From assembly GCA_016196035.1 (NCBI GenBank), contig JACPYM010000010.1, positions 1 through 64,000 of the forward strand: a DNA stretch of 64,000 nucleotides. The letters run 5' to 3'. This stretch comes from Acidobacteriota bacterium (lineage in GTDB: Bacteria > Acidobacteriota > Blastocatellia > RBC074). Positions 1-64,000 of this stretch are shown piece by piece (the stretch's first letter is position 1; each line of letters starts with the position of its first letter). The translations under genes and the position numbers were made by a program. Under the pieces are notes generated by a model, which searched no databases, was not told where the DNA came from, and was given only the letters and a program-made list of their open reading frames with translations.

Positions 1-768
1 CCCGCTCGACAAAATCGGGATGTCGCCCGCCTGTCCCCAGACTTGCACCAGATAGGTGCCGTTCGAACTACGCAAGACATAAAACGTGCCGTTGTTGGGC
101 CGCCAGACGCCGATGTCAACTTTGCTGTCGCCGTCATAATCGCCCGGCGTCGGCAGGTCTGTGCCCACACCCCAGGCTTGTATTTGCGTCGCGCCATTCG
201 AGCTTTTTTGAATCAGCCAGTCGCCCGTCGCGCGCCGGAAGACGGCCAGATCGGTCTTGCCGTCGCCGTCATAATCGGCGGGCACGGGTTGATCGTTGAA
301 TTGTGCCGCGCTCGATCCCCATTGGGTGATTTGCGGCTGATTGTCCGACGAACGTTTGATGTACCAGTTGCCATCGCTGGGCCGCCAGACCGCGATGTCG
401 GTCTTGCCGTCGCCGTCATAATCGCCGGGCACCAACAAATCGCTCGCCAGGCCCCAGGCTGTGATTTGATAGCCATTGTCAGACGAACGCTTGATATACC
501 AATTGCCGTCGCTGGGCCTGAAGACGGCGGCATCGGTCTTGCCGTCACCGTCATAATCGCCCGGCACCGGCACATCGCCCGCCGTGCCCCAGGCAATCAC
601 CTGGTAGGCGCCATCCGACGAACGTTTGATATACCAATTGCCGTCGCCGGGCCGCCAGACAGCCAGGTCGGTTTTGTGGTCGCCGTCATAATCGCCCGAC
701 CAATTGCCGTCGCTGGGCCGCCAGACTGAAATATCGCTCTTGCCGTCGCCGTCAAAATCCGCTTTGGC
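1..768 (-). repeat. Six tandem FG-GAP/VCBS coding repeats
   Basis: Each unit is about 45 residues and opens with (D/G)DYDGDGKTD followed by (A/I)AVWRPSDGNWYIKRSSD. The first unit (about 690-768) ends right after DGNW and runs straight into the next DYDGD, so it lacks its second half while the frame is kept. Neighbouring units are nearly identical in DNA, as expected for repeats that expand and contract by recombination. The series continues past the left edge. Confidence 0.85.
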
Positions 769-3700
769 CGCTTGCACCAGCAGCGCCGCATTGACCGTGG
801 CGGTTGAATTCAATGTGCCATCCGCCTTGGGCAACGTTGTGGGGCTGGCGGGTGCGAGGCTCTTTTCAGCCGTCCGGTTCAACGTTTCGTTGGGGGCCGC
901 CGCGCCGCCGCTATTCTGCCCGCTATAGACCACCTGCTTGACCTGGTCGGCCTGATTATAGGCATAGCTCAGCCCGAAGACTTTCCCGGCCAGCCCGCTG
1001 AAGGTGCGCGTCTCGCTCTGCAATTGGCGGAAGCTGTTATAGGCGTAATTCGTTTGCCCTTCGCCATCGGTCATCCGGGTGCGCGCGCCATACTCGTCGT
1101 ATTGATAACCCACGCCCGGCGTCGCGTCGCTGTAAGCCAGCGTCGTGGGCAGATTGCGTTTGTCGTAGGTGTAGGTCGTCGTCTTGCCGTTGGCGTTGGT
1201 CACGGACGCCAGCAAATCATTCGTGTTGTAGGTATAGTTCACCTCGCCCGCTTCCGGCGTCGTCTCCTTTTTCAGCAGCCCATAACCGTCATACTCGAAG
1301 GTGCGCGTCTGCGTCGGCAGGTTGCCGGCGTTATAAGTCGCCGTGTGCGTAATCATTGTCAGCCGGTCTAACTCGTCGTAGCTGTACACGGCCCTGCTAT
1401 AGACGCCATCCGACGCCTGCCCGTTTGGTTCCACGGCTTCGGCCAAACGGCCAAAAGTGTCCGTCTTGGTTTCGGTGTAATTGCCCAACTCATCAGTCAC
1501 ACGCTTGCTCATATTGCCCGCACAGCCACAGCCTTCATAATCCACATGCACTTCGTTGTTATCCGGCTTCTTGGCCATGATCATGCGCGAAAACGTGTCG
1601 TAACTGATCGTGGTAAACAGCCAACTGGCCGAGGCGTCTTCCGCCGCAGGAGCAAAGCTGCCATTGATCGCCAGTACGTTGGACGAATCTTTGACGCGCC
1701 CCAATTTGTCGTAGGCAAACAACTGCCCGGCATATTTGCCGCTCACGGCGTCCGGGTGGTCGCTGGCTTTTTTGAATGGATGGCCCGCACCGTCCATCAA
1801 GTCCCATTTGAAGCGCACCTTACCCGACTCGATCTGTTGCTTTGTCCCGACGACTAACAGGTTGTCCCAGTAATGGGTCTCGACAAAACCACCATCAGGT
1901 CGAGTCGTCTTTTTCGGACGATCTGTGCCAGCGTCGTACTCAGTCTCGACCACTTGTTGCCACTGAGTACCGCTGGGGATGTTGAACGTCTTGCGCACAT
2001 TGCCCGTGTAATAGTCGTACCAGCCGCCGGACTTGAACAAAGCGGGGTCAGTCGTCGTGAAGGGGTACACGTGCGTCGGCCCTACGTTCGCCGGTTTGTT
2101 TGCATAATTGTCCGCGTAATCAATTTGTTTGCGATTGCCTGCCGCGTCGGCTTCGCCGCGCAGGTTGCCGTTGGTGTCGTAAAAGACCCGCTTGAGGGTG
2201 CGCGTTTGGTTGGTATCGGCCACATTGGTTTGCACCACGCTGGTCAGATTGCCGCGCGTTGTAAAGGTGTTGCTGTAGGCATTCTCGTGTTGAATCACAC
2301 CCGGTTCGTCTTTCAAGTATTCGGCTACCTGATTGTTGGAATCAGTATAGCTGCCGGTCTGGTCATAAACGTTTTGCACGCGTGACAGCAGCGTACCATT
2401 GCCCTTAAATACCGACACTTGCAACGGCAAGCCCAGCATGCGCGTCGCCGTTTCAGGCAACCCCGGCAAGGGCGGTAGATCATAGTTGAGGTAGGTCGTT
2501 TCGGTGTAACGGTACACACCGCCACCACTCTCCGGTTGGTCGTTCTGCCGCACCGGCAACCACATCCCATAAAATTGATCATACACCGTACTGCTTTTGC
2601 GGATCAGCGGCGACCCGCTGACCGACAGGTCCCAGATTTCCGAGGCCACCACGCGCGGATTGGAACGATAGGATAACCCGCTGTCCTGTTGATAGGTGGT
2701 AATGACGCGCTTGAGATAATTGTCCGCGCCGTATTGATAGGTCTGCAACTCCGTGGTCAACCCGTTGAGGATCGCTTGATATGTGCGTTCGCTGTTATCC
2801 GTCACGCCCCGTCCGAAATTGCCGAGAATATAGTTGTAAGTCACACCTTGCCAGTTTTCCGCCCACTCCGTCCGCGAGAGCAAAAGCGTCGGCGCATAGT
2901 ATGTGTCATACCCAAACACGGTTGACGCGACTTGCCGGGCATTCTCTTGCCCGATCGCCGGCGTCCATTTGGAGATTCCCGCAATTTGCCCGTAGCTGTT
3001 AAAGGTGAACCGCATGCTCGCGCCCGTCGGATAGCTGAGGCGTGACAGCAGCCACACTTGCGGGTTATTCGACAACGCCGGATCAGTCACGCCGAAATTG
3101 GTTTGCAACGTCACCGGCGCATAATCCAGCCGCACGAAATAAAAAGCCCCTGCGGGACGCTCCTGCTTGATCCCGGTCAGGCGATTGTCGGTGTACTCAA
3201 AATCAATCCGCCGTCCCGCCGTGTCCGTCACAGAATCCAGCACCTTGCGCTCGTTGCCGGTCACAAACGTCAGCGTCTTGTAAACGATGGTGAGGTAGTT
3301 GCCATTACGGTCGGTAATCCTGGTCGGCAGCAACAGAAAATCATAGTTGCCGGACGACATCGAACTGTCGCCAAAAAGTACCTTGGTACCATTGGGGAAG
3401 CTCAAAACATGGCTGGTTTGATCGAACTGCAAATAGGTGCCGTCATAACTTTCCAACAACGTCGTCGGCCCATCCACCGCCAAGTCATGCCGCGTGCCAT
3501 CCGGGGCCAGATAGATCGCGCTGGCTTTGCCCGTCACGCCATTGGCATACAACTGATTACCGGCGCCCCGGAATTGAATCGCCCCAAAGCCCAAGCGCCA
3601 GCCCGGCGCCGGAAAACCGTGATCCACATTGAAGGTCGTCCCGGCGCTGCTGGTTTGCCAAAGGTTGTTGCTGTAACTCAACGCCAACCCCACCCCCAAA

Positions 3701-4212
3701 CCCGCGCGCCCGGCCAGATTCAAGACGGGCACACTGAGGTTAAAGCGCCGCTGCAATAAATCCACTGACAGGCCGCCCGTGACCGAGTTGCTCACCGTCG
3801 GATCAGGCGCTTGCAAGGGCAACGCGCCGACCGGCCCCGCCGCATTATCCGGTTGCACCGCGGCGGTCAAATAATTGTCGTAGCTATTCGCATTGACCGG
3901 CTTGGGGTCTTCATAACTCGCGTCGGGCCGGCTGCCTGGCTGATACGCATTGGGCGCGGCGGGTGTCGTGCCGCGCAAAGTGTCCAGATTGACGCCTGTT
4001 TGAAACAGGCCGGTCAGCTTGCGCCAAACCAAGGCCAATGCTGCTAACTGCGGGGGGGGGCTGAAGTTACGTGGATGTAGCTGATTCTTGGGCGTGGCGG
4101 CCCGGACGGCTTTGGGCTGTAGGGCCAGCAGCGGCGCGTAAAACAGACTGACGATCAACAAGGCGGTCAAAGTGTTTTGTGTGGCGGATGCACGAAATTG
4201 GCGTTGGCGCAT
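1..4212 (-). CDS. RHS/YD-repeat surface protein with C-terminal FG-GAP repeats (3' end outside window)
   Basis: The ATG at 4210-4212 follows a GGGGAG ribosome-binding site, and the frame stays open for 1404 codons to the left edge, so the C-terminus is missing. The order is: a secretion signal with a hydrophobic stretch (about residues 15-30); a proline run read from a C9 tract (residues 52-54); an N-terminal domain of the kind that precedes RHS repeats; a long RHS core rich in YDxxGR/L-type motifs (to about residue 1130); and at least six FG-GAP/VCBS-like units with DYDGDGKTD and VWRPSDGNW. RHS proteins form secreted or cell-surface beta-cocoons, and FG-GAP units fold into Ca-binding propeller blades, so a surface role is inferred. 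Neither a toxin tip nor the RHS core-closing segment is visible. The frame was checked at both ends and at several internal points. Confidence 0.88.
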   Translation of the reverse strand, partial: MRQRQFRASATQNTLTALLIVSLFYAPLLALQPKAVRAATPKNQLHPRNFSPPPQLAALALVWRKLTGLFQTGVNLDTLRGTTPAAPNAYQPGSRPDASYEDPKPVNANSYDNYLTAAVQPDNAAGPVGALPLQAPDPTVSNSVTGGLSVDLLQRRFNLSVPVLNLAGRAGLGVGLALSYSNNLWQTSSAGTTFNVDHGFPAPGWRLGFGAIQFRGAGNQLYANGVTGKASAIYLAPDGTRHDLAVDGPTTLLESYDGTYLQFDQTSHVLSFPNGTKVLFGDSSMSSGNYDFLLLPTRITDRNGNYLTIVYKTLTFVTGNERKVLDSVTDTAGRRIDFEYTDNRLTGIKQERPAGAFYFVRLDYAPVTLQTNFGVTDPALSNNPQVWLLSRLSYPTGASMRFTFNSYGQIAGISKWTPAIGQENARQVASTVFGYDTYYAPTLLLSRTEWAENWQGVTYNYILGNFGRGVTDNSERTYQAILNGLTTELQTYQYGADNYLKRVITTYQQDSGLSYRSNPRVVASEIWDLSVSGSPLIRKSSTVYDQFYGMWLPVRQNDQPESGGGVYRYTETTYLNYDLPPLPGLPETATRMLGLPLQVSVFKGNGTLLSRVQNVYDQTGSYTDSNNQVAEYLKDEPGVIQHENAYSNTFTTRGNLTSVVQTNVADTNQTRTLKRVFYDTNGNLRGEADAAGNRKQIDYADNYANKPANVGPTHVYPFTTTDPALFKSGGWYDYYTGNVRKTFNIPSGTQWQQVVETEYDAGTDRPKKTTRPDGGFVETHYWDNLLVVGTKQQIESGKVRFKWDLMDGAGHPFKKASDHPDAVSGKYAGQLFAYDKLGRVKDSSNVLAINGSFAPAAEDASASWLFTTISYDTFSRMIMAKKPDNNEVHVDYEGCGCAGNMSKRVTDELGNYTETKTDTFGRLAEAVEPNGQASDGVYSRAVYSYDELDRLTMITHTATYNAGNLPTQTRTFEYDGYGLLKKETTPEAGEVNYTYNTNDLLASVTNANGKTTTYTYDKRNLPTTLAYSDATPGVGYQYDEYGARTRMTDGEGQTNYAYNSFRQLQSETRTFSGLAGKVFGLSYAYNQADQVKQVVYSGQNSGGAAAPNETLNRTAEKSLAPASPTTLPKADGTLNSTATVNAALLVQAAKADFDGDGKSDISVWRPSDGNWSGDYDGDHKTDLAVWRPGDGNWYIKRSSDGAYQVIAWGTAGDVPVPGDYDGDGKTDAAVFRPSDGNWYIKRSSDNGYQITAWGLASDLLVPGDYDGDGKTDIAVWRPSDGNWYIKRSSDNQPQITQWGSSAAQFNDQPVPADYDGDGKTDLAVFRRATGDWLIQKSSNGATQIQAWGVGTDLPTPGDYDGDSKVDIGVWRPNNGTFYVLRSSNGTYLVQVWGQAGDIPILSSG
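4052..4060 (-). repeat. C9 homopolymer inside the RHS coding strand
   Basis: Nine consecutive G on the plus strand, read as C9 in the gene, encode residues 52-54 (Pro-Pro-Pro) just after the signal region. The current length keeps the gene in frame. Slippage by one base would stop translation near the N-terminus. Confidence 0.9.
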
Positions 4213-4743
4213 GACTCACTCCCCTTGGCAAAGACTGACGAGAACAATCTATGTTACTCGCGGCAGTTACACTTCGACCTCTATAGGCACAAGCGAAGCT
4301 GCTGCCCGATAACACAATGTTACTTTTGCTGATGCAATAACCTCCGGCTTACCGTGCCGGATTTGAGACAGAAGCGAAAAAGAACAGGTTAAGTTAAAAG
4401 TTGTTTGGCCCGAATTGTTGAATTGCCTGCTGCGTTACACGGCTTGGGTGCACAACGCATTGGGCTGGCTTATACGCCTATGTTACTCGTCTGTCAATTG
4501 GAAAAATTTACGCAGTCGGAGTAGTTTCCACCACTGCGTTTCTGTTACTTCGTTGGGTGTTACACCGGCAAGTAAAATTTGCCTGTCAGCGTAGTGGCGC
4601 TGGCAGTGCGGTGCTGGCGTGAACCACGTGTGTCCCGGCGGAACATTCAAAGGTGGCTGTCTGTGTCGCTGGAAAGCGCGGTGTAGCTCGCAACCCTGCT
4701 TCCTGCTGAAAAATTTACAGCGGATCTTTTTCACACGCGCCAA
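4213..4743. other. Intergenic region with repeated TGTTAC hexamers, no gene seen
   Basis: This divergent gap between the RHS gene and the GntR gene holds no convincing coding sequence. TGTTAC occurs at 4252, 4318, 4481, 4543 and 4558 on the plus strand, twice as TATGTTACTCG (4250 and 4479), with CGTTAC at 4433. This could be a binding-site cluster or a diverged repeat; I cannot assign a factor. Confidence 0.4.
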
Positions 4744-4773
4744 TTGACAGAACGGTTAAGCAGCTAATATATT
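4744..4773 (+). promoter_or_regulatory. Sigma-70-type promoter of the GntR gene
   Basis: A consensus -35 TTGACA (4744-4749) and a TATATT -10 (4768-4773) are separated by 18 bp. Transcription would start near 4780, about 59 bases before the ATG at 4839. The -10 lies in the centre of the palindrome at 4756-4783, so a bound repressor would block polymerase directly. Confidence 0.6.
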
Positions 4774-4783
4774 AGCTGCTTAA
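4756..4783. promoter_or_regulatory. Perfect 28-bp palindrome, candidate GntR operator
   Basis: The half-site is TTAAGCAGCTAATA and its exact complement follows with no spacer. It covers the promoter -10, and GntR/FCD proteins bind palindromes as dimers and commonly autoregulate. The regulator encoded 56 bases downstream is the obvious candidate. There is no U-tract that would make this a terminator. Confidence 0.6.
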
Positions 4784-4838
4784 ATATGTACTGCTGAATT
4801 TTGGATTTGGAGCAAGCCAGGTTTGCAAGGGAAACGAC

Positions 4839-5528
4839 ATGGCGACGGCGGAACCTTTCATCATCAATAAAGCGAGAATCAGCGATCAGGTTTACGACTA
4901 CTTGCGCGGTGAGATTTTGACGGGGCGTTTTGCGCCGGGCCAGCGGTTGAATCTGGAAGAACTGGTTGAGCGGCTCAAAATCTCGAAGATGCCGGTCAAA
5001 GAGGCCATCGGGCGTTTGGCGGTGGATGGCTTGCTGGATGTGCAGGCGCAGCGCGGCACCTTTGTCAGCCGGGTTGATCCGCGCGAATTGCAAGAAACCT
5101 TTGCCGTGCGTTGTGCGCTGGAGGTGCTGGCGGGTGAACTCGCCGTCGAGCGCATCAAGAAAGCTGACCTCGAAAAGTTAAGCAAGCTAATCGCCGAGAT
5201 GGAGCAGTCCACCAGTCAAACCGATGTGGGCCGTCATCTGGAATTGAATTTTCAGTTTCACGGGTTGCTGGTTGAACTCGCAGACAATCGCAAGCTGATC
5301 GAGATGTATCACCGCTTGCGCACGCCCATTCAAATCGCAGGCATTCATTATCGTTCGGAAAGCTGGGTGGAGCGCGTCGCGCAGGAACAAAAGGAACATC
5401 GCGCCATCGTGCGCGCCTTACAACAAAAAGATGCGGGGGCCGTGGCGCGCGCCATCCGCGAACATCTCAAACGTGGCGGGGCTTCTTTGCTGGCAGAAGT
5501 AAAACGTTCGATCAAGCAGGATTCCTAA
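4839..5528 (+). CDS. GntR family transcriptional regulator, FadR/FCD subfamily
   Basis: A 229-residue protein with an N-terminal winged helix (about residues 10-80; DQVYDYLRGEILTGRF, then KEAIGRLAVDGLL and RGTFVS) and an all-helical FCD domain (about 90-225) that usually binds a small acid, often with a metal held by Asp/Asn and His residues (here NFQFH and EHLKR are visible). Length and domain order are normal for the family. It heads the catabolic locus to 17064 and has its own promoter and palindrome, so I infer that it represses the locus and is relieved by a sugar-acid intermediate. The effector cannot be named from sequence. Ribosome-binding site is weak (AAGGGAAA). Confidence 0.88.
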   Translation: MATAEPFIINKARISDQVYDYLRGEILTGRFAPGQRLNLEELVERLKISKMPVKEAIGRLAVDGLLDVQAQRGTFVSRVDPRELQETFAVRCALEVLAGELAVERIKKADLEKLSKLIAEMEQSTSQTDVGRHLELNFQFHGLLVELADNRKLIEMYHRLRTPIQIAGIHYRSESWVERVAQEQKEHRAIVRALQQKDAGAVARAIREHLKRGGASLLAEVKRSIKQDS

Positions 5529-5645
5529 CCGATCCCATCAATTCAACGCAACGCGCAGCAGGCGGTTTCAACCGGGAGCGTACTTTGGCGAGTGGCGGCC
5601 CCGATGAAACCGGGCTTGCTGTGCGTCCACCAATGGAGGCACAAG

Positions 5646-8600
5646 ATGAAGCTGTTCCACCTCGTTTCCCATCGGCGAGCATTACTTAAAGGCTTGTCCC
5701 AAGGGCTGTCAATGCTGCTGCCAATGTTGCTGCTGGCTTTGCTGCTCAGTTCCACGGCACTGGCTCAACGCGGACGCGGCACCATCCTCGGCACGGTGAC
5801 CGATGCCGGCGGCGCGGTCGTGCCGGGCGTGACCGTGACGATCACCAACACGGCGACCAATGTGGTGACGACGGCCATTACCAACGATGATGGCAATTAT
5901 GTGACGCCGAATTTGCAGGTGGGCGCGTATTCCGTGGCCGTCACCAAGCAAGGTTTCAAAAAAGCCCTGCGCAGCGGCATCACGCTGGAAGTGGATCAGC
6001 GCGCCGAGATCAACCTGACGCTCGAAACCGGCGCGGTCAGCGAAACCATCGAAGTCAGCAGCCAGGCTTCACTGGTAGACACCACGACCGCGACTTTCGG
6101 CAAGGTCATTGAGAATCGTCGGGTGGAAGAATTGCCGGTCAATGGCCGCAACGCGCTCAGCCTGGTGTTGCTCGCGCCCGCCGTGCAATCCGGCATTGGG
6201 CCGACGGCTTCCGGTTTCGCGGATCGCGGTACCCAGATTTCTTTTATTCGCATCAACGGCAGCCCGTTTGCCGCGAACAATCTGGTGGTTGACGGTCTGA
6301 GCAGCGTCAATGCGTATGTGCCTGACGTGAATATCAACCCGAACGTAGATTCGGTGCAGGAGTTCAAAGTCCAGACCAACACGATGTCGGCGGAATACGG
6401 CTTCACGCTGGGCGGCGTGGTCAACCTCGTCACCAAAGCTGGCACGAATGCCTATCACGGCACGCTCTATGAATTCTTCCGCAATAACGCGCTCGACGCC
6501 AATTCGTGGGCGAATAACCGCGCGGTACGACCGATTCAACCGTTGCGTTATAACCAGTACGGCGGTTCGATTGGCGGGCCGCTTCGCCTGCCCGGCAAAG
6601 TGTTTGGGCCGCTGGGTTATGACGGCCGCGACCGCAGCTTTTTCTTTTACAACTACGAAGGCTATCGCTTCGTGACCAACGCTTCGGGTTTTTACACGCT
6701 GCCGACCGAGGCGTTTCGCAACGGCGACTTTTCCAAACTGGCCGATGCGACCGGCAAACCGATCATCATTTACGACCCGGTGACGACGCGGGCGAATCCG
6801 GGCGGCAATGGGTTTCTGCGCGATCCATTTCCGAACAACATCATTCCCGCCAACCGCCTCGATCCGGTCTCAAAGAACATCCTGAAATTCTATCCGCTGC
6901 CCAACCGCACGCCGGACAATGCCTTTACCAATCTGAACAATTACTTCGGCGCGGTCAGCAACAAGCGCACGCTGAGCAATCACACCGCGCGCTTTGACCA
7001 TCGCTTTTCCGAAAAGAACAACTTCACGGCGCGCTATTCGTTTTATAAGCAGTACACCGATCAGGGCACCTCGAATCTTTATCCTGACCCAGTCATCCGG
7101 CAGCGCTTCGATCCCTTCCGTGGGCATAACGTAGTGCTGACCGATTTGCATAACTTCACGCCGCATCTGATTCACGAAATCCGCCTGGGCGTGGCGCGGC
7201 AAATCTTCGATTTCAAAGTCGCCAGCGCGGGTGATGGCTGGCCGCAACAACTTGGGCTGCCCGCCATCGTGCCGCCTGACACCTTCCCGGCGGTCAGCAA
7301 CGGCTTGCCCGGATTTCAAACCGGCACCGTGGGCAAACGCGGCAGCTCGGTTTGGCAGTTGTTTGATTCGCTGACCTGGTTGCGCGGCAATCACACGCTG
7401 AAATTCGGCACCGAATCACGGCTGACACAAGCCAATAATCTGCAAAAGAGTTCGCCTTCAGGTTCGTTCAACTTCCCGACCACGCTTACCGATAACGCCG
7501 CGCCCGTGGCCGGCAATCGCATCAACACGGGGAATCAATTTGCCACATTTTTGCTGGGCACAGTCGGCAGCGCGTCGGTGACGACGCACCTGGGCGAATC
7601 CGAAGTCGGCAAAGCTTATGGATTTTACGGCAACGATGACTGGAAGATTCGCCGCAATCTGAGCCTCAACCTGGGCTTGCGTTACGATTATCAGCAACAA
7701 CCATATGAACGGCGTTGTGGCACTTCGATGTTCAACCCGTTCGTGACCAATCCGACCAACGGATTGAAAGGGGCGACGCAATACGCCTGTGTGGATTACG
7801 GGCGCACCTTCTCTGAGACTGATAAAAACGACCTGGCCCCGCGCGTAGGCTTTTCGTGGGATGTGCGCGGCAATCAGAAAACCGTCGTGCGTGGCGGGTA
7901 CGGCATCTTTATGGCGTCGGTGTTTTCGTTTTATGTGGGCAATTTCGACAGTACCAACGGCTTTGCCGGAACCTCGACCGCCTACAATCCGCCGAATGGC
8001 AACAACCTGCTGACGGCGTTCCAATTCAAGGACGGGTTCCCCTTCGTTCCCAACCAGCCGCAAGGCGCGAAGCTGGGGCCGAATCTGTTTGCGACTTCGA
8101 GTACTTCCTTCCGCGAACAAATTGCGCGCACGCCCATGTCGCAGCAATGGAATCTGTCGTTGCAACAGCAATTGGGCGGCGGTTTTTTGGTTGAAGTCGC
8201 CTATTCGGCCAACCACGGCACGCATCTGCTGACGGGCAATTACGATTTGAATCAGGCTGATCCGGCGCTGGTGCGGCAATTCGGGTTGGCGGGTCAGTTG
8301 ACCAACAACGTGGCCAATCCATTTGTGGGCAAAGTACCGGGTGCGTTTGGCGGCGCGACCATCACACAAGCGCAGGCGATACGCCCCTTTCCTTATGTCG
8401 GCGGCATCACCGTGCAATCGCCGCATCAAGGCAACTCCATCTATCACGCACTGTTAGTGTCAGCCGAAAAGCGTTTTTCGAAAGGCTTCACGCTGCTGGC
8501 GTCCTATACCTTCGCCAAGCTGATCAGCGATTCGATCTACAACGGATTGAACTTTATCGGCTCGGAAGGTGGCAACGAATTCGGCTACCAAAACGGTTTG

Positions 8601-9206
8601 TACAACCGCCGCGCCGAACGCGCCGAAGACCCCTCCAATGTGCCGCACCGGCTGGTGGTGAGTGGATTGTTTGAACTGCCCTTCGGTGCAGGCAAACGTT
8701 TCGATTTCAAAAATGGCGTGGCGAACAACATCCTGGGCGGCTGGCAACTCAACACTATCACAACGATTGTGCAGGGCACGCCGCTGGTCGTGCGCGGCGC
8801 GAACAACGGCTTGGCGAATCGTCCCGATTGGGTTGGCAGCTTGGAATTGCCCAGCGGATTCACCGACGCCAACCCGCAACGCGGCGTGCAATGGTTCAAC
8901 ACGGCGGCGTTTCTGAATCCGGCGTTGTATACCTTTGGCAACACGCCGCGCGCGATCAGCCAGTTCCGCAATCCGGGCGCGGTGATCGTTGATCTGTCCG
9001 TATTCAAGACCTTCAGGATCACCGAAAAGCTGAAGCTGCAATTCCGCGCCGAAGCGTTCAACGCGCCAAACCACGTCAACCTGGGCACACCGAATACATC
9101 ATTTGGCGCAGGCCCGAATGGGCAGAATAACAATGATGCGTTTGGGCGCATCACCGGTTCGCGCGATCCGCGCTTGATGCAGCTTGGGCTGAAATTGATT
9201 TTCTAA
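5646..9206 (+). CDS. TonB-dependent receptor, Oar-like, with carboxypeptidase-regulatory N-domain
   Basis: Start chosen at 5646, which has GGAGG 7 bases upstream; an in-frame ATG at 5592 has no such site. The 1186-residue product has a signal peptide ending near ALAQ (residue 38), a carboxypeptidase-regulatory-like beta-sandwich (about 43-125; GTVTDAGGAVVPGVTVTI), a plug domain with the VEELPVNGRN motif typical of acidobacterial receptors, and a beta-barrel ending in Phe. These outer-membrane proteins import oligosaccharides, peptides or chelates using TonB energy. It is the first structural gene after the GntR regulator and precedes an inner-membrane MFS carrier, so the likely substrate is a carbohydrate acid or oligosaccharide. 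No SusD partner is present, as is usual for this group. Confidence 0.9.
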   Translation: MKLFHLVSHRRALLKGLSQGLSMLLPMLLLALLLSSTALAQRGRGTILGTVTDAGGAVVPGVTVTITNTATNVVTTAITNDDGNYVTPNLQVGAYSVAVTKQGFKKALRSGITLEVDQRAEINLTLETGAVSETIEVSSQASLVDTTTATFGKVIENRRVEELPVNGRNALSLVLLAPAVQSGIGPTASGFADRGTQISFIRINGSPFAANNLVVDGLSSVNAYVPDVNINPNVDSVQEFKVQTNTMSAEYGFTLGGVVNLVTKAGTNAYHGTLYEFFRNNALDANSWANNRAVRPIQPLRYNQYGGSIGGPLRLPGKVFGPLGYDGRDRSFFFYNYEGYRFVTNASGFYTLPTEAFRNGDFSKLADATGKPIIIYDPVTTRANPGGNGFLRDPFPNNIIPANRLDPVSKNILKFYPLPNRTPDNAFTNLNNYFGAVSNKRTLSNHTARFDHRFSEKNNFTARYSFYKQYTDQGTSNLYPDPVIRQRFDPFRGHNVVLTDLHNFTPHLIHEIRLGVARQIFDFKVASAGDGWPQQLGLPAIVPPDTFPAVSNGLPGFQTGTVGKRGSSVWQLFDSLTWLRGNHTLKFGTESRLTQANNLQKSSPSGSFNFPTTLTDNAAPVAGNRINTGNQFATFLLGTVGSASVTTHLGESEVGKAYGFYGNDDWKIRRNLSLNLGLRYDYQQQPYERRCGTSMFNPFVTNPTNGLKGATQYACVDYGRTFSETDKNDLAPRVGFSWDVRGNQKTVVRGGYGIFMASVFSFYVGNFDSTNGFAGTSTAYNPPNGNNLLTAFQFKDGFPFVPNQPQGAKLGPNLFATSSTSFREQIARTPMSQQWNLSLQQQLGGGFLVEVAYSANHGTHLLTGNYDLNQADPALVRQFGLAGQLTNNVANPFVGKVPGAFGGATITQAQAIRPFPYVGGITVQSPHQGNSIYHALLVSAEKRFSKGFTLLASYTFAKLISDSIYNGLNFIGSEGGNEFGYQNGLYNRRAERAEDPSNVPHRLVVSGLFELPFGAGKRFDFKNGVANNILGGWQLNTITTIVQGTPLVVRGANNGLANRPDWVGSLELPSGFTDANPQRGVQWFNTAAFLNPALYTFGNTPRAISQFRNPGAVIVDLSVFKTFRITEKLKLQFRAEAFNAPNHVNLGTPNTSFGAGPNGQNNNDAFGRITGSRDPRLMQLGLKLIF

Positions 9207-9312
9207 GCGCATTTCTTTGTCAGTGGGGGGAGATAGAAATCGCCTTGCGATGGCTATCTCCCTTTTGGTTAAACAAGAGAAGAGACGAATCGGTAGAATT
9301 GCTTCATACCGA

Positions 9313-10617
9313 ATGAACAAGCCAGTCAACAACCTGCGTTGGTGGATTGCCGGGCTGGTCTTTCTGAGTACGGTCATCAATTACATTGACCGGCAAACAC
9401 TAGCGGTGCTATCGCCGACCCTGACCAGGGAATTGCATCTGACGGATATTCAGTACGGCTGGATTTCACAGGCCTTTCTGATTCCCTACACGTCTATGTA
9501 TATCGTCGCAGGCCTCCTGTTGGATCGCTACGGTACCAAGCGCGTGTTTAGCCTGGCGGCGGCGTGGTGGTCGCTGGCGGCGATGTTGCACGCGGCGGTC
9601 AGCAGCGCGGTTGGCTTCGGCGCGTTTCGATTTTTGTTAGGCACGGCGGAATCGGCCAACTTCGTTGCCGCGCAAAAGGTCGCGGCGGAATGGTTCCCGC
9701 CCAAAGATCGCGGCACGCTCAACGGTCTGGTGCAGGCGGGCAGCGTGACGGGCGCGATACTGACGCCGCCGCTGGTCGTCTGGCTGGCGGCGAGTTATGG
9801 CTGGCGCTACGCGTTTTTGATCACCGGCGGCGTTGGTTTGTTATGGGTGCTGGCGTGGCAATGGTTTTATCATCTGCCACAGGATCATCCGCTGATCACG
9901 GAAGAAGAGAAGGCGTTGATCAATGAAGGGGTGCCCGCCAACAGCGCGGCCAAGCCTGGCTGGCGACAGTTCTTTCGCTATCCGCAAACCTGGGGCTTGA
10001 TCCTAGCCCGCGTGATTTCCGATCCGGTTTGGTGGTTTTATCTTTTCTGGCTGCCGAAATACCTGACCGAAGCGCGCGGCCTGACGAACAAACAGATGGG
10101 ACTGGTGCTGTGGATTCCGTATCTGGTGTCGGATGTCGGTTCGATTTTCGGCGGCTGGTATTCGGGCAAACTGATCGTGCGCGGCCAGGGCATCGTCAAG
10201 GCGCGCCAGACCGTGATGCGGTGGTCGGCGTTGCTGATGCCGCTTGGCATACTGCTGGTCTGGCGTCCGCCGATGCCGCTGACGATGGCGTTGATCAGCC
10301 TGAGTCTGTTTGCGCATTCCAGTTGGAAGACCAACTTGGTGACGCTGACGGTGGACATCTTCCCGCGTCAGGTAATCGGTACCGTCCACGGTATTGTGGC
10401 GATGGGCGGCGGCATTGGCGGCGCGATCATCACGCCGCTGGCCGGTTACATCATCGCGTGGTACGGCTACAAACCCTTGTTGCTGGTGATGGGGATTTTG
10501 CATCCGCTGGCGTACCTATGCACGCATCGCTTGGTGCGCGGCGAAGCGGTGTTGTTCGGCGAAGTGCGGCCCGCGCCTGAGATTCCAGATGGAAGCCCAA
10601 GCGTTGTACAAAATTGA
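9313..10617 (+). CDS. MFS transporter, anion:cation symporter (hexuronate transporter-like)
   Basis: A 434-residue inner-membrane carrier with about 12 membrane segments. The start at 9313 (MNKPVNNLRWW) is preferred because the upstream in-frame extension from 9217 is not protein-like. NYIDRQTLAVLSP in TM1, LLLDRYGTKRVF after TM2, RFLLGTAESANF and EWFPPKDRGT match the ACS subfamily that includes ExuT-type hexuronate and galactonate permeases. It follows the TonB receptor by about 100 bases and would move the periplasmic substrate across the inner membrane. The 3' end overlaps apbE by 29 bases. Confidence 0.85.
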   Translation: MNKPVNNLRWWIAGLVFLSTVINYIDRQTLAVLSPTLTRELHLTDIQYGWISQAFLIPYTSMYIVAGLLLDRYGTKRVFSLAAAWWSLAAMLHAAVSSAVGFGAFRFLLGTAESANFVAAQKVAAEWFPPKDRGTLNGLVQAGSVTGAILTPPLVVWLAASYGWRYAFLITGGVGLLWVLAWQWFYHLPQDHPLITEEEKALINEGVPANSAAKPGWRQFFRYPQTWGLILARVISDPVWWFYLFWLPKYLTEARGLTNKQMGLVLWIPYLVSDVGSIFGGWYSGKLIVRGQGIVKARQTVMRWSALLMPLGILLVWRPPMPLTMALISLSLFAHSSWKTNLVTLTVDIFPRQVIGTVHGIVAMGGGIGGAIITPLAGYIIAWYGYKPLLLVMGILHPLAYLCTHRLVRGEAVLFGEVRPAPEIPDGSPSVVQN

Positions 10618-11413
10618 TTGCCAGCGCGCCTGTGAAGCGATGGGCACACGCTTTGAACTGTTCTTGCGCGGTGCGGACGCGGAACATCTGGATTCCGTCG
10701 CCGTTGCCGTGCTGGAAGAGATTCAGCGCTTGGACGCAACGCTTTCACGCTTTGACCCGCGCAGCGAAATCGCCCGCCTCAATCGTGACGCGGCACGCAA
10801 ACCAATTCGTGTTGATCGCGAATTGTTCGCGCTGCTCGCACGCTGTCAACAGGCGCGCGTGTTGACCGGCGGATACTTTGATGTGACCAAAGGCGCGGCG
10901 TTAGCGCTGGAAGCGGAAACCGGTTCGGTGCGGTTGTCGCCGGCGGAGGCGTATATTGATTTGGGCGCGGTGGGCAAAGGCTATGCGCTGGATTGTGGCC
11001 GCGCAATTCTGCAACGCTTCGGCGTGACGAGCGCGCTGTTGCACGGCGGCGCGAGTTCCGTGCTGGCGGTTGGCGCTGATGCCTGGCCCGTTGCGTTGCG
11101 GCATCCGCAAACGCCCGAACACAGCGCCGGGCGCATTGCCTTGGCCGAGCGCGCGCTGTCCTGCTCTGCCGTGCGGCACGTGGGGCAGGCGCAATCCGAT
11201 GTGGTAAATCCGCTGACGGGCGCGGCACTCAACGGCGATGACGCCTGTGTGGTGCTGGCGGCAAGCGCCACAGAGGCCGAAGTCTTTTCAACCGCCTTGC
11301 TGGCGATGGGGCGCGCGGCGGCGGCGCAATATCTGGCCGCTCACGCAGAATTGAATTTGGCTGTGGGCTGGCTTGAACCGAGCGGCACGGTCTGTTGGTT
11401 AAAGGAAACCTGA
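10589..11413 (+). CDS. apbE: FAD:protein FMN transferase (ApbE family)
   Basis: ApbE enzymes transfer FMN from FAD onto Ser/Thr of exported or membrane flavoproteins. The 274-residue product shows the family landmarks: MGTRFEL near the N-terminus, GGYFDVTKG, IDLGAVGKGYALD, LLHGGASSVLAVG, and DVVNPLTG near the C-terminus. No lipobox or signal peptide is visible, unlike many ApbE proteins, so it may act in the cytoplasm or lack its leader. It overlaps the MFS gene by 29 bases and abuts the next gene, indicating translation as one unit. No protein in the window carries an obvious FMN-attachment motif, so its target is elsewhere or unconventional. Confidence 0.85.
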   Translation: MEAQALYKIDCQRACEAMGTRFELFLRGADAEHLDSVAVAVLEEIQRLDATLSRFDPRSEIARLNRDAARKPIRVDRELFALLARCQQARVLTGGYFDVTKGAALALEAETGSVRLSPAEAYIDLGAVGKGYALDCGRAILQRFGVTSALLHGGASSVLAVGADAWPVALRHPQTPEHSAGRIALAERALSCSAVRHVGQAQSDVVNPLTGAALNGDDACVVLAASATEAEVFSTALLAMGRAAAAQYLAAHAELNLAVGWLEPSGTVCWLKET

Positions 11414-12670
11414 ATGACCCTCACGCGCAGAACCTTTTTGGGAACGGCTGGGGCCGCGTTGACGGCCAATGCGTTGCCGCGCGCCGATGAGCCGCCCGTG
11501 CGTGTGGCCGTGATCGGCACCGGCGGACGCGGGTCAGATTTGATCCGCGCGTTGACAACCATCGAGAGCGTGACGCTCTGCGGCGTTTGCGACGATTACC
11601 CGCCGCATCTGGAACAGGGCACGAAATACGCCGGGCCGCAGGCGCAACCGTTCAGCGATTACCGCAAGTTACTGGACGACTTGAAACCGCAGGCCGTCGC
11701 TATCGCCGTGCCGCTTTCTCTGCATTACCAAATCGCCGCCGCTTGCCTTGCTGCCGGGTGCGACGTCTTTCTGGAAAAGACGATGTGTTACACCGTGGAC
11801 GAAGCGAAACGGTTGGCCGCGCAGGTCGCGGCGTCCAAGCGCGTCTTTCAAGTCGGCCTGCAACGCCGCGCCAATGCGATTTATAAACAGGCCCAGGCAA
11901 TGGTCGCCGCCGGCATGATCGGCCAGGTGACTTCCATCAAAGCGCAATGGCATCGCAACAATTCGTGGCGGCGGCCCGTGCCTGTGCCGAAAAGCGATGC
12001 GAACTGGACGCGGCTGGAGCGGCGGCTGAACTGGCGCTTGTACAAGGCGTCATCGCGCGGGTTGATGGCCGAACTCGGCAGTCACCAGATGGATGTCGTC
12101 AACTGGTTTCTGGGCACGCACCCCAAACGCGTGATTGCTGCGGGCGGCATTGAATACTTCCGCGATGGGCGCGAGGTCTATGACAACATCAGTTGCCTGT
12201 ACGAATACGAATTGAAAGACCCGGCGGGCAAAGCCTATACCGTGCGCGCAAATTACACTTCGCTCTGCAACAACGCTTACGAAGGTGCGTCGGAATTGAT
12301 TATGGGCACGAAAGGCAGCTTGTATCTGACCAGCGCCAAGGGGTTGCTCTATCAGGAAAAGGGCACCGATGCGGTCAGTTGGGAAGGCGGCCAAGATCAA
12401 CAAGCCGCCGCTGCCAACGCCGCCGTCGTGACCGCAGGCAAGACGCTAAAGCTGTCGAACGACCCCTGGGCGCAGCGCGGCGCGCCGTTTGAAATTGACA
12501 TCGCCGAAGGCAACGACACGCGTGATGAATTGGTAGCGTTCATTGACCACGTGCGCCGCCAGGATCAGAAAACGATCTGTGATGTGAATGTCGGGCTGCT
12601 GGATTGCGCGACGATTCTGATAGCTAACCAGTCTGTCGAGAGCGGCGGCTGGGTTGAGTTTCCAAAATAA
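11414..12670 (+). CDS. Gfo/Idh/MocA family oxidoreductase with Tat signal
   Basis: A 418-residue NAD(P)-dependent sugar dehydrogenase-like protein. It opens with a twin-arginine leader (TRRTFLGTAGAALTA), followed by a Rossmann fold (VAVIGTGGRGSDLI, about residues 31-44), the family's EK(P) position read here as EKTM (about 117), and the C-terminal alpha/beta domain with ELGSHQMDVVNWFLG. Export by Tat implies folding with cofactor in the cytoplasm and work in the periplasm. It starts one base after the apbE stop. Exported members of this family in Acidobacteria and Planctomycetes usually sit in carbohydrate loci; the substrate here is unknown. Confidence 0.85.
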   Translation: MTLTRRTFLGTAGAALTANALPRADEPPVRVAVIGTGGRGSDLIRALTTIESVTLCGVCDDYPPHLEQGTKYAGPQAQPFSDYRKLLDDLKPQAVAIAVPLSLHYQIAAACLAAGCDVFLEKTMCYTVDEAKRLAAQVAASKRVFQVGLQRRANAIYKQAQAMVAAGMIGQVTSIKAQWHRNNSWRRPVPVPKSDANWTRLERRLNWRLYKASSRGLMAELGSHQMDVVNWFLGTHPKRVIAAGGIEYFRDGREVYDNISCLYEYELKDPAGKAYTVRANYTSLCNNAYEGASELIMGTKGSLYLTSAKGLLYQEKGTDAVSWEGGQDQQAAAANAAVVTAGKTLKLSNDPWAQRGAPFEIDIAEGNDTRDELVAFIDHVRRQDQKTICDVNVGLLDCATILIANQSVESGGWVEFPK

Positions 12671-12805
12671 TTCTTGCGGTAAATTTTCCGGTGACGGCAG
12701 TTCAGAGTTCACGCTTCAGCGTGTGAGTGGCGGCCCGCAAACACGCTGAAGCGTGAACTCTGAACGTGTGTTCCCTTGCCAGCCCCGAATTATTTACCGC
12801 AAGAA
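12671..12805. repeat. Nested inverted repeats between two oxidoreductase genes
   Basis: Outer arms of 14 bp (12671-12684 and 12792-12805) begin one base after the upstream stop codon. Inner arms of 25 bp (12700-12724 and 12741-12765) are perfect with a 16-base loop. The RNA would form one long hairpin. No U-tract follows, so it looks like a mobile palindrome or an mRNA-stability element rather than a terminator. Confidence 0.8.
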
Positions 12806-12902
12806 ATAATCTGCCCACGAAAGCACACAAAGGGAACACGAAGAGAGAAATAAAACTTCGTGTCACTTCGTGGGAGAAAATTTCACCGCAAGTGAGGACA
12901 CA

Positions 12903-14861
12903 ATGAAACGCCGAGACTTTTTAACGACCGCTGCTGCCGGGGCGACCGGCTATTCGATGTTTATCAAGGTGGATGCGCTGGCTGATCCGCAGGATAAGCG
13001 CTCCGCTGAGGAGATTCGGCAGGAAATGCAACGCCTCGCGCCCACGGGCAATCTTGCCGCCGCGCCGTTCGAACGCAATATGAAGTTGGTCGAATTGAAT
13101 TGCGACGTGCTGGTCGCGGGCGGCGGTCTGGCGGGTGTGCTGGCGGCGGTCAGCGCGGCGCGGCACGGCGCCAAAGTCGTGCTGGTGCAGGATCGTTCGC
13201 GGCTCGGCGGCAACTCGTCCAGCGAGATCAAAATGCACGTCGTCGGCGCGAACAATCACAAGGGGCGTCCCGGCTGGCGCGAAGGTGGCTTACTGGAAGA
13301 ATTTCGTTTGGACGACGCGGCGAACAATCCGCAACGCTGCTGGGAACTGTGGGACTTGCTGCTCTATGACAAAGTCGTCAGCGAACCGAACATCACCTTG
13401 CTGCTTGAAACCACGCTCTATAACGCCGAAGTCAAAGACGGTCTGATCCAGCGCGTGCAGGCGCGTTGCGACCGCACGGAACACATTTATCGCATCACCT
13501 CAAAACTGTTTGCCGATTGCACGGGCGACAGCCGCCTGGGTGTGGAAGCAGGCGCGGAATATCGCGTCGGCCACGAAGCTCGCGCACAGCACGGCGAATC
13601 GCTCGCGCCCGAAACCGCCGATAACAAAACGCAAGGTTGCAGCATCCTGTTCACCTCGCGCGATTTCGGCAAACCGATGCCCTTCACGCCACCGAAGTGG
13701 GCGCGCAAGATCACCGAAAAAGATTTGAAAGCGCGCGGCATCAATTCATGGGAGTACGGCTATTGGTGGATCGAATGGGGCGGCCATATCAACACGATCC
13801 GTGACAACGAACGCATTCGCTTTGAATTGCTGGGCATCGTGATGGGTGTGTGGGGTTACATCAAAAACTCCGGCAAGTATCCGTCTGCGGCCAGTTGGGC
13901 GATGGATTGGGTCGGCATGCTGCCCGGCAAACGCGAAGCGCGCCGCCTGGTCGGTGATCACATGCTGACGCAAATGGATTTGATGGGCTTGAACGGCGAA
14001 TTTGAAGACGCCGTCTGCATTGGCGGCTGGAATCTGGATGAGCATCCGCCGACGGGCTTTGAAAATCCGGAGTTGCCGCCTTTCGTTTCGATCAAACTGC
14101 CGGGCGTCTACAACATTCCGTTTCGCAGCTTGTACAGCAAAAACGTCCGCAATCTGCTGATGGCCGGGCGCAACATCAGCGCGACGCACACAGCGTTTAG
14201 TTCAACGCGCGTGATGGGCACTTGCGCCGTCGAAGGGCAGGCCGTTGGCACCGCTGCCGCGTTGTGCGTCAAACACGGCCTGTTGCCGCGTGGCCTGTAT
14301 GAAGACAAGGCCAAGTTGAAAGCTTACCAACAGACGTTGCTGCGGGACGATCAGTCCATCAAGGGCGTGAAGAACGAAGACCCGCTTGATCTGGCGCGCA
14401 CCGCCGCCGTGACGGCTTCGGGCGAAGATGCGAATTGCCAAGCGGCCAACGTGCTGAACGGCTGGACGCGCATTTTGCCCGGGTATGACAACCAATGGGC
14501 CGCGTCGCTGGGCGAAAATGGGGCCTGGCTGGAATTAGCCTGGGACAAGCCGCAAACAATCAAACAGCTTCAACTCATCTTTGATTCCGGTTTCATTCGC
14601 GAACTGACGTTGTCGTCTTCGGCGGAGGCCAACAAGGGCATCATTCGCGCGCCGCAGCCTGAAACCGTTAAGCGGTATTCAGTGCAGTACCAATCCGATG
14701 ATGGGAAAGAGTGGACGGAGTTGGTCAGCGTGAAAGGCAATCACCAGCGATTGCGGCGGCATCAGTTCGCGCCGGTCGCGGCCAAACGCATGCGCATTCA
14801 CGTCAACGAAACCAACGGCGACAAGCTGGCGCGCATTTTTGAGGTGCGCTGTTACGCATAA
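12903..14861 (+). CDS. Tat-exported FAD-dependent oxidoreductase with discoidin-like C-terminal domain
   Basis: The start at 12903 has a GAGG site 7 bases upstream and begins the twin-arginine leader MKRRDFLTTAAAGATG; an in-frame ATG at 12870 would bury the leader. The 652-residue protein has a GxGxxG FAD-binding motif (VAGGGLAGVLAA) and GGNSSSEIKMHV typical of the FAD_oxidored family (PF12831), then a beta-rich region after about residue 500 that resembles an F5/8-type (discoidin) carbohydrate-binding domain. A periplasmic, sugar-related oxidation is inferred. It lies between the exported Gfo/Idh protein and the dehydratase. Confidence 0.8.
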   Translation: MKRRDFLTTAAAGATGYSMFIKVDALADPQDKRSAEEIRQEMQRLAPTGNLAAAPFERNMKLVELNCDVLVAGGGLAGVLAAVSAARHGAKVVLVQDRSRLGGNSSSEIKMHVVGANNHKGRPGWREGGLLEEFRLDDAANNPQRCWELWDLLLYDKVVSEPNITLLLETTLYNAEVKDGLIQRVQARCDRTEHIYRITSKLFADCTGDSRLGVEAGAEYRVGHEARAQHGESLAPETADNKTQGCSILFTSRDFGKPMPFTPPKWARKITEKDLKARGINSWEYGYWWIEWGGHINTIRDNERIRFELLGIVMGVWGYIKNSGKYPSAASWAMDWVGMLPGKREARRLVGDHMLTQMDLMGLNGEFEDAVCIGGWNLDEHPPTGFENPELPPFVSIKLPGVYNIPFRSLYSKNVRNLLMAGRNISATHTAFSSTRVMGTCAVEGQAVGTAAALCVKHGLLPRGLYEDKAKLKAYQQTLLRDDQSIKGVKNEDPLDLARTAAVTASGEDANCQAANVLNGWTRILPGYDNQWAASLGENGAWLELAWDKPQTIKQLQLIFDSGFIRELTLSSSAEANKGIIRAPQPETVKRYSVQYQSDDGKEWTELVSVKGNHQRLRRHQFAPVAAKRMRIHVNETNGDKLARIFEVRCYA

Positions 14862-14871
14862 TTGGGCGGGA

Positions 14872-16044
14872 ATGAAAATCACCAGCATCACCGCCTATGC
14901 GGTCAAAATTCCGCGCGACTTCACAACGGCACGCGGCACGGCCGGTTCGCCCACGCCGCTGGTGGAATCAGACAATGCTTATCGCTGGGCAACGAGCTAC
15001 CCAACGATTTATTCAACGCGGATCGAAACCGCGCTGATCAAAATCACCACCGACAGCGGCCTGATCGGCTGGGGCGAAGCGCAAGCGCCCGTCGCGCCCG
15101 AAGTCGTCTGCACCATCATTCGCACGATTCTGGCGCCGCTGCTGCTGGGCGAAAACCCGCTGGCGCACGAAAAGTTGTGGTCGTTGATGTACGCGGCGAT
15201 GCGCGTGCGTGGGCATACGACATCGTTTCTGGTGGACGCCATCGCGGGCATTGACATGGCGTTGTGGGACATCAAGGGCAAGGCGCTCAAGGCGCGCGTT
15301 TGCGATTTGTTGGGCGGGCCGTTCAAAGACGAACTGCCTGCCTACATTTCCGGGCTATCGGGCGTGGATGACGAAGCGCGTATTCAGCAGGCGCGCGGCT
15401 TTCAGGAACGCGGGTTCACGGCCTTCAAGCTGTTTATGGATGGCGAAGCGGAGGCGACCTTGCGGCTGATTGACAGCTTGCGGGCGGTGTTGGGCGGCCA
15501 GGCGCAAATCTTTGTGGATGTGCTGTGGCGCTTCGATCCGGCACGAGCGGTGCGCTTTGGCAAACAGCTTGACGTGCGCGGCACCGGTTGGTTTGAAGCG
15601 CCGCTCAAGCCCGAAGATGTCGCCGGGCATGCGCGGCTGGCCGAAAGCCTTGAGACGCCCATCGCCATTGGCGAAAGCTACCGCACACGTTGGGAGATGC
15701 AGCCCTTCTTTGCAGCGGGCGCGGTTGAAATCTTTCAACCTGACATCGGGCGCAGCGGCATTACCGAAGGCATGAAACTATCGGCGCTGGCTGAATTGCA
15801 CAATGTGCCTATCGCCTTTCACGTCAGCATCGGTCTGGGTGTGCAAATCGCGGCGGCCTTGCACGTCGCCGCTTCAATTCCGAATTTGTTGTATGTCGAA
15901 TGCAATCCCCAGGTCTGGCAAGTCGCCGAGAGCTTGCTGAAGACTGCGTTGCCCGTGGGCCAGGGCGTCGTGGGCATCCCGGCGGGCGCTGGCCTCGGCG
16001 TTGAGATTGACGAAGAAAAATTGCTGCCTTTCATTGCGAAATAA
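14872..16044 (+). CDS. Mandelate racemase/muconate lactonizing enzyme family (enolase superfamily) dehydratase
   Basis: A 390-residue cytoplasmic protein; the start at 14872 follows GGGCGGGA, and the 14839 in-frame start overlaps the upstream gene. The capping domain is followed by a TIM barrel with the expected metal ligands in order (VDVLWRF, WFEAPL, IAIGES), a Lys in the AFKLFMDG position, and FHVSIGLG carrying the general-base His. The superfamily abstracts a proton alpha to a carboxylate; acid-sugar dehydratases of this kind make 2-keto-3-deoxy acids. The next gene encodes a DHDPS/NAL-type aldolase, so dehydration followed by aldol cleavage is inferred. The exact sugar acid is not recognisable. 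Confidence 0.82.
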   Translation: MKITSITAYAVKIPRDFTTARGTAGSPTPLVESDNAYRWATSYPTIYSTRIETALIKITTDSGLIGWGEAQAPVAPEVVCTIIRTILAPLLLGENPLAHEKLWSLMYAAMRVRGHTTSFLVDAIAGIDMALWDIKGKALKARVCDLLGGPFKDELPAYISGLSGVDDEARIQQARGFQERGFTAFKLFMDGEAEATLRLIDSLRAVLGGQAQIFVDVLWRFDPARAVRFGKQLDVRGTGWFEAPLKPEDVAGHARLAESLETPIAIGESYRTRWEMQPFFAAGAVEIFQPDIGRSGITEGMKLSALAELHNVPIAFHVSIGLGVQIAAALHVAASIPNLLYVECNPQVWQVAESLLKTALPVGQGVVGIPAGAGLGVEIDEEKLLPFIAK

Positions 16045-16067
16045 CCGATGAAAAGCGTGGTGCCGCT

Positions 16068-16147
16068 GTCCGACAAGCTGCCAGCTCGTCGCGGACTCTG
16101 AGTTGCACCTCTTCCGCAGACCACGACAAGCTGGCAGCTTGTCGGAC
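16068..16147. repeat. 24-bp inverted repeat between dehydratase and aldolase genes
   Basis: Arms 16068-16091 and 16124-16147 match with one mismatch and enclose a 32-base loop. No U-tract follows, and the next gene begins 24 bases later, so it is more likely a dispersed palindrome than a terminator. Confidence 0.75.
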
Positions 16148-16170
16148 ATTTTCTGAGGAGCCTGGCTGGA

Positions 16171-17064
16171 ATGAGTGAGCCTTACCAAGGGATTTTCCCG
16201 ATTGCGCTGACAACCTTCGATGCACATTACGAAGTGGATGAGCAAAGTCAGCTCGGGTTGATCAATTACTTGATTGAATGCGGTGTGCATGGCATCGCGA
16301 TTTTCGGCAACGCCAGCGAAGGTTATGCGCTGAGCGAAGCCGAAAAGGGAAGACTGCTGCCGCTGATTATCAAAGAAGTGCGGCGCCGCGTGCCGGTCTT
16401 CGTTTCGACTGGGCATACAGGCACGCACGTCGCCGTGCAAATTTCAAAAGCCGCGCAGGACGCTGGGGCGGATGGGTTGATGATTCTGCCGCCCTATTTT
16501 CTGAAGCCTGCGGCTGATGACCTAATTGGCTATTACAAGGCGATTTCTGCTGCCGTGAGCATTCCGATCATGATTCAGGATGCGCCCTTGCTGACCGGCG
16601 TGAATATCAGCGCGGCCCAGATGGCGCGGCTGGCCAGGGAATGCGCCAACGTGCGCTACACCAAAGTCGAAGCGCCGCCGACCGCCTTGAAAGTGAGCGA
16701 AGTGAAACAGGTCTGTGGCGACGTGCTGACGATTTTCGGCGGCTTGAACGGGCAGTTCTTTCTGGAAGAGTTGCAGCGCGGCGCGCGCGGCACAATGCCG
16801 GGCAGCGATATGCTGCCGATGTTCGTCAAGGTTTGGGATTCGTTTCTGGCGGGTAAATACAAGGAAGCACGCGCCGCGTTCAATCGTCACTTGCCGCTGA
16901 TTCGCTTTGAATTGCAACCGGGGCTGGGCGTCTCGGCGATGAAGCACAATCTGAAAGCCGCCGGAATTATTAAACACGCGACAGTGCGTCCGCCGACGCG
17001 CACGCTGGATGGGACTGGGGTTGAAGAACTGCGACAACTGACCGAAGACATAGGGTGCGGCTAG
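16171..17064 (+). CDS. Dihydrodipicolinate synthase/N-acetylneuraminate lyase family aldolase
   Basis: A 297-residue class I aldolase-type TIM barrel. GNASEGYALS matches the carboxylate-binding loop (canonically GTTGE), and K165 in RYTKVEAPP is the Schiff-base lysine position. The Tyr of the usual YNxP motif is absent: that segment reads IQDAPLLTG. The enzyme would cleave or dehydrate a 2-keto-3-deoxy sugar acid made by the upstream dehydratase, giving pyruvate and an aldehyde. Because the catalytic Tyr is replaced, true DHDPS activity is unlikely. It is the last gene of the locus and is followed by a hairpin at 17090-17133. Confidence 0.82.
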   Translation: MSEPYQGIFPIALTTFDAHYEVDEQSQLGLINYLIECGVHGIAIFGNASEGYALSEAEKGRLLPLIIKEVRRRVPVFVSTGHTGTHVAVQISKAAQDAGADGLMILPPYFLKPAADDLIGYYKAISAAVSIPIMIQDAPLLTGVNISAAQMARLARECANVRYTKVEAPPTALKVSEVKQVCGDVLTIFGGLNGQFFLEELQRGARGTMPGSDMLPMFVKVWDSFLAGKYKEARAAFNRHLPLIRFELQPGLGVSAMKHNLKAAGIIKHATVRPPTRTLDGTGVEELRQLTEDIGCG

Positions 17065-17089
17065 CGGCTTACCCCACCTCAAAAACAGC

Positions 17090-17133
17090 AATAGGCCGAC
17101 GGCATTCCAAGGGAATTACCAACGGCCTATTTT
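17090..17133 (+). terminator. Probable Rho-independent terminator of the catabolic locus
   Basis: AATAGGCCG (17090-17098) pairs with CGGCCTATT (17123-17131), with a second partly paired stretch inside and TTTT at 17130-17133. It lies 26 bases after the aldolase stop codon. Confidence 0.6.
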
Positions 17134-17146
17134 GTTGCTGGGGTGA

Positions 17147-17340
17147 GGACCCGATTCGCACCGAAGTGCGAACAGTTCGTTGTTTGAGGCCCTGGACTCT
17201 AATGCGGGAAGAGTCCTGTGTTGCGGGAAAAGGGAATCAGGTGGCGGGCCTCAGAGCTACGGGCATACCGGACGGGATGTCGGTTGCCTGACGTGGCCAG
17301 TGCAGTGGGGAACTACAGCATGTCAGAAACGAATTGTAGA
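17147..17340 (+). ncRNA. Folded RNA candidate upstream of the tandem hairpin array
   Basis: The stretch has no coding character but several nested perfect helices: TTCGCAC/GTGCGAA (17155-17161 with 17166-17172, CGAA loop), GAGGCCC/GGGCCTC (17186-17192 with 17246-17252) enclosing GGACTCT/AGAGTCC (17194-17200 with 17210-17216), and a CCG/CGG hairpin near 17268. Such a compact multi-helix block suggests a structured RNA, possibly a fragment of a ribozyme such as group II intron domain I. I do not see an intron domain V or a reverse transcriptase. It may be the 5' part of the element that includes the array. Confidence 0.4.
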
Positions 17341-17399
17341 GTTTATTTTCAGGAAACTTGTTGGTCACGATGTGCGGCTCAACCGGTCTGAAATAAGTG

Positions 17400-17540
17400 A
17401 AGCGCAAGCCGCGTCGCTCAGTGTGCCCCGTAACCCAAGCGGCGCAACTTGCGCTTCTGAAAACCGTGATTGCTGACCAAAACCGACCCCCGTGTCTTTC
17501 TTTCAGCCAGCCGCCACGGTTTATAACCGAGAGGAGTGAT
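17400..17540 (+). ncRNA. Hairpin-pair RNA unit 1
   Basis: Hairpin 1: AAGCGCAAG (17400-17408) pairs with CTTGCGCTT (17448-17456), continuing inward after a 2x2 internal loop, with block A in the loop. Hairpin 2: AAACCGTG (17461-17468) pairs with CACGGTTT (17515-17522), with block B in the loop. Block C follows at 17526-17540. Confidence 0.65.
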
Positions 17541-17570
17541 AACTGTGGTTCGATAGGTTTCGACCGCGGA

Positions 17571-17699
<129 letters not shown>

Positions 17700-17757
17700 A
17701 AAAAGCCGTGACAAAAACTCGTTGCTTCACTCGACTCCATCGGAAAAATGAGCGATC

Positions 17758-17887
17758 CGCAAGCGGTGCCGCCCGATGTGCCCCGTAACCCGGACGACAC
17801 CGCTTGCGAATCTTAAAATGTAGCTGCCAACCCAAATTCGACCCCCGTGTCATTCAAAGTTGACAGCTACAAACCGAGAGGAGTGAT
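17758..17887 (+). ncRNA. Hairpin-pair RNA unit 3
   Basis: Hairpin 1: CGCAAGCGGTG (17758-17768) pairs perfectly with CACCGCTTGCG (17798-17808). Hairpin 2: TGTAGCTG (17819-17826) pairs with CAGCTACA (17864-17871), extended by CAAC/GTTG. Block C follows at 17873-17887 and runs into an ATG with only six sense codons. Confidence 0.65.
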
Positions 17888-17937
17888 GGTAAATCGTGTG
17901 CTCTGAAACTCAACTCAAGTAGAGAAAGGAACCAGCC

Positions 17938-18071
17938 CGCAGGTTGCGTCACCCAGTGTGCCCCGTAACCCAAGTGGCGTAACCTGCGAACTGATAAAGC
18001 GTAGTTGCCCGTCAAAATCCGACCCCCGTGTCTTAACTCTGACTGGTAACTACGAAACCGAGAGGAGTGAT
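17938..18071 (+). ncRNA. Hairpin-pair RNA unit 4
   Basis: Hairpin 1: CGCAGGTT (17938-17945) pairs with AACCTGCG (17981-17988), and CGTCAC/GTGGCG extends it using a G-U pair. Hairpin 2: CGTAGTT (18000-18006) pairs with AACTACG (18048-18054), with GTCA/TGAC inside. Block C at 18057-18071 places GAGAGGAG ahead of an ATG at 18070. Confidence 0.65.
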
Positions 18072-18135
18072 GAGCAATAAACTCGTGCGAATCGGGAAGA
18101 GCGCGCCGCGCGTCAGACGCCTGCGCTGTTGGTGA
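18070..18135 (+). CDS. Possible 21-residue basic peptide after RNA unit 4
   Basis: The ATG at 18070 follows GAGAGGAG, a good ribosome-binding site supplied by block C, and opens 21 codons: MSNKLVRIGK followed by SAPRVRRLRCW. The peptide is strongly basic. Copies 1 and 2 of the array lack an equivalent ATG and copy 3 encodes only six residues, so this may be chance. Confidence 0.2.
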   Translation: MSNKLVRIGKSAPRVRRLRCW

Positions 18136-18650
18136 GGTTAACGCTATGCATCGAGCAGCTTCTCACGCCCCTCCCGCCTGGTAAAAATCTTGGCATTGTT
18201 GTTGATGCCGGGTTGCAAGGGACTTCAAAAATCTTGTCTCGCCGTTACTTTGTTCATCCCTTGTGCCTGACCATAGAGCAACGACCGTGCCAGCGCTTGC
18301 CAAAGCTGCATTGCGGTTTTGAAAAATGTGGCAATTGCTGCAATGACTGGATTTTTGGTGTGGATTTCGCAGCGTCTTAGGAAAGCAGTGCCGTAACGAG
18401 CGCGTCACGAATTGCTGACAAGCCCCAGCGCTGTCCACGATGAAAGACATCTGCGGTTGTCGCTGTCCACGAATGGCGACAACGAATGGCGACAGGCAAC
18501 AGATGGGTACAACTCTATCACTGAAGCCGCATGCGCTGGTCGCCACACAGGCAACAGAGAGTGCGCCACCAAATCTGCCGTGCGCCAAACGTTTCTTCAT
18601 GCGGAAGACCTATGGAATAATCCGGTGACGGAAATTCAATCTCTCTCGAC
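18136..18650. other. Gene-poor stretch, no recognisable feature
   Basis: No open frame here has convincing codon use or a recognisable motif; the longest (minus strand, 18163-18600) is Cys-rich and unlike any family I know. Short duplications such as AATGGCGACA occur twice near 18470-18495. The block may be decayed sequence. Confidence 0.4.
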
Positions 18651-18654
18651 AGGT

Positions 18655-18706
18655 AAACCCAAACCCAAACAAACCCGAACCCAAACAAACCCGAACCCAA
18701 ACAAAC
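18655..18706. repeat. CCCAAA/CCCGAA tandem repeat directly before pyrE
   Basis: A 16-base unit ACCCGAACCCAAACAA and partial copies fill the 50 bases up to the pyrE start. On the minus strand this gives closely spaced GGG runs capable of forming a G-quadruplex in the template strand. No Shine-Dalgarno sequence is left before the ATG at 18708. Confidence 0.7.
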
Positions 18707-18707
18707 A

Positions 18708-19292
18708 ATGATGACGAATGAAGAAGTCCTGCAAATTTTTGAAGCGAATCACGCCCTGCTGAGCGGGCATTTTCTGCTCACCTCCGGGTTGCATAGTCCG
18801 CGTTACTTGCAATGTGCGCTGGTGCTGCAACAGCCGCGCATTGCCGAGCGGCTTTGCGCGGCCCTAGCCGCCAAAGCGCAAGCCGATGTTCGCATCGGGG
18901 CCATTGATCTGGTCGTCGCTCCGGCGCTGGGCGGCGTCATCGTGGCGCATGAAACGGCGCGGGCGTTGGGGCTGCGCGCGCTCTTTACTGAACGGCAAGA
19001 GGGCGGCATGAAACTGCGACGCGGGTTTGCCATCCAGCCCGGCGAACGCTGCCTGGTGGTGGAAGATGTGGTGACGACGGGCGGTTCCACGCGCGAAGTG
19101 ATGGAGTTGGTCACGCAACTCGGCGGCATCGTGGCCGGGGCGGGATCATTGATTGATCGCAGTGGCGGCGCGGTGGATTTAGGCGTTCCGCGCCATGCCC
19201 TGGCAGTCTTGGCAGTGCCCACCTGGAGGCCGGAAGAGTGTCCGTTGTGCCAAGAAGGTTCGACGGCGATCAAGCCGGGAAGCAGGCAGTGA
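18708..19292 (+). CDS. pyrE: Orotate phosphoribosyltransferase
   Basis: Converts orotate and PRPP to orotidine 5'-phosphate in pyrimidine synthesis. The 194-residue protein has the PRPP-binding signature VVEDVVTTGGST (about residues 119-130), the orotate loop FLLTSGLHSPRY (about 24-35) and VVAPALGGVIVAHETA. The C-terminus carries a CPLC pair, seen in a subset of bacterial PyrE proteins. Start is 18708 or the adjacent ATG at 18711. The leader is a tandem C-rich repeat rather than a normal ribosome-binding site. It is convergent with murB. Confidence 0.9.
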   Translation: MMTNEEVLQIFEANHALLSGHFLLTSGLHSPRYLQCALVLQQPRIAERLCAALAAKAQADVRIGAIDLVVAPALGGVIVAHETARALGLRALFTERQEGGMKLRRGFAIQPGERCLVVEDVVTTGGSTREVMELVTQLGGIVAGAGSLIDRSGGAVDLGVPRHALAVLAVPTWRPEECPLCQEGSTAIKPGSRQ

Positions 19293-19332
19293 CCGCGAAC
19301 GCGGCCTCAGCGGGGGCAAGTTGAGGAACGTC

Positions 19333-20421
19333 TCAAGCCGGTTCCTGCGCAAAGCCAAGCAGGATTGGTTCAGGTTTAAGCTCCAAGCCAAACCGTGCTT
19401 GCACGCGCGCCTGAATCTCGCGCATCAGTTCGATGATTTCGCTGGCGCGCGCGCCGCCGCGATTGATGAGGGCCAGCGAATGCTTACTCGACAGCCCGAC
19501 ATTGCCGTGCGTGTAACCTTTGGCAAAGCCCGCCTGTTCGATCAGCCAGGCCGCCGGAATTTTGACCTGTTCATGGGCTGCCGCGTAATGCGGGAAGGTT
19601 TCTTCAGTCTTTAGTATACCCGCCACCCGCGCTTTCGTTTCCAGCGCGCTAAATTCCGTCGCCGCGAGAACCGGATTTTTGAAGAAGGAGCCGGCGCTGC
19701 GCGTGTCCGGGTCAGCAGGGTCGAGCACCATCGCTTTGCGGCGGCGAATGGTCAGCACCGCCGCGCGCACATCGGCCAGCGTTGGCGTAGTGGCTGAATC
19801 CGCCAAAAACTGCCTGACGTCGGCATACCGCAAGGCCGGCGCACCATTCACGCGCAGCATATATGTCACAGCCAGGACGATGAAGCGCTCACGTTCAAGC
19901 GTGTTGAAGCGGCTCTGGCGATACCCGAATTGGCAGGCGGCGTTGCTCAATGCAATGATCTGCTCTGACTGCCGATCAAAGGCCCGCACGCTCGTGATGG
20001 TTTCGCAGACTTCCTGACCATACGCGCCGACGTTTTGCACGGGTGTGCCGCCCACAGAGCCGGGAATGCCACTCAGACATTCAAGGCCTGCCCAGCCTTG
20101 CGCGACACAGTGCGCCACAAACGCATCCCAGGGTTCGCCCGCCGCCGCCGTCACACGGGCACCATTGGTTTCAAGCTGTGCTTCAATTCCGCGCAACGCA
20201 ATGTGCAGCACCAGACCCGGAAAGCCCGCATCGGCGATCACCAGATTGCTGCCGCCGCCAAGCACAAAGACAGGCAATTCACGTTGCGCGGCAAAGGCGA
20301 GCGCCGCTGGAATCTCATGTTCTTGCGTGATGGTCGCAAAGAAACGTGCCGCGCCGCCGACGCCCAAGGTAGTCAGGGGCGCGAGCGGGACGTGTTGTCG
20401 TATGAATGCGGGTGGTTGCAT
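19333..20421 (-). CDS. murB: UDP-N-acetylenolpyruvoylglucosamine reductase
   Basis: Flavoenzyme that reduces UDP-GlcNAc-enolpyruvate to UDP-MurNAc in peptidoglycan synthesis. The 362-residue product has the FAD-binding segment LGGGSNLVIAD, CLSGIPGSVGGTPVQNVGAYGQE, the catalytic Ser in AGSFFKNP, and the type I (E. coli-like) C-terminal region with EQVKIPAAWLIEQAG. Length fits type I MurB. It is a single gene, convergent with pyrE; the sigma factor gene lies just upstream on the same strand. Confidence 0.93.
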   Translation of the reverse strand: MQPPAFIRQHVPLAPLTTLGVGGAARFFATITQEHEIPAALAFAAQRELPVFVLGGGSNLVIADAGFPGLVLHIALRGIEAQLETNGARVTAAAGEPWDAFVAHCVAQGWAGLECLSGIPGSVGGTPVQNVGAYGQEVCETITSVRAFDRQSEQIIALSNAACQFGYRQSRFNTLERERFIVLAVTYMLRVNGAPALRYADVRQFLADSATTPTLADVRAAVLTIRRRKAMVLDPADPDTRSAGSFFKNPVLAATEFSALETKARVAGILKTEETFPHYAAAHEQVKIPAAWLIEQAGFAKGYTHGNVGLSSKHSLALINRGGARASEIIELMREIQARVQARFGLELKPEPILLGFAQEPA

Positions 20422-20448
20422 GGGGGCCGCATTATCCCGGAGTCACGG

Positions 20449-21072
20449 TTACGGCTGCAAATGTGCTTTGAGGGTGCGCATACCGGCGGCGAGTTGGCTT
20501 TTGATTTCGGCGGGCGCGCGGCCCAATTGGCTGGCGATTTCGGTATAAGTCAGCCCTGCAAAGCAGGCCAATTCCAATGCGCGGCGTTGTTCGACAGGCA
20601 AATGCAGCAGGGCTTGGCGCACGCGCTGACGCCGCTCGGCGACCACGCTATTTTCGGAGCACGCTGCCGTCTGCCCAGATTCGGCGGACGGATTTGCGGG
20701 CGGATTTACAGAAAGCGGAGTTGGCATGGCGGTTGGTCGTGGCAGTGCGCGCAAGCGTTCCAACCCCAGCTTGCGCGCCAATAGCAGCAACCAAGTGAGC
20801 GGGCAGGTTCGCTGGGAAAGCGGCGCAGGTTCGGCTTGTCCGGTTTGTTGCCAGACCTGTTTATAAACTTCCGCCAGCACGGTTTCAGCCGTGGCGCGTT
20901 CCGGCAGCAGAGTGAGCAACAGGCCGAACACCTGGCGATGCGTTTGCTCGTAAAATGCGGATAGCGCCGCCTGTTCACGGCGCGCTATTCCGTCCATTAA
21001 GTCCGCGAGCATGCCCTGCCACGCTTGCGGAGTGATGTTCATTGCCTGGTAGCGAATGGCACTGGTCAGCAT
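20449..21072 (-). CDS. ECF-type RNA polymerase sigma factor
   Basis: The start at 21072 has AGGAGAGG 8 bases upstream. The 207-residue protein has a sigma region 2 (about 25-95; ALSAFYEQTHRQVFGLLLTLL), a variable Ser/Pro-rich linker (about 105-140) and a region 4 helix-turn-helix (RRALELACFAGLTYTEIASQL, about 165-190). This is the SigK/RpoE-like ECF layout. No anti-sigma factor gene lies next to it, so control is unclear. Confidence 0.85.
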   Translation of the reverse strand: MLTSAIRYQAMNITPQAWQGMLADLMDGIARREQAALSAFYEQTHRQVFGLLLTLLPERATAETVLAEVYKQVWQQTGQAEPAPLSQRTCPLTWLLLLARKLGLERLRALPRPTAMPTPLSVNPPANPSAESGQTAACSENSVVAERRQRVRQALLHLPVEQRRALELACFAGLTYTEIASQLGRAPAEIKSQLAAGMRTLKAHLQP

Positions 21073-21191
21073 AAGGTTTCCTCTCCTCTTTGACCGACTG
21101 TCGTTTGTGAGAGCGGCGGCCCTCACTTGGCTAAGCGGGATCGCGCTGCGAAAAAGGTCATGCTGCCGAAATTTTTGCTGGAATGACGGCG

Positions 21192-21227
21192 AAGCTGAGG
21201 GCTAGTCGAAACGCTAACCCTCAGCTT
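21192..21227. terminator. Hairpin after the lipocalin-like gene
   Basis: AAGCTGAGGG (21192-21201) pairs with CCCTCAGCTT (21218-21227), with TAG/CTA pairing inside. It lies 58 bases past the stop of the 21285-21857 gene. There is no clear U-tract, so termination is likely but not assured. Confidence 0.45.
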
Positions 21228-21284
21228 TGTAAAGCCGGGCAGTTGGGACGGCGGTGCGCGTTGGACGCCTACCGCAAGGTTCGC

Positions 21285-21857
21285 TTAATGATTGATCTCG
21301 ACTTGCAGCTTTTTGCCGCGTTGCGCCCCGTCAAGCGTGACCAGTTCGTTCCCTTCCAGGTCGAAAATCTTGACTTGATCCTGCGTGGTTAATTCATCCA
21401 GTTTCTCGTTGAGCTTGATGGTCAGTGAAATCTTTAAGGTGCCATCCAGGTGAAAGATGTCGGTGAAGGTCAGTTGCACAAAGGTCGCCGCGAAGGTGCG
21501 GTCGCCAATGCGTGCCCAGGTGCCGTGCCCTGGATTGCCAAGTGCGGGGATGGGCGGGCCTGCCGCCGAAAACAGCGCCGTGCCATCGGCCATAAACGTC
21601 AGTAAGGATGGGAACGACGGGCCTGCATCGGGGCCGCCGGGCGTCACTGTCGCGACCCAGGTGCCCACGAAGGCTTTGATCTGCGCCTGTTTGACCTGTT
21701 CGAGAACCTCCAGAATGCCGCCACCGGCTGCCGCCTGCGGGGTGATGGACGTTTCATGCGTCTCCACGGTTTGCGCATAGGTGGAGGGCGGGGTGATGAA
21801 TGCGCTCAGGGCCAAGAGGGCCGTGAACATTGCGAAGAGGGTTTTGCTGTGTTTCAT
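21285..21857 (-). CDS. Secreted lipocalin-like protein of unknown function
   Basis: A 190-residue protein with a signal peptide (KTLFAMFTALLALSAF, cleavage near TYAQ) and a beta-rich body starting FVGTWVATVTPGG, which resembles the opening of lipocalin-like or avidin-like barrels. FMADGTALF and GTWARIGDRTFAATF fit repeated beta-hairpins. AGGAGCAACTTT precedes the ATG. It overlaps the upstream HTH gene by four bases (ATGA), so the two are probably translated together. I do not recognise a specific family. Confidence 0.7.
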   Translation of the reverse strand: MKHSKTLFAMFTALLALSAFITPPSTYAQTVETHETSITPQAAAGGGILEVLEQVKQAQIKAFVGTWVATVTPGGPDAGPSFPSLLTFMADGTALFSAAGPPIPALGNPGHGTWARIGDRTFAATFVQLTFTDIFHLDGTLKISLTIKLNEKLDELTTQDQVKIFDLEGNELVTLDGAQRGKKLQVEINH

Positions 21858-22138
21858 AAAGTTGCTCCTTTCAAGCTTGCTTCAATTAAAGGTGGAAACG
21901 AAGACGGACAGACGAACAGTTGGTTGTCGCTCGTTTCCAGATAATGCATCTGACCGGTTTCGACCCAACGATAGACCGCGCGCACGCTGACACCGGCCAA
22001 CGCGGCGGCTTCTTCCGGGGTGAGCAGCACCACCGGGGCCGGGCAGCTTGGACAAAAAACGGGCGCGGGCGGCGTGGCGTTTGGCCATACCAGGCGTCTG
22101 CGCTCGACCGTAATTTCAATCCGCCGGGTTCGGTTCAT
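21854..22138 (-). CDS. Small helix-turn-helix (MerR/excisionase-type) DNA-binding protein
   Basis: The 94-residue product has an HTH_17-like segment, [20 protein letters not shown], at about residues 39-58, preceded by a CPSC pair that could bind a metal. Such proteins are repressors, excisionases or small accessory regulators. It overlaps the secreted lipocalin-like gene by ATGA, implying that it controls or accompanies that gene. It is divergent from the winged-helix/TPR gene. Confidence 0.7.
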
Positions 22139-22322
22139 GGTGTTTGCGTCAGGTCATTCAGGTTCGGTTCCGGTCTTGGGTTTGGGCTGGTGGCGGTGCT
22201 ACAGTGTGCGCCGAACCGGCCTCACGCCGGGGCCGCTTGGCCTCGACGCGGCGCAAGATGCGGCAAAGCCGGGGCTAAAATCTTTAAGCCCGGCGGCTAA
22301 ACTTCCTAAAGTTGTGAAAGCG

Positions 22323-24338
22323 ATGGAAAACAAAATAGTTCCGCGCTTCTATGAGTTCGATTCCTTTCGCCTGGATGGGCGCAAGCGGGTCTTGTTGCGC
22401 GCCGGAGCACCGGTGGCACTGACCCCGCGTGCCCTGGATTTGCTATTCGCGCTGGTCGAACGGCGCGGCCAGGTGGTCGAAAAGGACGAATTGCTGACCC
22501 TGCTCTGGCCGGATTCGGTGGTGGAAGAAAACAATCTGACGGTCAACGTCTCAGCCTTGCGCAAAGCGCTGGGTGCGGGGCCGGGCGAACGGCGCTACAT
22601 CGTGACCGTGCCCGGACGCGGCTATCGCTTTGTAGCCGATGTGGCTGAAATCGTCGAAGAGGATTCGGCCTTGCTGCCCGCCGCCGCTTCCACGCTGGTC
22701 GTCGAAGAGTCGAAGGTGCGGCTGGTGATTGAAGAAGAGATTTTGGACGGGGAAGTGAGGGGGGGCGAGACGGGGAGATTGAGAGACGGGGAGAAATTAA
22801 AACTTCCTGGCAGCGCGCTAGCGGCTCGCCCCGTCGCCCCATCCCCCACGCGCCCCGTCGTGTTTCTCGCCTTGCTGGGTCTGCTGTTGGCGGGCGGCAT
22901 CTACTGGCGTAGCAAGAGCCAATCCGCAGTCCACCTCGCGGAAGGGCCGCCATCCGCCATCAAAACGCTCGCCGTCCTACCCTTCAAGCCGCTGGTGGCC
23001 GAGGGGCGGGATGATTATCTGCAAATGGGGATGGCCGATGTGTTGATCACGCGGCTCAGCCGGCTGCGACAGATGGTCGTGCGCCCGTTGTCAGCCAGTC
23101 GCAAATACACGGCACTCGAACAGGATGCGCTGGCCGCCGGGCGCGAGTTGAAAGTGGATGCCGTGCTCGACGGGCATATCCAGCGTGCCGGGGAACGCGT
23201 GCGCGTGACGGTGCGGCTGGTCAACGTCAATGACGGCGCGACGCTCTGGGCAGAAACACTGGACGAGAAAGACGCCGATCTGTTCACGGTTGAAGACCGG
23301 TTGTCGGAGAAGCTGGTGGCCGCCTTTGCGCTTAACCTTTCACCCGCCGAACGTCAGTTGCTGACCCGGCGTTACACCGCGAACGGCGAGGCTTATCAGG
23401 CTTATCTGCGGGGCCGTTACTTTTGGAGCAAGTGGACAAAGGCCTCGCTGGAAAAGGCCACTGAAGCCTTCGAGCAGGCGCTCAAGGCCGATCCCGACTA
23501 CGCCCCGGCGCATGCGGGCGTCGCCGATGCCTGGAATCTGCTGGGCTATCTGGGCTTCTTGCCGCCGCGCGAGGCTTTTCCGAAATCCGAGGCTGCCGCG
23601 TTGCGCGCCTTGCAACTCGACGACACGCTGGGCGAAGCCCACCTCTCCCTGGCGAAGACCAAACTTTTTTACGCCTGGGATTGGCCCGCGTGTGAACGTG
23701 AGATTGGCCGCGCCCTCGAACTCAGCCCCAACTTTGCCGATACGCACGGGCTGAATGGCGCATACTTGCTCGCCATGGGGCGTTTGGATGAAGCGCTCGT
23801 CGCCCGGCGGCGTGCGCAGGAACTCGATCCGACCTCGCCGCTGTTTACGACAGCGGTGGGCTGGGCCTACTTTTATCAACGCCGCTACGACCAGGCCATC
23901 ACGTGGTATCGCAAAGCATTTGAACTCGATCCCACGTTCGCGCTGGCGCACGATGACCTCAGCAACGCGCTGTTTCTAAAAGGTGAGGCGGAACAGGCCC
24001 TGGCCGAAGTGCTCAAGTTCCGCGCGTTGACAGGTGAGAGCCAAGCCCATCTCACCGCCTTGCAGCAAGCCTTTGCCGCCGAGGGCAAACTGGGATATTG
24101 GCGCAAAGAGCTGGAGTTGGCGGAAGAACGGGCGAGGCAGGGCGCGCCGCTGGGAGCTTGGCGCATGGCTCGTATCAACGCCGAACTCGGCGACCACGAT
24201 CAATCGTTCGTGTGGTTGAATCGAGCGTATGAAGAGCGGGCGAGCATGTTGGCTTTTCTCAAGACAGTGCCGCTGTTTGGAAATCTGCACACGGATCCAC
24301 GCTTTGCCGAACTATTGCGGCGTATCGGTCACACCTAG
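22323..24338 (+). CDS. Membrane-anchored winged-helix regulator with TolB-like and TPR domains
   Basis: The start at 22323 ([12 protein letters not shown]) is chosen because upstream in-frame sequence is non-protein-like. The 671-residue layout is: an OmpR-type winged helix (about 8-105; GYRFVADV at its end), a linker, one membrane segment ([17 protein letters not shown], about 177-193), a periplasmic TolB-N-like domain ([25 protein letters not shown]) and several TPR units up to the C-terminus. This resembles CadC-like transmembrane activators expanded in Acidobacteria. The linker at about 22745-22800 is encoded by G-rich imperfect repeats. Confidence 0.85.
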
Positions 24339-24374
24339 AGCGGTTGGTGATTGCAGATATGGGACGGTGGTGCC

Positions 24375-24470
24375 GGGACAGTACCGCGCGCGTCAGCAAG
24401 CGGCGCAGCAAGTCAGGCCCAGCGGCATTAACGCGCCGTCTCCGCTTGCTGACGCGCGCGGTACTGTCCC
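24375..24470. repeat. Perfect 29-bp inverted repeat upstream of truA
   Basis: Arms 24375-24403 and 24442-24470 are exact complements around a 38-base loop. The arms are very GC-rich (CCGCGCGCGTCAGC core). It lies between the regulator stop and the truA start and would form a strong hairpin; no U-tract follows. Confidence 0.85.
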
Positions 24471-24523
24471 ACATCGCATTTTTCTCTTACACCGAGGTGC
24501 AAACCGATCTACATATCCATTCA

Positions 24524-25255
24524 ATGAACTATCGCATCACCGTCGCTTACGACGGCACAAACTATTGCGGCTGGCAGATGCAACTTGACCGCCCGACGGT
24601 GCAGGGCGTCCTGGCCGAAGTCTTGCAACGTTTTGCGCGTGTGCCTGTGGTGACACATGGCGCGGGGCGCACTGACGCGGGCGTGCATGCCGAAGGGCAA
24701 GTCGTCTCGTTCAAGCTGGACAAAGTTTGGGAAGGCGCGGCCTTGCGGCGCGCGCTCAATGCCAATCTGCCGTTGGATATTCGCGTGCTGGAAGCGGCAC
24801 AGGCCGAAGAGCGCTTTCATCCGCGCATTTATGCCAAAGGCAAAACATATCGCTATCAGCTTTACAATGCTGACGTGATGCATCCGTTGTGGGAACGCTA
24901 CGCCTGGCATTTTCCTTACCAGCTTGAGCCGGCGCGCTTGATGGAAGAGGCGCGGCAGTTGTTGGGCACGCATGACTTCAGCGCGTTTACGACCAGCGAT
25001 TGCGAAACCAAAACGCGGGTGCGCACGCTCAGCGAGATTTGGCTGGAAAGCGCTGGCCCCTTGCTCAAGTTCTGGTTTCGCGGCGACGGCTTTCTGCGCT
25101 ATCAAGTGCGCACGATGATTGGCGCATTGGTGGCAGCCAACCGGGATCGCTTGCCCGCCGGTTCAATCATAGATTTGTTACAGAGCAAAGACCGCACGTG
25201 GGCGGGCGCACCCGCGCCGGCCAAAGGGTTGACGCTGGTAAAAGTCGAGTATTAG
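24524..25255 (+). CDS. truA: tRNA pseudouridine synthase A
   Basis: Makes pseudouridine at positions 38-40 of the tRNA anticodon arm. The 243-residue protein starts MNYRITVAYDGTNYCGWQ, the canonical TruA opening, has the catalytic Asp in GAGRTDAGVHA (about residue 51), HDFSAFTTSD, and the C-terminal FLRYQVRTMIGALV motif. The start at 24524 is fixed by family alignment; the upstream in-frame extension runs through the inverted repeat. Confidence 0.93.
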   Translation: MNYRITVAYDGTNYCGWQMQLDRPTVQGVLAEVLQRFARVPVVTHGAGRTDAGVHAEGQVVSFKLDKVWEGAALRRALNANLPLDIRVLEAAQAEERFHPRIYAKGKTYRYQLYNADVMHPLWERYAWHFPYQLEPARLMEEARQLLGTHDFSAFTTSDCETKTRVRTLSEIWLESAGPLLKFWFRGDGFLRYQVRTMIGALVAANRDRLPAGSIIDLLQSKDRTWAGAPAPAKGLTLVKVEY

Positions 25256-25419
25256 TATGCGGCGCTTGTCATACGGCAGTCCGTCGTTGCATCGAGAACT
25301 CATCCACGAAGGAATCAGGGAAGAATTCAGCAGAAACGCGAAGCACGCTGTAACAAACCTTCGTATTGATTCGTGCGGCTTTGTGGGGACAAGCACGTTG
25401 CCGCAACAATAGGAACAGC

Positions 25420-26226
25420 ATGTTAGAGGATTTCGCAGGCATCATCGAACCGGGTTCGCGCGACGAACAGTTGTTGCGCCAGCTTGATTTTACCCGGTTG
25501 CCGCGCCACCTCGCCGTGATTATGGACGGCAATGGACGCTGGGCCAAGAAACGCTTTCTGCCGCGTGTCGCCGGCCATCGCGCCGGTGTCGAAGCTGTGC
25601 GCGCGACCGTGGATACTTGCGCGCGTTTGGGGATCGAGGCGCTCACCTTATACGCCTTCTCGGTTGAAAACTGGAAGCGCCCGCCTTTCGAAATCGAAGC
25701 CTTGATGACCTTCCTGAAAGAATATCTGCGCAAAGAGATCGAGAATATTCACCGCGAAAACATTCGTTTCCAAACCATCGGGCGCACACGCGAATTGGAT
25801 GAATCGGTGCAATTTGAACTGCGTTCGGCAATGCATAAGACGGCGCACAACACCGGCATGGTGCTCAACGTTGCGCTCAATTACGGCGGGCGCGTTGAAT
25901 TGGTGGATGCCTGCCGCCGCCTGTTGGAACAATGCCAGCGTGAAGGCCGCACGCCCGATTCGCTGACTGAAAGCGATCTGGCGCGGCAACTTTATACGGC
26001 GAATCTGCCCGACCCTGACTTGCTGGTGCGCACGAGCGGCGAATTCCGCGTGAGCAATTTTCTGTTGTGGCAGATCGCGTATGCCGAGATTTATGTGACC
26101 GATGTGCTCTGGCCCGATTTCCGGCGGCCCGATTTGTTCGCCGCCATTTTGGATTATCAAAAGCGCGAACGCCGCTACGGCGGTCTGGTGACAGAACCGC
26201 AACGCGCAGTTGTCAGCAGGGGCTAG
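25420..26226 (+). CDS. uppS: Isoprenyl transferase (undecaprenyl diphosphate synthase)
   Basis: Adds isoprene units in cis to farnesyl diphosphate to make the C55 lipid carrier for peptidoglycan and polysaccharide synthesis. The 268-residue protein has VIMDGNGRWAKKR with the catalytic Asp (about residue 34), GHRAGVEAVR, LYAFSVENWKRP and the C-terminal DPDLLVRTSGE...SNFLLWQ..Y.E signature. AGGA lies 5 bases before the ATG at 25420. It is the first gene of the uppS-cdsA-dxr cluster. Confidence 0.94.
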   Translation: MLEDFAGIIEPGSRDEQLLRQLDFTRLPRHLAVIMDGNGRWAKKRFLPRVAGHRAGVEAVRATVDTCARLGIEALTLYAFSVENWKRPPFEIEALMTFLKEYLRKEIENIHRENIRFQTIGRTRELDESVQFELRSAMHKTAHNTGMVLNVALNYGGRVELVDACRRLLEQCQREGRTPDSLTESDLARQLYTANLPDPDLLVRTSGEFRVSNFLLWQIAYAEIYVTDVLWPDFRRPDLFAAILDYQKRERRYGGLVTEPQRAVVSRG

Positions 26227-26287
26227 AGGCTAGGGACTTGAGGCTAGAGACAGCCTTAGCCCCTAGCCCCCAGCCCCTAGCCCCTAC
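26217..26287. repeat. CTAGCCCC-type inverted repeat between uppS and cdsA
   Basis: AGGGGCTAGAGGCTAGGG and later CCCCTAGCCCCCAGCCCCT make an imperfect inverted repeat filling the gap. The uppS stop codon lies inside it, and cdsA starts a few bases after it, leaving no ribosome-binding site. Confidence 0.65.
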
Positions 26288-26291
26288 CTTT

Positions 26292-27116
26292 ATGGCACGT
26301 GTACTGACCGCCATTATTTTCCTGCCTTTCCTTTTCGCCGCGCTCTGGCTCGGTTCCCCGATCTATTTTGTGACACTGGCCGCGCTCGCCATTGTGCTGG
26401 GCCTGGTCGAGTATTACCGGCTGGCGAAAGCGGGCGGGGAAGCGCAGGGTTTAATCGCAGCGGCGGGAATCATCGCCGCTTTTTATTTTGGGCGGCACGA
26501 TCTGGTGGCCGCGATTTTGGCCGCGCTGGTGGTCTTTGAATTGCTGGCGCAATTGTTCGGCAATCTCGATAGCGAAGACTTGTCGCACGTCTTGCCCGCA
26601 GCGGCGGAGCGCTTATTTGGCGTGCTCTATGTCGCGTTGCTGGGCGGTTACATCATCGCGCTGCGCACGGCGGGTGGCGATGATTTGCATTTGCCCGCCA
26701 AATTACTGACGCTCTTTTTCATTGTCGTGTTTGCGGGTGACACAGCCGCTTACTACACTGGCCGCACGCTGGGGAAACGCAAACTCGCGCCGCGCATCAG
26801 TCCGGGCAAAACGGTCGAAGGCGCCATCGGCGGCTTGGCTGGCAATGTCATCGCCGCGCTGATCGCGCATTACACCTTCTTCCCCGAATTGAAATTGACG
26901 CACGCCGTGCCGCTGGCGTTGGTCATGGGCTTTTTAGGCGCGACCGGCGACCTCTGCGAATCCATGTTGAAACGCGGCGCGAAAGCCAAAGACGCAGGGC
27001 GCCTGATCCCCGGACACGGCGGCGTGCTCGACCGGCTCGACAGCATGCTCTTTAACGCGCCGCTGCTCTATTACTACTATCAGGTCTTTCTGAAATCAGT
27101 AGTCAGTAGTCAGTAG
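26292..27116 (+). CDS. cdsA: Phosphatidate cytidylyltransferase
   Basis: Forms CDP-diacylglycerol from phosphatidate and CTP at the inner membrane. The product has 274 residues and about eight membrane segments. SPGKTVEGAIGG and the C-terminal signature ending IPGHGGVLDRLDSM, with the metal-binding DRxDS, identify it. The start at 26292 (MARVLTAIIFLPFL) is family-like; the upstream in-frame extension overlaps uppS. The last residues (SVVSSQ) and the stop codon are encoded by the CAGTAG repeat that follows. Confidence 0.92.
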   Translation: MARVLTAIIFLPFLFAALWLGSPIYFVTLAALAIVLGLVEYYRLAKAGGEAQGLIAAAGIIAAFYFGRHDLVAAILAALVVFELLAQLFGNLDSEDLSHVLPAAAERLFGVLYVALLGGYIIALRTAGGDDLHLPAKLLTLFFIVVFAGDTAAYYTGRTLGKRKLAPRISPGKTVEGAIGGLAGNVIAALIAHYTFFPELKLTHAVPLALVMGFLGATGDLCESMLKRGAKAKDAGRLIPGHGGVLDRLDSMLFNAPLLYYYYQVFLKSVVSSQ

Positions 27117-27189
27117 TCGGTAGTCAGTAGCTTGAGCATACTGTTGCGGTCATCGCTCAAGCTACTGACTACCGACTGCTGACTACTGA
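27103..27189. repeat. 35-bp inverted repeat built from AGTAGTC heptamers
   Basis: Arms 27103-27137 and 27155-27189 match with one mismatch. The cdsA stop codon lies in the left arm, and dxr starts 16 bases after the right arm. The same heptamer family recurs near 44730, 50905 and 52830-52960. Confidence 0.8.
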
Positions 27190-27204
27190 CTACCGACCAC
27201 TGTT

Positions 27205-28404
27205 ATGAAACAGCTTGCGATTCTAGGTTCGACGGGTTCGATTGGCTGCAACACGCTGCGCGTGGTGGAGGCGCTCAACGGCGCCTTCGGCATAGCGGCG
27301 TTGGGCGCGGGATCGAATGTCGAAGTGCTGGCCGAGCAAATCGTCCGGCATCAACCGCGTCTGGTTTCGGTGTCGGATGAAGCGAGTGCGGAAAAGTTGC
27401 GCTACGAATTGAGCCAGCGCAATGTGACCCGGTTGCCGCAAATCAGCATTGGCGTTGACGGTTTGATCGAAGTCGCGACCTGCGTCGAAGCGGAGATTGT
27501 CGTGGGCGCGGTTGTAGGCGCGCTCGGCCTATTGCCGACCTATCGCGCGTTGGAATTGGGCAAACGTGTCGCGCTGGCGAACAAAGAAACGCTGGTCATC
27601 GCGGGCGAATTGATGACCAAAGCCGCCGCCAAATCAGGCGCGGAACTCTTGCCGGTGGATAGTGAGCACAACGCACTGCACCAATGTTTGCGCGGCGAAA
27701 AGCGCGCAGAATTGAAACGGCTGATCCTCACCGCCTCGGGCGGCCCGTTTCGCACCGCCAGCAAAGGTGAGATCGAAAATGCCACGCGCGCGCAGGCCCT
27801 CAAACATCCGACTTGGCAAATGGGCGCCAAGATCACAATTGATTCGGCCACGCTGATGAACAAAGGCCTCGAAGTGATCGAGGCGCGCTGGCTCTTTCAA
27901 TGCTCCGCCGACGAAATTGACATCGTCGTGCACCCGCAATCGGTCGTGCATTCGCTGGTTGAAATGGTGGACGGTTCGATCATCGCGCAATTGGGCGTCA
28001 CCGACATGCGCCACGCGATTCAATACGCACTGACTTATCCGGCGCGCCACCCGGCAGATTTACCGCCGCTCGATCTGATGGCCTTGAGCAAACTGGAATT
28101 CTTTGCGCCCGACCCGGACAAATTCCCCTGCCTGCGGCTGGCCTACCAAGCCTTGCGCGCGGGCGGGACGATGCCCGCTGTGCTCAATGCGGCGAACGAG
28201 ATTGCCGTCGCGGCGTTTTTGGCAGAGCGCATCCGCTTCGGCGACATCCCGCGTTTGATCGAGGCTGCCTGCAACGCGCACACGTTGCAGCCCGCCGTTG
28301 ACCTGGAAACCGTCTTGGCCGCCGATCAATGGGCGCGCGATTGGGTCACCCAACAGATTGGTTTGCAGTCTGGCGGGCAGGCAAGTAGCGCGGTTCGTGC
28401 CTGA
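27205..28404 (+). CDS. dxr: 1-deoxy-D-xylulose 5-phosphate reductoisomerase
   Basis: Second enzyme of the MEP isoprenoid pathway, making 2-C-methyl-D-erythritol 4-phosphate with NADPH. The 399-residue protein has the NADPH motif LGSTGSIG at the N-terminus, ALANKETLV, the metal and substrate segment PVDSEHNALHQ, SGGPFR, and the MNKGLEVIEA signature. It belongs with uppS and cdsA; in many bacteria rseP follows directly, but here an RHS pseudogene intervenes. Confidence 0.95.
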   Translation: MKQLAILGSTGSIGCNTLRVVEALNGAFGIAALGAGSNVEVLAEQIVRHQPRLVSVSDEASAEKLRYELSQRNVTRLPQISIGVDGLIEVATCVEAEIVVGAVVGALGLLPTYRALELGKRVALANKETLVIAGELMTKAAAKSGAELLPVDSEHNALHQCLRGEKRAELKRLILTASGGPFRTASKGEIENATRAQALKHPTWQMGAKITIDSATLMNKGLEVIEARWLFQCSADEIDIVVHPQSVVHSLVEMVDGSIIAQLGVTDMRHAIQYALTYPARHPADLPPLDLMALSKLEFFAPDPDKFPCLRLAYQALRAGGTMPAVLNAANEIAVAAFLAERIRFGDIPRLIEAACNAHTLQPAVDLETVLAADQWARDWVTQQIGLQSGGQASSAVRA

Positions 28405-28749
28405 CATTTATCGAGTTGCATTGCCAGCGCAAGATGGCCGTGCTAGATTCCCGTCGCTTCGCACCGGTCATCGAACGAAGCAGTGGGAGCATCAAGTCCA
28501 ACACTTCCGCCCTTGCGCAGACAGTACAGCCGTACAGCCGCGCGCAAGCCCGATGACAAGTTTTCAGCAAAGCGTTTTCCCAAGCCGACAAAGCAGTTGC
28601 CCAACATTCACGAACAGTTAATCTGACCTGTCTTTAAGGAGGAGCCATGCCAAAGATTACTCGCCAACATCCGTTCACCGGGATTCCGGTTTTCTTCTCA
28701 ACTGTCAGCACAATGCTTGCCGCAAAAGGCGCTACGCTGGCCCTGCTTG

Positions 28750-28761
28750 CCCCCCCCCCCC
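28750..28761 (+). repeat. C12 homopolymer near the RHS 5' end
   Basis: Twelve consecutive C encode Ala-Pro-Pro-Pro (residues 35-38). The tract is at nearly the same place as the C9 tract of the other RHS gene, and the present length keeps the first segment in frame. Confidence 0.92.
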
Positions 28762-29865
28762 AGTGTAAAAAGTCACGCAAGCTAGACCGCTTGTACAGTC
28801 GTGCGGTAGAGCGCTTTGCCAAGCAAGCAATCGCCATCATCCTGACGTTGGTCTTGGCGCTGCCGCCAACCACCTTTGCCACACCACTGGTTCCGAACGC
28901 GGGCTTTGCTTCATCAATTTTGGGTTTGCTCTTTCAGCAATCGCACCTGCCGCCGCGCCGTCCGGATCGGAACCCGCCGCCCGTTGCGCCGCCTGCGCGC
29001 CCCAAGCCAGCGAAGGTAACGCCACGTCCACACACCAACGCCGAGTGGCAAAACACGCTCAATCAACGGCAAGCGCGCGTGGTCAGATTGAAAACCACTC
29101 GCTCACAAGACATCACTTTGGTGTCGGGCCAGCGCCTCATTTTGCCCGTTATCCCCGTGGATGCGCAGGACAACCCGCTCGACGGTATACAACCTGTCTT
29201 CACCACCAGTGATAACAAAGTGGCGCTCGTCTTCAACGGCGCGCTGAGCGCGGGCAATCCTGGCAGGGCCGAAATCACCGCGCGCGTCGGCGCACACACT
29301 TTGCAATTTCACGTCACGGTTTTGAAAGCAGAGCGGACGCCGCCCCGCACGCAAGGCACGCCAAACAACAAGGTCGGCTGGAACAGAGGTGCGGCTCAGC
29401 CATTACCCCAAGGTAAGTCACAAGCCGGGCCGCGTATCGTGAAAGCGGCGTGGCGGCCAAACGAAAATTCGGCATCACTGAAAACGCCGATTGCCGGACG
29501 CCGCGCCGCCAGTGCCAGCGTGTTGTTAAATAACCCGCCGGAAGATTTCGCCACGGTCAACCCTTATGCGACTGGCGCACCGCCGCATCGCACCGAGGCA
29601 GGCGCCAATAATCCGCCCGCCGCCGTCCCAGGCACCGAACATCCGGGCAGCGCGAATTTCACCTTCGGGATTCCGCTGGTCAATCTGGAAGGCCGCGCAT
29701 TGGATGTGGCATTGGGGCTGACTTACAACAGCCTGGTCTGGAAGGAAAACGGCTCGAACAATTTTTACTTCGATGATGAAAGCTGGCTCGCGCCGGGGTT
29801 CGGGCTGGGATATGGCAGCCTTGAGCATTTACGACAGCGTTGGTTACCTTCAACCCAATTACCTG

Positions 29866-29974
29866 CTAGTACTCCATCAAGCTGTAAGTGATGGATGCTG
29901 AGAGCGCATCCGGGATGTAGGGCGGGATTAAATCCCGCCCTACATCCCTCATTTTCAGCTTGATGGAGTACTAG
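29866..29974 (+). mobile_element. MITE-like insertion with 19-bp terminal inverted repeats
   Basis: CTAGTACTCCATCAAGCTG (29866-29884) is exactly inverted at 29956-29974. The ends flank a perfect internal hairpin (29912-29929 with 29931-29948). The termini contain CTAG, the favoured target of IS630/Tc1-mariner elements that duplicate TA, so an IS630-type MITE is inferred. Removing 105 bases restores the RHS reading frame across the site. Confidence 0.75.
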
Positions 29975-32900
29975 AGGGCGATGGCACATATCATGCCTTT
30001 GACAGAAAGAACACCGGTTCATTCGGGTTCATCCCACGCACAACTGATGGCAGCTTTATTAAATTTGTCGATCCCCTTCCTGGGCGACGCAATCGTCAAC
30101 CGCAAGACACGCTCTGTTCAACGGTCTATCCGGACGGCACGCGCATAGATTATGGGGCGGGAATTCAGATCGGCCCGACTGAAACCACCCCAGGTGATCC
30201 AACTTACTATGCCAAACTGTTCAAGCTCTGGCCGGTGCGCATTGCTGACCGCAACGGCAATTACATTGACATTTACTACCAGAACGGCGTTGGGCCGAAG
30301 ATCTCCTACATCTGGGACACGTTAGGCCGGATGATTTGTTTCAATTACGACGACACAGGCAAATTGGTCACGCTAAGCGTGCCCGCCTATGATGGACAGT
30401 CGGGGCGATTGCAGGTCGCACGCTTCTATTACGAAGCCTTGACGATCAATCCCAGTTTCACTGGCAGCGTCCTGCCTGCTCCACCCAGCACGCGGCAAAT
30501 GCTCAAATATATTTACCTGAACGGCACGCAGACGGGTTGGCAATTCGATTACTCAAGTTACGGGATGATCTATCGCACAAAACAATTGCGCGGCATGGCG
30601 GTCAGTGGCGAGGATTTGACTGTGACAGGTAGTGTGACCAACATCGGTCAAGTGGCGGCCACGACCGAATACAACTATCCAACCACGCCCAGCAATTTGA
30701 GCGCCGTGCCGAAATACACACAGCGCACTGACACTTGGGCCGGGCAAACCACCGCGCCAATGGTCTATCAATTTGCGATAGACACGGCAAACGATAAAAC
30801 CACGATCACCGCACCGGACGGCACCACTACCGAAACCACCAAATACAGTTACAACGGCTGCCTGGCCGGTTGCATCCCCGGCTTTATCAAACAGGTAACG
30901 GTCAAGCAGGGCGCAACAACACTGGCGACGACGCTGTATGAATATGAGCAGCCCACCGGCAGCAATGGCGATGACCGCATCAAGAAAATCACTTTTACCA
31001 ATGAGGCTGGCAAGGTGCGCGTCACCGAATTCGAAATTTACGACAGCTTTAACAACGTCAAGAAGCTGGTCGAACGCGGCTACGACGGCAATATCATCCG
31101 GCGCATCGAGACAAATTACGAAACCGGGTCGGGCTGGCTCAACCGCTGGTTGTTACGGTTGCCCAGCACGGTGGCCATTTATGATCAGCGCGGGGTGCTG
31201 TCAGCTTACACAAAGTATTATTACGACAATCAAGACGTCGGGGTGAGCGGGCAGTTGTTGCTGCCACGCAGTAATGCATATGGTTACGATGATGTGCTCT
31301 ATCACTGTCACACTTACGACCCTTATGGAGCAATGGAGTACTTTTACTATGACTATTGCCCTGATTACTGTTTTAATTGGGGGGTTCCTTATGATCCGGC
31401 TACCGATTATCGCGGTAATCTGACCAAGGTGGAGCGTTACCCAGTGCCAACAGCGCCCAGCAACCCGCCACCCAACGACCTCAATACCACCAAATTCAAG
31501 TACGACATCGCAGGCAACGTTGTCGAGGAATCGGCCAGTTGTTGCAAGCTGCGCGAGTACACCTACATCAAAGCAAACGAATATACCTGGCCGACGGAAA
31601 TCAAGCGTGGCAACGCCGGACAATTGACGACGCAAATCGATTATGACCGCAATACCGGCCTCGTGCGGCGAGCATCTGACGAGAGCAACCAATACACCAA
31701 TTACGATTATCACCCGTTCAACCTGCGGCTCTTGTCTGTTGTGCGTCCCGATGGCGGCGAGACGACATACGATTACCAGGACGGTCTGTTCAACGACCCG
31801 GACGCCGCGCATCAGCATAGTTTCGTGTCCACGCGCGTTTGGCGAGAGGGCGGCATATACACCGAACGCACCCAGTTTTATGAAGGGCGCGGCAATCTGG
31901 CACGCAGCCTGGGTCATTACTATTACGACTGGGGTTTGGGCCAAACCTATTGGTCGGTCACCGATTACGAATACGACCTGATGGGCCGGCTGTTGGCCGT
32001 CAGCAACCCGCATTACGGCACGGCCAGCGACCCCAGTTTGATTCCGCGCACTCCCTCTAACTCTCCTGACCAATGGACACGCTATGCCTATGACTATTTG
32101 GGCCGCTCACTTGGCGTGCAAACGCAGGACGGCACGGCCACCAGCATTGATTACACGATCGCGTCCAGCGACCCCGGCATGGTCGAGACGGTCACCGATC
32201 AGGCAGGCAAACAGCGCCGCCGCACGCTGGATGCGCTGGGCCGCGTGCTGGAAGTGCAAGAGCCGGTTTACAGCAGCGGTTCGCTGACCAGTCCCACGCC
32301 AGGGGCTCCCCTGCAACAACCCTTAAGTACCACCTATGAATATGACGGTTTGAACAATGTCATCAAGCTGACACAAGGCACGCAGACACGCTATTTCAAA
32401 TATGACGGCTTGGGCCGCCTGACGCACGAGCGTCACGTCGAACAGGACGCCCCGCACAGCGCCAGCGATCCGCTGACCAACAACAGCTACTGGTCGAAGA
32501 AGATCGTTTACAACACGGATGGGTTGGTGATGGACGTTTGGGATGCGTGCAACATTCAGACGCATTTCACCTATGACGGGCTGAACCGGGTCAAGGACGC
32601 CACTTACACCGGCGGTACAGTTGCGACGCCAAAGGTGACGTACAACTACGACCAAGTGGCTGCCGGTTATTACAACAACGGGCGGCTGACCGAAGTCATC
32701 ACCGACGCCGTCAGTACGACCGGGCAAAGGAGCGAAGCCGAAACCCAAGTAATCGTCCCGCTGACCAAACAGAAATACGATTACGACCGCATGGGTCACG
32801 TCCAACACCAGCAACAGACGGTCGGCACGGTTACTGCGGCGATCAATTACGCCTACAACCAAGCCGGGCAATTGACCACGTTGACTTATCCATCGGCGCG

Positions 32901-33891
32901 CGCCGTGCAAAACCAGTACGAAGCGGGCGACGGACTGGAGCGGGTTGACGATTACGACCATGCTTATGTCGGCGACATCCGCTACACCGCGCACGGGGCC
33001 TTGCAACAGCAGCAAGCTGGCAATGGTTTGCTGCAACAGCGCACCTACAACAACCGGCTGCAGGTCAGCAGAATCGAATTGCTGGATGAGAAGAATAGCT
33101 CATGGCAACGTTACGATTACCTGTATGGCAAGACGGATATGTCCACCGGCGCTGTGAACCCCAACCTGAACAACGGTCAACTGGCGCGTGTCGAGGGCTT
33201 CATCAACGGTGTCAAAAAGCAGCAGACACGCTATGAATACGACGGCCTGGGCCGGCTGTCGCGCGCGGCGGAATATCGCGGCGATAACGGCAATCTGGTC
33301 TGGCGCGATCATTACCAGCACGACCGTTATGGCAACCGCTGGCAATCGAGTAGTGAAAATACCGGGCGGCCTTACGTTGATGTTTATCAGAGCGATTACG
33401 ACCAGGCGACGAACCGCTTTGTTACGCCGACGTGGCAATACGACGCGGCGGGCAATCTGACCGTAGACCCCACCTTTGGCGAGCAGAGCCACGTCTACGA
33501 TGCGAAGGGGCGCGCCGTCTCAACGACTCCATTGGCGACGCAACAAGTGGTTTCGTCCGCTGTGTATGACGGTCTGGGCCAGTGCGTTCAGACGACGGAA
33601 GGCAGCGTGACGCGGCGGCAGGTTTACGATGCGACGGGGATGGTACTGGCTGAATACGAAAACGGTGTGCTCAAACGCGAGTGCATTTACGGCAACGGCG
33701 AACTGGTAGCGACGGTGGAACCGGCCAGCGTCAACGTGGTGTGCTACATGCTGAACGATCAGCAAGGCTCGCGCGTGGTGACGGATGATAACGAGTTGGT
33801 TAAGACGTGGCACGATTACTTCCCACTTGGCGAAGATATCTGGTTGGCGGTTGGGGTCGTCAGTTCACACACGCATGGCCTAGTTGCATAA

Positions 33892-34206
33892 TGCCGCGAA
33901 CCACCTCGCCATACTGCCCGCTTAGGCGGCTTAACCTATACAAAATAAATAATTTTTGGCTACAGTGAAAAGGCCGTAATGATTCACCGAATGCCTCCAC
34001 TCAGCGATGTCCAACCCTGTTTCCCCCTAGTTTGACACGCCTTTTCACGTCCAATAAACTGCCGGATGGCTGGGCTTGGTGCGGTACCAAGATCATTTTT
34101 TTGCCGATCTGGTGCGGTCATCTGGCTGAAGTCGTTTCCGGTTTATGAGCTGTCTGTGTAGTCATCAGTCCTACTGGTTAGCGCGTTGGCAGCGAAGGAG
34201 AATGCA
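33892..34206. other. Gap between the RHS pseudogene and rseP
   Basis: No gene is seen. GTGAAAAGGC (33965-33974) and GCCTTTTCAC (34039-34048) form a 10-bp inverted repeat. The sequence right after the RHS stop is unlike the gene and could be the decayed end of an inserted element. AAGGAG at 34195-34200 serves rseP. Confidence 0.4.
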
Positions 34207-35544
34207 GTGAGTTTCTACAATATGGTCGTGCCGTTTGTCGTCATTCTGTGCGCGATGGTGGTGATCCACGAGTTCGGTCATTTTATCGTCGCCAAGCTGT
34301 TGGGCATTCCCGCCGAGGTGTTCTCAGTCGGTTTTGGCCCGCGCTTGTTCGGCTTCAAACTGGGCGAAACCGATTTCCGCTTCAGCGCGATTCCGTTGGG
34401 CGGCTATGTGCGCTTCAAGGGCGAAAACATGGAGATGATCCAGGGCAAGAGCGAGGCGGACGTGGACGAATTTCTGGCGTATCCCGGCTGGAAGCGCTTG
34501 CTGGTCGCGCTGGCCGGGCCGGTGTTCAACATCGTGACCGCGATTCTGATTCCGGCGGCGGCGATCATGATCGGGTTCCAGGACGATGTGTATAACGCCC
34601 AGAAAGTGGTCATCGGCGAAGTCACGCCGGGTTCGACGGCGGAACAGGCGGGCTTGCAGAAAGGCGACCGCATCGTGGCTTACCGCGATCACCAGCATCC
34701 GACCTGGCAGGATTTTCAGGAAGACGTACTGGTCCGCTTTGACGAAGAGATTCCGCTGACTGTCGAGCGCAACGGGCAGTTGCTGCAACTGCGGGTAAAA
34801 CCCCGCGTTGAAAAGATCGGGAATGACAGCATCGGCAGAGTTGATCTGGACCCGCCGATTACGCATGTCATCGTGAATGGCGTTGGCGCCGCGACGCCCG
34901 CTGAAAAGGCGGGGCTAAAGGCCGGTGACAAGCTGACGGCCATCAATGGCGCGCCGATTACCGCTTGGAGCCAGTTCCGCCGCACCGTGCAAGAGGGCAA
35001 AGAAGTCGCGCTGGCGGTTGAGCGTGGCGGCCAAAATCTCGCCGTGAAGCTCACCCCTGAAAAGCAGGGCGACCAATATATGATCGGCATCTCGCGCAGC
35101 TTCAACACGGTGCTGATCAAAACGAGTTCGATTTCAGAGGCCCTCACGTATGGCTGGGCCTTCAACGTGCGGATCATGCAAATGACCGGCGTGGTCTTCA
35201 AACAGATGATCAACGGACGCCGTTCGGCCCGCGATGTCATCGGCGGCCCGTTGCGGATCGCGAAAGAAACGGCGAATACCTACGAAGCCGCTGGCTGGGG
35301 CGGCATCATCCGGTTGATGGGCTTGCTCAGTTTGAATCTGGGCATCTTTAATTTGCTGCCGATTCCCGTGCTGGATGGCGGCATGATCCTGCTGATTCTG
35401 GTCGAATGGATTTTGGGGTTGGTGGGTCTGACGCTGACGATGAACATGCGCGAGCGTTTCCAGCAAGTCGGCTTCGTGCTGGTGTTGCTCTTGATGGGTT
35501 TTGTGATGGTCAACGATTCGGTTTCGCTCTTTTGGCCGCGGTAG
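34207..35544 (+). CDS. rseP: RIP metalloprotease RseP (site-2 protease)
   Basis: Intramembrane zinc protease that cleaves anti-sigma factors and clears signal-peptide remnants. The GTG start at 34207 has AAGGAG 6 bases upstream. In the 445-residue protein, HEFGH lies at residues 21-25 in TM1, close to the E. coli position. Two PDZ-like domains follow in the periplasm (GEVTPGSTAEQAGLQKGD and GAATPAEKAGLKAGD), then NLLPIPVLDGGMIL, the second metal-ligand motif, and a last membrane segment. It normally sits just after dxr; here 5.8 kb separate them. Confidence 0.94.
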   Translation: MSFYNMVVPFVVILCAMVVIHEFGHFIVAKLLGIPAEVFSVGFGPRLFGFKLGETDFRFSAIPLGGYVRFKGENMEMIQGKSEADVDEFLAYPGWKRLLVALAGPVFNIVTAILIPAAAIMIGFQDDVYNAQKVVIGEVTPGSTAEQAGLQKGDRIVAYRDHQHPTWQDFQEDVLVRFDEEIPLTVERNGQLLQLRVKPRVEKIGNDSIGRVDLDPPITHVIVNGVGAATPAEKAGLKAGDKLTAINGAPITAWSQFRRTVQEGKEVALAVERGGQNLAVKLTPEKQGDQYMIGISRSFNTVLIKTSSISEALTYGWAFNVRIMQMTGVVFKQMINGRRSARDVIGGPLRIAKETANTYEAAGWGGIIRLMGLLSLNLGIFNLLPIPVLDGGMILLILVEWILGLVGLTLTMNMRERFQQVGFVLVLLLMGFVMVNDSVSLFWPR

Positions 35545-35580
35545 TTCACTGACTGACGGTTCTCCTTTCTAAAACTCACC

Positions 35581-35611
35581 GGCGAGCGGCGCCAAACCGC
35601 TCGCCTTTTTC
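35581..35611 (+). terminator. Rho-independent terminator after rseP
   Basis: GGCGAGCGG (35581-35589) pairs with CCGCTCGCC (35597-35605), followed by TTTTTC. It lies 36 bases past the rseP stop. Confidence 0.85.
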
Positions 35612-35984
35612 TTTACCGGCAGGCGGCTGGCCAGGGCGCGCGGCCTTGACCGTCTGGTGGTGGCTCAAAGAGGAGAGGTCTTGCCGCAGATGACCGCTGA
35701 AAAACGCGGATCAAACCTGTTAGCCGTTCAATTGATCTGCGTTGGTCTGCGTTGGTCTGCGTTGGTCTGCGTTGATCTGCGGCCTGGCTCTCTCCCCATT
35801 GACCCACTACCGACCGTCTATTGACCAGTTGGGGACTTGCGTTTAGAGTACGCCGCAATCTAGCGCGAAAACTTTTCAACCAACACAGGCAATCGCCAAA
35901 TCGCAGTAGCACAGATTCCTGCACGGTGCCGGACCCGCAACAGCGGCAAAGCCGGCTGTCTACGTATCAATCTGAGGAGGACTC
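35612..35984. other. Spacer before the permease gene with a 10-bp tandem repeat
   Basis: No gene is seen. GTTGGTCTGC is repeated at 35741, 35751 and 35761, flanked by GTTGATCTGC-type copies (35734-35782). A good AGGAGG site at 35974-35979 precedes the permease ATG. Confidence 0.6.
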
Positions 35985-37805
35985 ATGTCACTTTTTGCAA
36001 CGAAGCCTATTGATCAGATTATCGCCGAGGCTCAGGAAACCGGCGAACATACTTTGAAGAAAGCGCTGACCGCGCTGGATCTGACCATGCTCGGCATTGG
36101 CGCGATCATCGGGACAGGCATCTTCGTGCTGACGGGGCAGGCCGCCGGTAAACACGCTGGGCCGGCGGTCGTGATCTCGATGATCCTGGCCGGCATCGCC
36201 AGCGCGTTTGCGGCGCTGTGCTATTCGGAGTTTGCCGCGAGCGTCCCGATCTCCGGTTCGGCCTATGCCTACGGCTACGGCACGCTCGGCGAATTTGTGG
36301 CGTGGATCATCGGCTGGGATTTGATTCTGGAATATGCCTTCGGCGCGGCCACCGTGGCGGTCGGCTGGTCGGGGTATCTGGTCAGTTTGCTCAAAGACTT
36401 TCACATTACATTCCCGGCGCGCTTAAGCGTGGGGCCGTGGAATACGGTGACGCTGGCGGATGGCAGCACCGTCTCAGGCATCATCAATTTGCCCGGCTTG
36501 TTGATCGCTGTTGGCGTGACGCTTTTGCTGATCAAAGGCATCAAGGAATCCGCGTCCTTCAATTCGATCATCGTCATGGTCAAGGTGGTGGTGGTGCTGC
36601 TGTTTATTGTCGCGGGTGTCGGTTATGTCAACAAACACAATCTGGGCATGGGTTGTGCGCCCGGCACGCCGGGTTGCGCGGAATTTATGCCCTTCGGGTT
36701 CGGCGGCGTCATCACCGGGGCGGCGGTAATTTTCTTCGCCTACATCGGCTTTGATGCTGTGTCCACCGCCGCGCAGGAATCAAAGAATCCCCAACGCGAC
36801 ATGCCCATCGGCATTCTCGGTTCGCTGGCGATCTGCACGGTGCTTTACATCCTGGTGGCGGGCATCATGGTTGGGCTGGTGGATTACAAGCTGTTGACCA
36901 ATGCGGCGGCGCCCATCGCCGTGGCGATTGACGCAGCCTTGCAACAAGCCCAAGGCACGACGATGGGAACGATCCTGAAAGTCTTCCCGACCATCATCAA
37001 AGTTGGCGCCGTCTTGGGCCTGAGTTCGACGATGGTCGTGATGGTGATGGGGCAGCCGCGCGTTTTCTATTCGATGTCCAAAGACGGCTTGCTGCCGACC
37101 TGGGCGGCCAAGGTGCATCCGAAATACCGCACGCCGCACATCACGACGGCCATCACCGGCACCATCGTGGCGATTCTGGCGGGCTTCGTGCCCATCAGCC
37201 TGCTGGGCGAACTCGTCAGCATCGGCACCCTCTTCGCGTTCGTGATCGTGGGCACGGGCATCATCATCCTGCGCAGCACCAACCCCGATATGCCGCGTCC
37301 GTTCAAAGTACCGCTCTCGCCGTTCGTGCCCATCGGCACGGTGCTTTCGGCGGCGTACTTGATGAATAGCTTGCCGCTGGATACCTGGATTCGGCTGATT
37401 GATTGGATGTCCATCGGCTTGGTGATTTACTTTGCCTACAGCTACTCCAACAGCAAGCTCAGCGCCACTGGGACGCGTACCTCCACCGCGACGACAGCGG
37501 CTGCGGGCTACACGCCGCCGGTTGCGGCCTTGGTCGGCATCGGTGCCACCATCCTGCTGACGGTTTGGCAGGTGAATAAATACATCCCCAATGCCGGGCT
37601 GGTTGATCACGGCATACGGCTGTTCTTCTGGATCGTGGTGGGCGTGCTGGTGGTGATGCTGATGTATGGCAAAAAGGACGGCAGCGTTGGACGTAGCGCG
37701 CAGGTCAAAACGATTGGCTTGCTGGTGTCGCTAGTGAATATGGCGGTGTGGATCGGCATCACGTATTGGTTCTTTGCCCATTACGCCGAGATGAAGACCC
37801 ATTGA
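35985..37805 (+). CDS. APC family amino acid permease (cationic amino acid transporter-like)
   Basis: A 606-residue inner-membrane carrier with GAGGAGG a few bases before the ATG. LGIGAIIGTGIFVLTG in TM1 (about residues 36-51) is the APC substrate and ion site, and FFAYIGFDAVSTAAQESKNPQRDMP in TM6-7 fits the CAT/YfnA group. About 14 membrane segments are visible, with an extended C-terminal part beyond the core, as in CAT proteins. It stands alone, bounded by terminators, so its substrate cannot be fixed from context; arginine/lysine or branched amino acids are typical. Confidence 0.86.
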   Translation: MSLFATKPIDQIIAEAQETGEHTLKKALTALDLTMLGIGAIIGTGIFVLTGQAAGKHAGPAVVISMILAGIASAFAALCYSEFAASVPISGSAYAYGYGTLGEFVAWIIGWDLILEYAFGAATVAVGWSGYLVSLLKDFHITFPARLSVGPWNTVTLADGSTVSGIINLPGLLIAVGVTLLLIKGIKESASFNSIIVMVKVVVVLLFIVAGVGYVNKHNLGMGCAPGTPGCAEFMPFGFGGVITGAAVIFFAYIGFDAVSTAAQESKNPQRDMPIGILGSLAICTVLYILVAGIMVGLVDYKLLTNAAAPIAVAIDAALQQAQGTTMGTILKVFPTIIKVGAVLGLSSTMVVMVMGQPRVFYSMSKDGLLPTWAAKVHPKYRTPHITTAITGTIVAILAGFVPISLLGELVSIGTLFAFVIVGTGIIILRSTNPDMPRPFKVPLSPFVPIGTVLSAAYLMNSLPLDTWIRLIDWMSIGLVIYFAYSYSNSKLSATGTRTSTATTAAAGYTPPVAALVGIGATILLTVWQVNKYIPNAGLVDHGIRLFFWIVVGVLVVMLMYGKKDGSVGRSAQVKTIGLLVSLVNMAVWIGITYWFFAHYAEMKTH

Positions 37806-37832
37806 TTGGGCAAACCAGAAAGCTTGTTAGAA

Positions 37833-37869
37833 AAGGAAACGGCGGCCAGTCATTGGCCGCCGTTTCCTT
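37833..37869. terminator. Bidirectional hairpin between convergent genes
   Basis: A perfect 16-bp stem (37833-37848 with 37854-37869) has a GTCAT loop. The A-rich start and T-rich end suit termination of both the permease and the converging DUF6569 gene. Confidence 0.7.
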
Positions 37870-37887
37870 ACTTTGGCTGGGCGGAAC

Positions 37888-37993
37888 CTTTGGAGTGCGG
37901 GCGGCACAGGCCGCCGCTTTGGTAATCTCTTTGAATATCCGTGCATTCGAGTGGACTACCAAAGCGGCGGCCTGTGCCGCCCGCACTCCAAAG
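37888..37993. repeat. Perfect 37-bp inverted repeat
   Basis: Arms 37888-37924 and 37957-37993 are exact complements with a 32-base loop. The arms contain GGCGGCACAGGCCGCC, itself palindromic. It sits between the terminator and the end of the minus-strand gene at 38026. Confidence 0.88.
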
Positions 37994-38025
37994 ACGCGGT
38001 GCGTCGAAATACGCAGAGGCGTCAG

Positions 38026-39312
38026 TTATTTTGCCAAATAGTTCCGATGCACCCAGGCGTCATTGCGGGCGCGGTCACGCACCTCAAACACGACATTCTT
38101 TTCCGACTCGTGTTTGACCATCCGCGTGCGCGGCCGCAGCGTTTTCACTTCAGCTTTGCCACTCTCGGCATCGCGGAAAAAAGCCTGTGCCAGATCGGTC
38201 CTCACCGGTTCGAACTTTCCGCTTTCGTCAAATTCGGCAAAGGCCTCGACGGCACTGGCCTCCAGCAGTTTCGGCCACAGCTTTTTGAACAGCGCGTTTG
38301 ACGCATAAACATCGGCGCTGTTGAGCTGTCCGTTGATGGCGAAGACATAGCCGGTCACGTCCGGTTTGCCCGCGATGATCGCAGCGAGTTGGTTGACGTA
38401 ATCAGCAGAAGATTCCTTGACGTTTTTGTTTTCCAAGGTCAGTTGCAAACTCGTCGGCGAAGCTTGCGAAACGACCGCAGTCAAGCCTGATTGTTCGGCC
38501 AGCATCAAGCTCGCGCTGGGAGCAGAAAGCACGCCTTGACTGATCCTGACGGTATTCTGGCCTCTCTCGGCAGCGTTCATTGGCGGCACAGGTGTGGCAG
38601 GCGGCGGAGCAAACTGCCCCGCGCGGAAACCTGAAGCGCTGCCACCACCAGCCCCCATCGCTCTCCCGCCAGCCACGCCGCCCGGCACGCCTTTCGCCGC
38701 CACATAATTTTTCGCCAGCTTGGCCTGCGCCACGCTGACGTTTTCCCAAACCTCGCTTTGCGATTGCGAATTGCGCGCGGCCAGCTTCAGCCCTTTCGTC
38801 GCCAGCATCTTGTCCGAAGCGCTGAAGGCCGTCACCGCTTCCCGTCCGCGCTGGCTCCAGCGGCTGTGTTCAACGCAAAACGCATCAATCTGGATGCGAC
38901 CCGATTTTGGCGGCAGGATCAGGTCGAGCGCCAACACGCGGTCTTGCTGCCCGCCTTTGACGATGTCGCCGGCCTGCACAAAGACCTCTTCGGTCGAACG
39001 GTTTTGGATGGTCAGTTCGTTGACGTCGCCGGTCTCGCGCACGACGACTTTCTTTTGCCGCATGGCTTCCTGCAAGGTCAAATACGTCTTGCCGCCGGTT
39101 TGTCCTGCTTGATTCGCGCCGTGCACCAGAAAGACGCTCAGGTTCTTGTGCGTGAAGGGGCCTGAAAGCTTGTACGGCGAGTTTTGTGCTGCCGCGCCGG
39201 TGTTGGCAGTTGATTGCCCATTGCGTTGCTGGGCCTGTGATTGCGCCAAGCCGCCCAGCGCCAGACACACAGCGGCCAACGTGAATGCGAAGAACATCAA
39301 TTTTCGTTGCAT
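38026..39312 (-). CDS. Secreted DUF6569 (ARPP-1) domain protein
   Basis: A 428-residue protein with a signal peptide (MFFAFTLAAVCLALGGLA, cleavage near SQAQ). The body has two beta-rich blocks, NELTIQNRSTEEVFVQAGDIVKGGQQDRVLALDLIL-type sequence at about 100-160 and NQLAAIIAGKPDVTGYVFAINGQ at about 305-330, joined by a Gly/Pro-rich linker (about 215-255). This matches the ARPP-1/DUF6569 family, whose function is not established. No operon partner is present. Confidence 0.7.
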   Translation of the reverse strand: MQRKLMFFAFTLAAVCLALGGLAQSQAQQRNGQSTANTGAAAQNSPYKLSGPFTHKNLSVFLVHGANQAGQTGGKTYLTLQEAMRQKKVVVRETGDVNELTIQNRSTEEVFVQAGDIVKGGQQDRVLALDLILPPKSGRIQIDAFCVEHSRWSQRGREAVTAFSASDKMLATKGLKLAARNSQSQSEVWENVSVAQAKLAKNYVAAKGVPGGVAGGRAMGAGGGSASGFRAGQFAPPPATPVPPMNAAERGQNTVRISQGVLSAPSASLMLAEQSGLTAVVSQASPTSLQLTLENKNVKESSADYVNQLAAIIAGKPDVTGYVFAINGQLNSADVYASNALFKKLWPKLLEASAVEAFAEFDESGKFEPVRTDLAQAFFRDAESGKAEVKTLRPRTRMVKHESEKNVVFEVRDRARNDAWVHRNYLAK

Positions 39313-39657
39313 ACTTCCTCCCTGCCGAGAAAACAGGTTGCGAACACAGACAGCCCGCGCGCGCCTGCAAAAGCGGACTTGCCCAAGATGGATGATGAGA
39401 TGCGCAAGCGGGAGTTGGCGCCCACGCGCGTTGGGTTGTGTGAAGTTTGCGGGAAGTGTTTGCGCATGTCTGCCGCTCAGACACGCGCGCTGAAAAACAG
39501 TTCACCGCGCCCAGTTGGAATTTCAGTTGGCGCTTGGTTGAACAGCTTCTATCGGCCCGATGTGGTTTGAACAATCGAGCAGACGCTTCTTGCATGGCTT
39601 TTGTTCCGAGCGGTGGAAATTGGTGGTGAGGGGCAGAACGTATAGCGAACCTAAATC
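39313..39657. other. Spacer upstream of the DUF6569 gene
   Basis: No gene or clear signal is seen beyond the promoter-side region of the minus-strand gene; the sequence has no convincing coding frame. Confidence 0.4.
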
Positions 39658-39724
39658 GGTTGTGGAACAAGATGGTATCTTGTTCCGCTGAATTAGGAAA
39701 AAGATACCATCTTGTTCCACAACC
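39658..39724. repeat. 24-bp inverted repeat whose arms are themselves palindromic
   Basis: Arms 39658-39681 and 39701-39724 are perfect complements with a 19-base loop. The left arm carries the start of GGAACAAGATGGTATCTTGTTCC (a near-perfect palindrome at 39664-39686), so alternative cruciforms are possible. Confidence 0.8.
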
Positions 39725-39828
39725 CAATCACATTTCCCATAGCGTTGTATGGTCGTGACGTGTAGCGGCAAGCTGATTTTAGCCCGGTGTTTCAAAGCTT
39801 TGTCATTACCTAAACCTTGCACGATTTC

Positions 39829-40063
39829 AGCCCGCGAACGCGGGCGGCAGCATAAAGCCTGGGGTGAAGGCGTTAGCCGAAACCCCAGGTCGTGCGCAAA
39901 ATTGAATTTTCCAGCCCACGAAGTGGGCGACAGACATTGATTGGCTGGCGACGCTCTGCCGCCCGCGTTCGCGGGCTTAGCTCATAATCGCCAATGTTCC
40001 CAGGGTTCCGCGCGCTGGCGCGCTGCACCCTGGGCTTTATGCTGACGCCCGCATTCGCGGGCT
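39829..40063. repeat. REP-like palindrome cluster
   Basis: Four short GC-rich palindromes of the AGCCCGCGAACGCGGGC type lie at 39829-39850, 39912-39933, 39957-39977 and 40043-40063. The first and last are the outer ends of two larger copies (39829-39889 and about 40000-40063) in opposite orientation, sharing GCATAAAGCC and a CCTGGGG/CCCCAGG hairpin. This is the layout of a BIME-type element. No RAYT transposase is in the window. Confidence 0.78.
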
Positions 40064-40184
40064 AAAAACCAAGGCGCACGTTTCGCGCATAAGTTTGGGT
40101 AACGACAAGGCATTGAAACATCCGGCTACAATCAGCCGCCGCGCTGTGGCGAAGCAGTCAAGCCCGCCTTCCATTTTGCACACG

Positions 40185-41624
40185 TTATTCCGCCAGCCAC
40201 CGCAGCGCCGCCGCTTCGTCTTGTTCGATGGCGAGTTCGACGGCGCGTTTGGCGGATTCAAGGATTGAATTGGATTGCTGCCGTAAGGCGAATGACTGTT
40301 GGATCATTTTGCTGATTCGCGCCTGCAAATCGCTAGTTGCGGACGATGGCGCGTAAACCAGAAAACGGCCAATTTGATGCGGGTAAAGTTCCAATTGCCC
40401 GGAAGAGCCGCACTGATATTTTTCGCTCTGCATTTGCCCGGCAATAGAGTTGAGGTAGAGCATCAGATAGTACGGATCGCAAAGTTCGTGGCTGACTCGG
40501 ATCATGGTTACGTGATTATCCGCCACGGCTGGCAAGTCGTGATCGTAGATTGAGGCGCGCCCTAGTGTGCCTCGCCCTGTGCCGTTGATAAGCACATCGT
40601 CGCGTTGCAAACGGCCCTTGCTGGTTTGGGTGGTTTGGTAAAACTCCAGACTGGTGCATTCGGATTCGTCTAGTAAAACGCCGTGAGGCCGAACAGCTTT
40701 GCTGGCGATGACGAAGACCTTGCCGCCTTCGACGAACTCAGGTTGCACGCCGCGATGGATCTCTTCGCGGCAAAGAGTCAGCAACTCGACCGCTCCTTTC
40801 TTGCTCAACCGGATTGCCAGTTCTTGATGGCGCGGCTCGTAAAATTCAGCGTCGAGCCGTTCACCATTGGTGAATACTTCTTTGAACGATTTGATCGCGC
40901 TCTGTTCGTCCGGCGGCTGCCAGTCGCGCAAGCCCAGTTCCGCCAGCAGCAGGCGTTCGGCGTCGGCGTAGAGGGCTTGGCTTTGTACCAGTTTCTGATG
41001 GGCGGCTTTGAATACTTGTTCAACTCGAGTTTGAAAGCCTTCTGATTGAATCGGAATTAATAGCTTTTCGAGTTGCCAGATAAACGTATGTTGTTGAACG
41101 CTCCCGACTGGCAAGCGCCTCATCTGCGCTTTGCCATGCTCGCTACATAGAAAAGTACAAAGGAAGTACGGATTTAGACCTGAGGATGTCGTGATCTTTG
41201 CAATGTCTTGATTGGAATTAACAGGGTAATGCCAATCGTTCATTGCAACCGCCGCATTGCCCACTGTACCGGACATTGTAAGCAAGACCATTCCCGGTCG
41301 GACTTCAGATTTCCAAAGTAACGCGTTTGCAGCTTCGTCTATGTAAAGGCAATCGTTGAAGTCAACGACTCCATCTTTGATATTTTGCCCGCGTAAGAAA
41401 GGGGTTCCGTTTTCAAGGTAGTCAATCTCATTGCAGAGGGAATAGGCTCCAAAGCTCTTGATACTTTTACGCAAGCCCAAGAGATAAGACCAAGGCTTGC
41501 TCTTAATGAGTTTTTCATTCGCAAGAAATTCTTTCTGGTAGTAGTCGCTGTCGAGCCTAAGCACATCATTTTCACGCAAAACTTCACTCAACCTCATTTC
41601 AGCAACTTCTAGCCCGTCCAACAA
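40185..41624 (-). CDS. Restriction-modification specificity subunit (S subunit)
   Basis: A 479-residue protein with two target-recognition halves, each followed by a helical spacer. PFLRGQNIKDGVV and MVLLTMSGTVGNAAV mark the first half; RGVQPEFVEGGKVFVIASKAV and DDVLINGTGRGTLGRASIY mark the second. Helices rich in Leu/Gln lie at about 205-235 and at the C-terminus. It would direct the upstream methylase to a bipartite DNA site. The first codon is uncertain: family members begin with (P)FDEAKYKALLDGLE, which is present just upstream in frame but lacks a start codon, so TTG at 41624 or a frameshift from the methylase gene is needed. Confidence 0.82.
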   Translation of the reverse strand: MLDGLEVAEMRLSEVLRENDVLRLDSDYYQKEFLANEKLIKSKPWSYLLGLRKSIKSFGAYSLCNEIDYLENGTPFLRGQNIKDGVVDFNDCLYIDEAANALLWKSEVRPGMVLLTMSGTVGNAAVAMNDWHYPVNSNQDIAKITTSSGLNPYFLCTFLCSEHGKAQMRRLPVGSVQQHTFIWQLEKLLIPIQSEGFQTRVEQVFKAAHQKLVQSQALYADAERLLLAELGLRDWQPPDEQSAIKSFKEVFTNGERLDAEFYEPRHQELAIRLSKKGAVELLTLCREEIHRGVQPEFVEGGKVFVIASKAVRPHGVLLDESECTSLEFYQTTQTSKGRLQRDDVLINGTGRGTLGRASIYDHDLPAVADNHVTMIRVSHELCDPYYLMLYLNSIAGQMQSEKYQCGSSGQLELYPHQIGRFLVYAPSSATSDLQARISKMIQQSFALRQQSNSILESAKRAVELAIEQDEAAALRWLAE

Positions 41625-41653
41625 AGCCTTGTACTTCGCTTCATCAAACGGGC

Positions 41654-43045
41654 CTACCGAAAAAAAGAGAGCTTTTCCTTCTTGGCAAACTCGATGAAGG
41701 CCTCGGCAATGCCGTCTTGCGTCTTGCCGTCAGTGTTGAACAGGTCGTGCTCCACAATCGGGTGCTGGTAGTCGTCGAGCAGCCGCGCGCCGTTGCGCGT
41801 CTCATAAATCTTCTCGCCCGAGTTGTCCTTGCCCGGTTTGCGCTGGGTGGCGAAGAAGATGTTGTAATCGTCACGGCGCGGGCAATAGCTACCGGATTGC
41901 TTATCGTCATTCCACTTCTGCACAAAGAGCACGCTAGTTTTGGTGCCGGTGTGCGGTTTGAAGGTGTTGCCGTGCAGCCCGACAACGGCCAGGATGCGGC
42001 AGCGTTCGGCGATGAATTCGCGGATGCGTTTGTCCGAAGAGTTATTGAAACGGCCTTGCGGCAACACGACCGCCATGCGCCCGCCGGGTTTCAGGAAATC
42101 CAGATTGCGTTCGATAAACAGGATGTCGCGCCCGACGGCGGATTCATTCTTGCCGTTGCCCTTGCGCCCCAATTCATATTTCGCCAGCATCCGCGTCTCT
42201 TTGATGTCACCTGCGAACGGCGGATTGGCGAGCAGCACGTCGAATTGAAAATCGCGGTAGCCGGTTTTGTCGCCGCGCAATCGCTTCAACCGTTTGAAGC
42301 CTTCGTTGTAGGTGTCGTTCCAATCCTCTTCGTCGGTGCGCTCTTCCCAGCGTTCGTAATCGAGCGTGTTCAAATGGAGCACGTTGGTCTGGCCGTCGCC
42401 CGCAATCAGGTTGAGCGTGCGCGCAACGCGGACGCTCTTCTCGTCAAAATCAATCGCAAAGACTTTCTCGTTGACGTACTTCTCGCAACGGCGCGGCTTC
42501 TTTTCGGCGGTGAACAAGTGGCTGGGTTCCTTGCCAAGATCAGCGTAAATCTGTTTCCAAACGTGAAAGATGCTGTGGACAGGGAAGCCCGACGAACCGG
42601 CGGCGGTGTCAATCAGGTATTCGTGCTCCTGTGGGTTGAGCATCTTCACGCACATATCAATCACGTAACGCGGCGTGAAATACTGACCCTTCTCGCACTT
42701 CGACGATTTGTTGACCAAGTATTCAAAGGCTTCGTCAATGACTTCCAGATTGGAGTTGAAGAACTTGACGTTTTGCAGCGAGGCGATGCAAACCGACAGA
42801 TGCGAACGAGTCAGCGCGATCTTGGTATCGGGTGAAAAGACGCCCTGCCATTCCTGCTTGGCCTCTTCAAACAAGGTCTGAATCTTCTCGCGCAACTGCG
42901 CCTCGCTCTGGCCGGTGTTGCGGAATTCGAGCAAGCGTTTCGCGTCGCGCGTGCCTTCGTATTCGTCATACAGCTTGGTAAAGATCAGCTTGAAGACCTC
43001 TTCAAACACGTCCACGCCCGCGTTGGCTAAAACCTCATCCTCCAT
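41654..43045 (-). CDS. N-6 adenine DNA methylase, C-terminal half of an interrupted nuclease-methylase gene
   Basis: 463 residues from the first available ATG. It has an HsdM-type helical N-domain, YFTPRYVIDMCVKML, an AdoMet motif I variant (DTAAGSSGFP) and the adenine-specific NPPF motif (LLANPPFAGD). The same frame continues upstream as QFRIADLIAHDKLTTEGKS to a TAA at 43124-43126, beyond which the nuclease domain lies in frame. It is followed by the S subunit gene. The last codons lie on a T7 run (41660-41666). A stand-alone methylase could still be made if translation restarts at 43045. Confidence 0.8.
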   Translation of the reverse strand: MEDEVLANAGVDVFEEVFKLIFTKLYDEYEGTRDAKRLLEFRNTGQSEAQLREKIQTLFEEAKQEWQGVFSPDTKIALTRSHLSVCIASLQNVKFFNSNLEVIDEAFEYLVNKSSKCEKGQYFTPRYVIDMCVKMLNPQEHEYLIDTAAGSSGFPVHSIFHVWKQIYADLGKEPSHLFTAEKKPRRCEKYVNEKVFAIDFDEKSVRVARTLNLIAGDGQTNVLHLNTLDYERWEERTDEEDWNDTYNEGFKRLKRLRGDKTGYRDFQFDVLLANPPFAGDIKETRMLAKYELGRKGNGKNESAVGRDILFIERNLDFLKPGGRMAVVLPQGRFNNSSDKRIREFIAERCRILAVVGLHGNTFKPHTGTKTSVLFVQKWNDDKQSGSYCPRRDDYNIFFATQRKPGKDNSGEKIYETRNGARLLDDYQHPIVEHDLFNTDGKTQDGIAEAFIEFAKKEKLSFFR

Positions 43046-43123
43046 TTCCAGAATCAGGTCGCACAGCGATTTGCCCTCAGTCGTCAGCTTGTCGTGTGCA
43101 ATCAGATCAGCGATGCGGAACTG

Positions 43124-43645
43124 TTAGTTGAGGATGTCGGCCAAGGTTTGCTTGGCCTTCGGCAGGTCGGTCAGGTCTTCAAAGAAGTTTGGGTCTTTGC
43201 GGTGGTAATAGGAAATCTGCCCGCCGTTCGTCCACACGCCGATGGGCGCGCCCGTCGCGTGGCAATACGATTTGAGCTGATCCTTGCCCTCTTTCAGCTT
43301 CGGCTTTTTGAGTTCGATGATGATGTAAGCCGAAGTCGGATGATCTTTGTCGAGGATGACAATGTCGGCTTTCTTCTTGTCCGCGCCCATCTGCACCGGC
43401 CATTCGACCGCCAGCCGGTCTTTTGCGTAGCCGTAGTCTTTGACCAAACGGCGCAAATAAAGCTGGCGCACAATCTCTTCCGGCGTCAACTTCAATTCCT
43501 TGCCGCGCACCAGACAGGGAACGAACTCAGCAGGCTTGCCCTTGAACTCTTTGACGATGATCGAAGTTTCAAAGGCTTTGATTTCGGTATCGGTGAACAG
43601 TGTGAGCGCGTAGTTCGACTCTTTGAGCAATTGACGATATTCCAT
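43124..43645 (-). CDS. HsdR N-terminal-type nuclease domain, severed from the methylase by a stop codon
   Basis: The 173-residue product matches the HSDR_N_2 domain. KADIVIL and YIIIELKKP supply the Asp and Glu-x-Lys of a PD-(D/E)xK nuclease. It stops at TAA 43124-43126, and the very next codons read on in the same frame into the methylase at 43045 (distance from start to start is exactly 200 codons). The undamaged protein would have about 664 residues, the nuclease-methylase layout of BcgI-type (type IIB) enzymes. No type I helicase subunit is present in the locus. Confidence 0.8.
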   Translation of the reverse strand: MEYRQLLKESNYALTLFTDTEIKAFETSIIVKEFKGKPAEFVPCLVRGKELKLTPEEIVRQLYLRRLVKDYGYAKDRLAVEWPVQMGADKKKADIVILDKDHPTSAYIIIELKKPKLKEGKDQLKSYCHATGAPIGVWTNGGQISYYHRKDPNFFEDLTDLPKAKQTLADILN

Positions 43646-43676
43646 CTTTCTTCCTAAAAGCAGTTTATGGGTCTGG

Positions 43677-44711
43677 TTAAACGGTCTTCGTCACCTTCGA
43701 TAACGAACGCGGCTGATCCGGACTCAACCCTTTCGCCTCCGCCAGCAACGCGGCGAACAACTGCGCGGGGATCACATACGGAATCGGCGAGAGCAGTTCG
43801 CTGATGAGTTGCGGGATTTTGATTGCGCGGGTGGCGGCTTTGATGGCCGCCGCTTCGCTGGAAATCACGACTGTTTCGCCGCCGATCTTTTTCAACCTGG
43901 CGAGCAATTCGAGTTGGCCTTTCAACGTCGGCCCCGGTGGCGCAAAGAGAAACGCCGGGAAGCCGCGATCCATCATGGCAATCGGGCCGTGCAGGAAGTC
44001 AGCGCCCGAAAAGCGTTCGGCCACGACATAGCAGGTCTCCATCAGCTTGATGGCGAACTCATAGGTGTTCGCGTAATGCAGCCCGCGCCCGACGACGACG
44101 CAATGATTCATATAAGCATAGCGTTCGACCATCGCGGCGACCTGCGGTTGCAGTTGCAACGTGGCCGCCGCGAGTGCGGGGATGCGTGCGACCTCTGCGC
44201 CTTTGCGCACGCCGCTCAGGGCTTCGGCCAGCAGGTGGAACATCAGCAGTTGGCCGGTGTAGGTCTTGGTTGCCGCGACGCTCTTTTCGCGGCGGGCGCG
44301 AATCAGGAAAGTCTCGTCGGCCAATTCGGCCATCGCCGATTCGGCTTCGTTGGTGATCGCGAGCGTGGTCGCGCCGCAACGTTTGGCGTTTTCGAGCACC
44401 AGGTTCACATCTGCGCCCGCGCCCGATTGCGAGATGCCGATGACCAGCGCCTCGCGCAGATCGAGCTTTGCCTGATAGATCGTATGCACGGCGGGCGCGG
44501 CCAGCGAGACCGGAATGCCGGTCGTGATTTCCAACAGGTAACGGCCAAACAGCGCCGCATTGTCAGAACTGCCGCGCGCGACTAGCACGATCAGCCGCGG
44601 ACGATTGGCGTTCAAGTGGGCGGCGAAGCGGGCGATTTTTTTGCTCTCTTGTTTGATTGTGCGTGCGAGCGCGTCGGGTTGCTGCTCGATCTCGGCCAGC
44701 ATTAGGGACAT
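43677..44711 (-). CDS. SIS-domain sugar-phosphate isomerase/deaminase (GlmS C-terminal-like)
   Basis: A 344-residue protein with two SIS domains. VLVARGSSDNAALFGRYLLE and VIGISQSGAGADVN form the first sugar-phosphate site, REKSVAATKTYTGQL follows, and HGPIAMMD and VISSEAAAIKAA are in the second. It lacks the glutaminase half of GlmS, so it resembles NagB-II or AgaS enzymes acting on glucosamine- or galactosamine-6-phosphate. The GH84 glycosidase gene upstream on the same strand would release such amino sugars, which supports the assignment. Confidence 0.82.
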   Translation of the reverse strand: MSLMLAEIEQQPDALARTIKQESKKIARFAAHLNANRPRLIVLVARGSSDNAALFGRYLLEITTGIPVSLAAPAVHTIYQAKLDLREALVIGISQSGAGADVNLVLENAKRCGATTLAITNEAESAMAELADETFLIRARREKSVAATKTYTGQLLMFHLLAEALSGVRKGAEVARIPALAAATLQLQPQVAAMVERYAYMNHCVVVGRGLHYANTYEFAIKLMETCYVVAERFSGADFLHGPIAMMDRGFPAFLFAPPGPTLKGQLELLARLKKIGGETVVISSEAAAIKAATRAIKIPQLISELLSPIPYVIPAQLFAALLAEAKGLSPDQPRSLSKVTKTV

Positions 44712-44780
44712 GGGTTCTCCGGTCGTCGGTAGTCAGTGGTTAGTGGTCAGTGGTCAGAAAATACGATCAGGTTTCGCTGA

Positions 44781-47675
44781 TTACTGCTTACCACTGCCAA
44801 GTGCCAACTGCCAACTGCCAACCGCTGCCAGTTCCCCGCGCAACAGACCGGCATCGCGGGTGGCGCCGATGGCGGCGAGCGCGGTTTGCAGCGTGGTTAA
44901 TTGTTCAGCAGTAAGCGATGGTGTTGGGATGTTTGAATGCGCGCCGGGGTTGGGATTGGCACCACCAAAGGCACGCGCCCAAAGCCGCACACCGGCGCGT
45001 GAGCGTTCGTCATACAGCAGATTCAAAGCGTTTTCCAGCGCGCGTTCAGGTGCGTAGCTGCGACTCTCCCAGGCATATTCGGCGGCGGTCGCCAGCGGCA
45101 GGCGCGCGGCGTAAACCGCATTGGGCGGAATGCACAGCCAGCCGAGCGCCTCTTGCGCCAACGCGGTTGCTTCGGCGCGTTTGGCCCCTAGAAACAAACC
45201 GCCTTTCGCGTTGCTGGCGAAGCTGCCCCAGACGAGCGGGCGGCGGCCTGTCAGCTTGGTCATTTCCTGCACGCGGGTGCGGGTGTATTCGGGCAGGAAG
45301 CTTTCGCTGCCCAGCCAGACCAGCGTGACGGAGGCAGGAAGATTTGCGCCGAGTTCCTGCAAATAGGCGCTCTGTTCGGCGGCGTCCAGCGGATTGGCGG
45401 GCACGACCGACAGGCGGCAGGTGGGGCAAGCGGCCTTCAACCATTCGTCAGTGCGCCGCACGAATTGCGCCTGGGCGGCGGCCAGTGTTTTGAAGCGCGC
45501 GCGTTCGGCGTCGCGTTGCAACTGTGTGGGCGCATCATCGAACGCGAGTACGAAGTCGTTGATGCCAGTGCTGGCCAGGGCTTTGAGCTTGGCGGTCAGC
45601 GCGGCGAAATCTTCTTCGCTGCTGTAATCAAGCGTCGCGCCGGGATTGAGCGCATAAACCAGGCTGACGAAATTCTCACGCGCGACGCGCGCCAGTTCGT
45701 CAAAGCGCTCCAGTTCGTGGTTGGGGTATGGCGCGCGCCAGCGGTCGCGCCGCCAGGGATCGAATTGCGCGGCGTATACATAACGATTCATGCGCACGCG
45801 GCCCAGGCAGCGCAACCATTCCAGACGTTCGCGCGGCGTCCAGGGCGCGTCGGCAACACGTTCGACCAGGCCGCGCTGTGCGTAATCGGGGGCTTCAGTC
45901 AGGTTGACGTCTTGCGCGAGTTGGCCGTTCGCGCCCAGTTGCTCCAACTTGCCGAAGGCGTAAAACGCGCCTGACGCGCTGGGCGCGGTGATTTCGATGC
46001 GGCGCGTTTGGCCGTTGCGGCGGCTGCGGATGGCATAGCCTTCTATGTTGGCGGCATTGGCGGGTTGTCCGCTCTGATTGAGTTTGACGGTGACCTCGAC
46101 GGCCTCGGCGTCGGTTTTGAACACGCGCCAATCCACCGCCTCGAAACGATTGCTGAGGCGTTCATCCAGGTTGCGTCCGTTGGTGAAATCCCAGACGGCG
46201 CGCGGAGCGGCGGGTTGCGGCATGAAATTGCCCAAGTGCGCCAGATGCGTGATGACCCGGATGTCAGGCTCGATCAGGTCTGCGGGCGTCAGAGCGTTCA
46301 GGCGAATTTGCAGCCGTTGCAACAGGGTGAGTTCAAATTCAGCACGTTCACCGGCAGCCAGCAAGACCGCGTGGATGTTGCGTTTGAACTGTTCGGCAAA
46401 GAGCTTTTCGGCGTAAGGCCGCAACTCGCCGAGCGCAAAATTTTCGGCCTGTTCGGTGTCGGTGAGCATCGCGGTCGCGGGTTTGGGTTGGGTGCGCAAA
46501 AATTTTTCGAGCGGCGCGCGCACATACAGCGGATAGGCCCAATCGCGCAAATAGCTGCCGAGCAGCAGCGCGATCTGGGTGCGTTCGGTGCGGCGCACAC
46601 GTTCGAGATTGTCGCGCAGGAATTTGATCGAGAGCAACCAGGCTGTGGTTTGGGTGAGCGCGCGCGTGACGGCCTGGCTATCCGTTGCGGGTGTGGCCGC
46701 CGCCGCATAGGCGGTCACGCGGTCGAGCAGTTTACGTTGGCGCAAATTGTTGAGCAGCGCTTCCTGGCTGGCCGCCGCGTGCGACAAATCGAGCACGGCG
46801 CAACGCGCGCCCTCAGTGGCAGCCTTTTCCAGCGCATTGGCAAGGGCCGAGGTCACATTGGGCGCGGTTTGCGCAGTATGGACGAAAAGATAAAGGTCGG
46901 CGCTCTGGCCTGGCGCTGCTTCGACACCGCCGAGCAGGTTGATTTGCGCGCGGATGGTTTGCTGCAACACGGCGTTCGGTGTGGTGGAAAAGATTGCCGC
47001 CACACGGGGCGCGAAGCCGAAACGCCGGTTGAGCAACCGTGTTTGCAACAACGCGGCGGCGCTTTCGACGGTGTCGCCCAGCGCGACGCGCTTTTGCCAT
47101 TGGCGCGCGGCGATTTGATTCGACAATTCCGGCGCAGCGGGCGCGACTAGCAAAAAATCGAGCAGGTTGGCTTCGACCAATTCAAAGGCCTGCGGTGTGT
47201 GTGCGGCGCTGACCGAAGCGTAGATGGGCAGGTTCGGGCGTTGGGCGCGCAGCGCGGTGAGCCAGGTTTTGACGGCCTGCGCCTGGGCATTGCCGAGCAG
47301 CGGGTCGAGTGCCAGCAAGACGCCATCCGTTTCGGCGAAATCGAAACCTTGCGCCCAACGCAAGAGCGCGGCGCTGCCCGTCAAGGCCTCCTGCGGCGGC
47401 GCATAAAGCTGATGATCGGCCAGCGCCGCCAGTTGTTTGGGCCAGGCCAGCGCGTGCCAGCGCGGGTTGTGCGGGATCAATACGAAATTGCCGGCCAGGT
47501 ATGCGCGGCGCGCATTACGCAGCACGGGGCGCGTTTGCGGCCAGACATTCGCGGTCGCGAGCCAGAGGCAACTGAGCCATCCCAGCAGCCAGAAATAAAA
47601 CGGCCAACGAAGGGCCGAACCGTGATGTACTGCTTGTTTCATCAATGCGTTTCGTCGTTCGTTGGCCTGTTTCAT
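44781..47675 (-). CDS. GH84-family beta-N-acetylglucosaminidase with a large N-terminal domain
   Basis: A 964-residue exported protein with a membrane or signal segment (FYFWLLGWLSCLWLATA, about 26-43). Residues about 55-480 resemble DUF4127; a small beta domain follows; the GH84 catalytic barrel begins near GLVERVADAPWTPRERLEW (about 600) and carries the DD pair in LAFDDAP (about 712). GH84 enzymes remove beta-linked GlcNAc by substrate-assisted catalysis with two Asp residues. An alternative start at 47642 would shorten the leader. The C-terminal residues (AVGSWQLALGSGKQ) come from a repeated GGCAGTTGGCA tract. Confidence 0.75.
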   Translation of the reverse strand: MKQANERRNALMKQAVHHGSALRWPFYFWLLGWLSCLWLATANVWPQTRPVLRNARRAYLAGNFVLIPHNPRWHALAWPKQLAALADHQLYAPPQEALTGSAALLRWAQGFDFAETDGVLLALDPLLGNAQAQAVKTWLTALRAQRPNLPIYASVSAAHTPQAFELVEANLLDFLLVAPAAPELSNQIAARQWQKRVALGDTVESAAALLQTRLLNRRFGFAPRVAAIFSTTPNAVLQQTIRAQINLLGGVEAAPGQSADLYLFVHTAQTAPNVTSALANALEKAATEGARCAVLDLSHAAASQEALLNNLRQRKLLDRVTAYAAAATPATDSQAVTRALTQTTAWLLSIKFLRDNLERVRRTERTQIALLLGSYLRDWAYPLYVRAPLEKFLRTQPKPATAMLTDTEQAENFALGELRPYAEKLFAEQFKRNIHAVLLAAGERAEFELTLLQRLQIRLNALTPADLIEPDIRVITHLAHLGNFMPQPAAPRAVWDFTNGRNLDERLSNRFEAVDWRVFKTDAEAVEVTVKLNQSGQPANAANIEGYAIRSRRNGQTRRIEITAPSASGAFYAFGKLEQLGANGQLAQDVNLTEAPDYAQRGLVERVADAPWTPRERLEWLRCLGRVRMNRYVYAAQFDPWRRDRWRAPYPNHELERFDELARVARENFVSLVYALNPGATLDYSSEEDFAALTAKLKALASTGINDFVLAFDDAPTQLQRDAERARFKTLAAAQAQFVRRTDEWLKAACPTCRLSVVPANPLDAAEQSAYLQELGANLPASVTLVWLGSESFLPEYTRTRVQEMTKLTGRRPLVWGSFASNAKGGLFLGAKRAEATALAQEALGWLCIPPNAVYAARLPLATAAEYAWESRSYAPERALENALNLLYDERSRAGVRLWARAFGGANPNPGAHSNIPTPSLTAEQLTTLQTALAAIGATRDAGLLRGELAAVGSWQLALGSGKQ

Positions 47676-47721
47676 GGAGCTCTGCTGGGCGCTTTAGCTT
47701 ACTGGCGGCAGACGCCCGGCG

Positions 47722-48732
47722 TTAGGGACGCGGGCGTTTCGGCGGCGTACTGGTAGTGGTGGGCGCGTTCCCGCGCGGACGCACGTTGCGATTGGAATTG
47801 GTCGTCGTGGTCGTCGTGGTCGTCGCGGCTTGCCCTTTGACGCGATTGAAATCGTTGCTGTTTTGCGCGCCCTTTTGATCGCTGCCACGCATGTGCTCAG
47901 AGATTTCGCGCCGCGTGTTGTCGAGGCGTTCGGTGGCGGGCGGATGACTCGCCAAAATATTGCCCACGGAACCGGCGTTGTTTTGAGTCGCCTCAGCCAG
48001 GATGCCGAACATCTCGACCATGCCGCCCGTGTTATAACCGCTGCGTTCGATGTTGTAGAGGCCCAGATAATCGGCCTCGCGTTCGGCCTCGCGGCTGTGT
48101 TTCATCAGGAAGCCGCCCGCGATGAGTCCGCCGACGGCTTGTCCCATTTCAGCGCCTTGCTGACCGCCGAAAATTGCACCCGCGATGGTCGCGCCGATGG
48201 CAAGCACGCCGAGTTTTTGCGAACGCTTGACGTTCTCCAGTCCGTGCCGCGCGACGATGTGGCCGATCTCGTGGCCAATGACGCTGGCGAGTTGGGCTTC
48301 GCTTTTGACCTGATTGATCAGGCCGGTGTGCACGTAAACATAGCCGCCCAGCGTGGCGAAGGCGTTGAGCGAATTGTCTTCAATCACCGAAAAATGCCAG
48401 GGGATGTTTGGGCGTTGCGAATCGCGCGCCAGCTTTTGCCCCAGCCGTTCGACATAATCGGCGAGCGGCCCTTGCACCAGCCGGATGGGCTTGGGCTGTT
48501 CTTGTGGCTGGCCTTGTTGCGCTTCTTGCTTGGGGGGATTCAGCAGTTGCTGATGCACCTGCGCGCCCAATTTGAGTTCGTCCTCTTCGCTCAGGTAGCC
48601 CTGGTTGGAATGGGCTTTGTCGCGAAATTTGTCGTAAACATTGGCTTGCGCCCGCGCCGTCCCCGCCAGCGAAGCCAGCAACCCCAACGCCAGCGCCAGG
48701 TACAACGGTCTTTTCCACGCATTCACTTTCAT
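47722..48732 (-). CDS. M48 family zinc metalloprotease (BepA/LoiP-like)
   Basis: The start at 48732 has GGAGG 7 bases upstream. The 336-residue product has a signal peptide (LYLALALGLLASLAGTARAQ), the zinc motif HEIGH in ASVIGHEIGHIVARHG, the third ligand in SREAEREADYLGL, and a SHPPATERLDNTR segment typical of periplasmic M48 proteases for outer-membrane protein quality control. No TPR domain follows. The C-terminal tail has a run of Thr encoded by ACGACC-type repeats and is Pro/Arg-rich, probably disordered. Confidence 0.88.
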   Translation of the reverse strand: MKVNAWKRPLYLALALGLLASLAGTARAQANVYDKFRDKAHSNQGYLSEEDELKLGAQVHQQLLNPPKQEAQQGQPQEQPKPIRLVQGPLADYVERLGQKLARDSQRPNIPWHFSVIEDNSLNAFATLGGYVYVHTGLINQVKSEAQLASVIGHEIGHIVARHGLENVKRSQKLGVLAIGATIAGAIFGGQQGAEMGQAVGGLIAGGFLMKHSREAEREADYLGLYNIERSGYNTGGMVEMFGILAEATQNNAGSVGNILASHPPATERLDNTRREISEHMRGSDQKGAQNSNDFNRVKGQAATTTTTTTTNSNRNVRPRGNAPTTTSTPPKRPRP

Positions 48733-48751
48733 TATACGTTCCTCCAAGAAT

Positions 48752-49237
48752 TCATTCGTTCAGCAGCGCAAGCGCGTGGGGAAGCGTGCGCGCAATGGCG
48801 GCCAGGTTTTCGCGCGCGCCGCGCACGCTGCCTGGCACATTGACGATCAGCGTGCGGCCGCGCACGCCACAGACCGCGCGCGAGAGGGCCGCGAGCGGCG
48901 TAATTTTCAAACTTTCCTGCCGCATCAATTCCGCCAGTCCGGGTGCTTCGCGTTCGATCACCTCGCGGGTGGCTTCGGGCGTGATGTCGCGCGGGGCGAG
49001 GCCCGTGCCGCCCGTGGTGACGATCAAATTCGCCAAACCGTGATCGGCGTAATAGCGCAAGCGCGCGGCAATCTGGGCGCGTTCGTCCGGCAAGATTTCG
49101 GTCGCGACAAGCTCGGCGTGCAGGGTTTGCAATTCGGCCACGACGGCGGGGCCGGACAAATCCACGCGTTCACCGCGCGCGGCGGAATCACTAATGGTCA
49201 ACACGACCGCCTTGATCGTGGTTTGCTTGAGTGCCAT
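48752..49237 (-). CDS. Molybdenum cofactor biosynthesis protein, MogA/MoaB family
   Basis: A 161-residue protein that adenylylates molybdopterin before metal insertion (MogA) or a close relative. TTGGTGLAPRDITPEAT and NVPGSVRGARENL are the substrate-binding signatures. It lies 19 bases upstream of the M48 gene start on the same strand. No other Moco genes are in the window, so MogA and MoaB cannot be told apart here. Confidence 0.88.
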   Translation of the reverse strand: MALKQTTIKAVVLTISDSAARGERVDLSGPAVVAELQTLHAELVATEILPDERAQIAARLRYYADHGLANLIVTTGGTGLAPRDITPEATREVIEREAPGLAELMRQESLKITPLAALSRAVCGVRGRTLIVNVPGSVRGARENLAAIARTLPHALALLNE

Positions 49238-49305
49238 ACAGGTTCACAAAAGGGAGGGGCAGAGTGTAAGGCTTCGGCGCGGTTGATTCAACGGGGGCTG
49301 GCGCT

Positions 49306-49755
49306 TCATTGCCGCTCGATCAGGTCGGGCTGGCTAAGCGGCGCGTCAGCTTGCAAACTTTCGATCATGCGCCGGGTGACGATAAACAAAGGCGCAGGCA
49401 AGGCGTCCAATTTGTACCAACCCCAGCCCTCGCACTTTTCCGGCTCGCACAATTGCGCTTCACCATCTGGGGCTTCACAGACAAAATCCACGTCAATGTA
49501 ATGGCGTGCGCCGTCGTCACGTGTGAAGAGATAATTGCCGACTGCCAGCAACCGCAGCCCGGTGATTTCCAGCCCCGTTTCCTCGTGCACTTCGCGCCGT
49601 GCGGCGGCCTCGAAACTTTCGCCGTATTCGATGTGACCGCCGGGCGCGGCGTAATAGCCCGCCCCGTGCGAACCGCGCCGTTTGCCCAACAACACCTGGC
49701 CGTTGCGCATGACCAAAACACCCATGCCTACAAAAGGTCTTTCCATTGTCATCAT
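49306..49755 (-). CDS. Nudix hydrolase
   Basis: A 149-residue protein with a complete Nudix box, GGHIEYGESFEAAARREVHEETGLEI at about 39-64, giving the GX5EX7REUXEEXGU pattern. It is similar in size to dCTP/8-oxo-dGTP-type pyrophosphatases (MutT/NUDT15-like), but the substrate cannot be fixed. It starts 10 bases after the bshA stop, so the two are probably cotranscribed. An internal start at 49746 is possible. Confidence 0.88.
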   Translation of the reverse strand: MMTMERPFVGMGVLVMRNGQVLLGKRRGSHGAGYYAAPGGHIEYGESFEAAARREVHEETGLEITGLRLLAVGNYLFTRDDGARHYIDVDFVCEAPDGEAQLCEPEKCEGWGWYKLDALPAPLFIVTRRMIESLQADAPLSQPDLIERQ

Positions 49756-49764
49756 TACTTGCTG

Positions 49765-50901
49765 TTAGTGTTTGCCGCGCGCCACGTCAATCACACGCTC
49801 ATACAGCGTGACGTATTGCGGGATGACGCGCTCGGTATTGAATTGTTCGACCGCGTGCGCGCGCCCGCGTTGGCCGAAACTGCGTTGCTTGGTTTCATCC
49901 GTCAGAATCTCGACCGCGCGCTCGGCCAACGTTTGCACATCGCCGACTTCGATCAGATAGCCGCTTTGCCCATCCAGCACGACTTCGGGCAAACCGCCGA
50001 CGCGCGAGGCGATGACCGGCACTTCGCAGGCCAACGCTTCCAGCGCCGACAGGCCGAACGATTCGGTCTCGCTCGGCAAGAGCAGCAAGTCCGCGACCGA
50101 CAGGTAATCGGCGATGTTGGGCACCTGGCCGACAAACAATACGCTGTCGGTCAGTCCGTACCGTTGCGCCAAGGCTTCTGCCTCCGCCCGCGTAGGGCCA
50201 TCGCCGCACATCACCAAACGGGCAGAAAGCCGTGGGTGCAAGCGCGCAAAGGCATGAATGCAATCCGTGATGCGTTTGACCGGGCGGAAGTTCGAGACAT
50301 GCAAGATCAGCTTTTCATCCCGCGGGGCCAGTTGGCGGCGCAAGCTTTCGTCCGGCCGCCGCTGATAATCGGCGGCGTTGATAAAGTTGGGGATGACTTC
50401 GGTCGCGGTGTAGCCAAACGTGCGCGCCGTTTCATCCGCCAGAAAGCCTGAGACGGCGGTGACCGCGTCCGATTGGGCAATCGAAAAGCGCGTGATCGGC
50501 AGAAAACTTTTGCGCGCGCCAACCAGCGTGATGTCCGTCCCGTGCAGCGTCGTCACAAAGGGCAAATAGCGTTGCGCCCGATACATCTCGCGCGCCAGAT
50601 AAGCCGCCGTCGCGTGCGGAATCGCGTAATGCATGTGCAAAACGTCTAGCTTTTGTTCTTCCGCGACTTCGAGAATTTTTGAGGCCAGTGCCAGATCGTA
50701 AGGCGGGAACTCAAAGAGCGGATAGTCGAACAAGTCCACCTGATGAAACTGCACGCGGTCATCCAATGGACAGACCCGCGTCGGCAGCGCATAGCTGATG
50801 AAATGCACCGTGTGGCCGCGCGCCGCTAATTCGTGCCCCAGTTCAGAGCCGACGATGCCGCTGCCGCCGTAGGTGGGAAAGACTGTAATGCCGATGTTCA
50901 T
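49765..50901 (-). CDS. bshA: N-acetyl-alpha-D-glucosaminyl L-malate synthase
   Basis: First enzyme of bacillithiol synthesis, joining GlcNAc to L-malate. This 378-residue GT4 glycosyltransferase has the BshA-type N-terminus ([22 protein letters not shown]), [18 protein letters not shown] and the nucleotide-binding segment [22 protein letters not shown]. The bshB1 gene lies upstream on the same strand, which confirms the pathway. The third gene, bshC, is not in the window. The upstream gap is filled with CAGTGGT heptamers. Confidence 0.93.
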
Positions 50902-50975
50902 TGCAGTGGTCTGTGGTTAGTGGTCAGTGGTCAGTGGTCAGTGGTCAGCGACAGATATACGCCCGACCACTGACC
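50902..50975. repeat. CAGTGGT heptamer tract between bshB1 and bshA
   Basis: CAGTGGT is repeated several times (50923-50950), with the inverted form CCACTGACCACTT at 50968-50980. The tract reaches almost to the bshA start codon on the minus strand. Confidence 0.75.
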
Positions 50976-50980
50976 ACTTT

Positions 50981-51730
50981 TCAAGAATACAAGTTCATTT
51001 TCCGCGTCAGCAGCGCGACCGGATCGTCCACGTTCAATGCCTCGCGCACGAAAAAAGCTTCGCCATAAGCCGCGCCGATTAACGCGCCAAAGTAGCGGTC
51101 GCGCGCGTCCATTTCGCGCAGGAATTGATCGCTGCTGACGCGCGATTGCGGTTCCTTGCTCTTGGCGTTGAAAAATTGCGAGGTGTGGGCGCGGATGGCT
51201 TCCCACTTGCGCGTGAAGGTGGCGCTGATGTCTACGATAAAGGTCGGCGCGACGGTGCGGGGGAGAAGGAAATAGGCGACACAGTTCGGTCGCCAGCGTT
51301 CGAGCTTTGGTTTGGCGTCGTATTTCGCCAAGCCCGCCAGATGGGCGGCTTCGCGCACCAGTTGCGCGGTGTGGGCATGGTCAGGGTGCGGGTCATCCCA
51401 GTATTGCGTCAACACCAGACGCGGACGCCAGCGGCGCAACACGCGCACCAGTTTCGTGCGTGACTCTTCGTTGACCCAAATGTGCGCATCGCCCAAATCC
51501 AGGTTTTCGCGCATGGAAAGCCCCAGCAATTGTGCCGCGCGGGCTGCTTCAAAAGCGCGGATTTCCGGGGTGCCGCGTGTGCTCGCTTCGCCGCGCGTCA
51601 GATCGAGGACGCCGGTTTTATAACCCTGCTGCGCCAGTTTGATGAGCGTTCCTCCGGCGGACAATTCCACATCGTCGGGATGTGCCGCGATGGCTAGGAC
51701 ATCGAGTTGTGTCTGGCCGCTAACATTCAT
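50981..51730 (-). CDS. bshB1: Bacillithiol biosynthesis deacetylase
   Basis: A zinc-dependent LmbE/PIG-L family deacetylase that removes acetate from GlcNAc-malate. The 249-residue protein has [15 protein letters not shown] (metal-binding AHPDD), [12 protein letters not shown] typical of BshB1, and [10 protein letters not shown] with the second metal-ligand motif. It is followed by bshA, giving two of the three bacillithiol genes. It is divergent from the copper locus. Confidence 0.93.
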
Positions 51731-51792
51731 CGCGCGCGCAGGGTAGCACAGACGGTGCGTTTGGGCAGCCGGGCCAGGGGCGAATACTTGCG

Positions 51793-51820
51793 TTGACGCG
51801 CATGGAGTCTCGGCTATAAG
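51793..51820 (+). promoter_or_regulatory. Sigma-70-like promoter of the copper locus, giving a leaderless start
   Basis: TTGACG (51793-51798) and TATAAG (51815-51820) are separated by 16 bp. The GTG start codon at 51829 is only 9 bases after the -10, so the transcript would begin at or next to the start codon. Confidence 0.5.
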
Positions 51821-51828
51821 CTAGCGCC

Positions 51829-52212
51829 GTGAACATCATCGGGCGCTTCACAATTCTACTTTTGGCGGTGGCTTTATTCAGCCACCTGAGCGTGGCGCTC
51901 TTGCCGTATGGCGGGGCAGCCGACGCCTGTGAGTCGGATTGTTGTGCGAGCGCGCACCAGATGGCGCAGATGGCCAATACGCCAGCCATCGCCGCCGGGT
52001 TATGCTGCGTGCTTGATTGTCCGCCGGATGCAGAAGTTTTGCCACTGGTTACGCTCAGCAATCCAGTTCCACAGCCGCTGTCAGGCTTGCTCAGCGCAGC
52101 GCCGCCAGCGCAGTTTTCAATTTCACCATACACAAGAACTCCCCGCACGCCACCGCGCTATTTACGGGATGCCTCCAGCCGCTACCTGAAAACCGGCGCA
52201 CTCCTGATTTAA
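51829..52212 (+). CDS. Small exported Cys/His/Met-containing protein heading the copper locus
   Basis: A 127-residue protein with a GTG start, a hydrophobic leader (FTILLLAVALFSHLSVALL) and then ACESDCCASAHQMAQMA and GLCCVLDCPPD, which offer several Cys, His and Met ligands. No family is recognised. Its place at the head of a CusA-type efflux locus suggests a periplasmic metal-binding or sensing role. Transcript start appears leaderless. Confidence 0.55.
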   Translation: MNIIGRFTILLLAVALFSHLSVALLPYGGAADACESDCCASAHQMAQMANTPAIAAGLCCVLDCPPDAEVLPLVTLSNPVPQPLSGLLSAAPPAQFSISPYTRTPRTPPRYLRDASSRYLKTGALLI

Positions 52213-52393
52213 GGGGCGGAGTGTGTCCACTTTCCACTAACGCAACCACCAATCAGTTTTTCAGAATGGTTCGCTGAAGTTTGTTTGGCAGGCGCTGATG
52301 GCCGGTTGACAGAGTGTTTTGAGCTTTGCTCAGCACCTGCCATTGGGCCATGCCATTGGACATAGTTGCCAGCTATTCTGATGAGGAAAATCC

Positions 52394-52810
52394 ATGCAGA
52401 CAAAATCCGTCACGCTACTTTTTCTGAGTGTGCTGGCCTTCGCCGCCGCCTGTCGTACCGGTTCACCAACGGGCGAACAAACCATCAAATCCACCAAAGT
52501 GGGCGAGCTGACCGTTACCCTCGCCAACTCGACCGGCCAGGTTACTCATGGCGAGAATGATCTGACACTTTCGTTTACCGATGCCTCCGGCAAATTGGTA
52601 GACGTCGGCGCGGCCTCGCTCAGCTTCCACATGGCCGGGATGGGTTCGATGGCTGAGATGAATGACCGCGCCACGCTCACCACCACCGACACGCCCGGCA
52701 AATACCGCGCGCATATCAAAGTCGAAATGGGGGGCACCTGGGAAGCCCAAATCGCTTATCAAGGCCCGCAAGGCACCGGCAAGGCGAGCATGAACGTGCA
52801 GACGAAATGA
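52394..52810 (+). CDS. YtkA/FixH-like lipoprotein
   Basis: A 138-residue protein with a lipobox (VLAFAAAC, Cys at residue 20), followed by one immunoglobulin-like beta-sandwich (KVGELTVTLANSTGQVTHGENDLTLSF). HMAGMGSMAEMND in the middle is a Met/His cluster suited to Cu(I), and the domain matches YtkA-like proteins often found beside CusA/CzcA pumps. It lies directly upstream of cusA. Confidence 0.75.
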   Translation: MQTKSVTLLFLSVLAFAAACRTGSPTGEQTIKSTKVGELTVTLANSTGQVTHGENDLTLSFTDASGKLVDVGAASLSFHMAGMGSMAEMNDRATLTTTDTPGKYRAHIKVEMGGTWEAQIAYQGPQGTGKASMNVQTK

Positions 52811-52816
52811 GACCAT

Positions 52817-52960
52817 CGCAGTCAGTGGTTAGTAGTCAGTAGTCGGTAGAAGAGGTCTCAACGGACATCGGTTACCGGCTACTGACTACCGGCTACTGAC
52901 TACTGACTACTGACTACTGACTACTGACTACTGACTACTGACTACTGACTACTGACTACC
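52817..52960. repeat. CTGACTA heptamer array ending at the cusA start codon
   Basis: After an AGTAGTCAGTAGTC block, about 10 uninterrupted copies of CTGACTA fill 52885-52958, and the ATG of cusA follows at 52961. No Shine-Dalgarno sequence remains. The two blocks are in opposite orientation and could pair in the mRNA. Confidence 0.85.
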
Positions 52961-55900
52961 ATGATTAACCGCATCATTGAATTTTCGCTGAAGAATCGCT
53001 TCATCGTCGTGGCGGCGTATGTGCTGCTGGCGGGCTGGGGGTATTGGGCGCTGCTGCACACGCCGATTGATGCGATTCCCGATTTGTCGGACAACCAGGT
53101 CATCGTCTTCACCGACTGGGTAGGCCGTTCGCCGCAAGAGGTCGAAGACCAGGTGACTTATCCGCTCTCGACGGCATTGCAGGGATTGCCGGGCGTGCGC
53201 GCGGTGCGCGGGCAATCGGCGTTCGGGTTCTCGATGATCAATGTGATCTTTGAGGATGCGATTGATTTGTACTGGGCGCGCACGCGCGTGCTGGAACGTC
53301 TGAACCTGATCACCGCGCAATTGCCGACAGGGGCCGCGCCGACGCTGGGGCCGGATGCTTCGGGCGTCGGGCAGATTTTCTGGTACACGTTGGAAGGAGC
53401 GGGGCAAAGCCTGCGCGATTTGCGTTCATTGCAGGATTGGTTCGTGCGCTACCAACTCAACTCGGTGCCCGGCGTGGCCGAGGTCGCTTCGGTCGGCGGG
53501 CACGTCCAGCAATACCAAATTGACGTAGACCCGAACCGGCTGCGCGCCTATGCGATTCCGTTCTCGATGGTGGCCGAAGCCGTGCGGCGCAGCAACTCCA
53601 ATGTCGGCGGCAACGTGATCGAACAGAACGGCCAGTGGTCGGTCGTGCGCGGCGTCGGGCTGATCGAATCCACTGGCGACATTGAGAACATCGTGATCGG
53701 TTCATCTTCCGGTGAAAGAGGCGGCACGCCCGTGTACGTGCGCAACGTCGCGGCGGTCAAACTCGGCAATGCTTTCCGCGTCGGCGTGCTCGACCGCGAT
53801 GGCAAAGAGGCGGTGGGCGGCGTGGTCATTGCGCGCTACGGCGTCAATGCGCTCGAAGTCATCAACGGCGTCAAAGAAAAGCTCAAAGCCATCGAAGCCG
53901 GACTGCCGCACGGCGTGCGCATCGTGCCGTTTTATGACCGGACGGAATTGATCCTGCGCGCGACCGAAACGCTCAAACGCGCGCTGATCGAAGAGTTATT
54001 GCTGGTCACGCTGGCGCACATCATTTTCCTTTTCCATTTTCGCTCCATCCTGATCGTCACGATCCCGTTGCCACTGGCCGTGCTGGTGTCTTTCCTGTTT
54101 ATGCGTTACCTCGGCATCAGTTCGAATCTGATGTCGCTGGCCGGGATTGCGATTGCGATTGGCGTGCTGGTTGATGCGGGCATCGTCGTGACCGAAAACG
54201 CCTTTCGCCAAATCGAAAAGAAAGGCGTCGCGCCCACAGACCGGCGGCGCGTTTGGGTGACGGTGCTCGAAGCGACCCAACTGGTGGGCCGCCCGATCTT
54301 CTTTTCGATGACGATCATCATCCTGGCGTTCATCCCTGTCTTTGCGCTGACGGGCCGCGAGGGGAAGCTGTTTCATCCGCTGGCCTTCACCAAAACCTTT
54401 GCGATGGCGGGCGCGACGCTCATCGCGATCACGCTGGTGCCCGTGCTTTGCACCTTGTTGCTGGGCGGAAAGTTTCACGCCGAAGACGACAATCTGGTGA
54501 TGCGCGCTTTGCACAAGCTCTATCGCCCGGCGCTGCGGTTCGCGCTGGCGCATCGCGCGCTGACGCTTTTGCTGGCGGCGGTGCTGTTCGCGGGCGCGCT
54601 TTATCGGGCCACACACATCGGCAGCGAATTCATGCCGGAACTTAACGAAGGCGAAGCGATGTACATGCCGATCACCGATCCGGCGATTTCAATAGACGAG
54701 GCGTTGCGCGTGATGCAGATGCAGGATCGCACGCTCAAATCCTTTCCCGAAGTCGCCTGGGTAGTCGGCAAGGCGGGCCGCGCCGAAACCTCGACCGATC
54801 CCGCGCCGGTGAACATGAACGAAACCCTCGTCCATCTGAAACCGCCCGCCGAATGGCGGCCCGGCATGACGCGCGAAAAACTGATCGCCGAGATGGACGC
54901 GAAACTCACCATGCCCGGCGTCCAAAACATCTGGACGCAGCCCATCATCAACCGCATCGAGATGCTGACCACCGGCATCCGCACCGAGGTCGGCGTCAAA
55001 ATTTACGGCAGCAATTTGCAGGAGTTGGAACGGCTTTCAAACGAAGCCGCCGCCGCGCTACGCACCGTGCCGGGCGCGGGCAACGTCTCGCCCGAACCGC
55101 TGACCGGCGCGCCTTACGTTGACATCAAACTCGACCGGCAGGCGGCGGCGCGTTACGGCATCGGCGTGCAGGCGATTCAGGAGGTCATTGATATGGGCAT
55201 CGGCGAAAGCAATTTGACCGTGACCATCGAGGGGCGCAAACGGTTCCCGGTGCGCGTGCGTTACGCGCCGCAATACCGCACGACGCCTGAATCGCTGGGG
55301 CAATTGCTGGTGTCCGCGCCGAACGGGATGCAGATTCCGCTCGCGCAATTGGCGACGATTCGTTCGACGCAGGGCGCTTCGATGATCGCCAGCGAGAACG
55401 GGCTGTTGCGCGGGACGGTGCTGCTCAACGTGCGCGGGCGCGACGTGGGCAGCTTTGTCGAAGAGGCCAAACCGCTGCTCATCAACCGCGTGCCGTTGCC
55501 GCCGGGTTATTACTTTGAATGGAGCGGGCAATATGAAAACCAGCAACGCGCCCGCGCCCGGTTGCAACTGGTCTTGCCGCTCGTGCTGGTCGTGATTTTT
55601 GTGCTGCTCTATTTGACCTACAACTCATTTATTGAAGCCGCGCACGTCTTGCTGGCCGTGCCGTTTGCGCTGACGGGTGGCGTCTATTTGGTCGCGGCGC
55701 TCGGCTACAACTTTTCGGTGGCGGTCTGGGTCGGCTTCATCGCGCTGTTCGGCACGGCGGTGCAAACGGGCATGGTGATGGTGATTTATTTGAATGAAGC
55801 GGTCGAACGCAAACGGGCCGAACTGGGCGGCCTGACGCACGACACCTTGCAACAGGCGGTGATGGAAGGCGCGGTCTTGCGCCTGCGGCCAAAGGTCATG

Positions 55901-56158
55901 ACCGTCTCGACCGTCGTCGCGGGGTTGTTGCCGATTATGTGGAGTCACAGCGCGGGCGCGGAGGTGATGAAACCGCTCGCCGCGCCGGTATTGGGCGGCA
56001 TGGTTTCGTCGTTGTTGCACGTGCTGATCGTCACGCCGGTGATCTTTTCGTGGCTGCACGAGCGCAAGCTCAAAAGGGAGGCAGTCAAGGCGACGGTCAA
56101 TGAACAACTATCCGACACTGGCAATGAGCCGGTGGCAATTGATGATGGTCAGGGATGA
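52961..56158 (+). CDS. cusA: Copper/silver efflux RND transporter CusA
   Basis: The 1065-residue inner-membrane proton-driven pump of a CusCBA tripartite system. It has two six-helix bundles, [15 protein letters not shown] with the proton-relay Asp in TM4, and NEGEAMYMP in the porter domain. Met569 (MYMP), Met619 (NMNE) and Met668 (IEML) align with E. coli CusA Met573, Met623 and Met672 with the same 50- and 49-residue spacing; these methionines carry Cu(I)/Ag(I), so a copper/silver rather than zinc/cobalt substrate is well supported. Its start abuts a heptamer array. Confidence 0.92.
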
Positions 56159-56248
56159 AGCAGTGGCGAAGCCTCAGACGTGGAGACCCGCTCCCGGCTG
56201 GACGGCTTCAAAGACTAACAACCTACTCAACTTTAAGGAGATATAAAG

Positions 56249-56626
56249 ATGAAGAACAAAATTGCATTTCCGAGCCTGATCGCAGCGCTCTTGCTAATGA
56301 CCTTGGCAGTCTGGGCGCACGACCCGGTGAAACTTTCCGGCTACCTGGTAGACACGGCATGCGCGGCAGATCACGTCAAAGACAGTGCGGAAGCCGCGAC
56401 TAAGTTTGCCGCTGAGCATACCAAGTCCTGCGGACTGATGGAGGAGTGCGTCAAGAGCGGCTACGGCGTCTTCAGCGACGGGAAGTGGTATCCCTTCGAT
56501 GACAAAGGAAACCAATTGGCTAAAGCGATCCTCGACAAAACCCAGCGGACGGATCACATCAAGATCACCGTCGAAGGCATGAAGCACGACGGAAAAATTC
56601 TCGTGCAGAAGATGACTGCGGAGTGA
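56249..56626 (+). CDS. Small secreted protein of the copper locus, unknown function
   Basis: A 125-residue protein with a strong AAGGAGATATAAAG leader and a signal peptide (PSLIAALLLMTLAVWA). The mature part has three Cys (DTACAADH, KSCGLMEEC), His and a GYGVFSDGKWYPFDDKGN motif, followed by a beta-rich C-terminus. I do not recognise a named family. The position between cusA and the cupredoxin gene suggests periplasmic metal handling. Confidence 0.65.
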   Translation: MKNKIAFPSLIAALLLMTLAVWAHDPVKLSGYLVDTACAADHVKDSAEAATKFAAEHTKSCGLMEECVKSGYGVFSDGKWYPFDDKGNQLAKAILDKTQRTDHIKITVEGMKHDGKILVQKMTAE

Positions 56627-56726
56627 ATAGCTCGTCCAGGCAAGGCGGAAGGGGTTGGTTAAGCACACTAGCCCTTTCGCGCTGCGCTTATTCCCAGAGT
56701 CAGAATTCAAACTTAGGAGAAAAACC

Positions 56727-57146
56727 ATGAAGCACAAAACAACCAAAGTACTGGGCGGGGCGCTGCTGCTTGCCGCCCTCACGCTCTCAACCGCCGCCTT
56801 CGGCGAATGGCAGGCGAGCGGCAAGGCAAACCCATACGCCAACCGCACGCCAGCGCCGCCCGCACAAACAACGCCGCAAGACGGCGTGCAGACTGCGACC
56901 ATCGAAGTCACGGGCAAGGGCTTTGAGCCAGCCAGCCTAAAGCTGCAAGTGGGCACACCGGCCAAAGTGACGTTCACCAGAAAGACGGACGAGACCTGCG
57001 CCAAAGAGGTCGTCATCAAGGATTACAACCTCAAGCGCGCGCTGCCGCTCGATGAAGCGGTGACGCTCGAATTCACGCCGCGCAAAGGCGAATTCAGCTT
57101 TGCCTGCGGGATGAACATGCTCAAGGGCAAACTGATCGTGGAATGA
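56727..57146 (+). CDS. Periplasmic cupredoxin-like protein
   Basis: The start at 56727 follows TTAGGAGA. The 139-residue protein has a signal peptide (GGALLLAALTLSTAAFG) and one cupredoxin-like domain (about 55-139). Candidate ligands are the Cys in ETCAKEVVI and Cys/Met in FACGMNML. The domain is clearly paralogous to the C-terminus of the CusB protein (RALPL, VTxEFTP and CGMxML shared in order). It may ferry copper to the pump. Confidence 0.8.
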   Translation: MKHKTTKVLGGALLLAALTLSTAAFGEWQASGKANPYANRTPAPPAQTTPQDGVQTATIEVTGKGFEPASLKLQVGTPAKVTFTRKTDETCAKEVVIKDYNLKRALPLDEAVTLEFTPRKGEFSFACGMNMLKGKLIVE

Positions 57147-57227
57147 ACCGCGTGGGCTGCGACATCTCTCAACGACCGGCATTGACCGGCTATGACCGAA
57201 TTTCAACAACCAACCAAAGGGGAAGTT

Positions 57228-57710
57228 ATGAACACAAAGATCGAAGCAATTTCAATGAGCCTGCTGCTCGCATTGTCACTGGGCGTTTTCAGCCTCGTGG
57301 CGGCGGCGCAGGACAAGCCGGGGCAGATGGATAAGATGGACGGGATGAAGATGGGCCAGATGAAGATGAAGCCGAAGATGGAGATGGTGATCGGCAAAAA
57401 GGGCATTCTCAACTTCACTTCGTCATTCCACGCGGGCGACACCGTGCTGAAGTCAGGCACGTATCAGGTGCAGCACGTCGAGGAAGGCAGCGATCATCAC
57501 ATCATCGTGTTGAAAGAAGTGCCGTCAGGCCAGGGCTTCCGCGGCGGCAATACGATGGCGGGCAAAGAGGCCGCCCGGCTGCACTGCAAATTCGAGCCGT
57601 CGGAAAAGAAGTGGAGCAACACGACGGTAATGCTGCGCACCAACGACAAAGGCGAAAAGGAAATCGCCGAGATTCACGTCGCGGGCGAAAAGTTCGTGCA
57701 TAAGCTGTAA
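57228..57710 (+). CDS. Secreted Met-rich protein of the copper locus
   Basis: A 160-residue protein with a signal peptide (LLLALSLGVFSLVAAAQ) and then QMDKMDGMKMGQMKMKPKME, nine Met in 30 residues, which suits Cu(I) or Ag(I) binding. A beta-rich domain follows (DTVLKSGTYQVQHVEEGSDHHII). The Met-rich segment may be a chaperone arm feeding the pump. The GGGGAAGTT site precedes the ATG at 57228. No established family is recognised. Confidence 0.7.
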   Translation: MNTKIEAISMSLLLALSLGVFSLVAAAQDKPGQMDKMDGMKMGQMKMKPKMEMVIGKKGILNFTSSFHAGDTVLKSGTYQVQHVEEGSDHHIIVLKEVPSGQGFRGGNTMAGKEAARLHCKFEPSEKKWSNTTVMLRTNDKGEKEIAEIHVAGEKFVHKL

Positions 57711-57820
57711 GCGCTGCGGCCTGAAATCACCAACCGCGCGGCTGCCCTGGCACTGAGTCCGAGCAGCCGCGCGGGAATAGCAGGCTGCGGCCTGCGCTCA
57801 GTTTGCCAATAGGAGTAGTT

Positions 57821-58972
57821 ATGAAAAGGCAATTCTGTGGATTTTGTCGAAGCACCTTTTTGTCTGCGCTGACTCTGATTGCCTTGCTGTCCAGTGCGTC
57901 TCAGAGCGCATTGGCACAGCAGCAATTGAAGGCAACCGCCTTCGCCCCGCCAGCCGCGCAAAAAGACAATGCCAGCCGCATCACCATCAGCACCGAGTTG
58001 GTTTCGTTCACCGTGACCGTCACAGACAATCAGGGGTGTCACGTAACCGGACTCGACCGCCGGGCCTTTGCGGTCTACGAAGATAACGTGCGGCAGGAGC
58101 TTAACTTTTTTAGCGACCGTGACGCGCCTGCTTCGGTCGGCGTGGTCTTCGATGTCTCCGGCTCGATGCGCGGGGAGAAGGTCATTTTCGCCAGAGAAGC
58201 ACTCGCGCGCTTTATTCAAACCAGCCATCCCGAAGACGAATACTCGCTCATCAGCTTCAATGATTCTGCCAGGTTGCTGTTCGACCGCACGCGTGACGGC
58301 GAGGCGCTGCTCGCGCAGTTCGGCAGCGTTCATCCACAGGGCAACACGGCGCTCTACGACGGCGTTGCCCTCGGCCTCGAGGCGCTCGCGCACGGTCGTT
58401 ATGCGAAGCGGGCGCTGATCGTCATCAGCGACGGCGAAGACAATCGCTCGCGCTCCACTTTCAATCAGGTTAGGCGGAAGTTACAGGAATCGGGCGTAAC
58501 GATCTACACCATCCTGATTGGCTCGCCGCCGCCCCACAGCAATGGCGGAATCGTAATGGGTCAACTGGCCGCAGCTTCCGGCGGGAAATCTTTCTCTCCG
58601 GGCGATGGTGAAGCGCTGAGCGAAGCCTTCGAGCAGATCGCGCTGGAACTGCGCCATCAATACTCCCTCGGCTACACGCCGACGAACGTCACTGACGACG
58701 GCCAATGGCGTCGCCTCAAAATCATCGTTACGCCGCCCGCTGAATCGCCGCGCTTGATTGTGCGCAGCCGTAAAGGTTACTACGCAGCCGCCAGTCTGGC
58801 TGAGCGCGCTGAATCGGCCAGTGGCGCTGACATTGCTGCTCAGCCAAGTGCCGCAAGTGCCGGTAGAGGGTCAGAGTGTTGTCAGTGTCCTTGTGAATGT
58901 TGCCCCGCCGCTATTGCACGCGATCAGCAATCTCAGGTGCTACGCTCCGAAGCCGAAGGGTGTCAGTGTTGA
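57821..58972 (+). CDS. Secreted VWFA-domain protein with a Cys-rich tail
   Basis: The start at 57821 follows AGGAG. The 383-residue product has a signal peptide, a VWFA-related N-domain (TVTVTDNQG, RAFAVYEDN) and a VWA fold with the MIDAS motif DVSGSM, LISFND and TALYDG, ending near RKGYYAAA (about residue 329). The last 50 residues contain eight Cys in CC.C.C.CC and C.C patterns. That tail has poor third-position G/C, whereas the +2 frame over the same bases looks more gene-like and ends exactly at the next start, so a frameshift is possible. Acidobacteria encode many VWFA proteins of unknown role. Confidence 0.75.
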   Translation: MKRQFCGFCRSTFLSALTLIALLSSASQSALAQQQLKATAFAPPAAQKDNASRITISTELVSFTVTVTDNQGCHVTGLDRRAFAVYEDNVRQELNFFSDRDAPASVGVVFDVSGSMRGEKVIFAREALARFIQTSHPEDEYSLISFNDSARLLFDRTRDGEALLAQFGSVHPQGNTALYDGVALGLEALAHGRYAKRALIVISDGEDNRSRSTFNQVRRKLQESGVTIYTILIGSPPPHSNGGIVMGQLAAASGGKSFSPGDGEALSEAFEQIALELRHQYSLGYTPTNVTDDGQWRRLKIIVTPPAESPRLIVRSRKGYYAAASLAERAESASGADIAAQPSAASAGRGSECCQCPCECCPAAIARDQQSQVLRSEAEGCQC

Positions 58973-59011
58973 GCCGGTGACGATTGCCGAAGGAGAGAAG
59001 GAGAGTTTTTG

Positions 59012-60391
59012 ATGAAGCGAAAAAACTGTTTTAGATTGTCCGCAGCTTTGCTCTGGCTGAATTGTGCCGCCGCGCTTGCCCTGGGGCAAGTTGCGAGTGT
59101 GCCAGTGGAATCGGCGCCCGCGCCCGCCAGCGCTGCGCCGATCTCTGTCTACGCGCGGCTGATTGATCCGGCGAAGGGCATGACAGCGGATGATTTGGTG
59201 CGCTATGCCTTGGAACACAACGGCGAGTTGCTGGCCGCGCGCAGGATGATTGCCGAGGCGCAGGGGCGTTTGCGGCAAGCCGGTTTGAAAGCCAATCCGA
59301 TGCTGGAAACCAGCGGCAAACAGGCCGTGACCACGCCGGACAACAACCAGATGTTCAGCGTCGAACTGCCGCTGGAATTGGGCGGACGGCGGCAGGCGCG
59401 CGTGCTTGTCGGTCAGCGCGAAGTCGAAATGCGGCAGGCCGAAGTCCGCGATTTCGAACGCAAGCTGGCCGCCGAAGTGCGGATGAAATACGCCGACGCC
59501 ATTGCCACAGCGCGCAAGCTGAAATTGACCGAAGAGTTATTGGAATCCACCCGCAACTCGCATCAACTCGTGCAGGCGCGCGTCGAACACGGCAAGAGCG
59601 CCGTGTTGGAAAAGAACGAAGTTTGGGTCGAACTCAATCGCGCCGACGCGGCTCGCCTCAATGTCGAGAGCAAAGCCGAAATCGCTTTGCTGGAATTGAA
59701 AAAAGTCATCGGCGCGCCGCCGGAAGAGCAGTTGGAACTGCGCGGCGAATTCGCTGCTGTTCAGCCTGCGCCCGCTGCTGCCGAACTGTTAAAACAGGCA
59801 TTGGCGATGCGGCCTGATTTGATGACCTTGCGCGCGGCGGAACGTCTGGCCGAGGCGCAGATTGAGCAGGTGCGGCGCGAAGGGCGCATTGAGGCCAGCG
59901 TATTTGCGGGCTATGAGCGGATGAGCAACGGCTACGATGTGCTGGGCTTTAACGAAGCGGGCCGCTTGACGCCGGTCAATGCGGTCTTTCATTACGCGAC
60001 CTTTGGCGTGCGCTTTACGCTGCCGACCAGAAACAAGAATCAGGGGATGATCGAAGCGGCAGTCGCGGCGGCGGAGGCGGCACGGCACCGGCGCGAATTC
60101 GCCGAACTGGTCGTGCGTAATGAAGTGGCTTCCGTCACGGCCCGGCTCGAAAGGGCACGTGCGGCGCTGGCTGTCTATCGCGAGCGCGTGCTGGCCCCGG
60201 CGCAACAGAATTTGGACGTCGTGCAAAAGACTTACACGCTCGGCTACAAAACGGCGCTGGATTACCTGACCGAGCAGCGCCGCTACATCGAGGTTGAGAA
60301 CGATTACACCGAAGCGCTTAAGGAATACTTGGAAGCCTTGGCCGAACTGGATCGCGTCGCGGGCGTGACGCTACGAGAGGAGAAGCAATGA
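59012..60391 (+). CDS. cusC: Outer-membrane efflux protein of the TolC/CusC family
   Basis: A 459-residue protein with a signal peptide (LSAALLWLNCAAALALGQ) and two outer-membrane efflux repeats of long helices, for example AEAQGRLRQAGLKANPMLE, and the SVELPLELGGRRQARV region that marks the CzcC/CusC group. It forms the trimeric exit channel. AAGGAGAGAAGGAGAG lies upstream of the ATG at 59012, and the 3' end overlaps cusB by four bases (ATGA). Confidence 0.88.
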   Translation: MKRKNCFRLSAALLWLNCAAALALGQVASVPVESAPAPASAAPISVYARLIDPAKGMTADDLVRYALEHNGELLAARRMIAEAQGRLRQAGLKANPMLETSGKQAVTTPDNNQMFSVELPLELGGRRQARVLVGQREVEMRQAEVRDFERKLAAEVRMKYADAIATARKLKLTEELLESTRNSHQLVQARVEHGKSAVLEKNEVWVELNRADAARLNVESKAEIALLELKKVIGAPPEEQLELRGEFAAVQPAPAAAELLKQALAMRPDLMTLRAAERLAEAQIEQVRREGRIEASVFAGYERMSNGYDVLGFNEAGRLTPVNAVFHYATFGVRFTLPTRNKNQGMIEAAVAAAEAARHRREFAELVVRNEVASVTARLERARAALAVYRERVLAPAQQNLDVVQKTYTLGYKTALDYLTEQRRYIEVENDYTEALKEYLEALAELDRVAGVTLREEKQ

Positions 60392-61992
60392 AACAGCAAC
60401 GTTGGTTGTGGATTGTCGTAACGGTTTTTGTATTGGCGGCTGCGGCTGGCGGATTCTGGTTCTGGCGCGGCAAGAGTTCAAGCAGTGTGGCCGGGCGTCC
60501 GGTGCCGACGCCGGATTTTGACGTGGCCGCTACGCCCGCGCATGAAACCTCGGTGGCGCGCCCGGATGATATGTTGATTAGCTTGCCGCCGGAAAAACTA
60601 GCCAACGCCAGCTTCAAAATCGAAGCCGTGCAACCCGCAATGGCTGCGCCGACTAGCGGCGGCTTGCGCGCGGTGGGCACGGTGCAATCCAACCCGTACA
60701 AAGAAACGCCCGTGATGCCGATTGCGGGTGGCATCGTGCGCGCCGTCAACGTGACGCTGGGCGAACAAGTCACGCCAGGCCAAACGCTGGCGACCCTGTT
60801 CAGCACGGAACTCTCCGAAGCGCAGACGGCTTATCTGAAAGTCCAGGCTGAGATCGAAAAGCATCACAAACATTTTCGCCGTGCCGCCGATCTGGTCGAA
60901 CTGGGCGCGATCAGCCGTGAGGAATACGAGGACACGCAGTCGCAATACAAGACCGAGCAGGCCGAATTGGGCGCGGCACGGCAACGGTTGGTGCTCTATG
61001 GGCTGACGGCCAAGCAGATTGATGCGTTGCAATCCGGCGCGGAAGCGAGCGCGTTGATTACGATCACCGCGCCCGTTTCCGGCCTCGTGCTCAACCGTCT
61101 CGTCAACCCCGGTGAAGTGGTCAACATGGGCAAAGAACTGTTCCGCTTGGCCGACCTTTCGACGGTCTGGGTGATCGGCCAGGTTTACGAACAGGATTTG
61201 GCTCGTGTGCGTGTCGGGACGGCGGCGGCAATCACGGCGGCGGCCTATCCGCAACGCCGCTTTACCGGGCGTGTCTCATATATTGACCCGCGCATCGAAC
61301 CGCAAACCCGCACGGCGCAGGTGCGCATCGAGGTCGGCAACGCCGGGCAGCCGCTCAAATTGGGCATGTTCGTTGATGTAAATTTTGGCGGCGACGTGCC
61401 AACCAGGACAGAGGCAAACGCGGCGGTGAGCGTTCCGCAATCCGCTGTGCAATTGATCGGCACGAAGCCGGTGGTGTTCGTTGCCACGGCAGAGGCGGGC
61501 GGCTTTGCCCAACGTGCGGTTCAGGCTGGCCCGGCGGTGAATGGCGTCGTGCCGGTCTTCGATGGTCTTAGTCTCAACGACCGCGTGGTGACGGAAGGCA
61601 GTTTTTTGCTGCGCGCGGAAAGCTTGAAACTCGATCCGGCCCAGACGCGCGAGGCTGCGCCGGAACAGCGTGCGCGGGCTGACCAGCACAAGGCAGCGCC
61701 AGCAGACAAGGCGGCCACGGCGGCGGAAATCCAAACGGCCACGGTCGTTTTGAATGAGAAAGGTTACCAGCCGGGCACCCTGCGGTTACGTCCCGGCATC
61801 CGAGCGCGCGTCACGTTCCTGCGCAAAGTCGAGGCGACCTGCGGCACCGAAATCGTGCTGGCGGATTACGGCATCAAACGCGCACTGCCTTTGGGCCAGC
61901 CGGTGACCATCGAATTCACGCCGGCCAAACCCGGCGAATTCAAATTTTCGTGCGGGATGGATATGTTGCAGGGCAGCATTGTGGTGAAGTGA
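60388..61992 (+). CDS. cusB: RND periplasmic adaptor CusB with a C-terminal cupredoxin domain
   Basis: A 534-residue protein. It has an N-terminal membrane anchor (WIVVTVFVLAAAAGGFWFW), a barrel-sandwich/lipoyl half (PIAGGIVRAVNVTLGEQVTPGQTLATL), a helical hairpin (about 140-190), a beta-barrel domain and a linker rich in Ala/Lys. Residues about 449-534 form a cupredoxin-like domain with Cys in EATCGTEIV and CGMDML, paralogous to the protein at 56727. E. coli CusB instead uses N-terminal methionines. The fusion may load copper directly into the pump. It overlaps cusC by ATGA. Confidence 0.88.
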   Translation: MKQQRWLWIVVTVFVLAAAAGGFWFWRGKSSSSVAGRPVPTPDFDVAATPAHETSVARPDDMLISLPPEKLANASFKIEAVQPAMAAPTSGGLRAVGTVQSNPYKETPVMPIAGGIVRAVNVTLGEQVTPGQTLATLFSTELSEAQTAYLKVQAEIEKHHKHFRRAADLVELGAISREEYEDTQSQYKTEQAELGAARQRLVLYGLTAKQIDALQSGAEASALITITAPVSGLVLNRLVNPGEVVNMGKELFRLADLSTVWVIGQVYEQDLARVRVGTAAAITAAAYPQRRFTGRVSYIDPRIEPQTRTAQVRIEVGNAGQPLKLGMFVDVNFGGDVPTRTEANAAVSVPQSAVQLIGTKPVVFVATAEAGGFAQRAVQAGPAVNGVVPVFDGLSLNDRVVTEGSFLLRAESLKLDPAQTREAAPEQRARADQHKAAPADKAATAAEIQTATVVLNEKGYQPGTLRLRPGIRARVTFLRKVEATCGTEIVLADYGIKRALPLGQPVTIEFTPAKPGEFKFSCGMDMLQGSIVVK

Positions 61993-62031
61993 TCCGGCTG
62001 CGTTTTTTATGAGTGGAGCTTACGAAGGACG

Positions 62032-62117
62032 TTGCCACAGAGGCACAGAGACACCGAGAAAAGACTTTGAGACCAGCGCACTATTTTCCCCTCTGTGCCT
62101 CTGTGCCTCTGTGGCAA
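62032..62117. repeat. 19-bp inverted repeat TTGCCACAGAGGCACAGAG
   Basis: Arms 62032-62050 and 62099-62117 are exact complements, and the right side carries an extra GCCTCTGT copy. A third, slightly diverged copy lies at 63980-64000, so it is a dispersed family. It separates the copper locus from the next gene. Confidence 0.8.
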
Positions 62118-62362
62118 TGCCTTCCAAAGCTTTTGCGCTTTAATGAAAAGTCTACGAGAGGCAAGTTGAGTGGATGGAAAAACGAAGCGGTTTGGCTTAT
62201 GCTGACGCCGCTTTTTGAGCGCCCACAAGGCGTTTGGGTTTGCTGCCACTTGCGGATCCCCGCTTTCCCAAGCTTCCCCTGACCCAAGCTTCCCCTGAAT
62301 TGATGCGCCCGACCGAGCAAGTCAACCAAACATGATCCCGCATTTCCGGAGGAATTATTTCA

Positions 62363-63955
62363 GTGCAATCCACTGCCAAAGCGAAAGCCGCCAAATCGGC
62401 TGAGTCCGTCAAGTTTGCCGCGTTAGATCAGCGCGAAATCAGCGCCGTCACGCCGAGTTGGCTGTTACGTTACGCCGTTGTGGTGTGCGGCGCGTCGGTG
62501 ATGGTGGTGGAAATTTTAGGCTCGCGCATCTTGGCCCCCACCTTCGGCACGACGCTGCACGTCTGGAGCGCGTTGATCACGGTGACGCTGGCGGCGCTGG
62601 CGCTGGGTTATTCCTTTGGCGGACGGCTGGCCGACGACAAACCTGGATTGCGCACCTTGATGATCGTGATCGGGATTTCGGCGGGGACGCTGTTGCTGTC
62701 TGACCTGCTCACCGCGCCCGTCTTGCGTTTTGCCTATGGCGGCGGAATGGTTATCGGGACGTTTGTGGCCGCTGTCTTGCTCTTTCTGCCGACGCTGTTT
62801 TTGCTAGGGATGGTTTCGCCGATGGCCGTGCGCGCGGCAGCCGATCAGAACCATTTGGGCCAGAGCGTGGGGAACCTGTATGCGCTCTCGACGGTCGGTT
62901 CGGTCGCGGGCAGTTTGGCCGTGTCGTTATTGCTGATTCCGCGGCTCAACGTGCACACAGCGGTGATTTTGACGGCGGTGGCGCTGGGCAGCGTGCCGCT
63001 GTGGTATTTGCTGAGCGGCGCGAAAAAACAAATGGGCGTTTTGCTGTTGATGGGCCTGGCGCTGGGCGGTGTTGCCACCAAAGTCCTGGGCGAAGACGCC
63101 GACCGCACGATCTATTACAAGGGCCGCCCCTTTCCGGTCACGGCGCGCGAACCGTCGTCGTATGGCGATCTGGTCGTGAGCGATCATCAGGGTACCAAGT
63201 ATTTATTTCTGAATGGCGTGCAGCAGGGTTCGTTGCGTGGTGACAATTCGGGCGCGCGTTATGCCTATGGTTTGGAGCGGCTGGCGACGGTCAACGGGGT
63301 GCCCAAAAACATGCTGGTCTGGGGCCTGGGCGCGGGCGTCTATGCGCGCAAGATGGCCGAGGCAGGCACGCAGGTCACGGTGCTCGAGATTGACCCGGCT
63401 TCGGAAAAAATCGCGCGCGAACATTTTGGCTTGCCAGCATCAGTCAAAGTCATCATCGGCGACGCGCGGACAGAGACGTTGCGGCTGAATGAAAAATACG
63501 AAGTCATCGTGCTGGACGCCTTCAGCGGCGACACGCCGCCCTTTCACCTGTTGACCAAAGAAGCGTTTGAAAGTTTGCGCACACGCCTCGCGCCCAACGG
63601 CTTGATCCTCGCCAACATCGTCGGCGCGGCACAGGGCGAAGGCTCGCGCGTCGTGGCCTCGGTGGTCAAAACGCTGGCGGCGACGTTTGGGAACGTGAGC
63701 GTCTTTGCGCCCAATCGCAAACTGGATGCGCGCGACGATCCCAACTATGTTTCGACCATGTTCCTGGTCACAGGCGCATTGCCCGCCCAGGCGGCGGCGT
63801 TCCCGTTACCGGTGCCGAAGGAAATGCAAAGTTATTTAGACAGCGTGCTCACGGCGCGCATCAACGATGTGACGCAAGAGGGCGCGGTGCTGTTGACCGA
63901 TGCTTACGCGCCGTTAGAGGCGTGGTCAGACGCGGCGGTCAGAGCGATGCGTTAA
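62363..63955 (+). CDS. Membrane protein with spermidine synthase-like methyltransferase-fold domain
   Basis: A GTG start at 62363 follows CCGGAGGA. The 530-residue protein has about seven to eight membrane segments (residues 35-250; VEILGSRILAPTFGTTLHVWSALI is typical of this family) and a C-terminal Rossmann-type domain (about 260-500) with LVWGLGAGVYARKM, VTVLEIDP and VIVLDAFSGDTPPFHL, matching spermidine synthase-like aminopropyltransferases fused to a transporter-like region. Whether it makes polyamines is not established for this fused form. It has no operon partner. Confidence 0.82.
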   Translation: MQSTAKAKAAKSAESVKFAALDQREISAVTPSWLLRYAVVVCGASVMVVEILGSRILAPTFGTTLHVWSALITVTLAALALGYSFGGRLADDKPGLRTLMIVIGISAGTLLLSDLLTAPVLRFAYGGGMVIGTFVAAVLLFLPTLFLLGMVSPMAVRAAADQNHLGQSVGNLYALSTVGSVAGSLAVSLLLIPRLNVHTAVILTAVALGSVPLWYLLSGAKKQMGVLLLMGLALGGVATKVLGEDADRTIYYKGRPFPVTAREPSSYGDLVVSDHQGTKYLFLNGVQQGSLRGDNSGARYAYGLERLATVNGVPKNMLVWGLGAGVYARKMAEAGTQVTVLEIDPASEKIAREHFGLPASVKVIIGDARTETLRLNEKYEVIVLDAFSGDTPPFHLLTKEAFESLRTRLAPNGLILANIVGAAQGEGSRVVASVVKTLAATFGNVSVFAPNRKLDARDDPNYVSTMFLVTGALPAQAAAFPLPVPKEMQSYLDSVLTARINDVTQEGAVLLTDAYAPLEAWSDAAVRAMR

Positions 63956-63979
63956 AGCAGGCAGAACTTACGCAAGGAT

Positions 63980-64000
63980 TTGCCACAGAGGCACGGAGAC
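63980..64000 (+). repeat. Further copy of the TTGCCACAGAGGCAC repeat at the right edge
   Basis: TTGCCACAGAGGCACGGAGAC begins 25 bases after the spermidine synthase-like gene and runs off the window; it matches the left arm of the 62032 repeat with one change. Confidence 0.75.

What the first reader, a model, noticed from the sequence alone, without database searches (positions are those of the whole stretch)
41654..43645. BcgI-like nuclease-methylase gene split by one in-frame TAA
The nuclease domain (start 43645) and methylase (ATG 43045) lie in exactly the same frame. Only TAA at 43124-43126 separates ILN from QFRIADLIAHD. The rejoined protein (about 664 residues: PD-(D/E)xK nuclease, then HsdM-type methylase) plus a separate S subunit is the BcgI architecture (RM subunit of about 640 residues plus S). 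The stop would disarm cutting while possibly leaving a methylase, or could be suppressed (its +4 base is C).
Basis: partly seen in the sequence, partly recalled or inferred. Interest (0 to 1): 0.65.

Follow-up and report, generated by a model that had tools for sequence, protein, structure and literature searches.

The report
Ribosomal frameshift links restriction-enzyme subunits
The odd stop codon is real but looks like an isolated break in one genome, whereas the end of the same gene carries what looks like a widely conserved signal that makes some ribosomes slip back one base, so that one gene could yield both a cutting/methylating protein and a longer version carrying the DNA-recognition part.

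Summary
Observation confirmed. TAA 43124-43126 splits one frame (nuclease 43645-43127, methylase to 41657). The unsplit protein is the norm: none of 74 aligned relatives has a stop there, and ATG 43045 is just a conserved methionine. So it is a lone nonsense change or an assembly error in a BsaXI/BcgI-like (Type IIB) gene, not a family trait.

The larger finding lies at the 3' end. S has no start codon of its own. It continues in the -1 frame from an in-phase slippery heptamer, T TTT TTT (41660-41666), next to the methylase stop and 6 nt before a hairpin. In 53 of 55 'split' loci such a heptamer (T TTT TTY or G GGA AAR) sits there, the hairpin arm always 6 nt away. Hairpin pairing is 96.9% and covaries. 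The -1 frame is under protein-coding selection. Fused relatives (at least three origins) keep T TTT TTT, and 23 of 24 scored have a -1 stop immediately after it. The best explanation is programmed -1 ribosomal frameshifting making RM and RM-S in a fixed ratio, like dnaX in both its orientations. Searches found no report of this in restriction systems. Not shown by experiment.

The parts
43127..43645 (-). N-terminal PD-(D/E)xK nuclease domain of RM, 173 codons from ATG 43645
   Evidence: PF13588 HSDR_N_2 E 9.8e-29; model pLDDT 91.1, best match BsaXI nuclease domain Z 11.3; D94, E111, K113 conserved
43124..43126 (-). In-frame TAA between nuclease and methylase, not seen in relatives
   Evidence: 0 of 74 aligned relatives have a stop here
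41657..43123 (-). Linker and N6-adenine methylase domain of RM, same frame as the nuclease; ATG 43045 inside is a conserved methionine
   Evidence: PF02384 N6_Mtase E 7.9e-30; PDLC03034 208-670/672
41676..41680 (-). Shine-Dalgarno-like AAGGA, 9 nt upstream of the slippery heptamer (weak candidate stimulator)
   Evidence: sequence; enrichment modest in the T class and absent in the G class
41660..41666 (-). In-phase slippery heptamer T TTT TTT
   Evidence: upper coordinate corrected by hand; in-phase heptamer in 53 of 55 split loci
41654..41656 (-). Zero-frame stop TAG of RM, 3 nt after the heptamer
41611..41654 (-). Hairpin, arms 41641-41654 and 41611-41624; GCCC arm 6 nt after the heptamer
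   Evidence: -25.9 kcal/mol, z -3.48 for 41600-41668; covariation over 48 loci
40185..41660 (-). S (DNA specificity) region read in the -1 frame after the slip: 491 codons and stop; the mechanical S ORF starts only at TTG 41622-41624
   Evidence: NCBIfam NF047740 (MAD5) over residues 20-467 and several PADLOC Specificity_I models; frame and length

Best explanation
The locus is a Type IIB-like restriction-modification gene: RM (PD-(D/E)xK nuclease plus N6-adenine methylase) followed by S in the -1 frame. Shown by sequence: the TAA at 43124-43126 interrupts a frame that is continuous in relatives, and the RM/S junction carries a conserved frameshift cassette (in-phase slippery heptamer, methylase stop, 6-nt spacing, covarying hairpin). 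Inferred: most ribosomes stop after the methylase and make RM; a fraction slip back one base on T TTT TTT while the hairpin impedes them, and make an RM-S fusion. One RM-S plus one free RM would then give the (RM)2S composition known for BsaXI. Fused relatives reverse the roles: the zero frame gives RM-S, and the -1 shift stops at once to give RM. In the window the TAA most likely removes or cripples the fused nuclease; whether a methylase-S product is still made is unknown.
For: In-phase X XXY YYZ heptamer in 53 of 55 split loci against 176 of 26,276 codon positions elsewhere in the methylases. The codon before it changes amino acid (S, G, D, P, H; V, A, P, L) but keeps the base that opens the heptamer; synonymous choice predicts 7.7 of 53. 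Hairpin arm 6 nt away in 53 of 53; 96.9% paired, 0 of 500 shuffles reach pairing or covariation; mean z -3.99 against synonymous recodings, controls -0.24. -1 frame: synonymous 4600, non-synonymous 2073, no stops in 48. Fused genes: T7 in 24 of 24 scored, immediate -1 stop in 23. Held-out: heptamer in 16 of 16 close split loci, while five relatives that start S with ATG lack it.
Against: No protein product has been observed. The TAA upstream may silence the cassette in this very genome. L115 and L123 have S at +1 without a heptamer, and L140 has a heptamer and a nearby ATG. The Shine-Dalgarno-like element is weak. Loci share ancestry, so counts are not independent trials.
Confidence: 0.85

Rival explanations
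1. S is an ordinary downstream gene translated by coupling: ribosomes ending at the methylase stop re-initiate at TTG (41622-41624 in the window), and the hairpin only hides that start until the methylase is translated.
For: The database annotation starts S at a TTG in the Klebsiella and E. coli copies. A TTG about 12 codons after the slip is the first start in 35 of 53.
Against: The codons before that TTG are under coding selection in the -1 frame. L110 and L124 have no ATG, GTG or TTG in the S frame near the junction. It does not explain the in-phase heptamers, nor the -1 stops in fused genes. Five relatives that do start S with ATG lack the heptamer.
Confidence: 0.08
2. RNA polymerase slippage, or DNA phase variation, on the T7 run restores the S frame rather than ribosomal slippage.
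For: T7 to T8 runs are prone to both; the dnaX of Thermus uses transcript slippage (PMC5009743 section 21).
Against: 17 of 53 loci use G GGA AAR, which is not a homopolymer. T TTT TTC also occurs (6). Strict codon phase and hairpin spacing fit ribosomal slippage.
Confidence: 0.05
3. For the TAA: the split is functional, giving a separate nuclease and a methylase started at ATG 43045, or the stop is read through.
For: The TAA is followed by C; the nuclease keeps its conserved residues; L064 and L079 show methylase-S open without a nuclease half.
Against: None of 74 relatives shares the stop. No start codon precedes ATG 43045 after the TAA, so a methylase started there would lack the linker residues, and no clear ribosome-binding site is seen. 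ATG 43045 is present in relatives as a conserved Met.
Confidence: 0.07
4. For the TAA: it is a base-calling or assembly error and the gene is intact in the organism.
For: Single in-frame stop in an otherwise well conserved gene (1 departure in 46 conserved nuclease columns); the genome is a 139-contig assembly; no reads were available.
Against: Nuclease halves are broken by different lesions in 6 of 77 relatives with enough upstream sequence, so real loss is plausible.
Confidence: 0.35

Closest known systems
BsaXI and the BcgI group (Type IIB restriction-modification)
   Same: Nuclease plus methylase in one chain, a separate S part, no HsdR found nearby; best solved match for both RM domains
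   Different: S is not started on its own but follows in the -1 frame behind a frameshift signal; bilateral cutting not tested; the BcgI comparison is recalled, only BsaXI was compared here
dnaX programmed -1 frameshifting (tau and gamma)
   Same: Heptamer and 3' hairpin; short and long products from one message, with both gene orientations known (PMC5009743 section 21)
   Different: A different protein family; here T TTT TTY or G GGA AAR, and no strong Shine-Dalgarno stimulator
Engineered EcoKI HsdM-HsdS fusion (PMC3510504)
   Same: Methylase and S joined in one chain; active with extra free HsdM
   Different: Made by mutation, with a separate HsdR and no frameshift signal; here the mix of free and fused forms would be encoded
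MADS MAD2 and MAD5
   Same: Methylase resembles MAD2 (278 bits) and S resembles MAD5 (140 bits)
   Different: Both far below the curated cut-offs (720 and 400)

Membership tests
Type IIB (BsaXI/BcgI-like) restriction-modification | PD-(D/E)xK nuclease and N6-adenine methylase in one polypeptide | tested here: met
   Met for the family: intact RM in relatives, fold match to BsaXI, profile match to both domains. In the window the chain is interrupted by the TAA.
Type IIB (BsaXI/BcgI-like) restriction-modification | S with two target recognition domains | tested here: inconclusive
   Both halves of the 479-residue ORF match Specificity_I models, but Pfam scores only one Methylase_S stretch.
Type IIB (BsaXI/BcgI-like) restriction-modification | No separate HsdR translocase | tested here: inconclusive
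   None among 9 of the largest of 66 flanking ORFs and none annotated beside the E. coli and Klebsiella copies; a helicase-related gene lies about 3 kb upstream of the fused gene in L052.
Type IIB (BsaXI/BcgI-like) restriction-modification | Cuts DNA on both sides of a bipartite site | not testable with these tools
   needs purified enzyme
Programmed -1 ribosomal frameshifting | Slippery heptamer in phase with the zero frame, downstream frame at -1 | tested here: met
   53 of 55 split loci; window T TTT TTT at 41660-41666
Programmed -1 ribosomal frameshifting | Downstream RNA structure a few nt after the heptamer | tested here: met
   6 nt in 53 of 53, covarying; about 5-8 nt stated in PMC4066793 (passage)
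Programmed -1 ribosomal frameshifting | Both products made in cells | not testable with these tools
   needs expression and mass spectrometry
MADS (MAD2, MAD5) | Curated score cut-offs of NCBIfam reached | tested here: not met
   278 of 720 and 140 of 400 bits

The most novel reading that the evidence does not exclude
A whole subfamily of restriction-modification systems, found here in at least nine named bacterial phyla, uses programmed -1 ribosomal frameshifting to set the ratio of RM to RM-S from one gene. It comes in two mirror-image gene forms that switched at least three times, so that a covalently fused S can still assemble as (RM)2S.
Probability: 0.85. Interest if true: 0.8.

Novelty: new variant of a known kind. 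Interest (0 to 1): 0.72.

Why it matters
Restriction enzymes must keep their cutting, methylating and recognition parts in balance, and a fused methylase-S needs free methylase as partner (engineered EcoKI fusion, PMC3510504). A frameshift signal that fixes this ratio within one transcript would be a new way to do it and a new class of cellular genes for programmed frameshifting. It can be tested at once with a short reporter cassette. It also means that S proteins of this family are probably annotated with a wrong start, and that gene callers treat one expression unit as two genes.

Tried and rejected
Rejected: TAA as a family trait or as an added-start split (no aligned relative has it). Stop-codon suppression by context: nothing supports it. 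MADS membership. HsdR nearby: not among the 9 large flanking ORFs scanned. A second copy in the genome: the other hits in G000 are weak, E 6.7e-8 or worse. The only same-genus genome held (73% complete) has no match. Phase variation or transcript slippage as the general mechanism: argued against by the G GGA AAR class.

Weak or failed: the Shine-Dalgarno stimulator (mean longest match 4.7 observed against 3.9 expected in the T class, 3.5 against 3.7 in the G class). Full RM structure prediction was poor (mean pLDDT 51.8) and was not used; the nuclease domain alone was good (91.1). Literature: searches listed no paper that I recognised as being on frameshifting between methylase and S in restriction systems; the library holds only open-licence papers, so this is not proof of absence. 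PMC2824730 and PMC6211672 were checked by passage and concern other things; PMC3711429 was checked by passage. One search also listed PMC6789123, which I did not open.

Rows set aside: of 84 entries (83 loci plus the window) 55 are split, 25 fused and 4 neither or incomplete (L054, L065, L098, L104). The fused L068 could not be scored by the script; its sequence printed shows the same T7 and a following codon that gives a -1 stop. Five of the 53 heptamer loci were left out of the 48-row hairpin alignment: L072, L077 and L119 for an insertion, L082 and L083 because the motif used to place the arm did not match. The fused hairpin alignment holds 20 of the 25 fused genes; L052, L059, L081, L086 and L122 did not fit its search pattern. 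Of the 24 held-out loci, 16 are close split ones (15 by script, L155 by eye), L140 has heptamer and ATG, L141 neither, L148, L149, L150, L156 and L158 an ATG start, and L157 is cut by a contig end; L136/L137 look alike and L153 resembles L097, so these are not all independent. One search prints upper coordinates one too low for the heptamer, stop, hairpin arm and S stop because of a script slip; the coordinates in this report are corrected by hand.

Full report
Observation. The reported stop is exactly where stated. On the minus strand ATG 43645 opens a 173-codon nuclease frame ending in TAA 43124-43126, and the same frame continues open to TAG 41654-41656, with an internal ATG at 43045. The halves match HSDR_N_2 and N6_Mtase. 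One PADLOC model of 672 aa covers both in order, and intact relatives match it end to end.

Is the stop meaningful? A scan of the named species genomes gave 512 relatives, of which the best 80 were kept (67-80% identity), and three plasmid records were added. In a 75-row alignment none of the 74 relatives has a stop at the column; the residue is glutamate in 53. The spacing of the two domains is the same in nearly all loci. ATG 43045 is a conserved methionine, so it is not an added start. The window's nuclease keeps D94, E111 and K113 and departs at 1 of 46 conserved nuclease columns; its methylase branch (0.38) is like its neighbours' (0.31 and 0.37). The lesion is therefore recent or an error in the assembly. 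Only one same-genus genome was held (73% complete), without a match. Nuclease halves are broken, by different lesions, in 6 of 77 relatives with enough upstream sequence; since loci were chosen by their methylase, this count favours nuclease loss.

What the protein is. The nuclease domain model (39 sequences, pLDDT 91.1) matches the BsaXI nuclease domain best (Z 11.3, 146 residues, rmsd 3.5), followed by BpuSI and an HsdR fragment. The RM profile finds RM.BsaXI as best solved structure, with both domains in order. No HsdR was found among nine of the largest of 66 flanking ORFs, nor annotated beside the E. coli and Klebsiella copies. It works like a Type IIB RM plus S enzyme; cutting on both sides was not tested.

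The junction with S. The mechanical S ORF starts at a TTG (41624), but its frame is open upstream and reads SVGPFDEAKYKALLDGLEV, matching relatives, without ATG or GTG. It lies at -1 to the methylase. Of 84 entries (83 loci and the window), 55 are split and 25 are fused in frame. In 53 of the 55 split entries the methylase ends on an in-phase X XXY YYZ heptamer: TTTTTTT 30, TTTTTTC 6, GGGAAAG 15, GGGAAAA 2. Its end lies 0 or 3 nt from the stop in 51, and 27 and 21 nt in L053 and L117. Elsewhere in these methylases such heptamers occupy 176 of 26,276 codon positions. L115 and L123 lack it and have S at +1.

Selection for the heptamer. In the T class the codon before it is AGT 30, GGT 2, GAT, CCT, CAT and TCT; in the G class GTG 13, GCG 2, CCG and TTG. 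The amino acid varies but the base that opens the heptamer does not. Gene-specific synonymous choice would give 7.7 of 53.

Hairpin. The 5' GCCC-like arm begins exactly 6 nt after the heptamer in 53 of 53. Over 48 loci (five left out, see Tried and rejected) a 14-pair helix is paired in 96.9% of cells, with 28 double-sided changes; none of 500 shuffles reaches the pairing or the covariation score, and slid versions pair at most 63.5%. The number of pairs with double-sided changes (3) is not above shuffles (247 of 500). Holding the -1 protein constant, native RNA is more stable than synonymous recodings (mean z -3.99; 52 of 53 below 5%), against -0.24 for 212 control windows. The window's hairpin is -25.9 kcal/mol, z -3.48 against dinucleotide shuffles, and z -2.22 in the synonymous test.

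Translation of the -1 frame. Over the hairpin region the -1 frame shows 4600 synonymous against 2073 non-synonymous single-base codon differences, summed over sequence pairs, and 0 of 48 with stops; the other two frames have stops in 22 and 42 of 48. No start codon precedes the conserved PF motif in 48 of 53; the other five have a TTG or GTG at the slip.

Mirror-image form. In fused genes the zero frame gives RM-S. All 24 scored keep T TTT TTT, and in 23 the next -1 codon is a stop (TGA or TAA); in L067 it comes after two codons; the background is 31.5%. The hairpin is kept: mean z -3.3, 21 of 25 below -2, with 3 double-sided changes among 20 fused rows. L122 and L081 have different hairpin sequences in the same place. 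On the tree the fused state needs three changes, and well supported branches force at least three for the fused state and three for the G class. This mirrors dnaX, where a -1 shift gives the short product in E. coli and seems to give the long one in some other bacteria (PMC5009743 section 21).

Held-out test. L140 has both a heptamer and a nearby ATG, L141 neither, and L157 is truncated.

Mechanism. Inferred: RM is made by normal decoding and RM-S by slippage. BsaXI is (RM)2S (PMC11997821, passages). An engineered EcoKI methylase-S fusion needs extra free HsdM in vitro (PMC3510504, abstract and sections 19 and 20). Frameshifting would supply both forms in a fixed ratio. G_GG.A_AA.G is among the three most efficient heptamers measured in E. 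coli, and second codons of one base class (such as UUY and AAR) shift better (PMC4066793 section 17).

Limits. No product has been observed, relatives share ancestry, the Shine-Dalgarno-like element is weak, and the TAA cannot be told from an assembly error without reads. The statement that nothing was found in print rests on nine literature searches in an open-licence library. The phyla counted are those named: split or fused members in Acidobacteriota, Cyanobacteriota, Bacteroidota, Bacillota, Pseudomonadota, Spirochaetota, Verrucomicrobiota, Kiritimatiellota and Ignavibacteriota.

Noticed in passing
L061, L071, L077, L079, L088, L133 (upstream of the methylase): Nuclease half broken by different lesions (stops, frame changes, replacement) while the methylase frame stays open; 6 of 77 loci with enough upstream sequence. 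Loci were chosen by methylase match, so the count is biased.
   Followed up: partly
L064, L079: Cyanobacterial members with no homologous nuclease half beside an open fused methylase-S frame; possible natural methylase-only forms. L064 lies near a contig end.
   Followed up: partly
L115, L123: S lies at +1, not -1, to the methylase and the T run is shorter; either broken or a different kind of shift.
   Followed up: no
L081, L122: Fused genes whose hairpin after the T7 has a sequence unlike that of the other members, as if the hairpin had been replaced.
   Followed up: no
L053 and L146 with hits H31-H33: A copy identical over 2046 bases lies in 3 of 5426 E. coli genomes and on a Klebsiella plasmid, in L146 beside conjugation genes: recently mobile.
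   Followed up: no
L132 and L133 (Polaribacter sp. MSW5, same contig): Two neighbouring copies of the system on one contig, one with a frame change in its nuclease half.
   Followed up: no
window 39641-39741 and 39825-40067: Imperfect inverted repeats with arms of 45-46 nt just downstream of the S region; nature unknown.
   Followed up: no

Follow-up and report, generated by a model that had tools for sequence, protein, structure and literature searches.

Gene content of the locus

We analyzed a 64,000-nt window, the whole stretch of DNA considered here, from an Acidobacteriota bacterium (GCA_016196035.1, contig JACPYM010000010.1, positions 1-64,000, forward strand) and identified at positions 51829-61992 a cluster of co-directional genes for copper/silver RND efflux (Table 1). 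A preliminary description of this DNA had proposed such a locus, and the presence of a TIGR00914 CusA together with CusB- and CusC-type genes in one co-directional cluster confirms it. The neighbors it listed (a Met-rich protein, two small Cys proteins, a Met/His lipoprotein and a VWA protein) are also present. The end of cusC and the start of cusB overlap by 4 bases. The likely start of the stand-alone cupredoxin is the ATG at 56727, which gives a product with a signal peptide, and a longer ORF begins at 56655; the VWA protein likely starts at the ATG at 57821. A promoter scan returned no sigma-70-like site, a result that says little in this phylum.

Table 1. Features of the copper/silver efflux cluster, with the basis of each assignment.
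Feature	Coordinates	Strand	Basis
Small secreted Cys-rich protein, CxxxCC...CCxxxC	51829..52212	+	Without named family
YtkA/FixH-family lipoprotein, Met/His, HMxxMxxMxxM motif	52394..52810	+	PF13115, E 6.4e-11
CusA, predicted Cu(I)/Ag(I)-type RND pump	52961..56158	+	TIGR00914, 1119.6 bits
CusA Met triad codons	M569 54665-54667; M619 54815-54817; M668 54962-54964	+	Alignment to E. coli CusA
Small secreted Cys/His protein	56249..56626	+	Homologues in 10/11 genomes of the order
Stand-alone secreted CupA-like cupredoxin	56727..57146	+	PF13473, E 1.9e-16; PDB match CupA, E 5e-17
Secreted Met-rich protein (MDKMDGMKMGQMKMKPKMEM)	57228..57710	+	Direct reading of sequence
Secreted VWA-domain protein, Cys-rich C terminus	57803..58972	+	TIGR03436, E 2e-56
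CusC-type outer-membrane factor	59009..60391	+	PF02321
CusB-type periplasmic adaptor	60388..61992	+	PF16576 (HlyD_D23), E 8e-60; CusB alignment; AF2 model
C-terminal CupA-like cupredoxin domain of CusB	61708..61989	+	PF13473; fit to 4f2e/4f2f

The periplasmic Met triad of CusA predicts a Cu(I)/Ag(I)-type pump. As previously claimed, the three copper-path methionines occur at E. coli spacing: M573, M623 and M672 of E. coli CusA align with M569, M619 and M668 here (44% identity). E. coli M391, M486 and M1009 are likewise kept in the alignment, and M403 is replaced by leucine.

The CusB adaptor and its cupredoxin tail

The core of CusB is a barrel-sandwich adaptor of the CusB/HlyD type, and the model fold matches ZneB and CusB. 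The AF2 model was built from a 23-row alignment; a single-sequence model gave a pLDDT of 38. A Cupredoxin_1 domain (PF13473) covers residues 441-533 (E 2.5e-14), within a tail of approximately residues 445-534. The nearest solved relatives of this tail, and of the stand-alone domain, are pneumococcal CupA (4f2e/2mry) and the corresponding domain of the CopA ATPase (4f2f). Full-length CusB retrieves 4f2e and 4f2f in phmmer searches (E 8e-15 and 2e-12, respectively), and the predicted tail superimposes on them with Z scores of 16.1-16.2 and an rmsd of 1.4 A over 89 residues.

The predicted Cu(I) ligands of the tail are C485, C522, M524 and M526, arranged as Cys...CGMxM with a spacing identical to that of C74, C111, M113 and M115 of CupA, for which ligand roles have been described (PMC5646241). 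All four are present in 11/11 rows of the domain alignment and in 14 of the 15 fused tails found with an HMM; one fused tail (L051) reads CGEQM, with one Met lost. Neither outcome that would have refuted the preliminary description was observed: the fold is of a metal-binding kind (CupA/CopA-MBD), and nearly all fused tails keep the ligands. Sequence and predicted fold place the tail among the CupA-type Cu(I) cupredoxins, and copper binding is predicted. Its tether to the membrane-proximal end of the adaptor is modeled with low confidence and is probably flexible.

The region of the E. coli-type N-terminal Met site is absent from CusB when aligned with E. coli CusB, and the protein has no HMBD (PF19335). 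A scan for this domain was negative in all 22 adaptors, so its absence is not peculiar to fusions, as four unfused adaptors among the 22 also lack it. We found no description of a CusB-cupredoxin fusion in the open-licence literature searched, and those papers do not appear to report an RND adaptor with a CupA-type Cu(I) domain.

The stand-alone cupredoxin

The protein encoded between cusA and cusC is predicted from sequence to be a Cu(I)-type cupredoxin of the CupA/CopA-MBD family, with ligands C91, C127, M129 and M131. The match to the CusB tail described earlier holds: both are Cupredoxin_1 domains with Cys...CGMxM ligands, 49% identical over the aligned stretch. However, the two can be called paralogous only in a broad sense. 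Each has a different closest relative in the domain tree, which rules out local duplication as the origin of the pair. The stand-alone cupredoxin has its closest relative in locus L069, beside a CusB that has no tail and with a 65% identical VWA protein nearby. Among the loci seen, only that of the window combines a stand-alone copy with a fused tail. Of the other PF13473 matches in the same genome, that at C117 is of the CGMxM type and those at C29, C86 and C59 are not; the two weakest, at C5 and C57, are not retrieved by the CupA-type search.

Distribution and neighbors in relatives

CusB-CupA fusions recur in Acidobacteriota and beyond, in a Gemmatimonadota MAG and in Armatimonadota. The unfused CusB proteins of L068 and L071 stop where the tail linker begins, and in both operons the CupA-type domain is a gene of its own between cusA and cusC. 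The domain therefore accompanies the pump either fused or separate. Wherever CusA is full-length, the acidobacterial and gemmatimonad CusB-CupA loci all keep its Met triad. The triad is missing from some pumps adjoining CusB-CupA fusions in Armatimonadota and UBP9 MAGs, which means that the domain occurs with more than one type of pump. CupA-type domains are found across many phyla, and in the tree the RND-associated and ATPase-associated domains are split by a 100/98 branch.

The conserved companion of the pump is the Met-rich YtkA protein. In relatives ytkA lies upstream of cusA or is fused to the C terminus of CusA or the N terminus of CusB, and the YtkA-CusA fusion, made through an extra (13th) helix, occurs in many of them. 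The preliminary description had also grouped two small Cys/His proteins and a VWA protein around the pump, but these show no consistent linkage to it. In L042/L064 and L063, homologues of the first small protein (51829-52212; E 1e-10 to 1e-13) keep its six cysteines and occupy the equivalent position, ahead of ytkA-cusA. The second (56249-56626) is family-wide and not pump-specific, judging from its homologues; it had no match in Pfam, NCBIfam or a viral collection. The Met-rich protein is rare, with one paralogue in its own genome and one weaker match in genome G275.

Proposed function

We consider it probable that the locus encodes a tripartite RND exporter for Cu(I)/Ag(I) and that the adaptor of this exporter bears its own Cu(I) chaperone domain. 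The tethered tail would pick up Cu(I) in the periplasm at its Cys/Cys site. By way of the shared Cys and the Met/Met site, the ion would then reach the Met triad of the periplasmic CusA cleft, and CusA would expel it through CusC. In function the tail would replace CusF and the CusB N terminus of E. coli, a job equivalent to that of the C-terminal CusF-like domain of SilB. Against delivery, the domain would be periplasmic here, where its two cysteines may oxidise.

The preliminary description had set this system apart from that of CusF, and the locus indeed contains no CusF gene: CusF_Ec (PF11604) was detected neither in CusB nor elsewhere in the locus. A classical CusF encoded elsewhere in the genome was considered as the missing partner and rejected, as the two CusF_Ec matches are an SCO1-like protein and a lone secreted protein. 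The YtkA lipoprotein probably carries copper at an upstream step; YtkA domains take part in copper hand-over in B. subtilis (PMC13344008). We tentatively suggest a CusF-independent, pump-integrated chain, from YtkA (free or CusA-tethered) to the CusB-tethered CupA domain, with the free CupA-like protein as a third carrier.

The preliminary description had envisaged a periplasmic relay that delivers Cu(I) to the fused acceptor. In a dedicated relay of this kind, the secreted CupA-like protein would take up Cu(I) and pass it on to the CusB tail, in the way that CupA does with the CopA N-terminal domain. A Cu(I)-type domain on the adaptor of a pump with Cu/Ag residues stands, and the two domains share one co-directional cluster and the same ligands. 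Pneumococcal CupA and CopA both bear a cupredoxin domain and are taken to interact (PMC7558416), and L057-type loci, with a YtkA-CupA fusion adjoining a stand-alone copy, form an analogue that lacks CusB. However, delivery from stand-alone protein to tail does not hold as a general mechanism. It is not conserved: a stand-alone copy is absent from the operon of every other CusB-CupA locus seen, the two domains of the window have different sisters in the tree, and in L069 the stand-alone protein accompanies a tail-less CusB. We regard the dedicated relay as unlikely. Because fusion-bearing relatives lack the stand-alone copy in their operons, the donor is optional or something else, and the stand-alone protein would be an optional extra donor or buffer, a separate module of this lineage.

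The tail might instead sense metal and thereby gate the assembly or activity of the pump, as proposed for the N-terminal site of SilB (PMC11970713); CusB has been reported to activate CusA (PMC4446572), and the low-confidence, probably flexible tether would fit. We think this quite improbable, since the two-site CupA-type cluster, with its lower-affinity Met site, suits hand-over (PMC5646241), and the occurrence of the domain as a separate protein in sister operons speaks more for a carrier than for a built-in switch. That the domain mainly reduces Cu(II) to Cu(I) or buffers copper at the pump is very unlikely: CupA speeds Cu(II) reduction in vitro through its two cysteines (PMC5646241), but the locus has no evident periplasmic electron source, and with a single fused domain per adaptor any buffering capacity would be small.

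Relation to known systems

The probable exporter with its own chaperone domain resembles the Streptococcus pneumoniae CupA/CopA pair in cupredoxin subfamily, in the four Cu(I) ligands and their spacing, and in having one stand-alone and one exporter-fused copy. However, the pneumococcal domains work with a P-type ATPase on the cytosolic side, whereas the partner in the window is a periplasmic RND adaptor, and in the tree RND-linked domains have their own branch, apart from the ATPase-linked ones. SilB of Cupriavidus metallidurans CH34 is the nearest precedent: this HME-RND adaptor carries at its C terminus a metallochaperone domain for Cu(I)/Ag(I) (PMC4446572). The SilB tail is a CusF-type OB barrel (PDB 5a4g, 2l55) rather than a CupA-type cupredoxin. 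A further metal site lies in the N-terminal part of SilB (PMC11970713); none was seen there in CusB of the window.

Pump, adaptor, channel and the CusA Met triad are shared with E. coli CusCFBA, in which the CusB N-terminal Met site takes Cu(I) from CusF. Here both CusF and that site are lacking, and there are instead the tail domain, the YtkA lipoprotein and the extra small proteins. As with CtaK and the C-terminal domain of YcnJ in B. subtilis, a YtkA domain adjoins or is fused to a copper transporter, although in B. subtilis YtkA serves copper loading of an oxidase and here it accompanies an efflux pump.

The CupA fold has so far been described as a streptococcal cytosolic chaperone. If the chain suggested above is correct, this fold would serve Cu(I) delivery widely among bacteria, with an RND/periplasmic branch of its own. 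The locus appears to have put a copper hand-over module that is already known to use on a second type of exporter. Provided that the tail acts as we propose, one adaptor family has acquired two unrelated folds at the same end, the CusF OB barrel in SilB and the CupA cupredoxin in the window, which would be comparative evidence that copper delivery in HME-RND systems can use the C-terminal side of the adaptor. The fused and unfused versions form a natural set for asking whether the chaperone must be tethered.

Conserved features of CusB and the pump

We identified a CupA-type cupredoxin domain at the C-terminus of CusB. In searches with full CusB against solved structures, the body matches ZneB/CusB, and the tail matches the pneumococcal Cu(I) chaperone CupA and the corresponding metal-binding domain of the copper ATPase CopA (CopA-MBD). 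With the stand-alone cupredoxin of the same cluster, phmmer searches of solved structures up to E 1 return only S. pneumoniae CupA (E 5e-17) and CopA-MBD (E 1.5e-14). The AF2 model of CusB, built from 23 sequences, has a mean pLDDT of 87.6; values exceed 90 over most of the tail, whereas the linker (residues 432-444) is predicted with low confidence. Predicted residues 445-534 superimpose on 4f2f (Z 16.2) and 4f2e (Z 16.1) with an rmsd of 1.4 Å over 89 residues (VIA-align).

CupA binds one Cu(I) ion at C74/C111 and one at C74/M113/M115 (PMC5646241). The CusB tail carries C485, C522, M524 and M526 at identical spacing. All four ligands are present in 14 of the 15 fused tails found by HMM, the exception being that of locus L051 (CGEQM).

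CusA is 44% identical to E. coli CusA (NC_000913), and the periplasmic triad M573/M623/M672 aligns with M569/M619/M668; M391, M486 and M1009 are likewise conserved. The N-terminal stretch of E. coli CusB and its Met site are absent from the aligned CusB described here. The HMBD model PF19335 matches neither this protein nor any of 22 related adaptors scanned; it is present in the adaptor of a different locus, L056.

Genes of the copper cluster (52394-61992, in order) and associated features, with Pfam/NCBIfam assignments
Feature	Position	Strand	Family
bshA, bacillithiol biosynthesis	49765-50901	-	TIGR03999 (506 bits)
bshB1, bacillithiol biosynthesis	50981-51730	-	TIGR04001 (268 bits)
YtkA-like lipoprotein	52394-52810	+	YtkA/FixH
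CusA		+	TIGR00914
Small secreted Cys/His protein		+	
Stand-alone cupredoxin	56727-57146	+	Cupredoxin_1
Met-rich protein		+	
VWA protein		+	TIGR03436
Cys-rich end of VWA protein (ECCQCPCECC...)	58860-58972	+	
CusC		+	OEP
CusB	60388-61992	+	HlyD_D23 + Cupredoxin_1
YHYH/YtkA-like protein with C-terminal CupA-type domain	L006 1495-3222 (contig C117)	-	

A gene for a small Cys-rich protein lies upstream of the lipoprotein gene. The bsh genes are adjacent to the cluster and divergent from it; bacillithiol is a thiol and could be a Cu(I) ligand.

The 9.6 Mb genome contains some 20 further adaptor-like matches and only three CupA-type domains, two in this cluster and one on C117. The C117-type architecture recurs family-wide. 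Three frames on other contigs exceed the TIGR01511 copper-ATPase cut-off, and none (0/3) contains a CupA-type domain.

Distribution of CupA-like domains

CupA-like domains occur in 45 of 297 Acidobacteriota genomes (E 1e-6), in four settings: fused to CusB; as a stand-alone gene in the cusA-cusC interval; joined to the C-terminal side of YtkA-like domains in a protein encoded between cusB and cusA; or as free or membrane-anchored copies elsewhere, several of which adjoin copper ATPases. We also scanned 84,980 species genomes with the pattern F[ATS]CGM[ND]M, which makes this set, unlike the HMM-found set, unusable for judging ligand conservation. Among the best 80 of its 463 matches, Acidobacteriota, Armatimonadota, UBP9-type MAGs and a Gemmatimonadota MAG have CusB-CupA fusions, while the ATPase-linked copies come from Bacillota, Actinomycetota, Chloroflexota and other groups. 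In this set, Acidobacteriota MAGs are the closest named relatives of the CusB tail.

In a second operon type (L057/L117, L119-L121, L124, L125, L127, L134, L138), cusB and the pump gene flank a YtkA-CupA fusion, usually accompanied by a stand-alone CupA copy. Its metal or chemistry may be different, as the pump triad is N-Y-H instead of M-M-M.

The adaptors of loci L068 and L071 stop about where the linker of the fused tails starts, and their operons carry the CupA-like domain as a stand-alone gene between cusA and cusC. This is classic gene-fusion evidence that domain and pump function together.

In a tree of 96 domains (99 columns, leaving most deep forks unresolved), a 100/98 branch separates, with few exceptions, the RND-linked from the ATPase-linked domains. 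The CusB tail is sister to that of L063 (99/81), and the stand-alone cupredoxin to that of L069 (100/98). One gene beyond the latter is a VWA protein 65% identical to ours, and thus the two genes look like a module that here sits between cusA and cusC; L063 and L064 have no gap at this junction. The Cys-containing tail of the L069 VWA protein is shorter.

The preliminary description proposed a periplasmic relay that brings Cu(I) to the fused acceptor. Transfer from the stand-alone cupredoxin to the tail could occur in this genome, but the arrangement is not conserved: the fusion occurs in 5 of the order's 11 genomes and both proteins in only this one, although some assemblies are incomplete and absences are weak evidence. 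Several also encode a YHYH-YtkA-CupA protein elsewhere.

YtkA domains

Among the proteins that accompany the CusB tail, YtkA is the most constant. In the closest relatives, L048 excepted, the lipoprotein gene lies upstream of cusA. In about a dozen loci (L044-L046, L049-L051, L074, L076, L077, L079, L080, L084) CusA is 1190-1225 aa long and continues at its C-terminus into an additional hydrophobic helix (Kyte-Doolittle values of the best 19-residue windows, 1.7 to 2.8) and then a YtkA domain, an arrangement that would put this domain in the periplasm. The Met motif is conserved in these domains, and the fusion apparently keeps a Met-rich, periplasmic domain tethered to CusA. B. subtilis YtkA domains participate in copper hand-over (PMC13344008).

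Armatimonadota and UBP9-type loci have YtkA at the CusB N-terminus. The L075, L082 and L083 adaptors (749-790 aa) carry N-terminal YtkA and C-terminal CupA-like domains; the adjoining pumps lack the CusA Met triad.

Proposed role of the fused domain

The tail would capture Cu(I) and then pass it to CusA. CupA/CopA-MBD, HME-RND pumps and a chaperone domain at the adaptor C-terminus, as in SilB (PMC4446572), are individually known. In the literature searched we found no description of their combination in an RND adaptor that carries a CupA-type domain.
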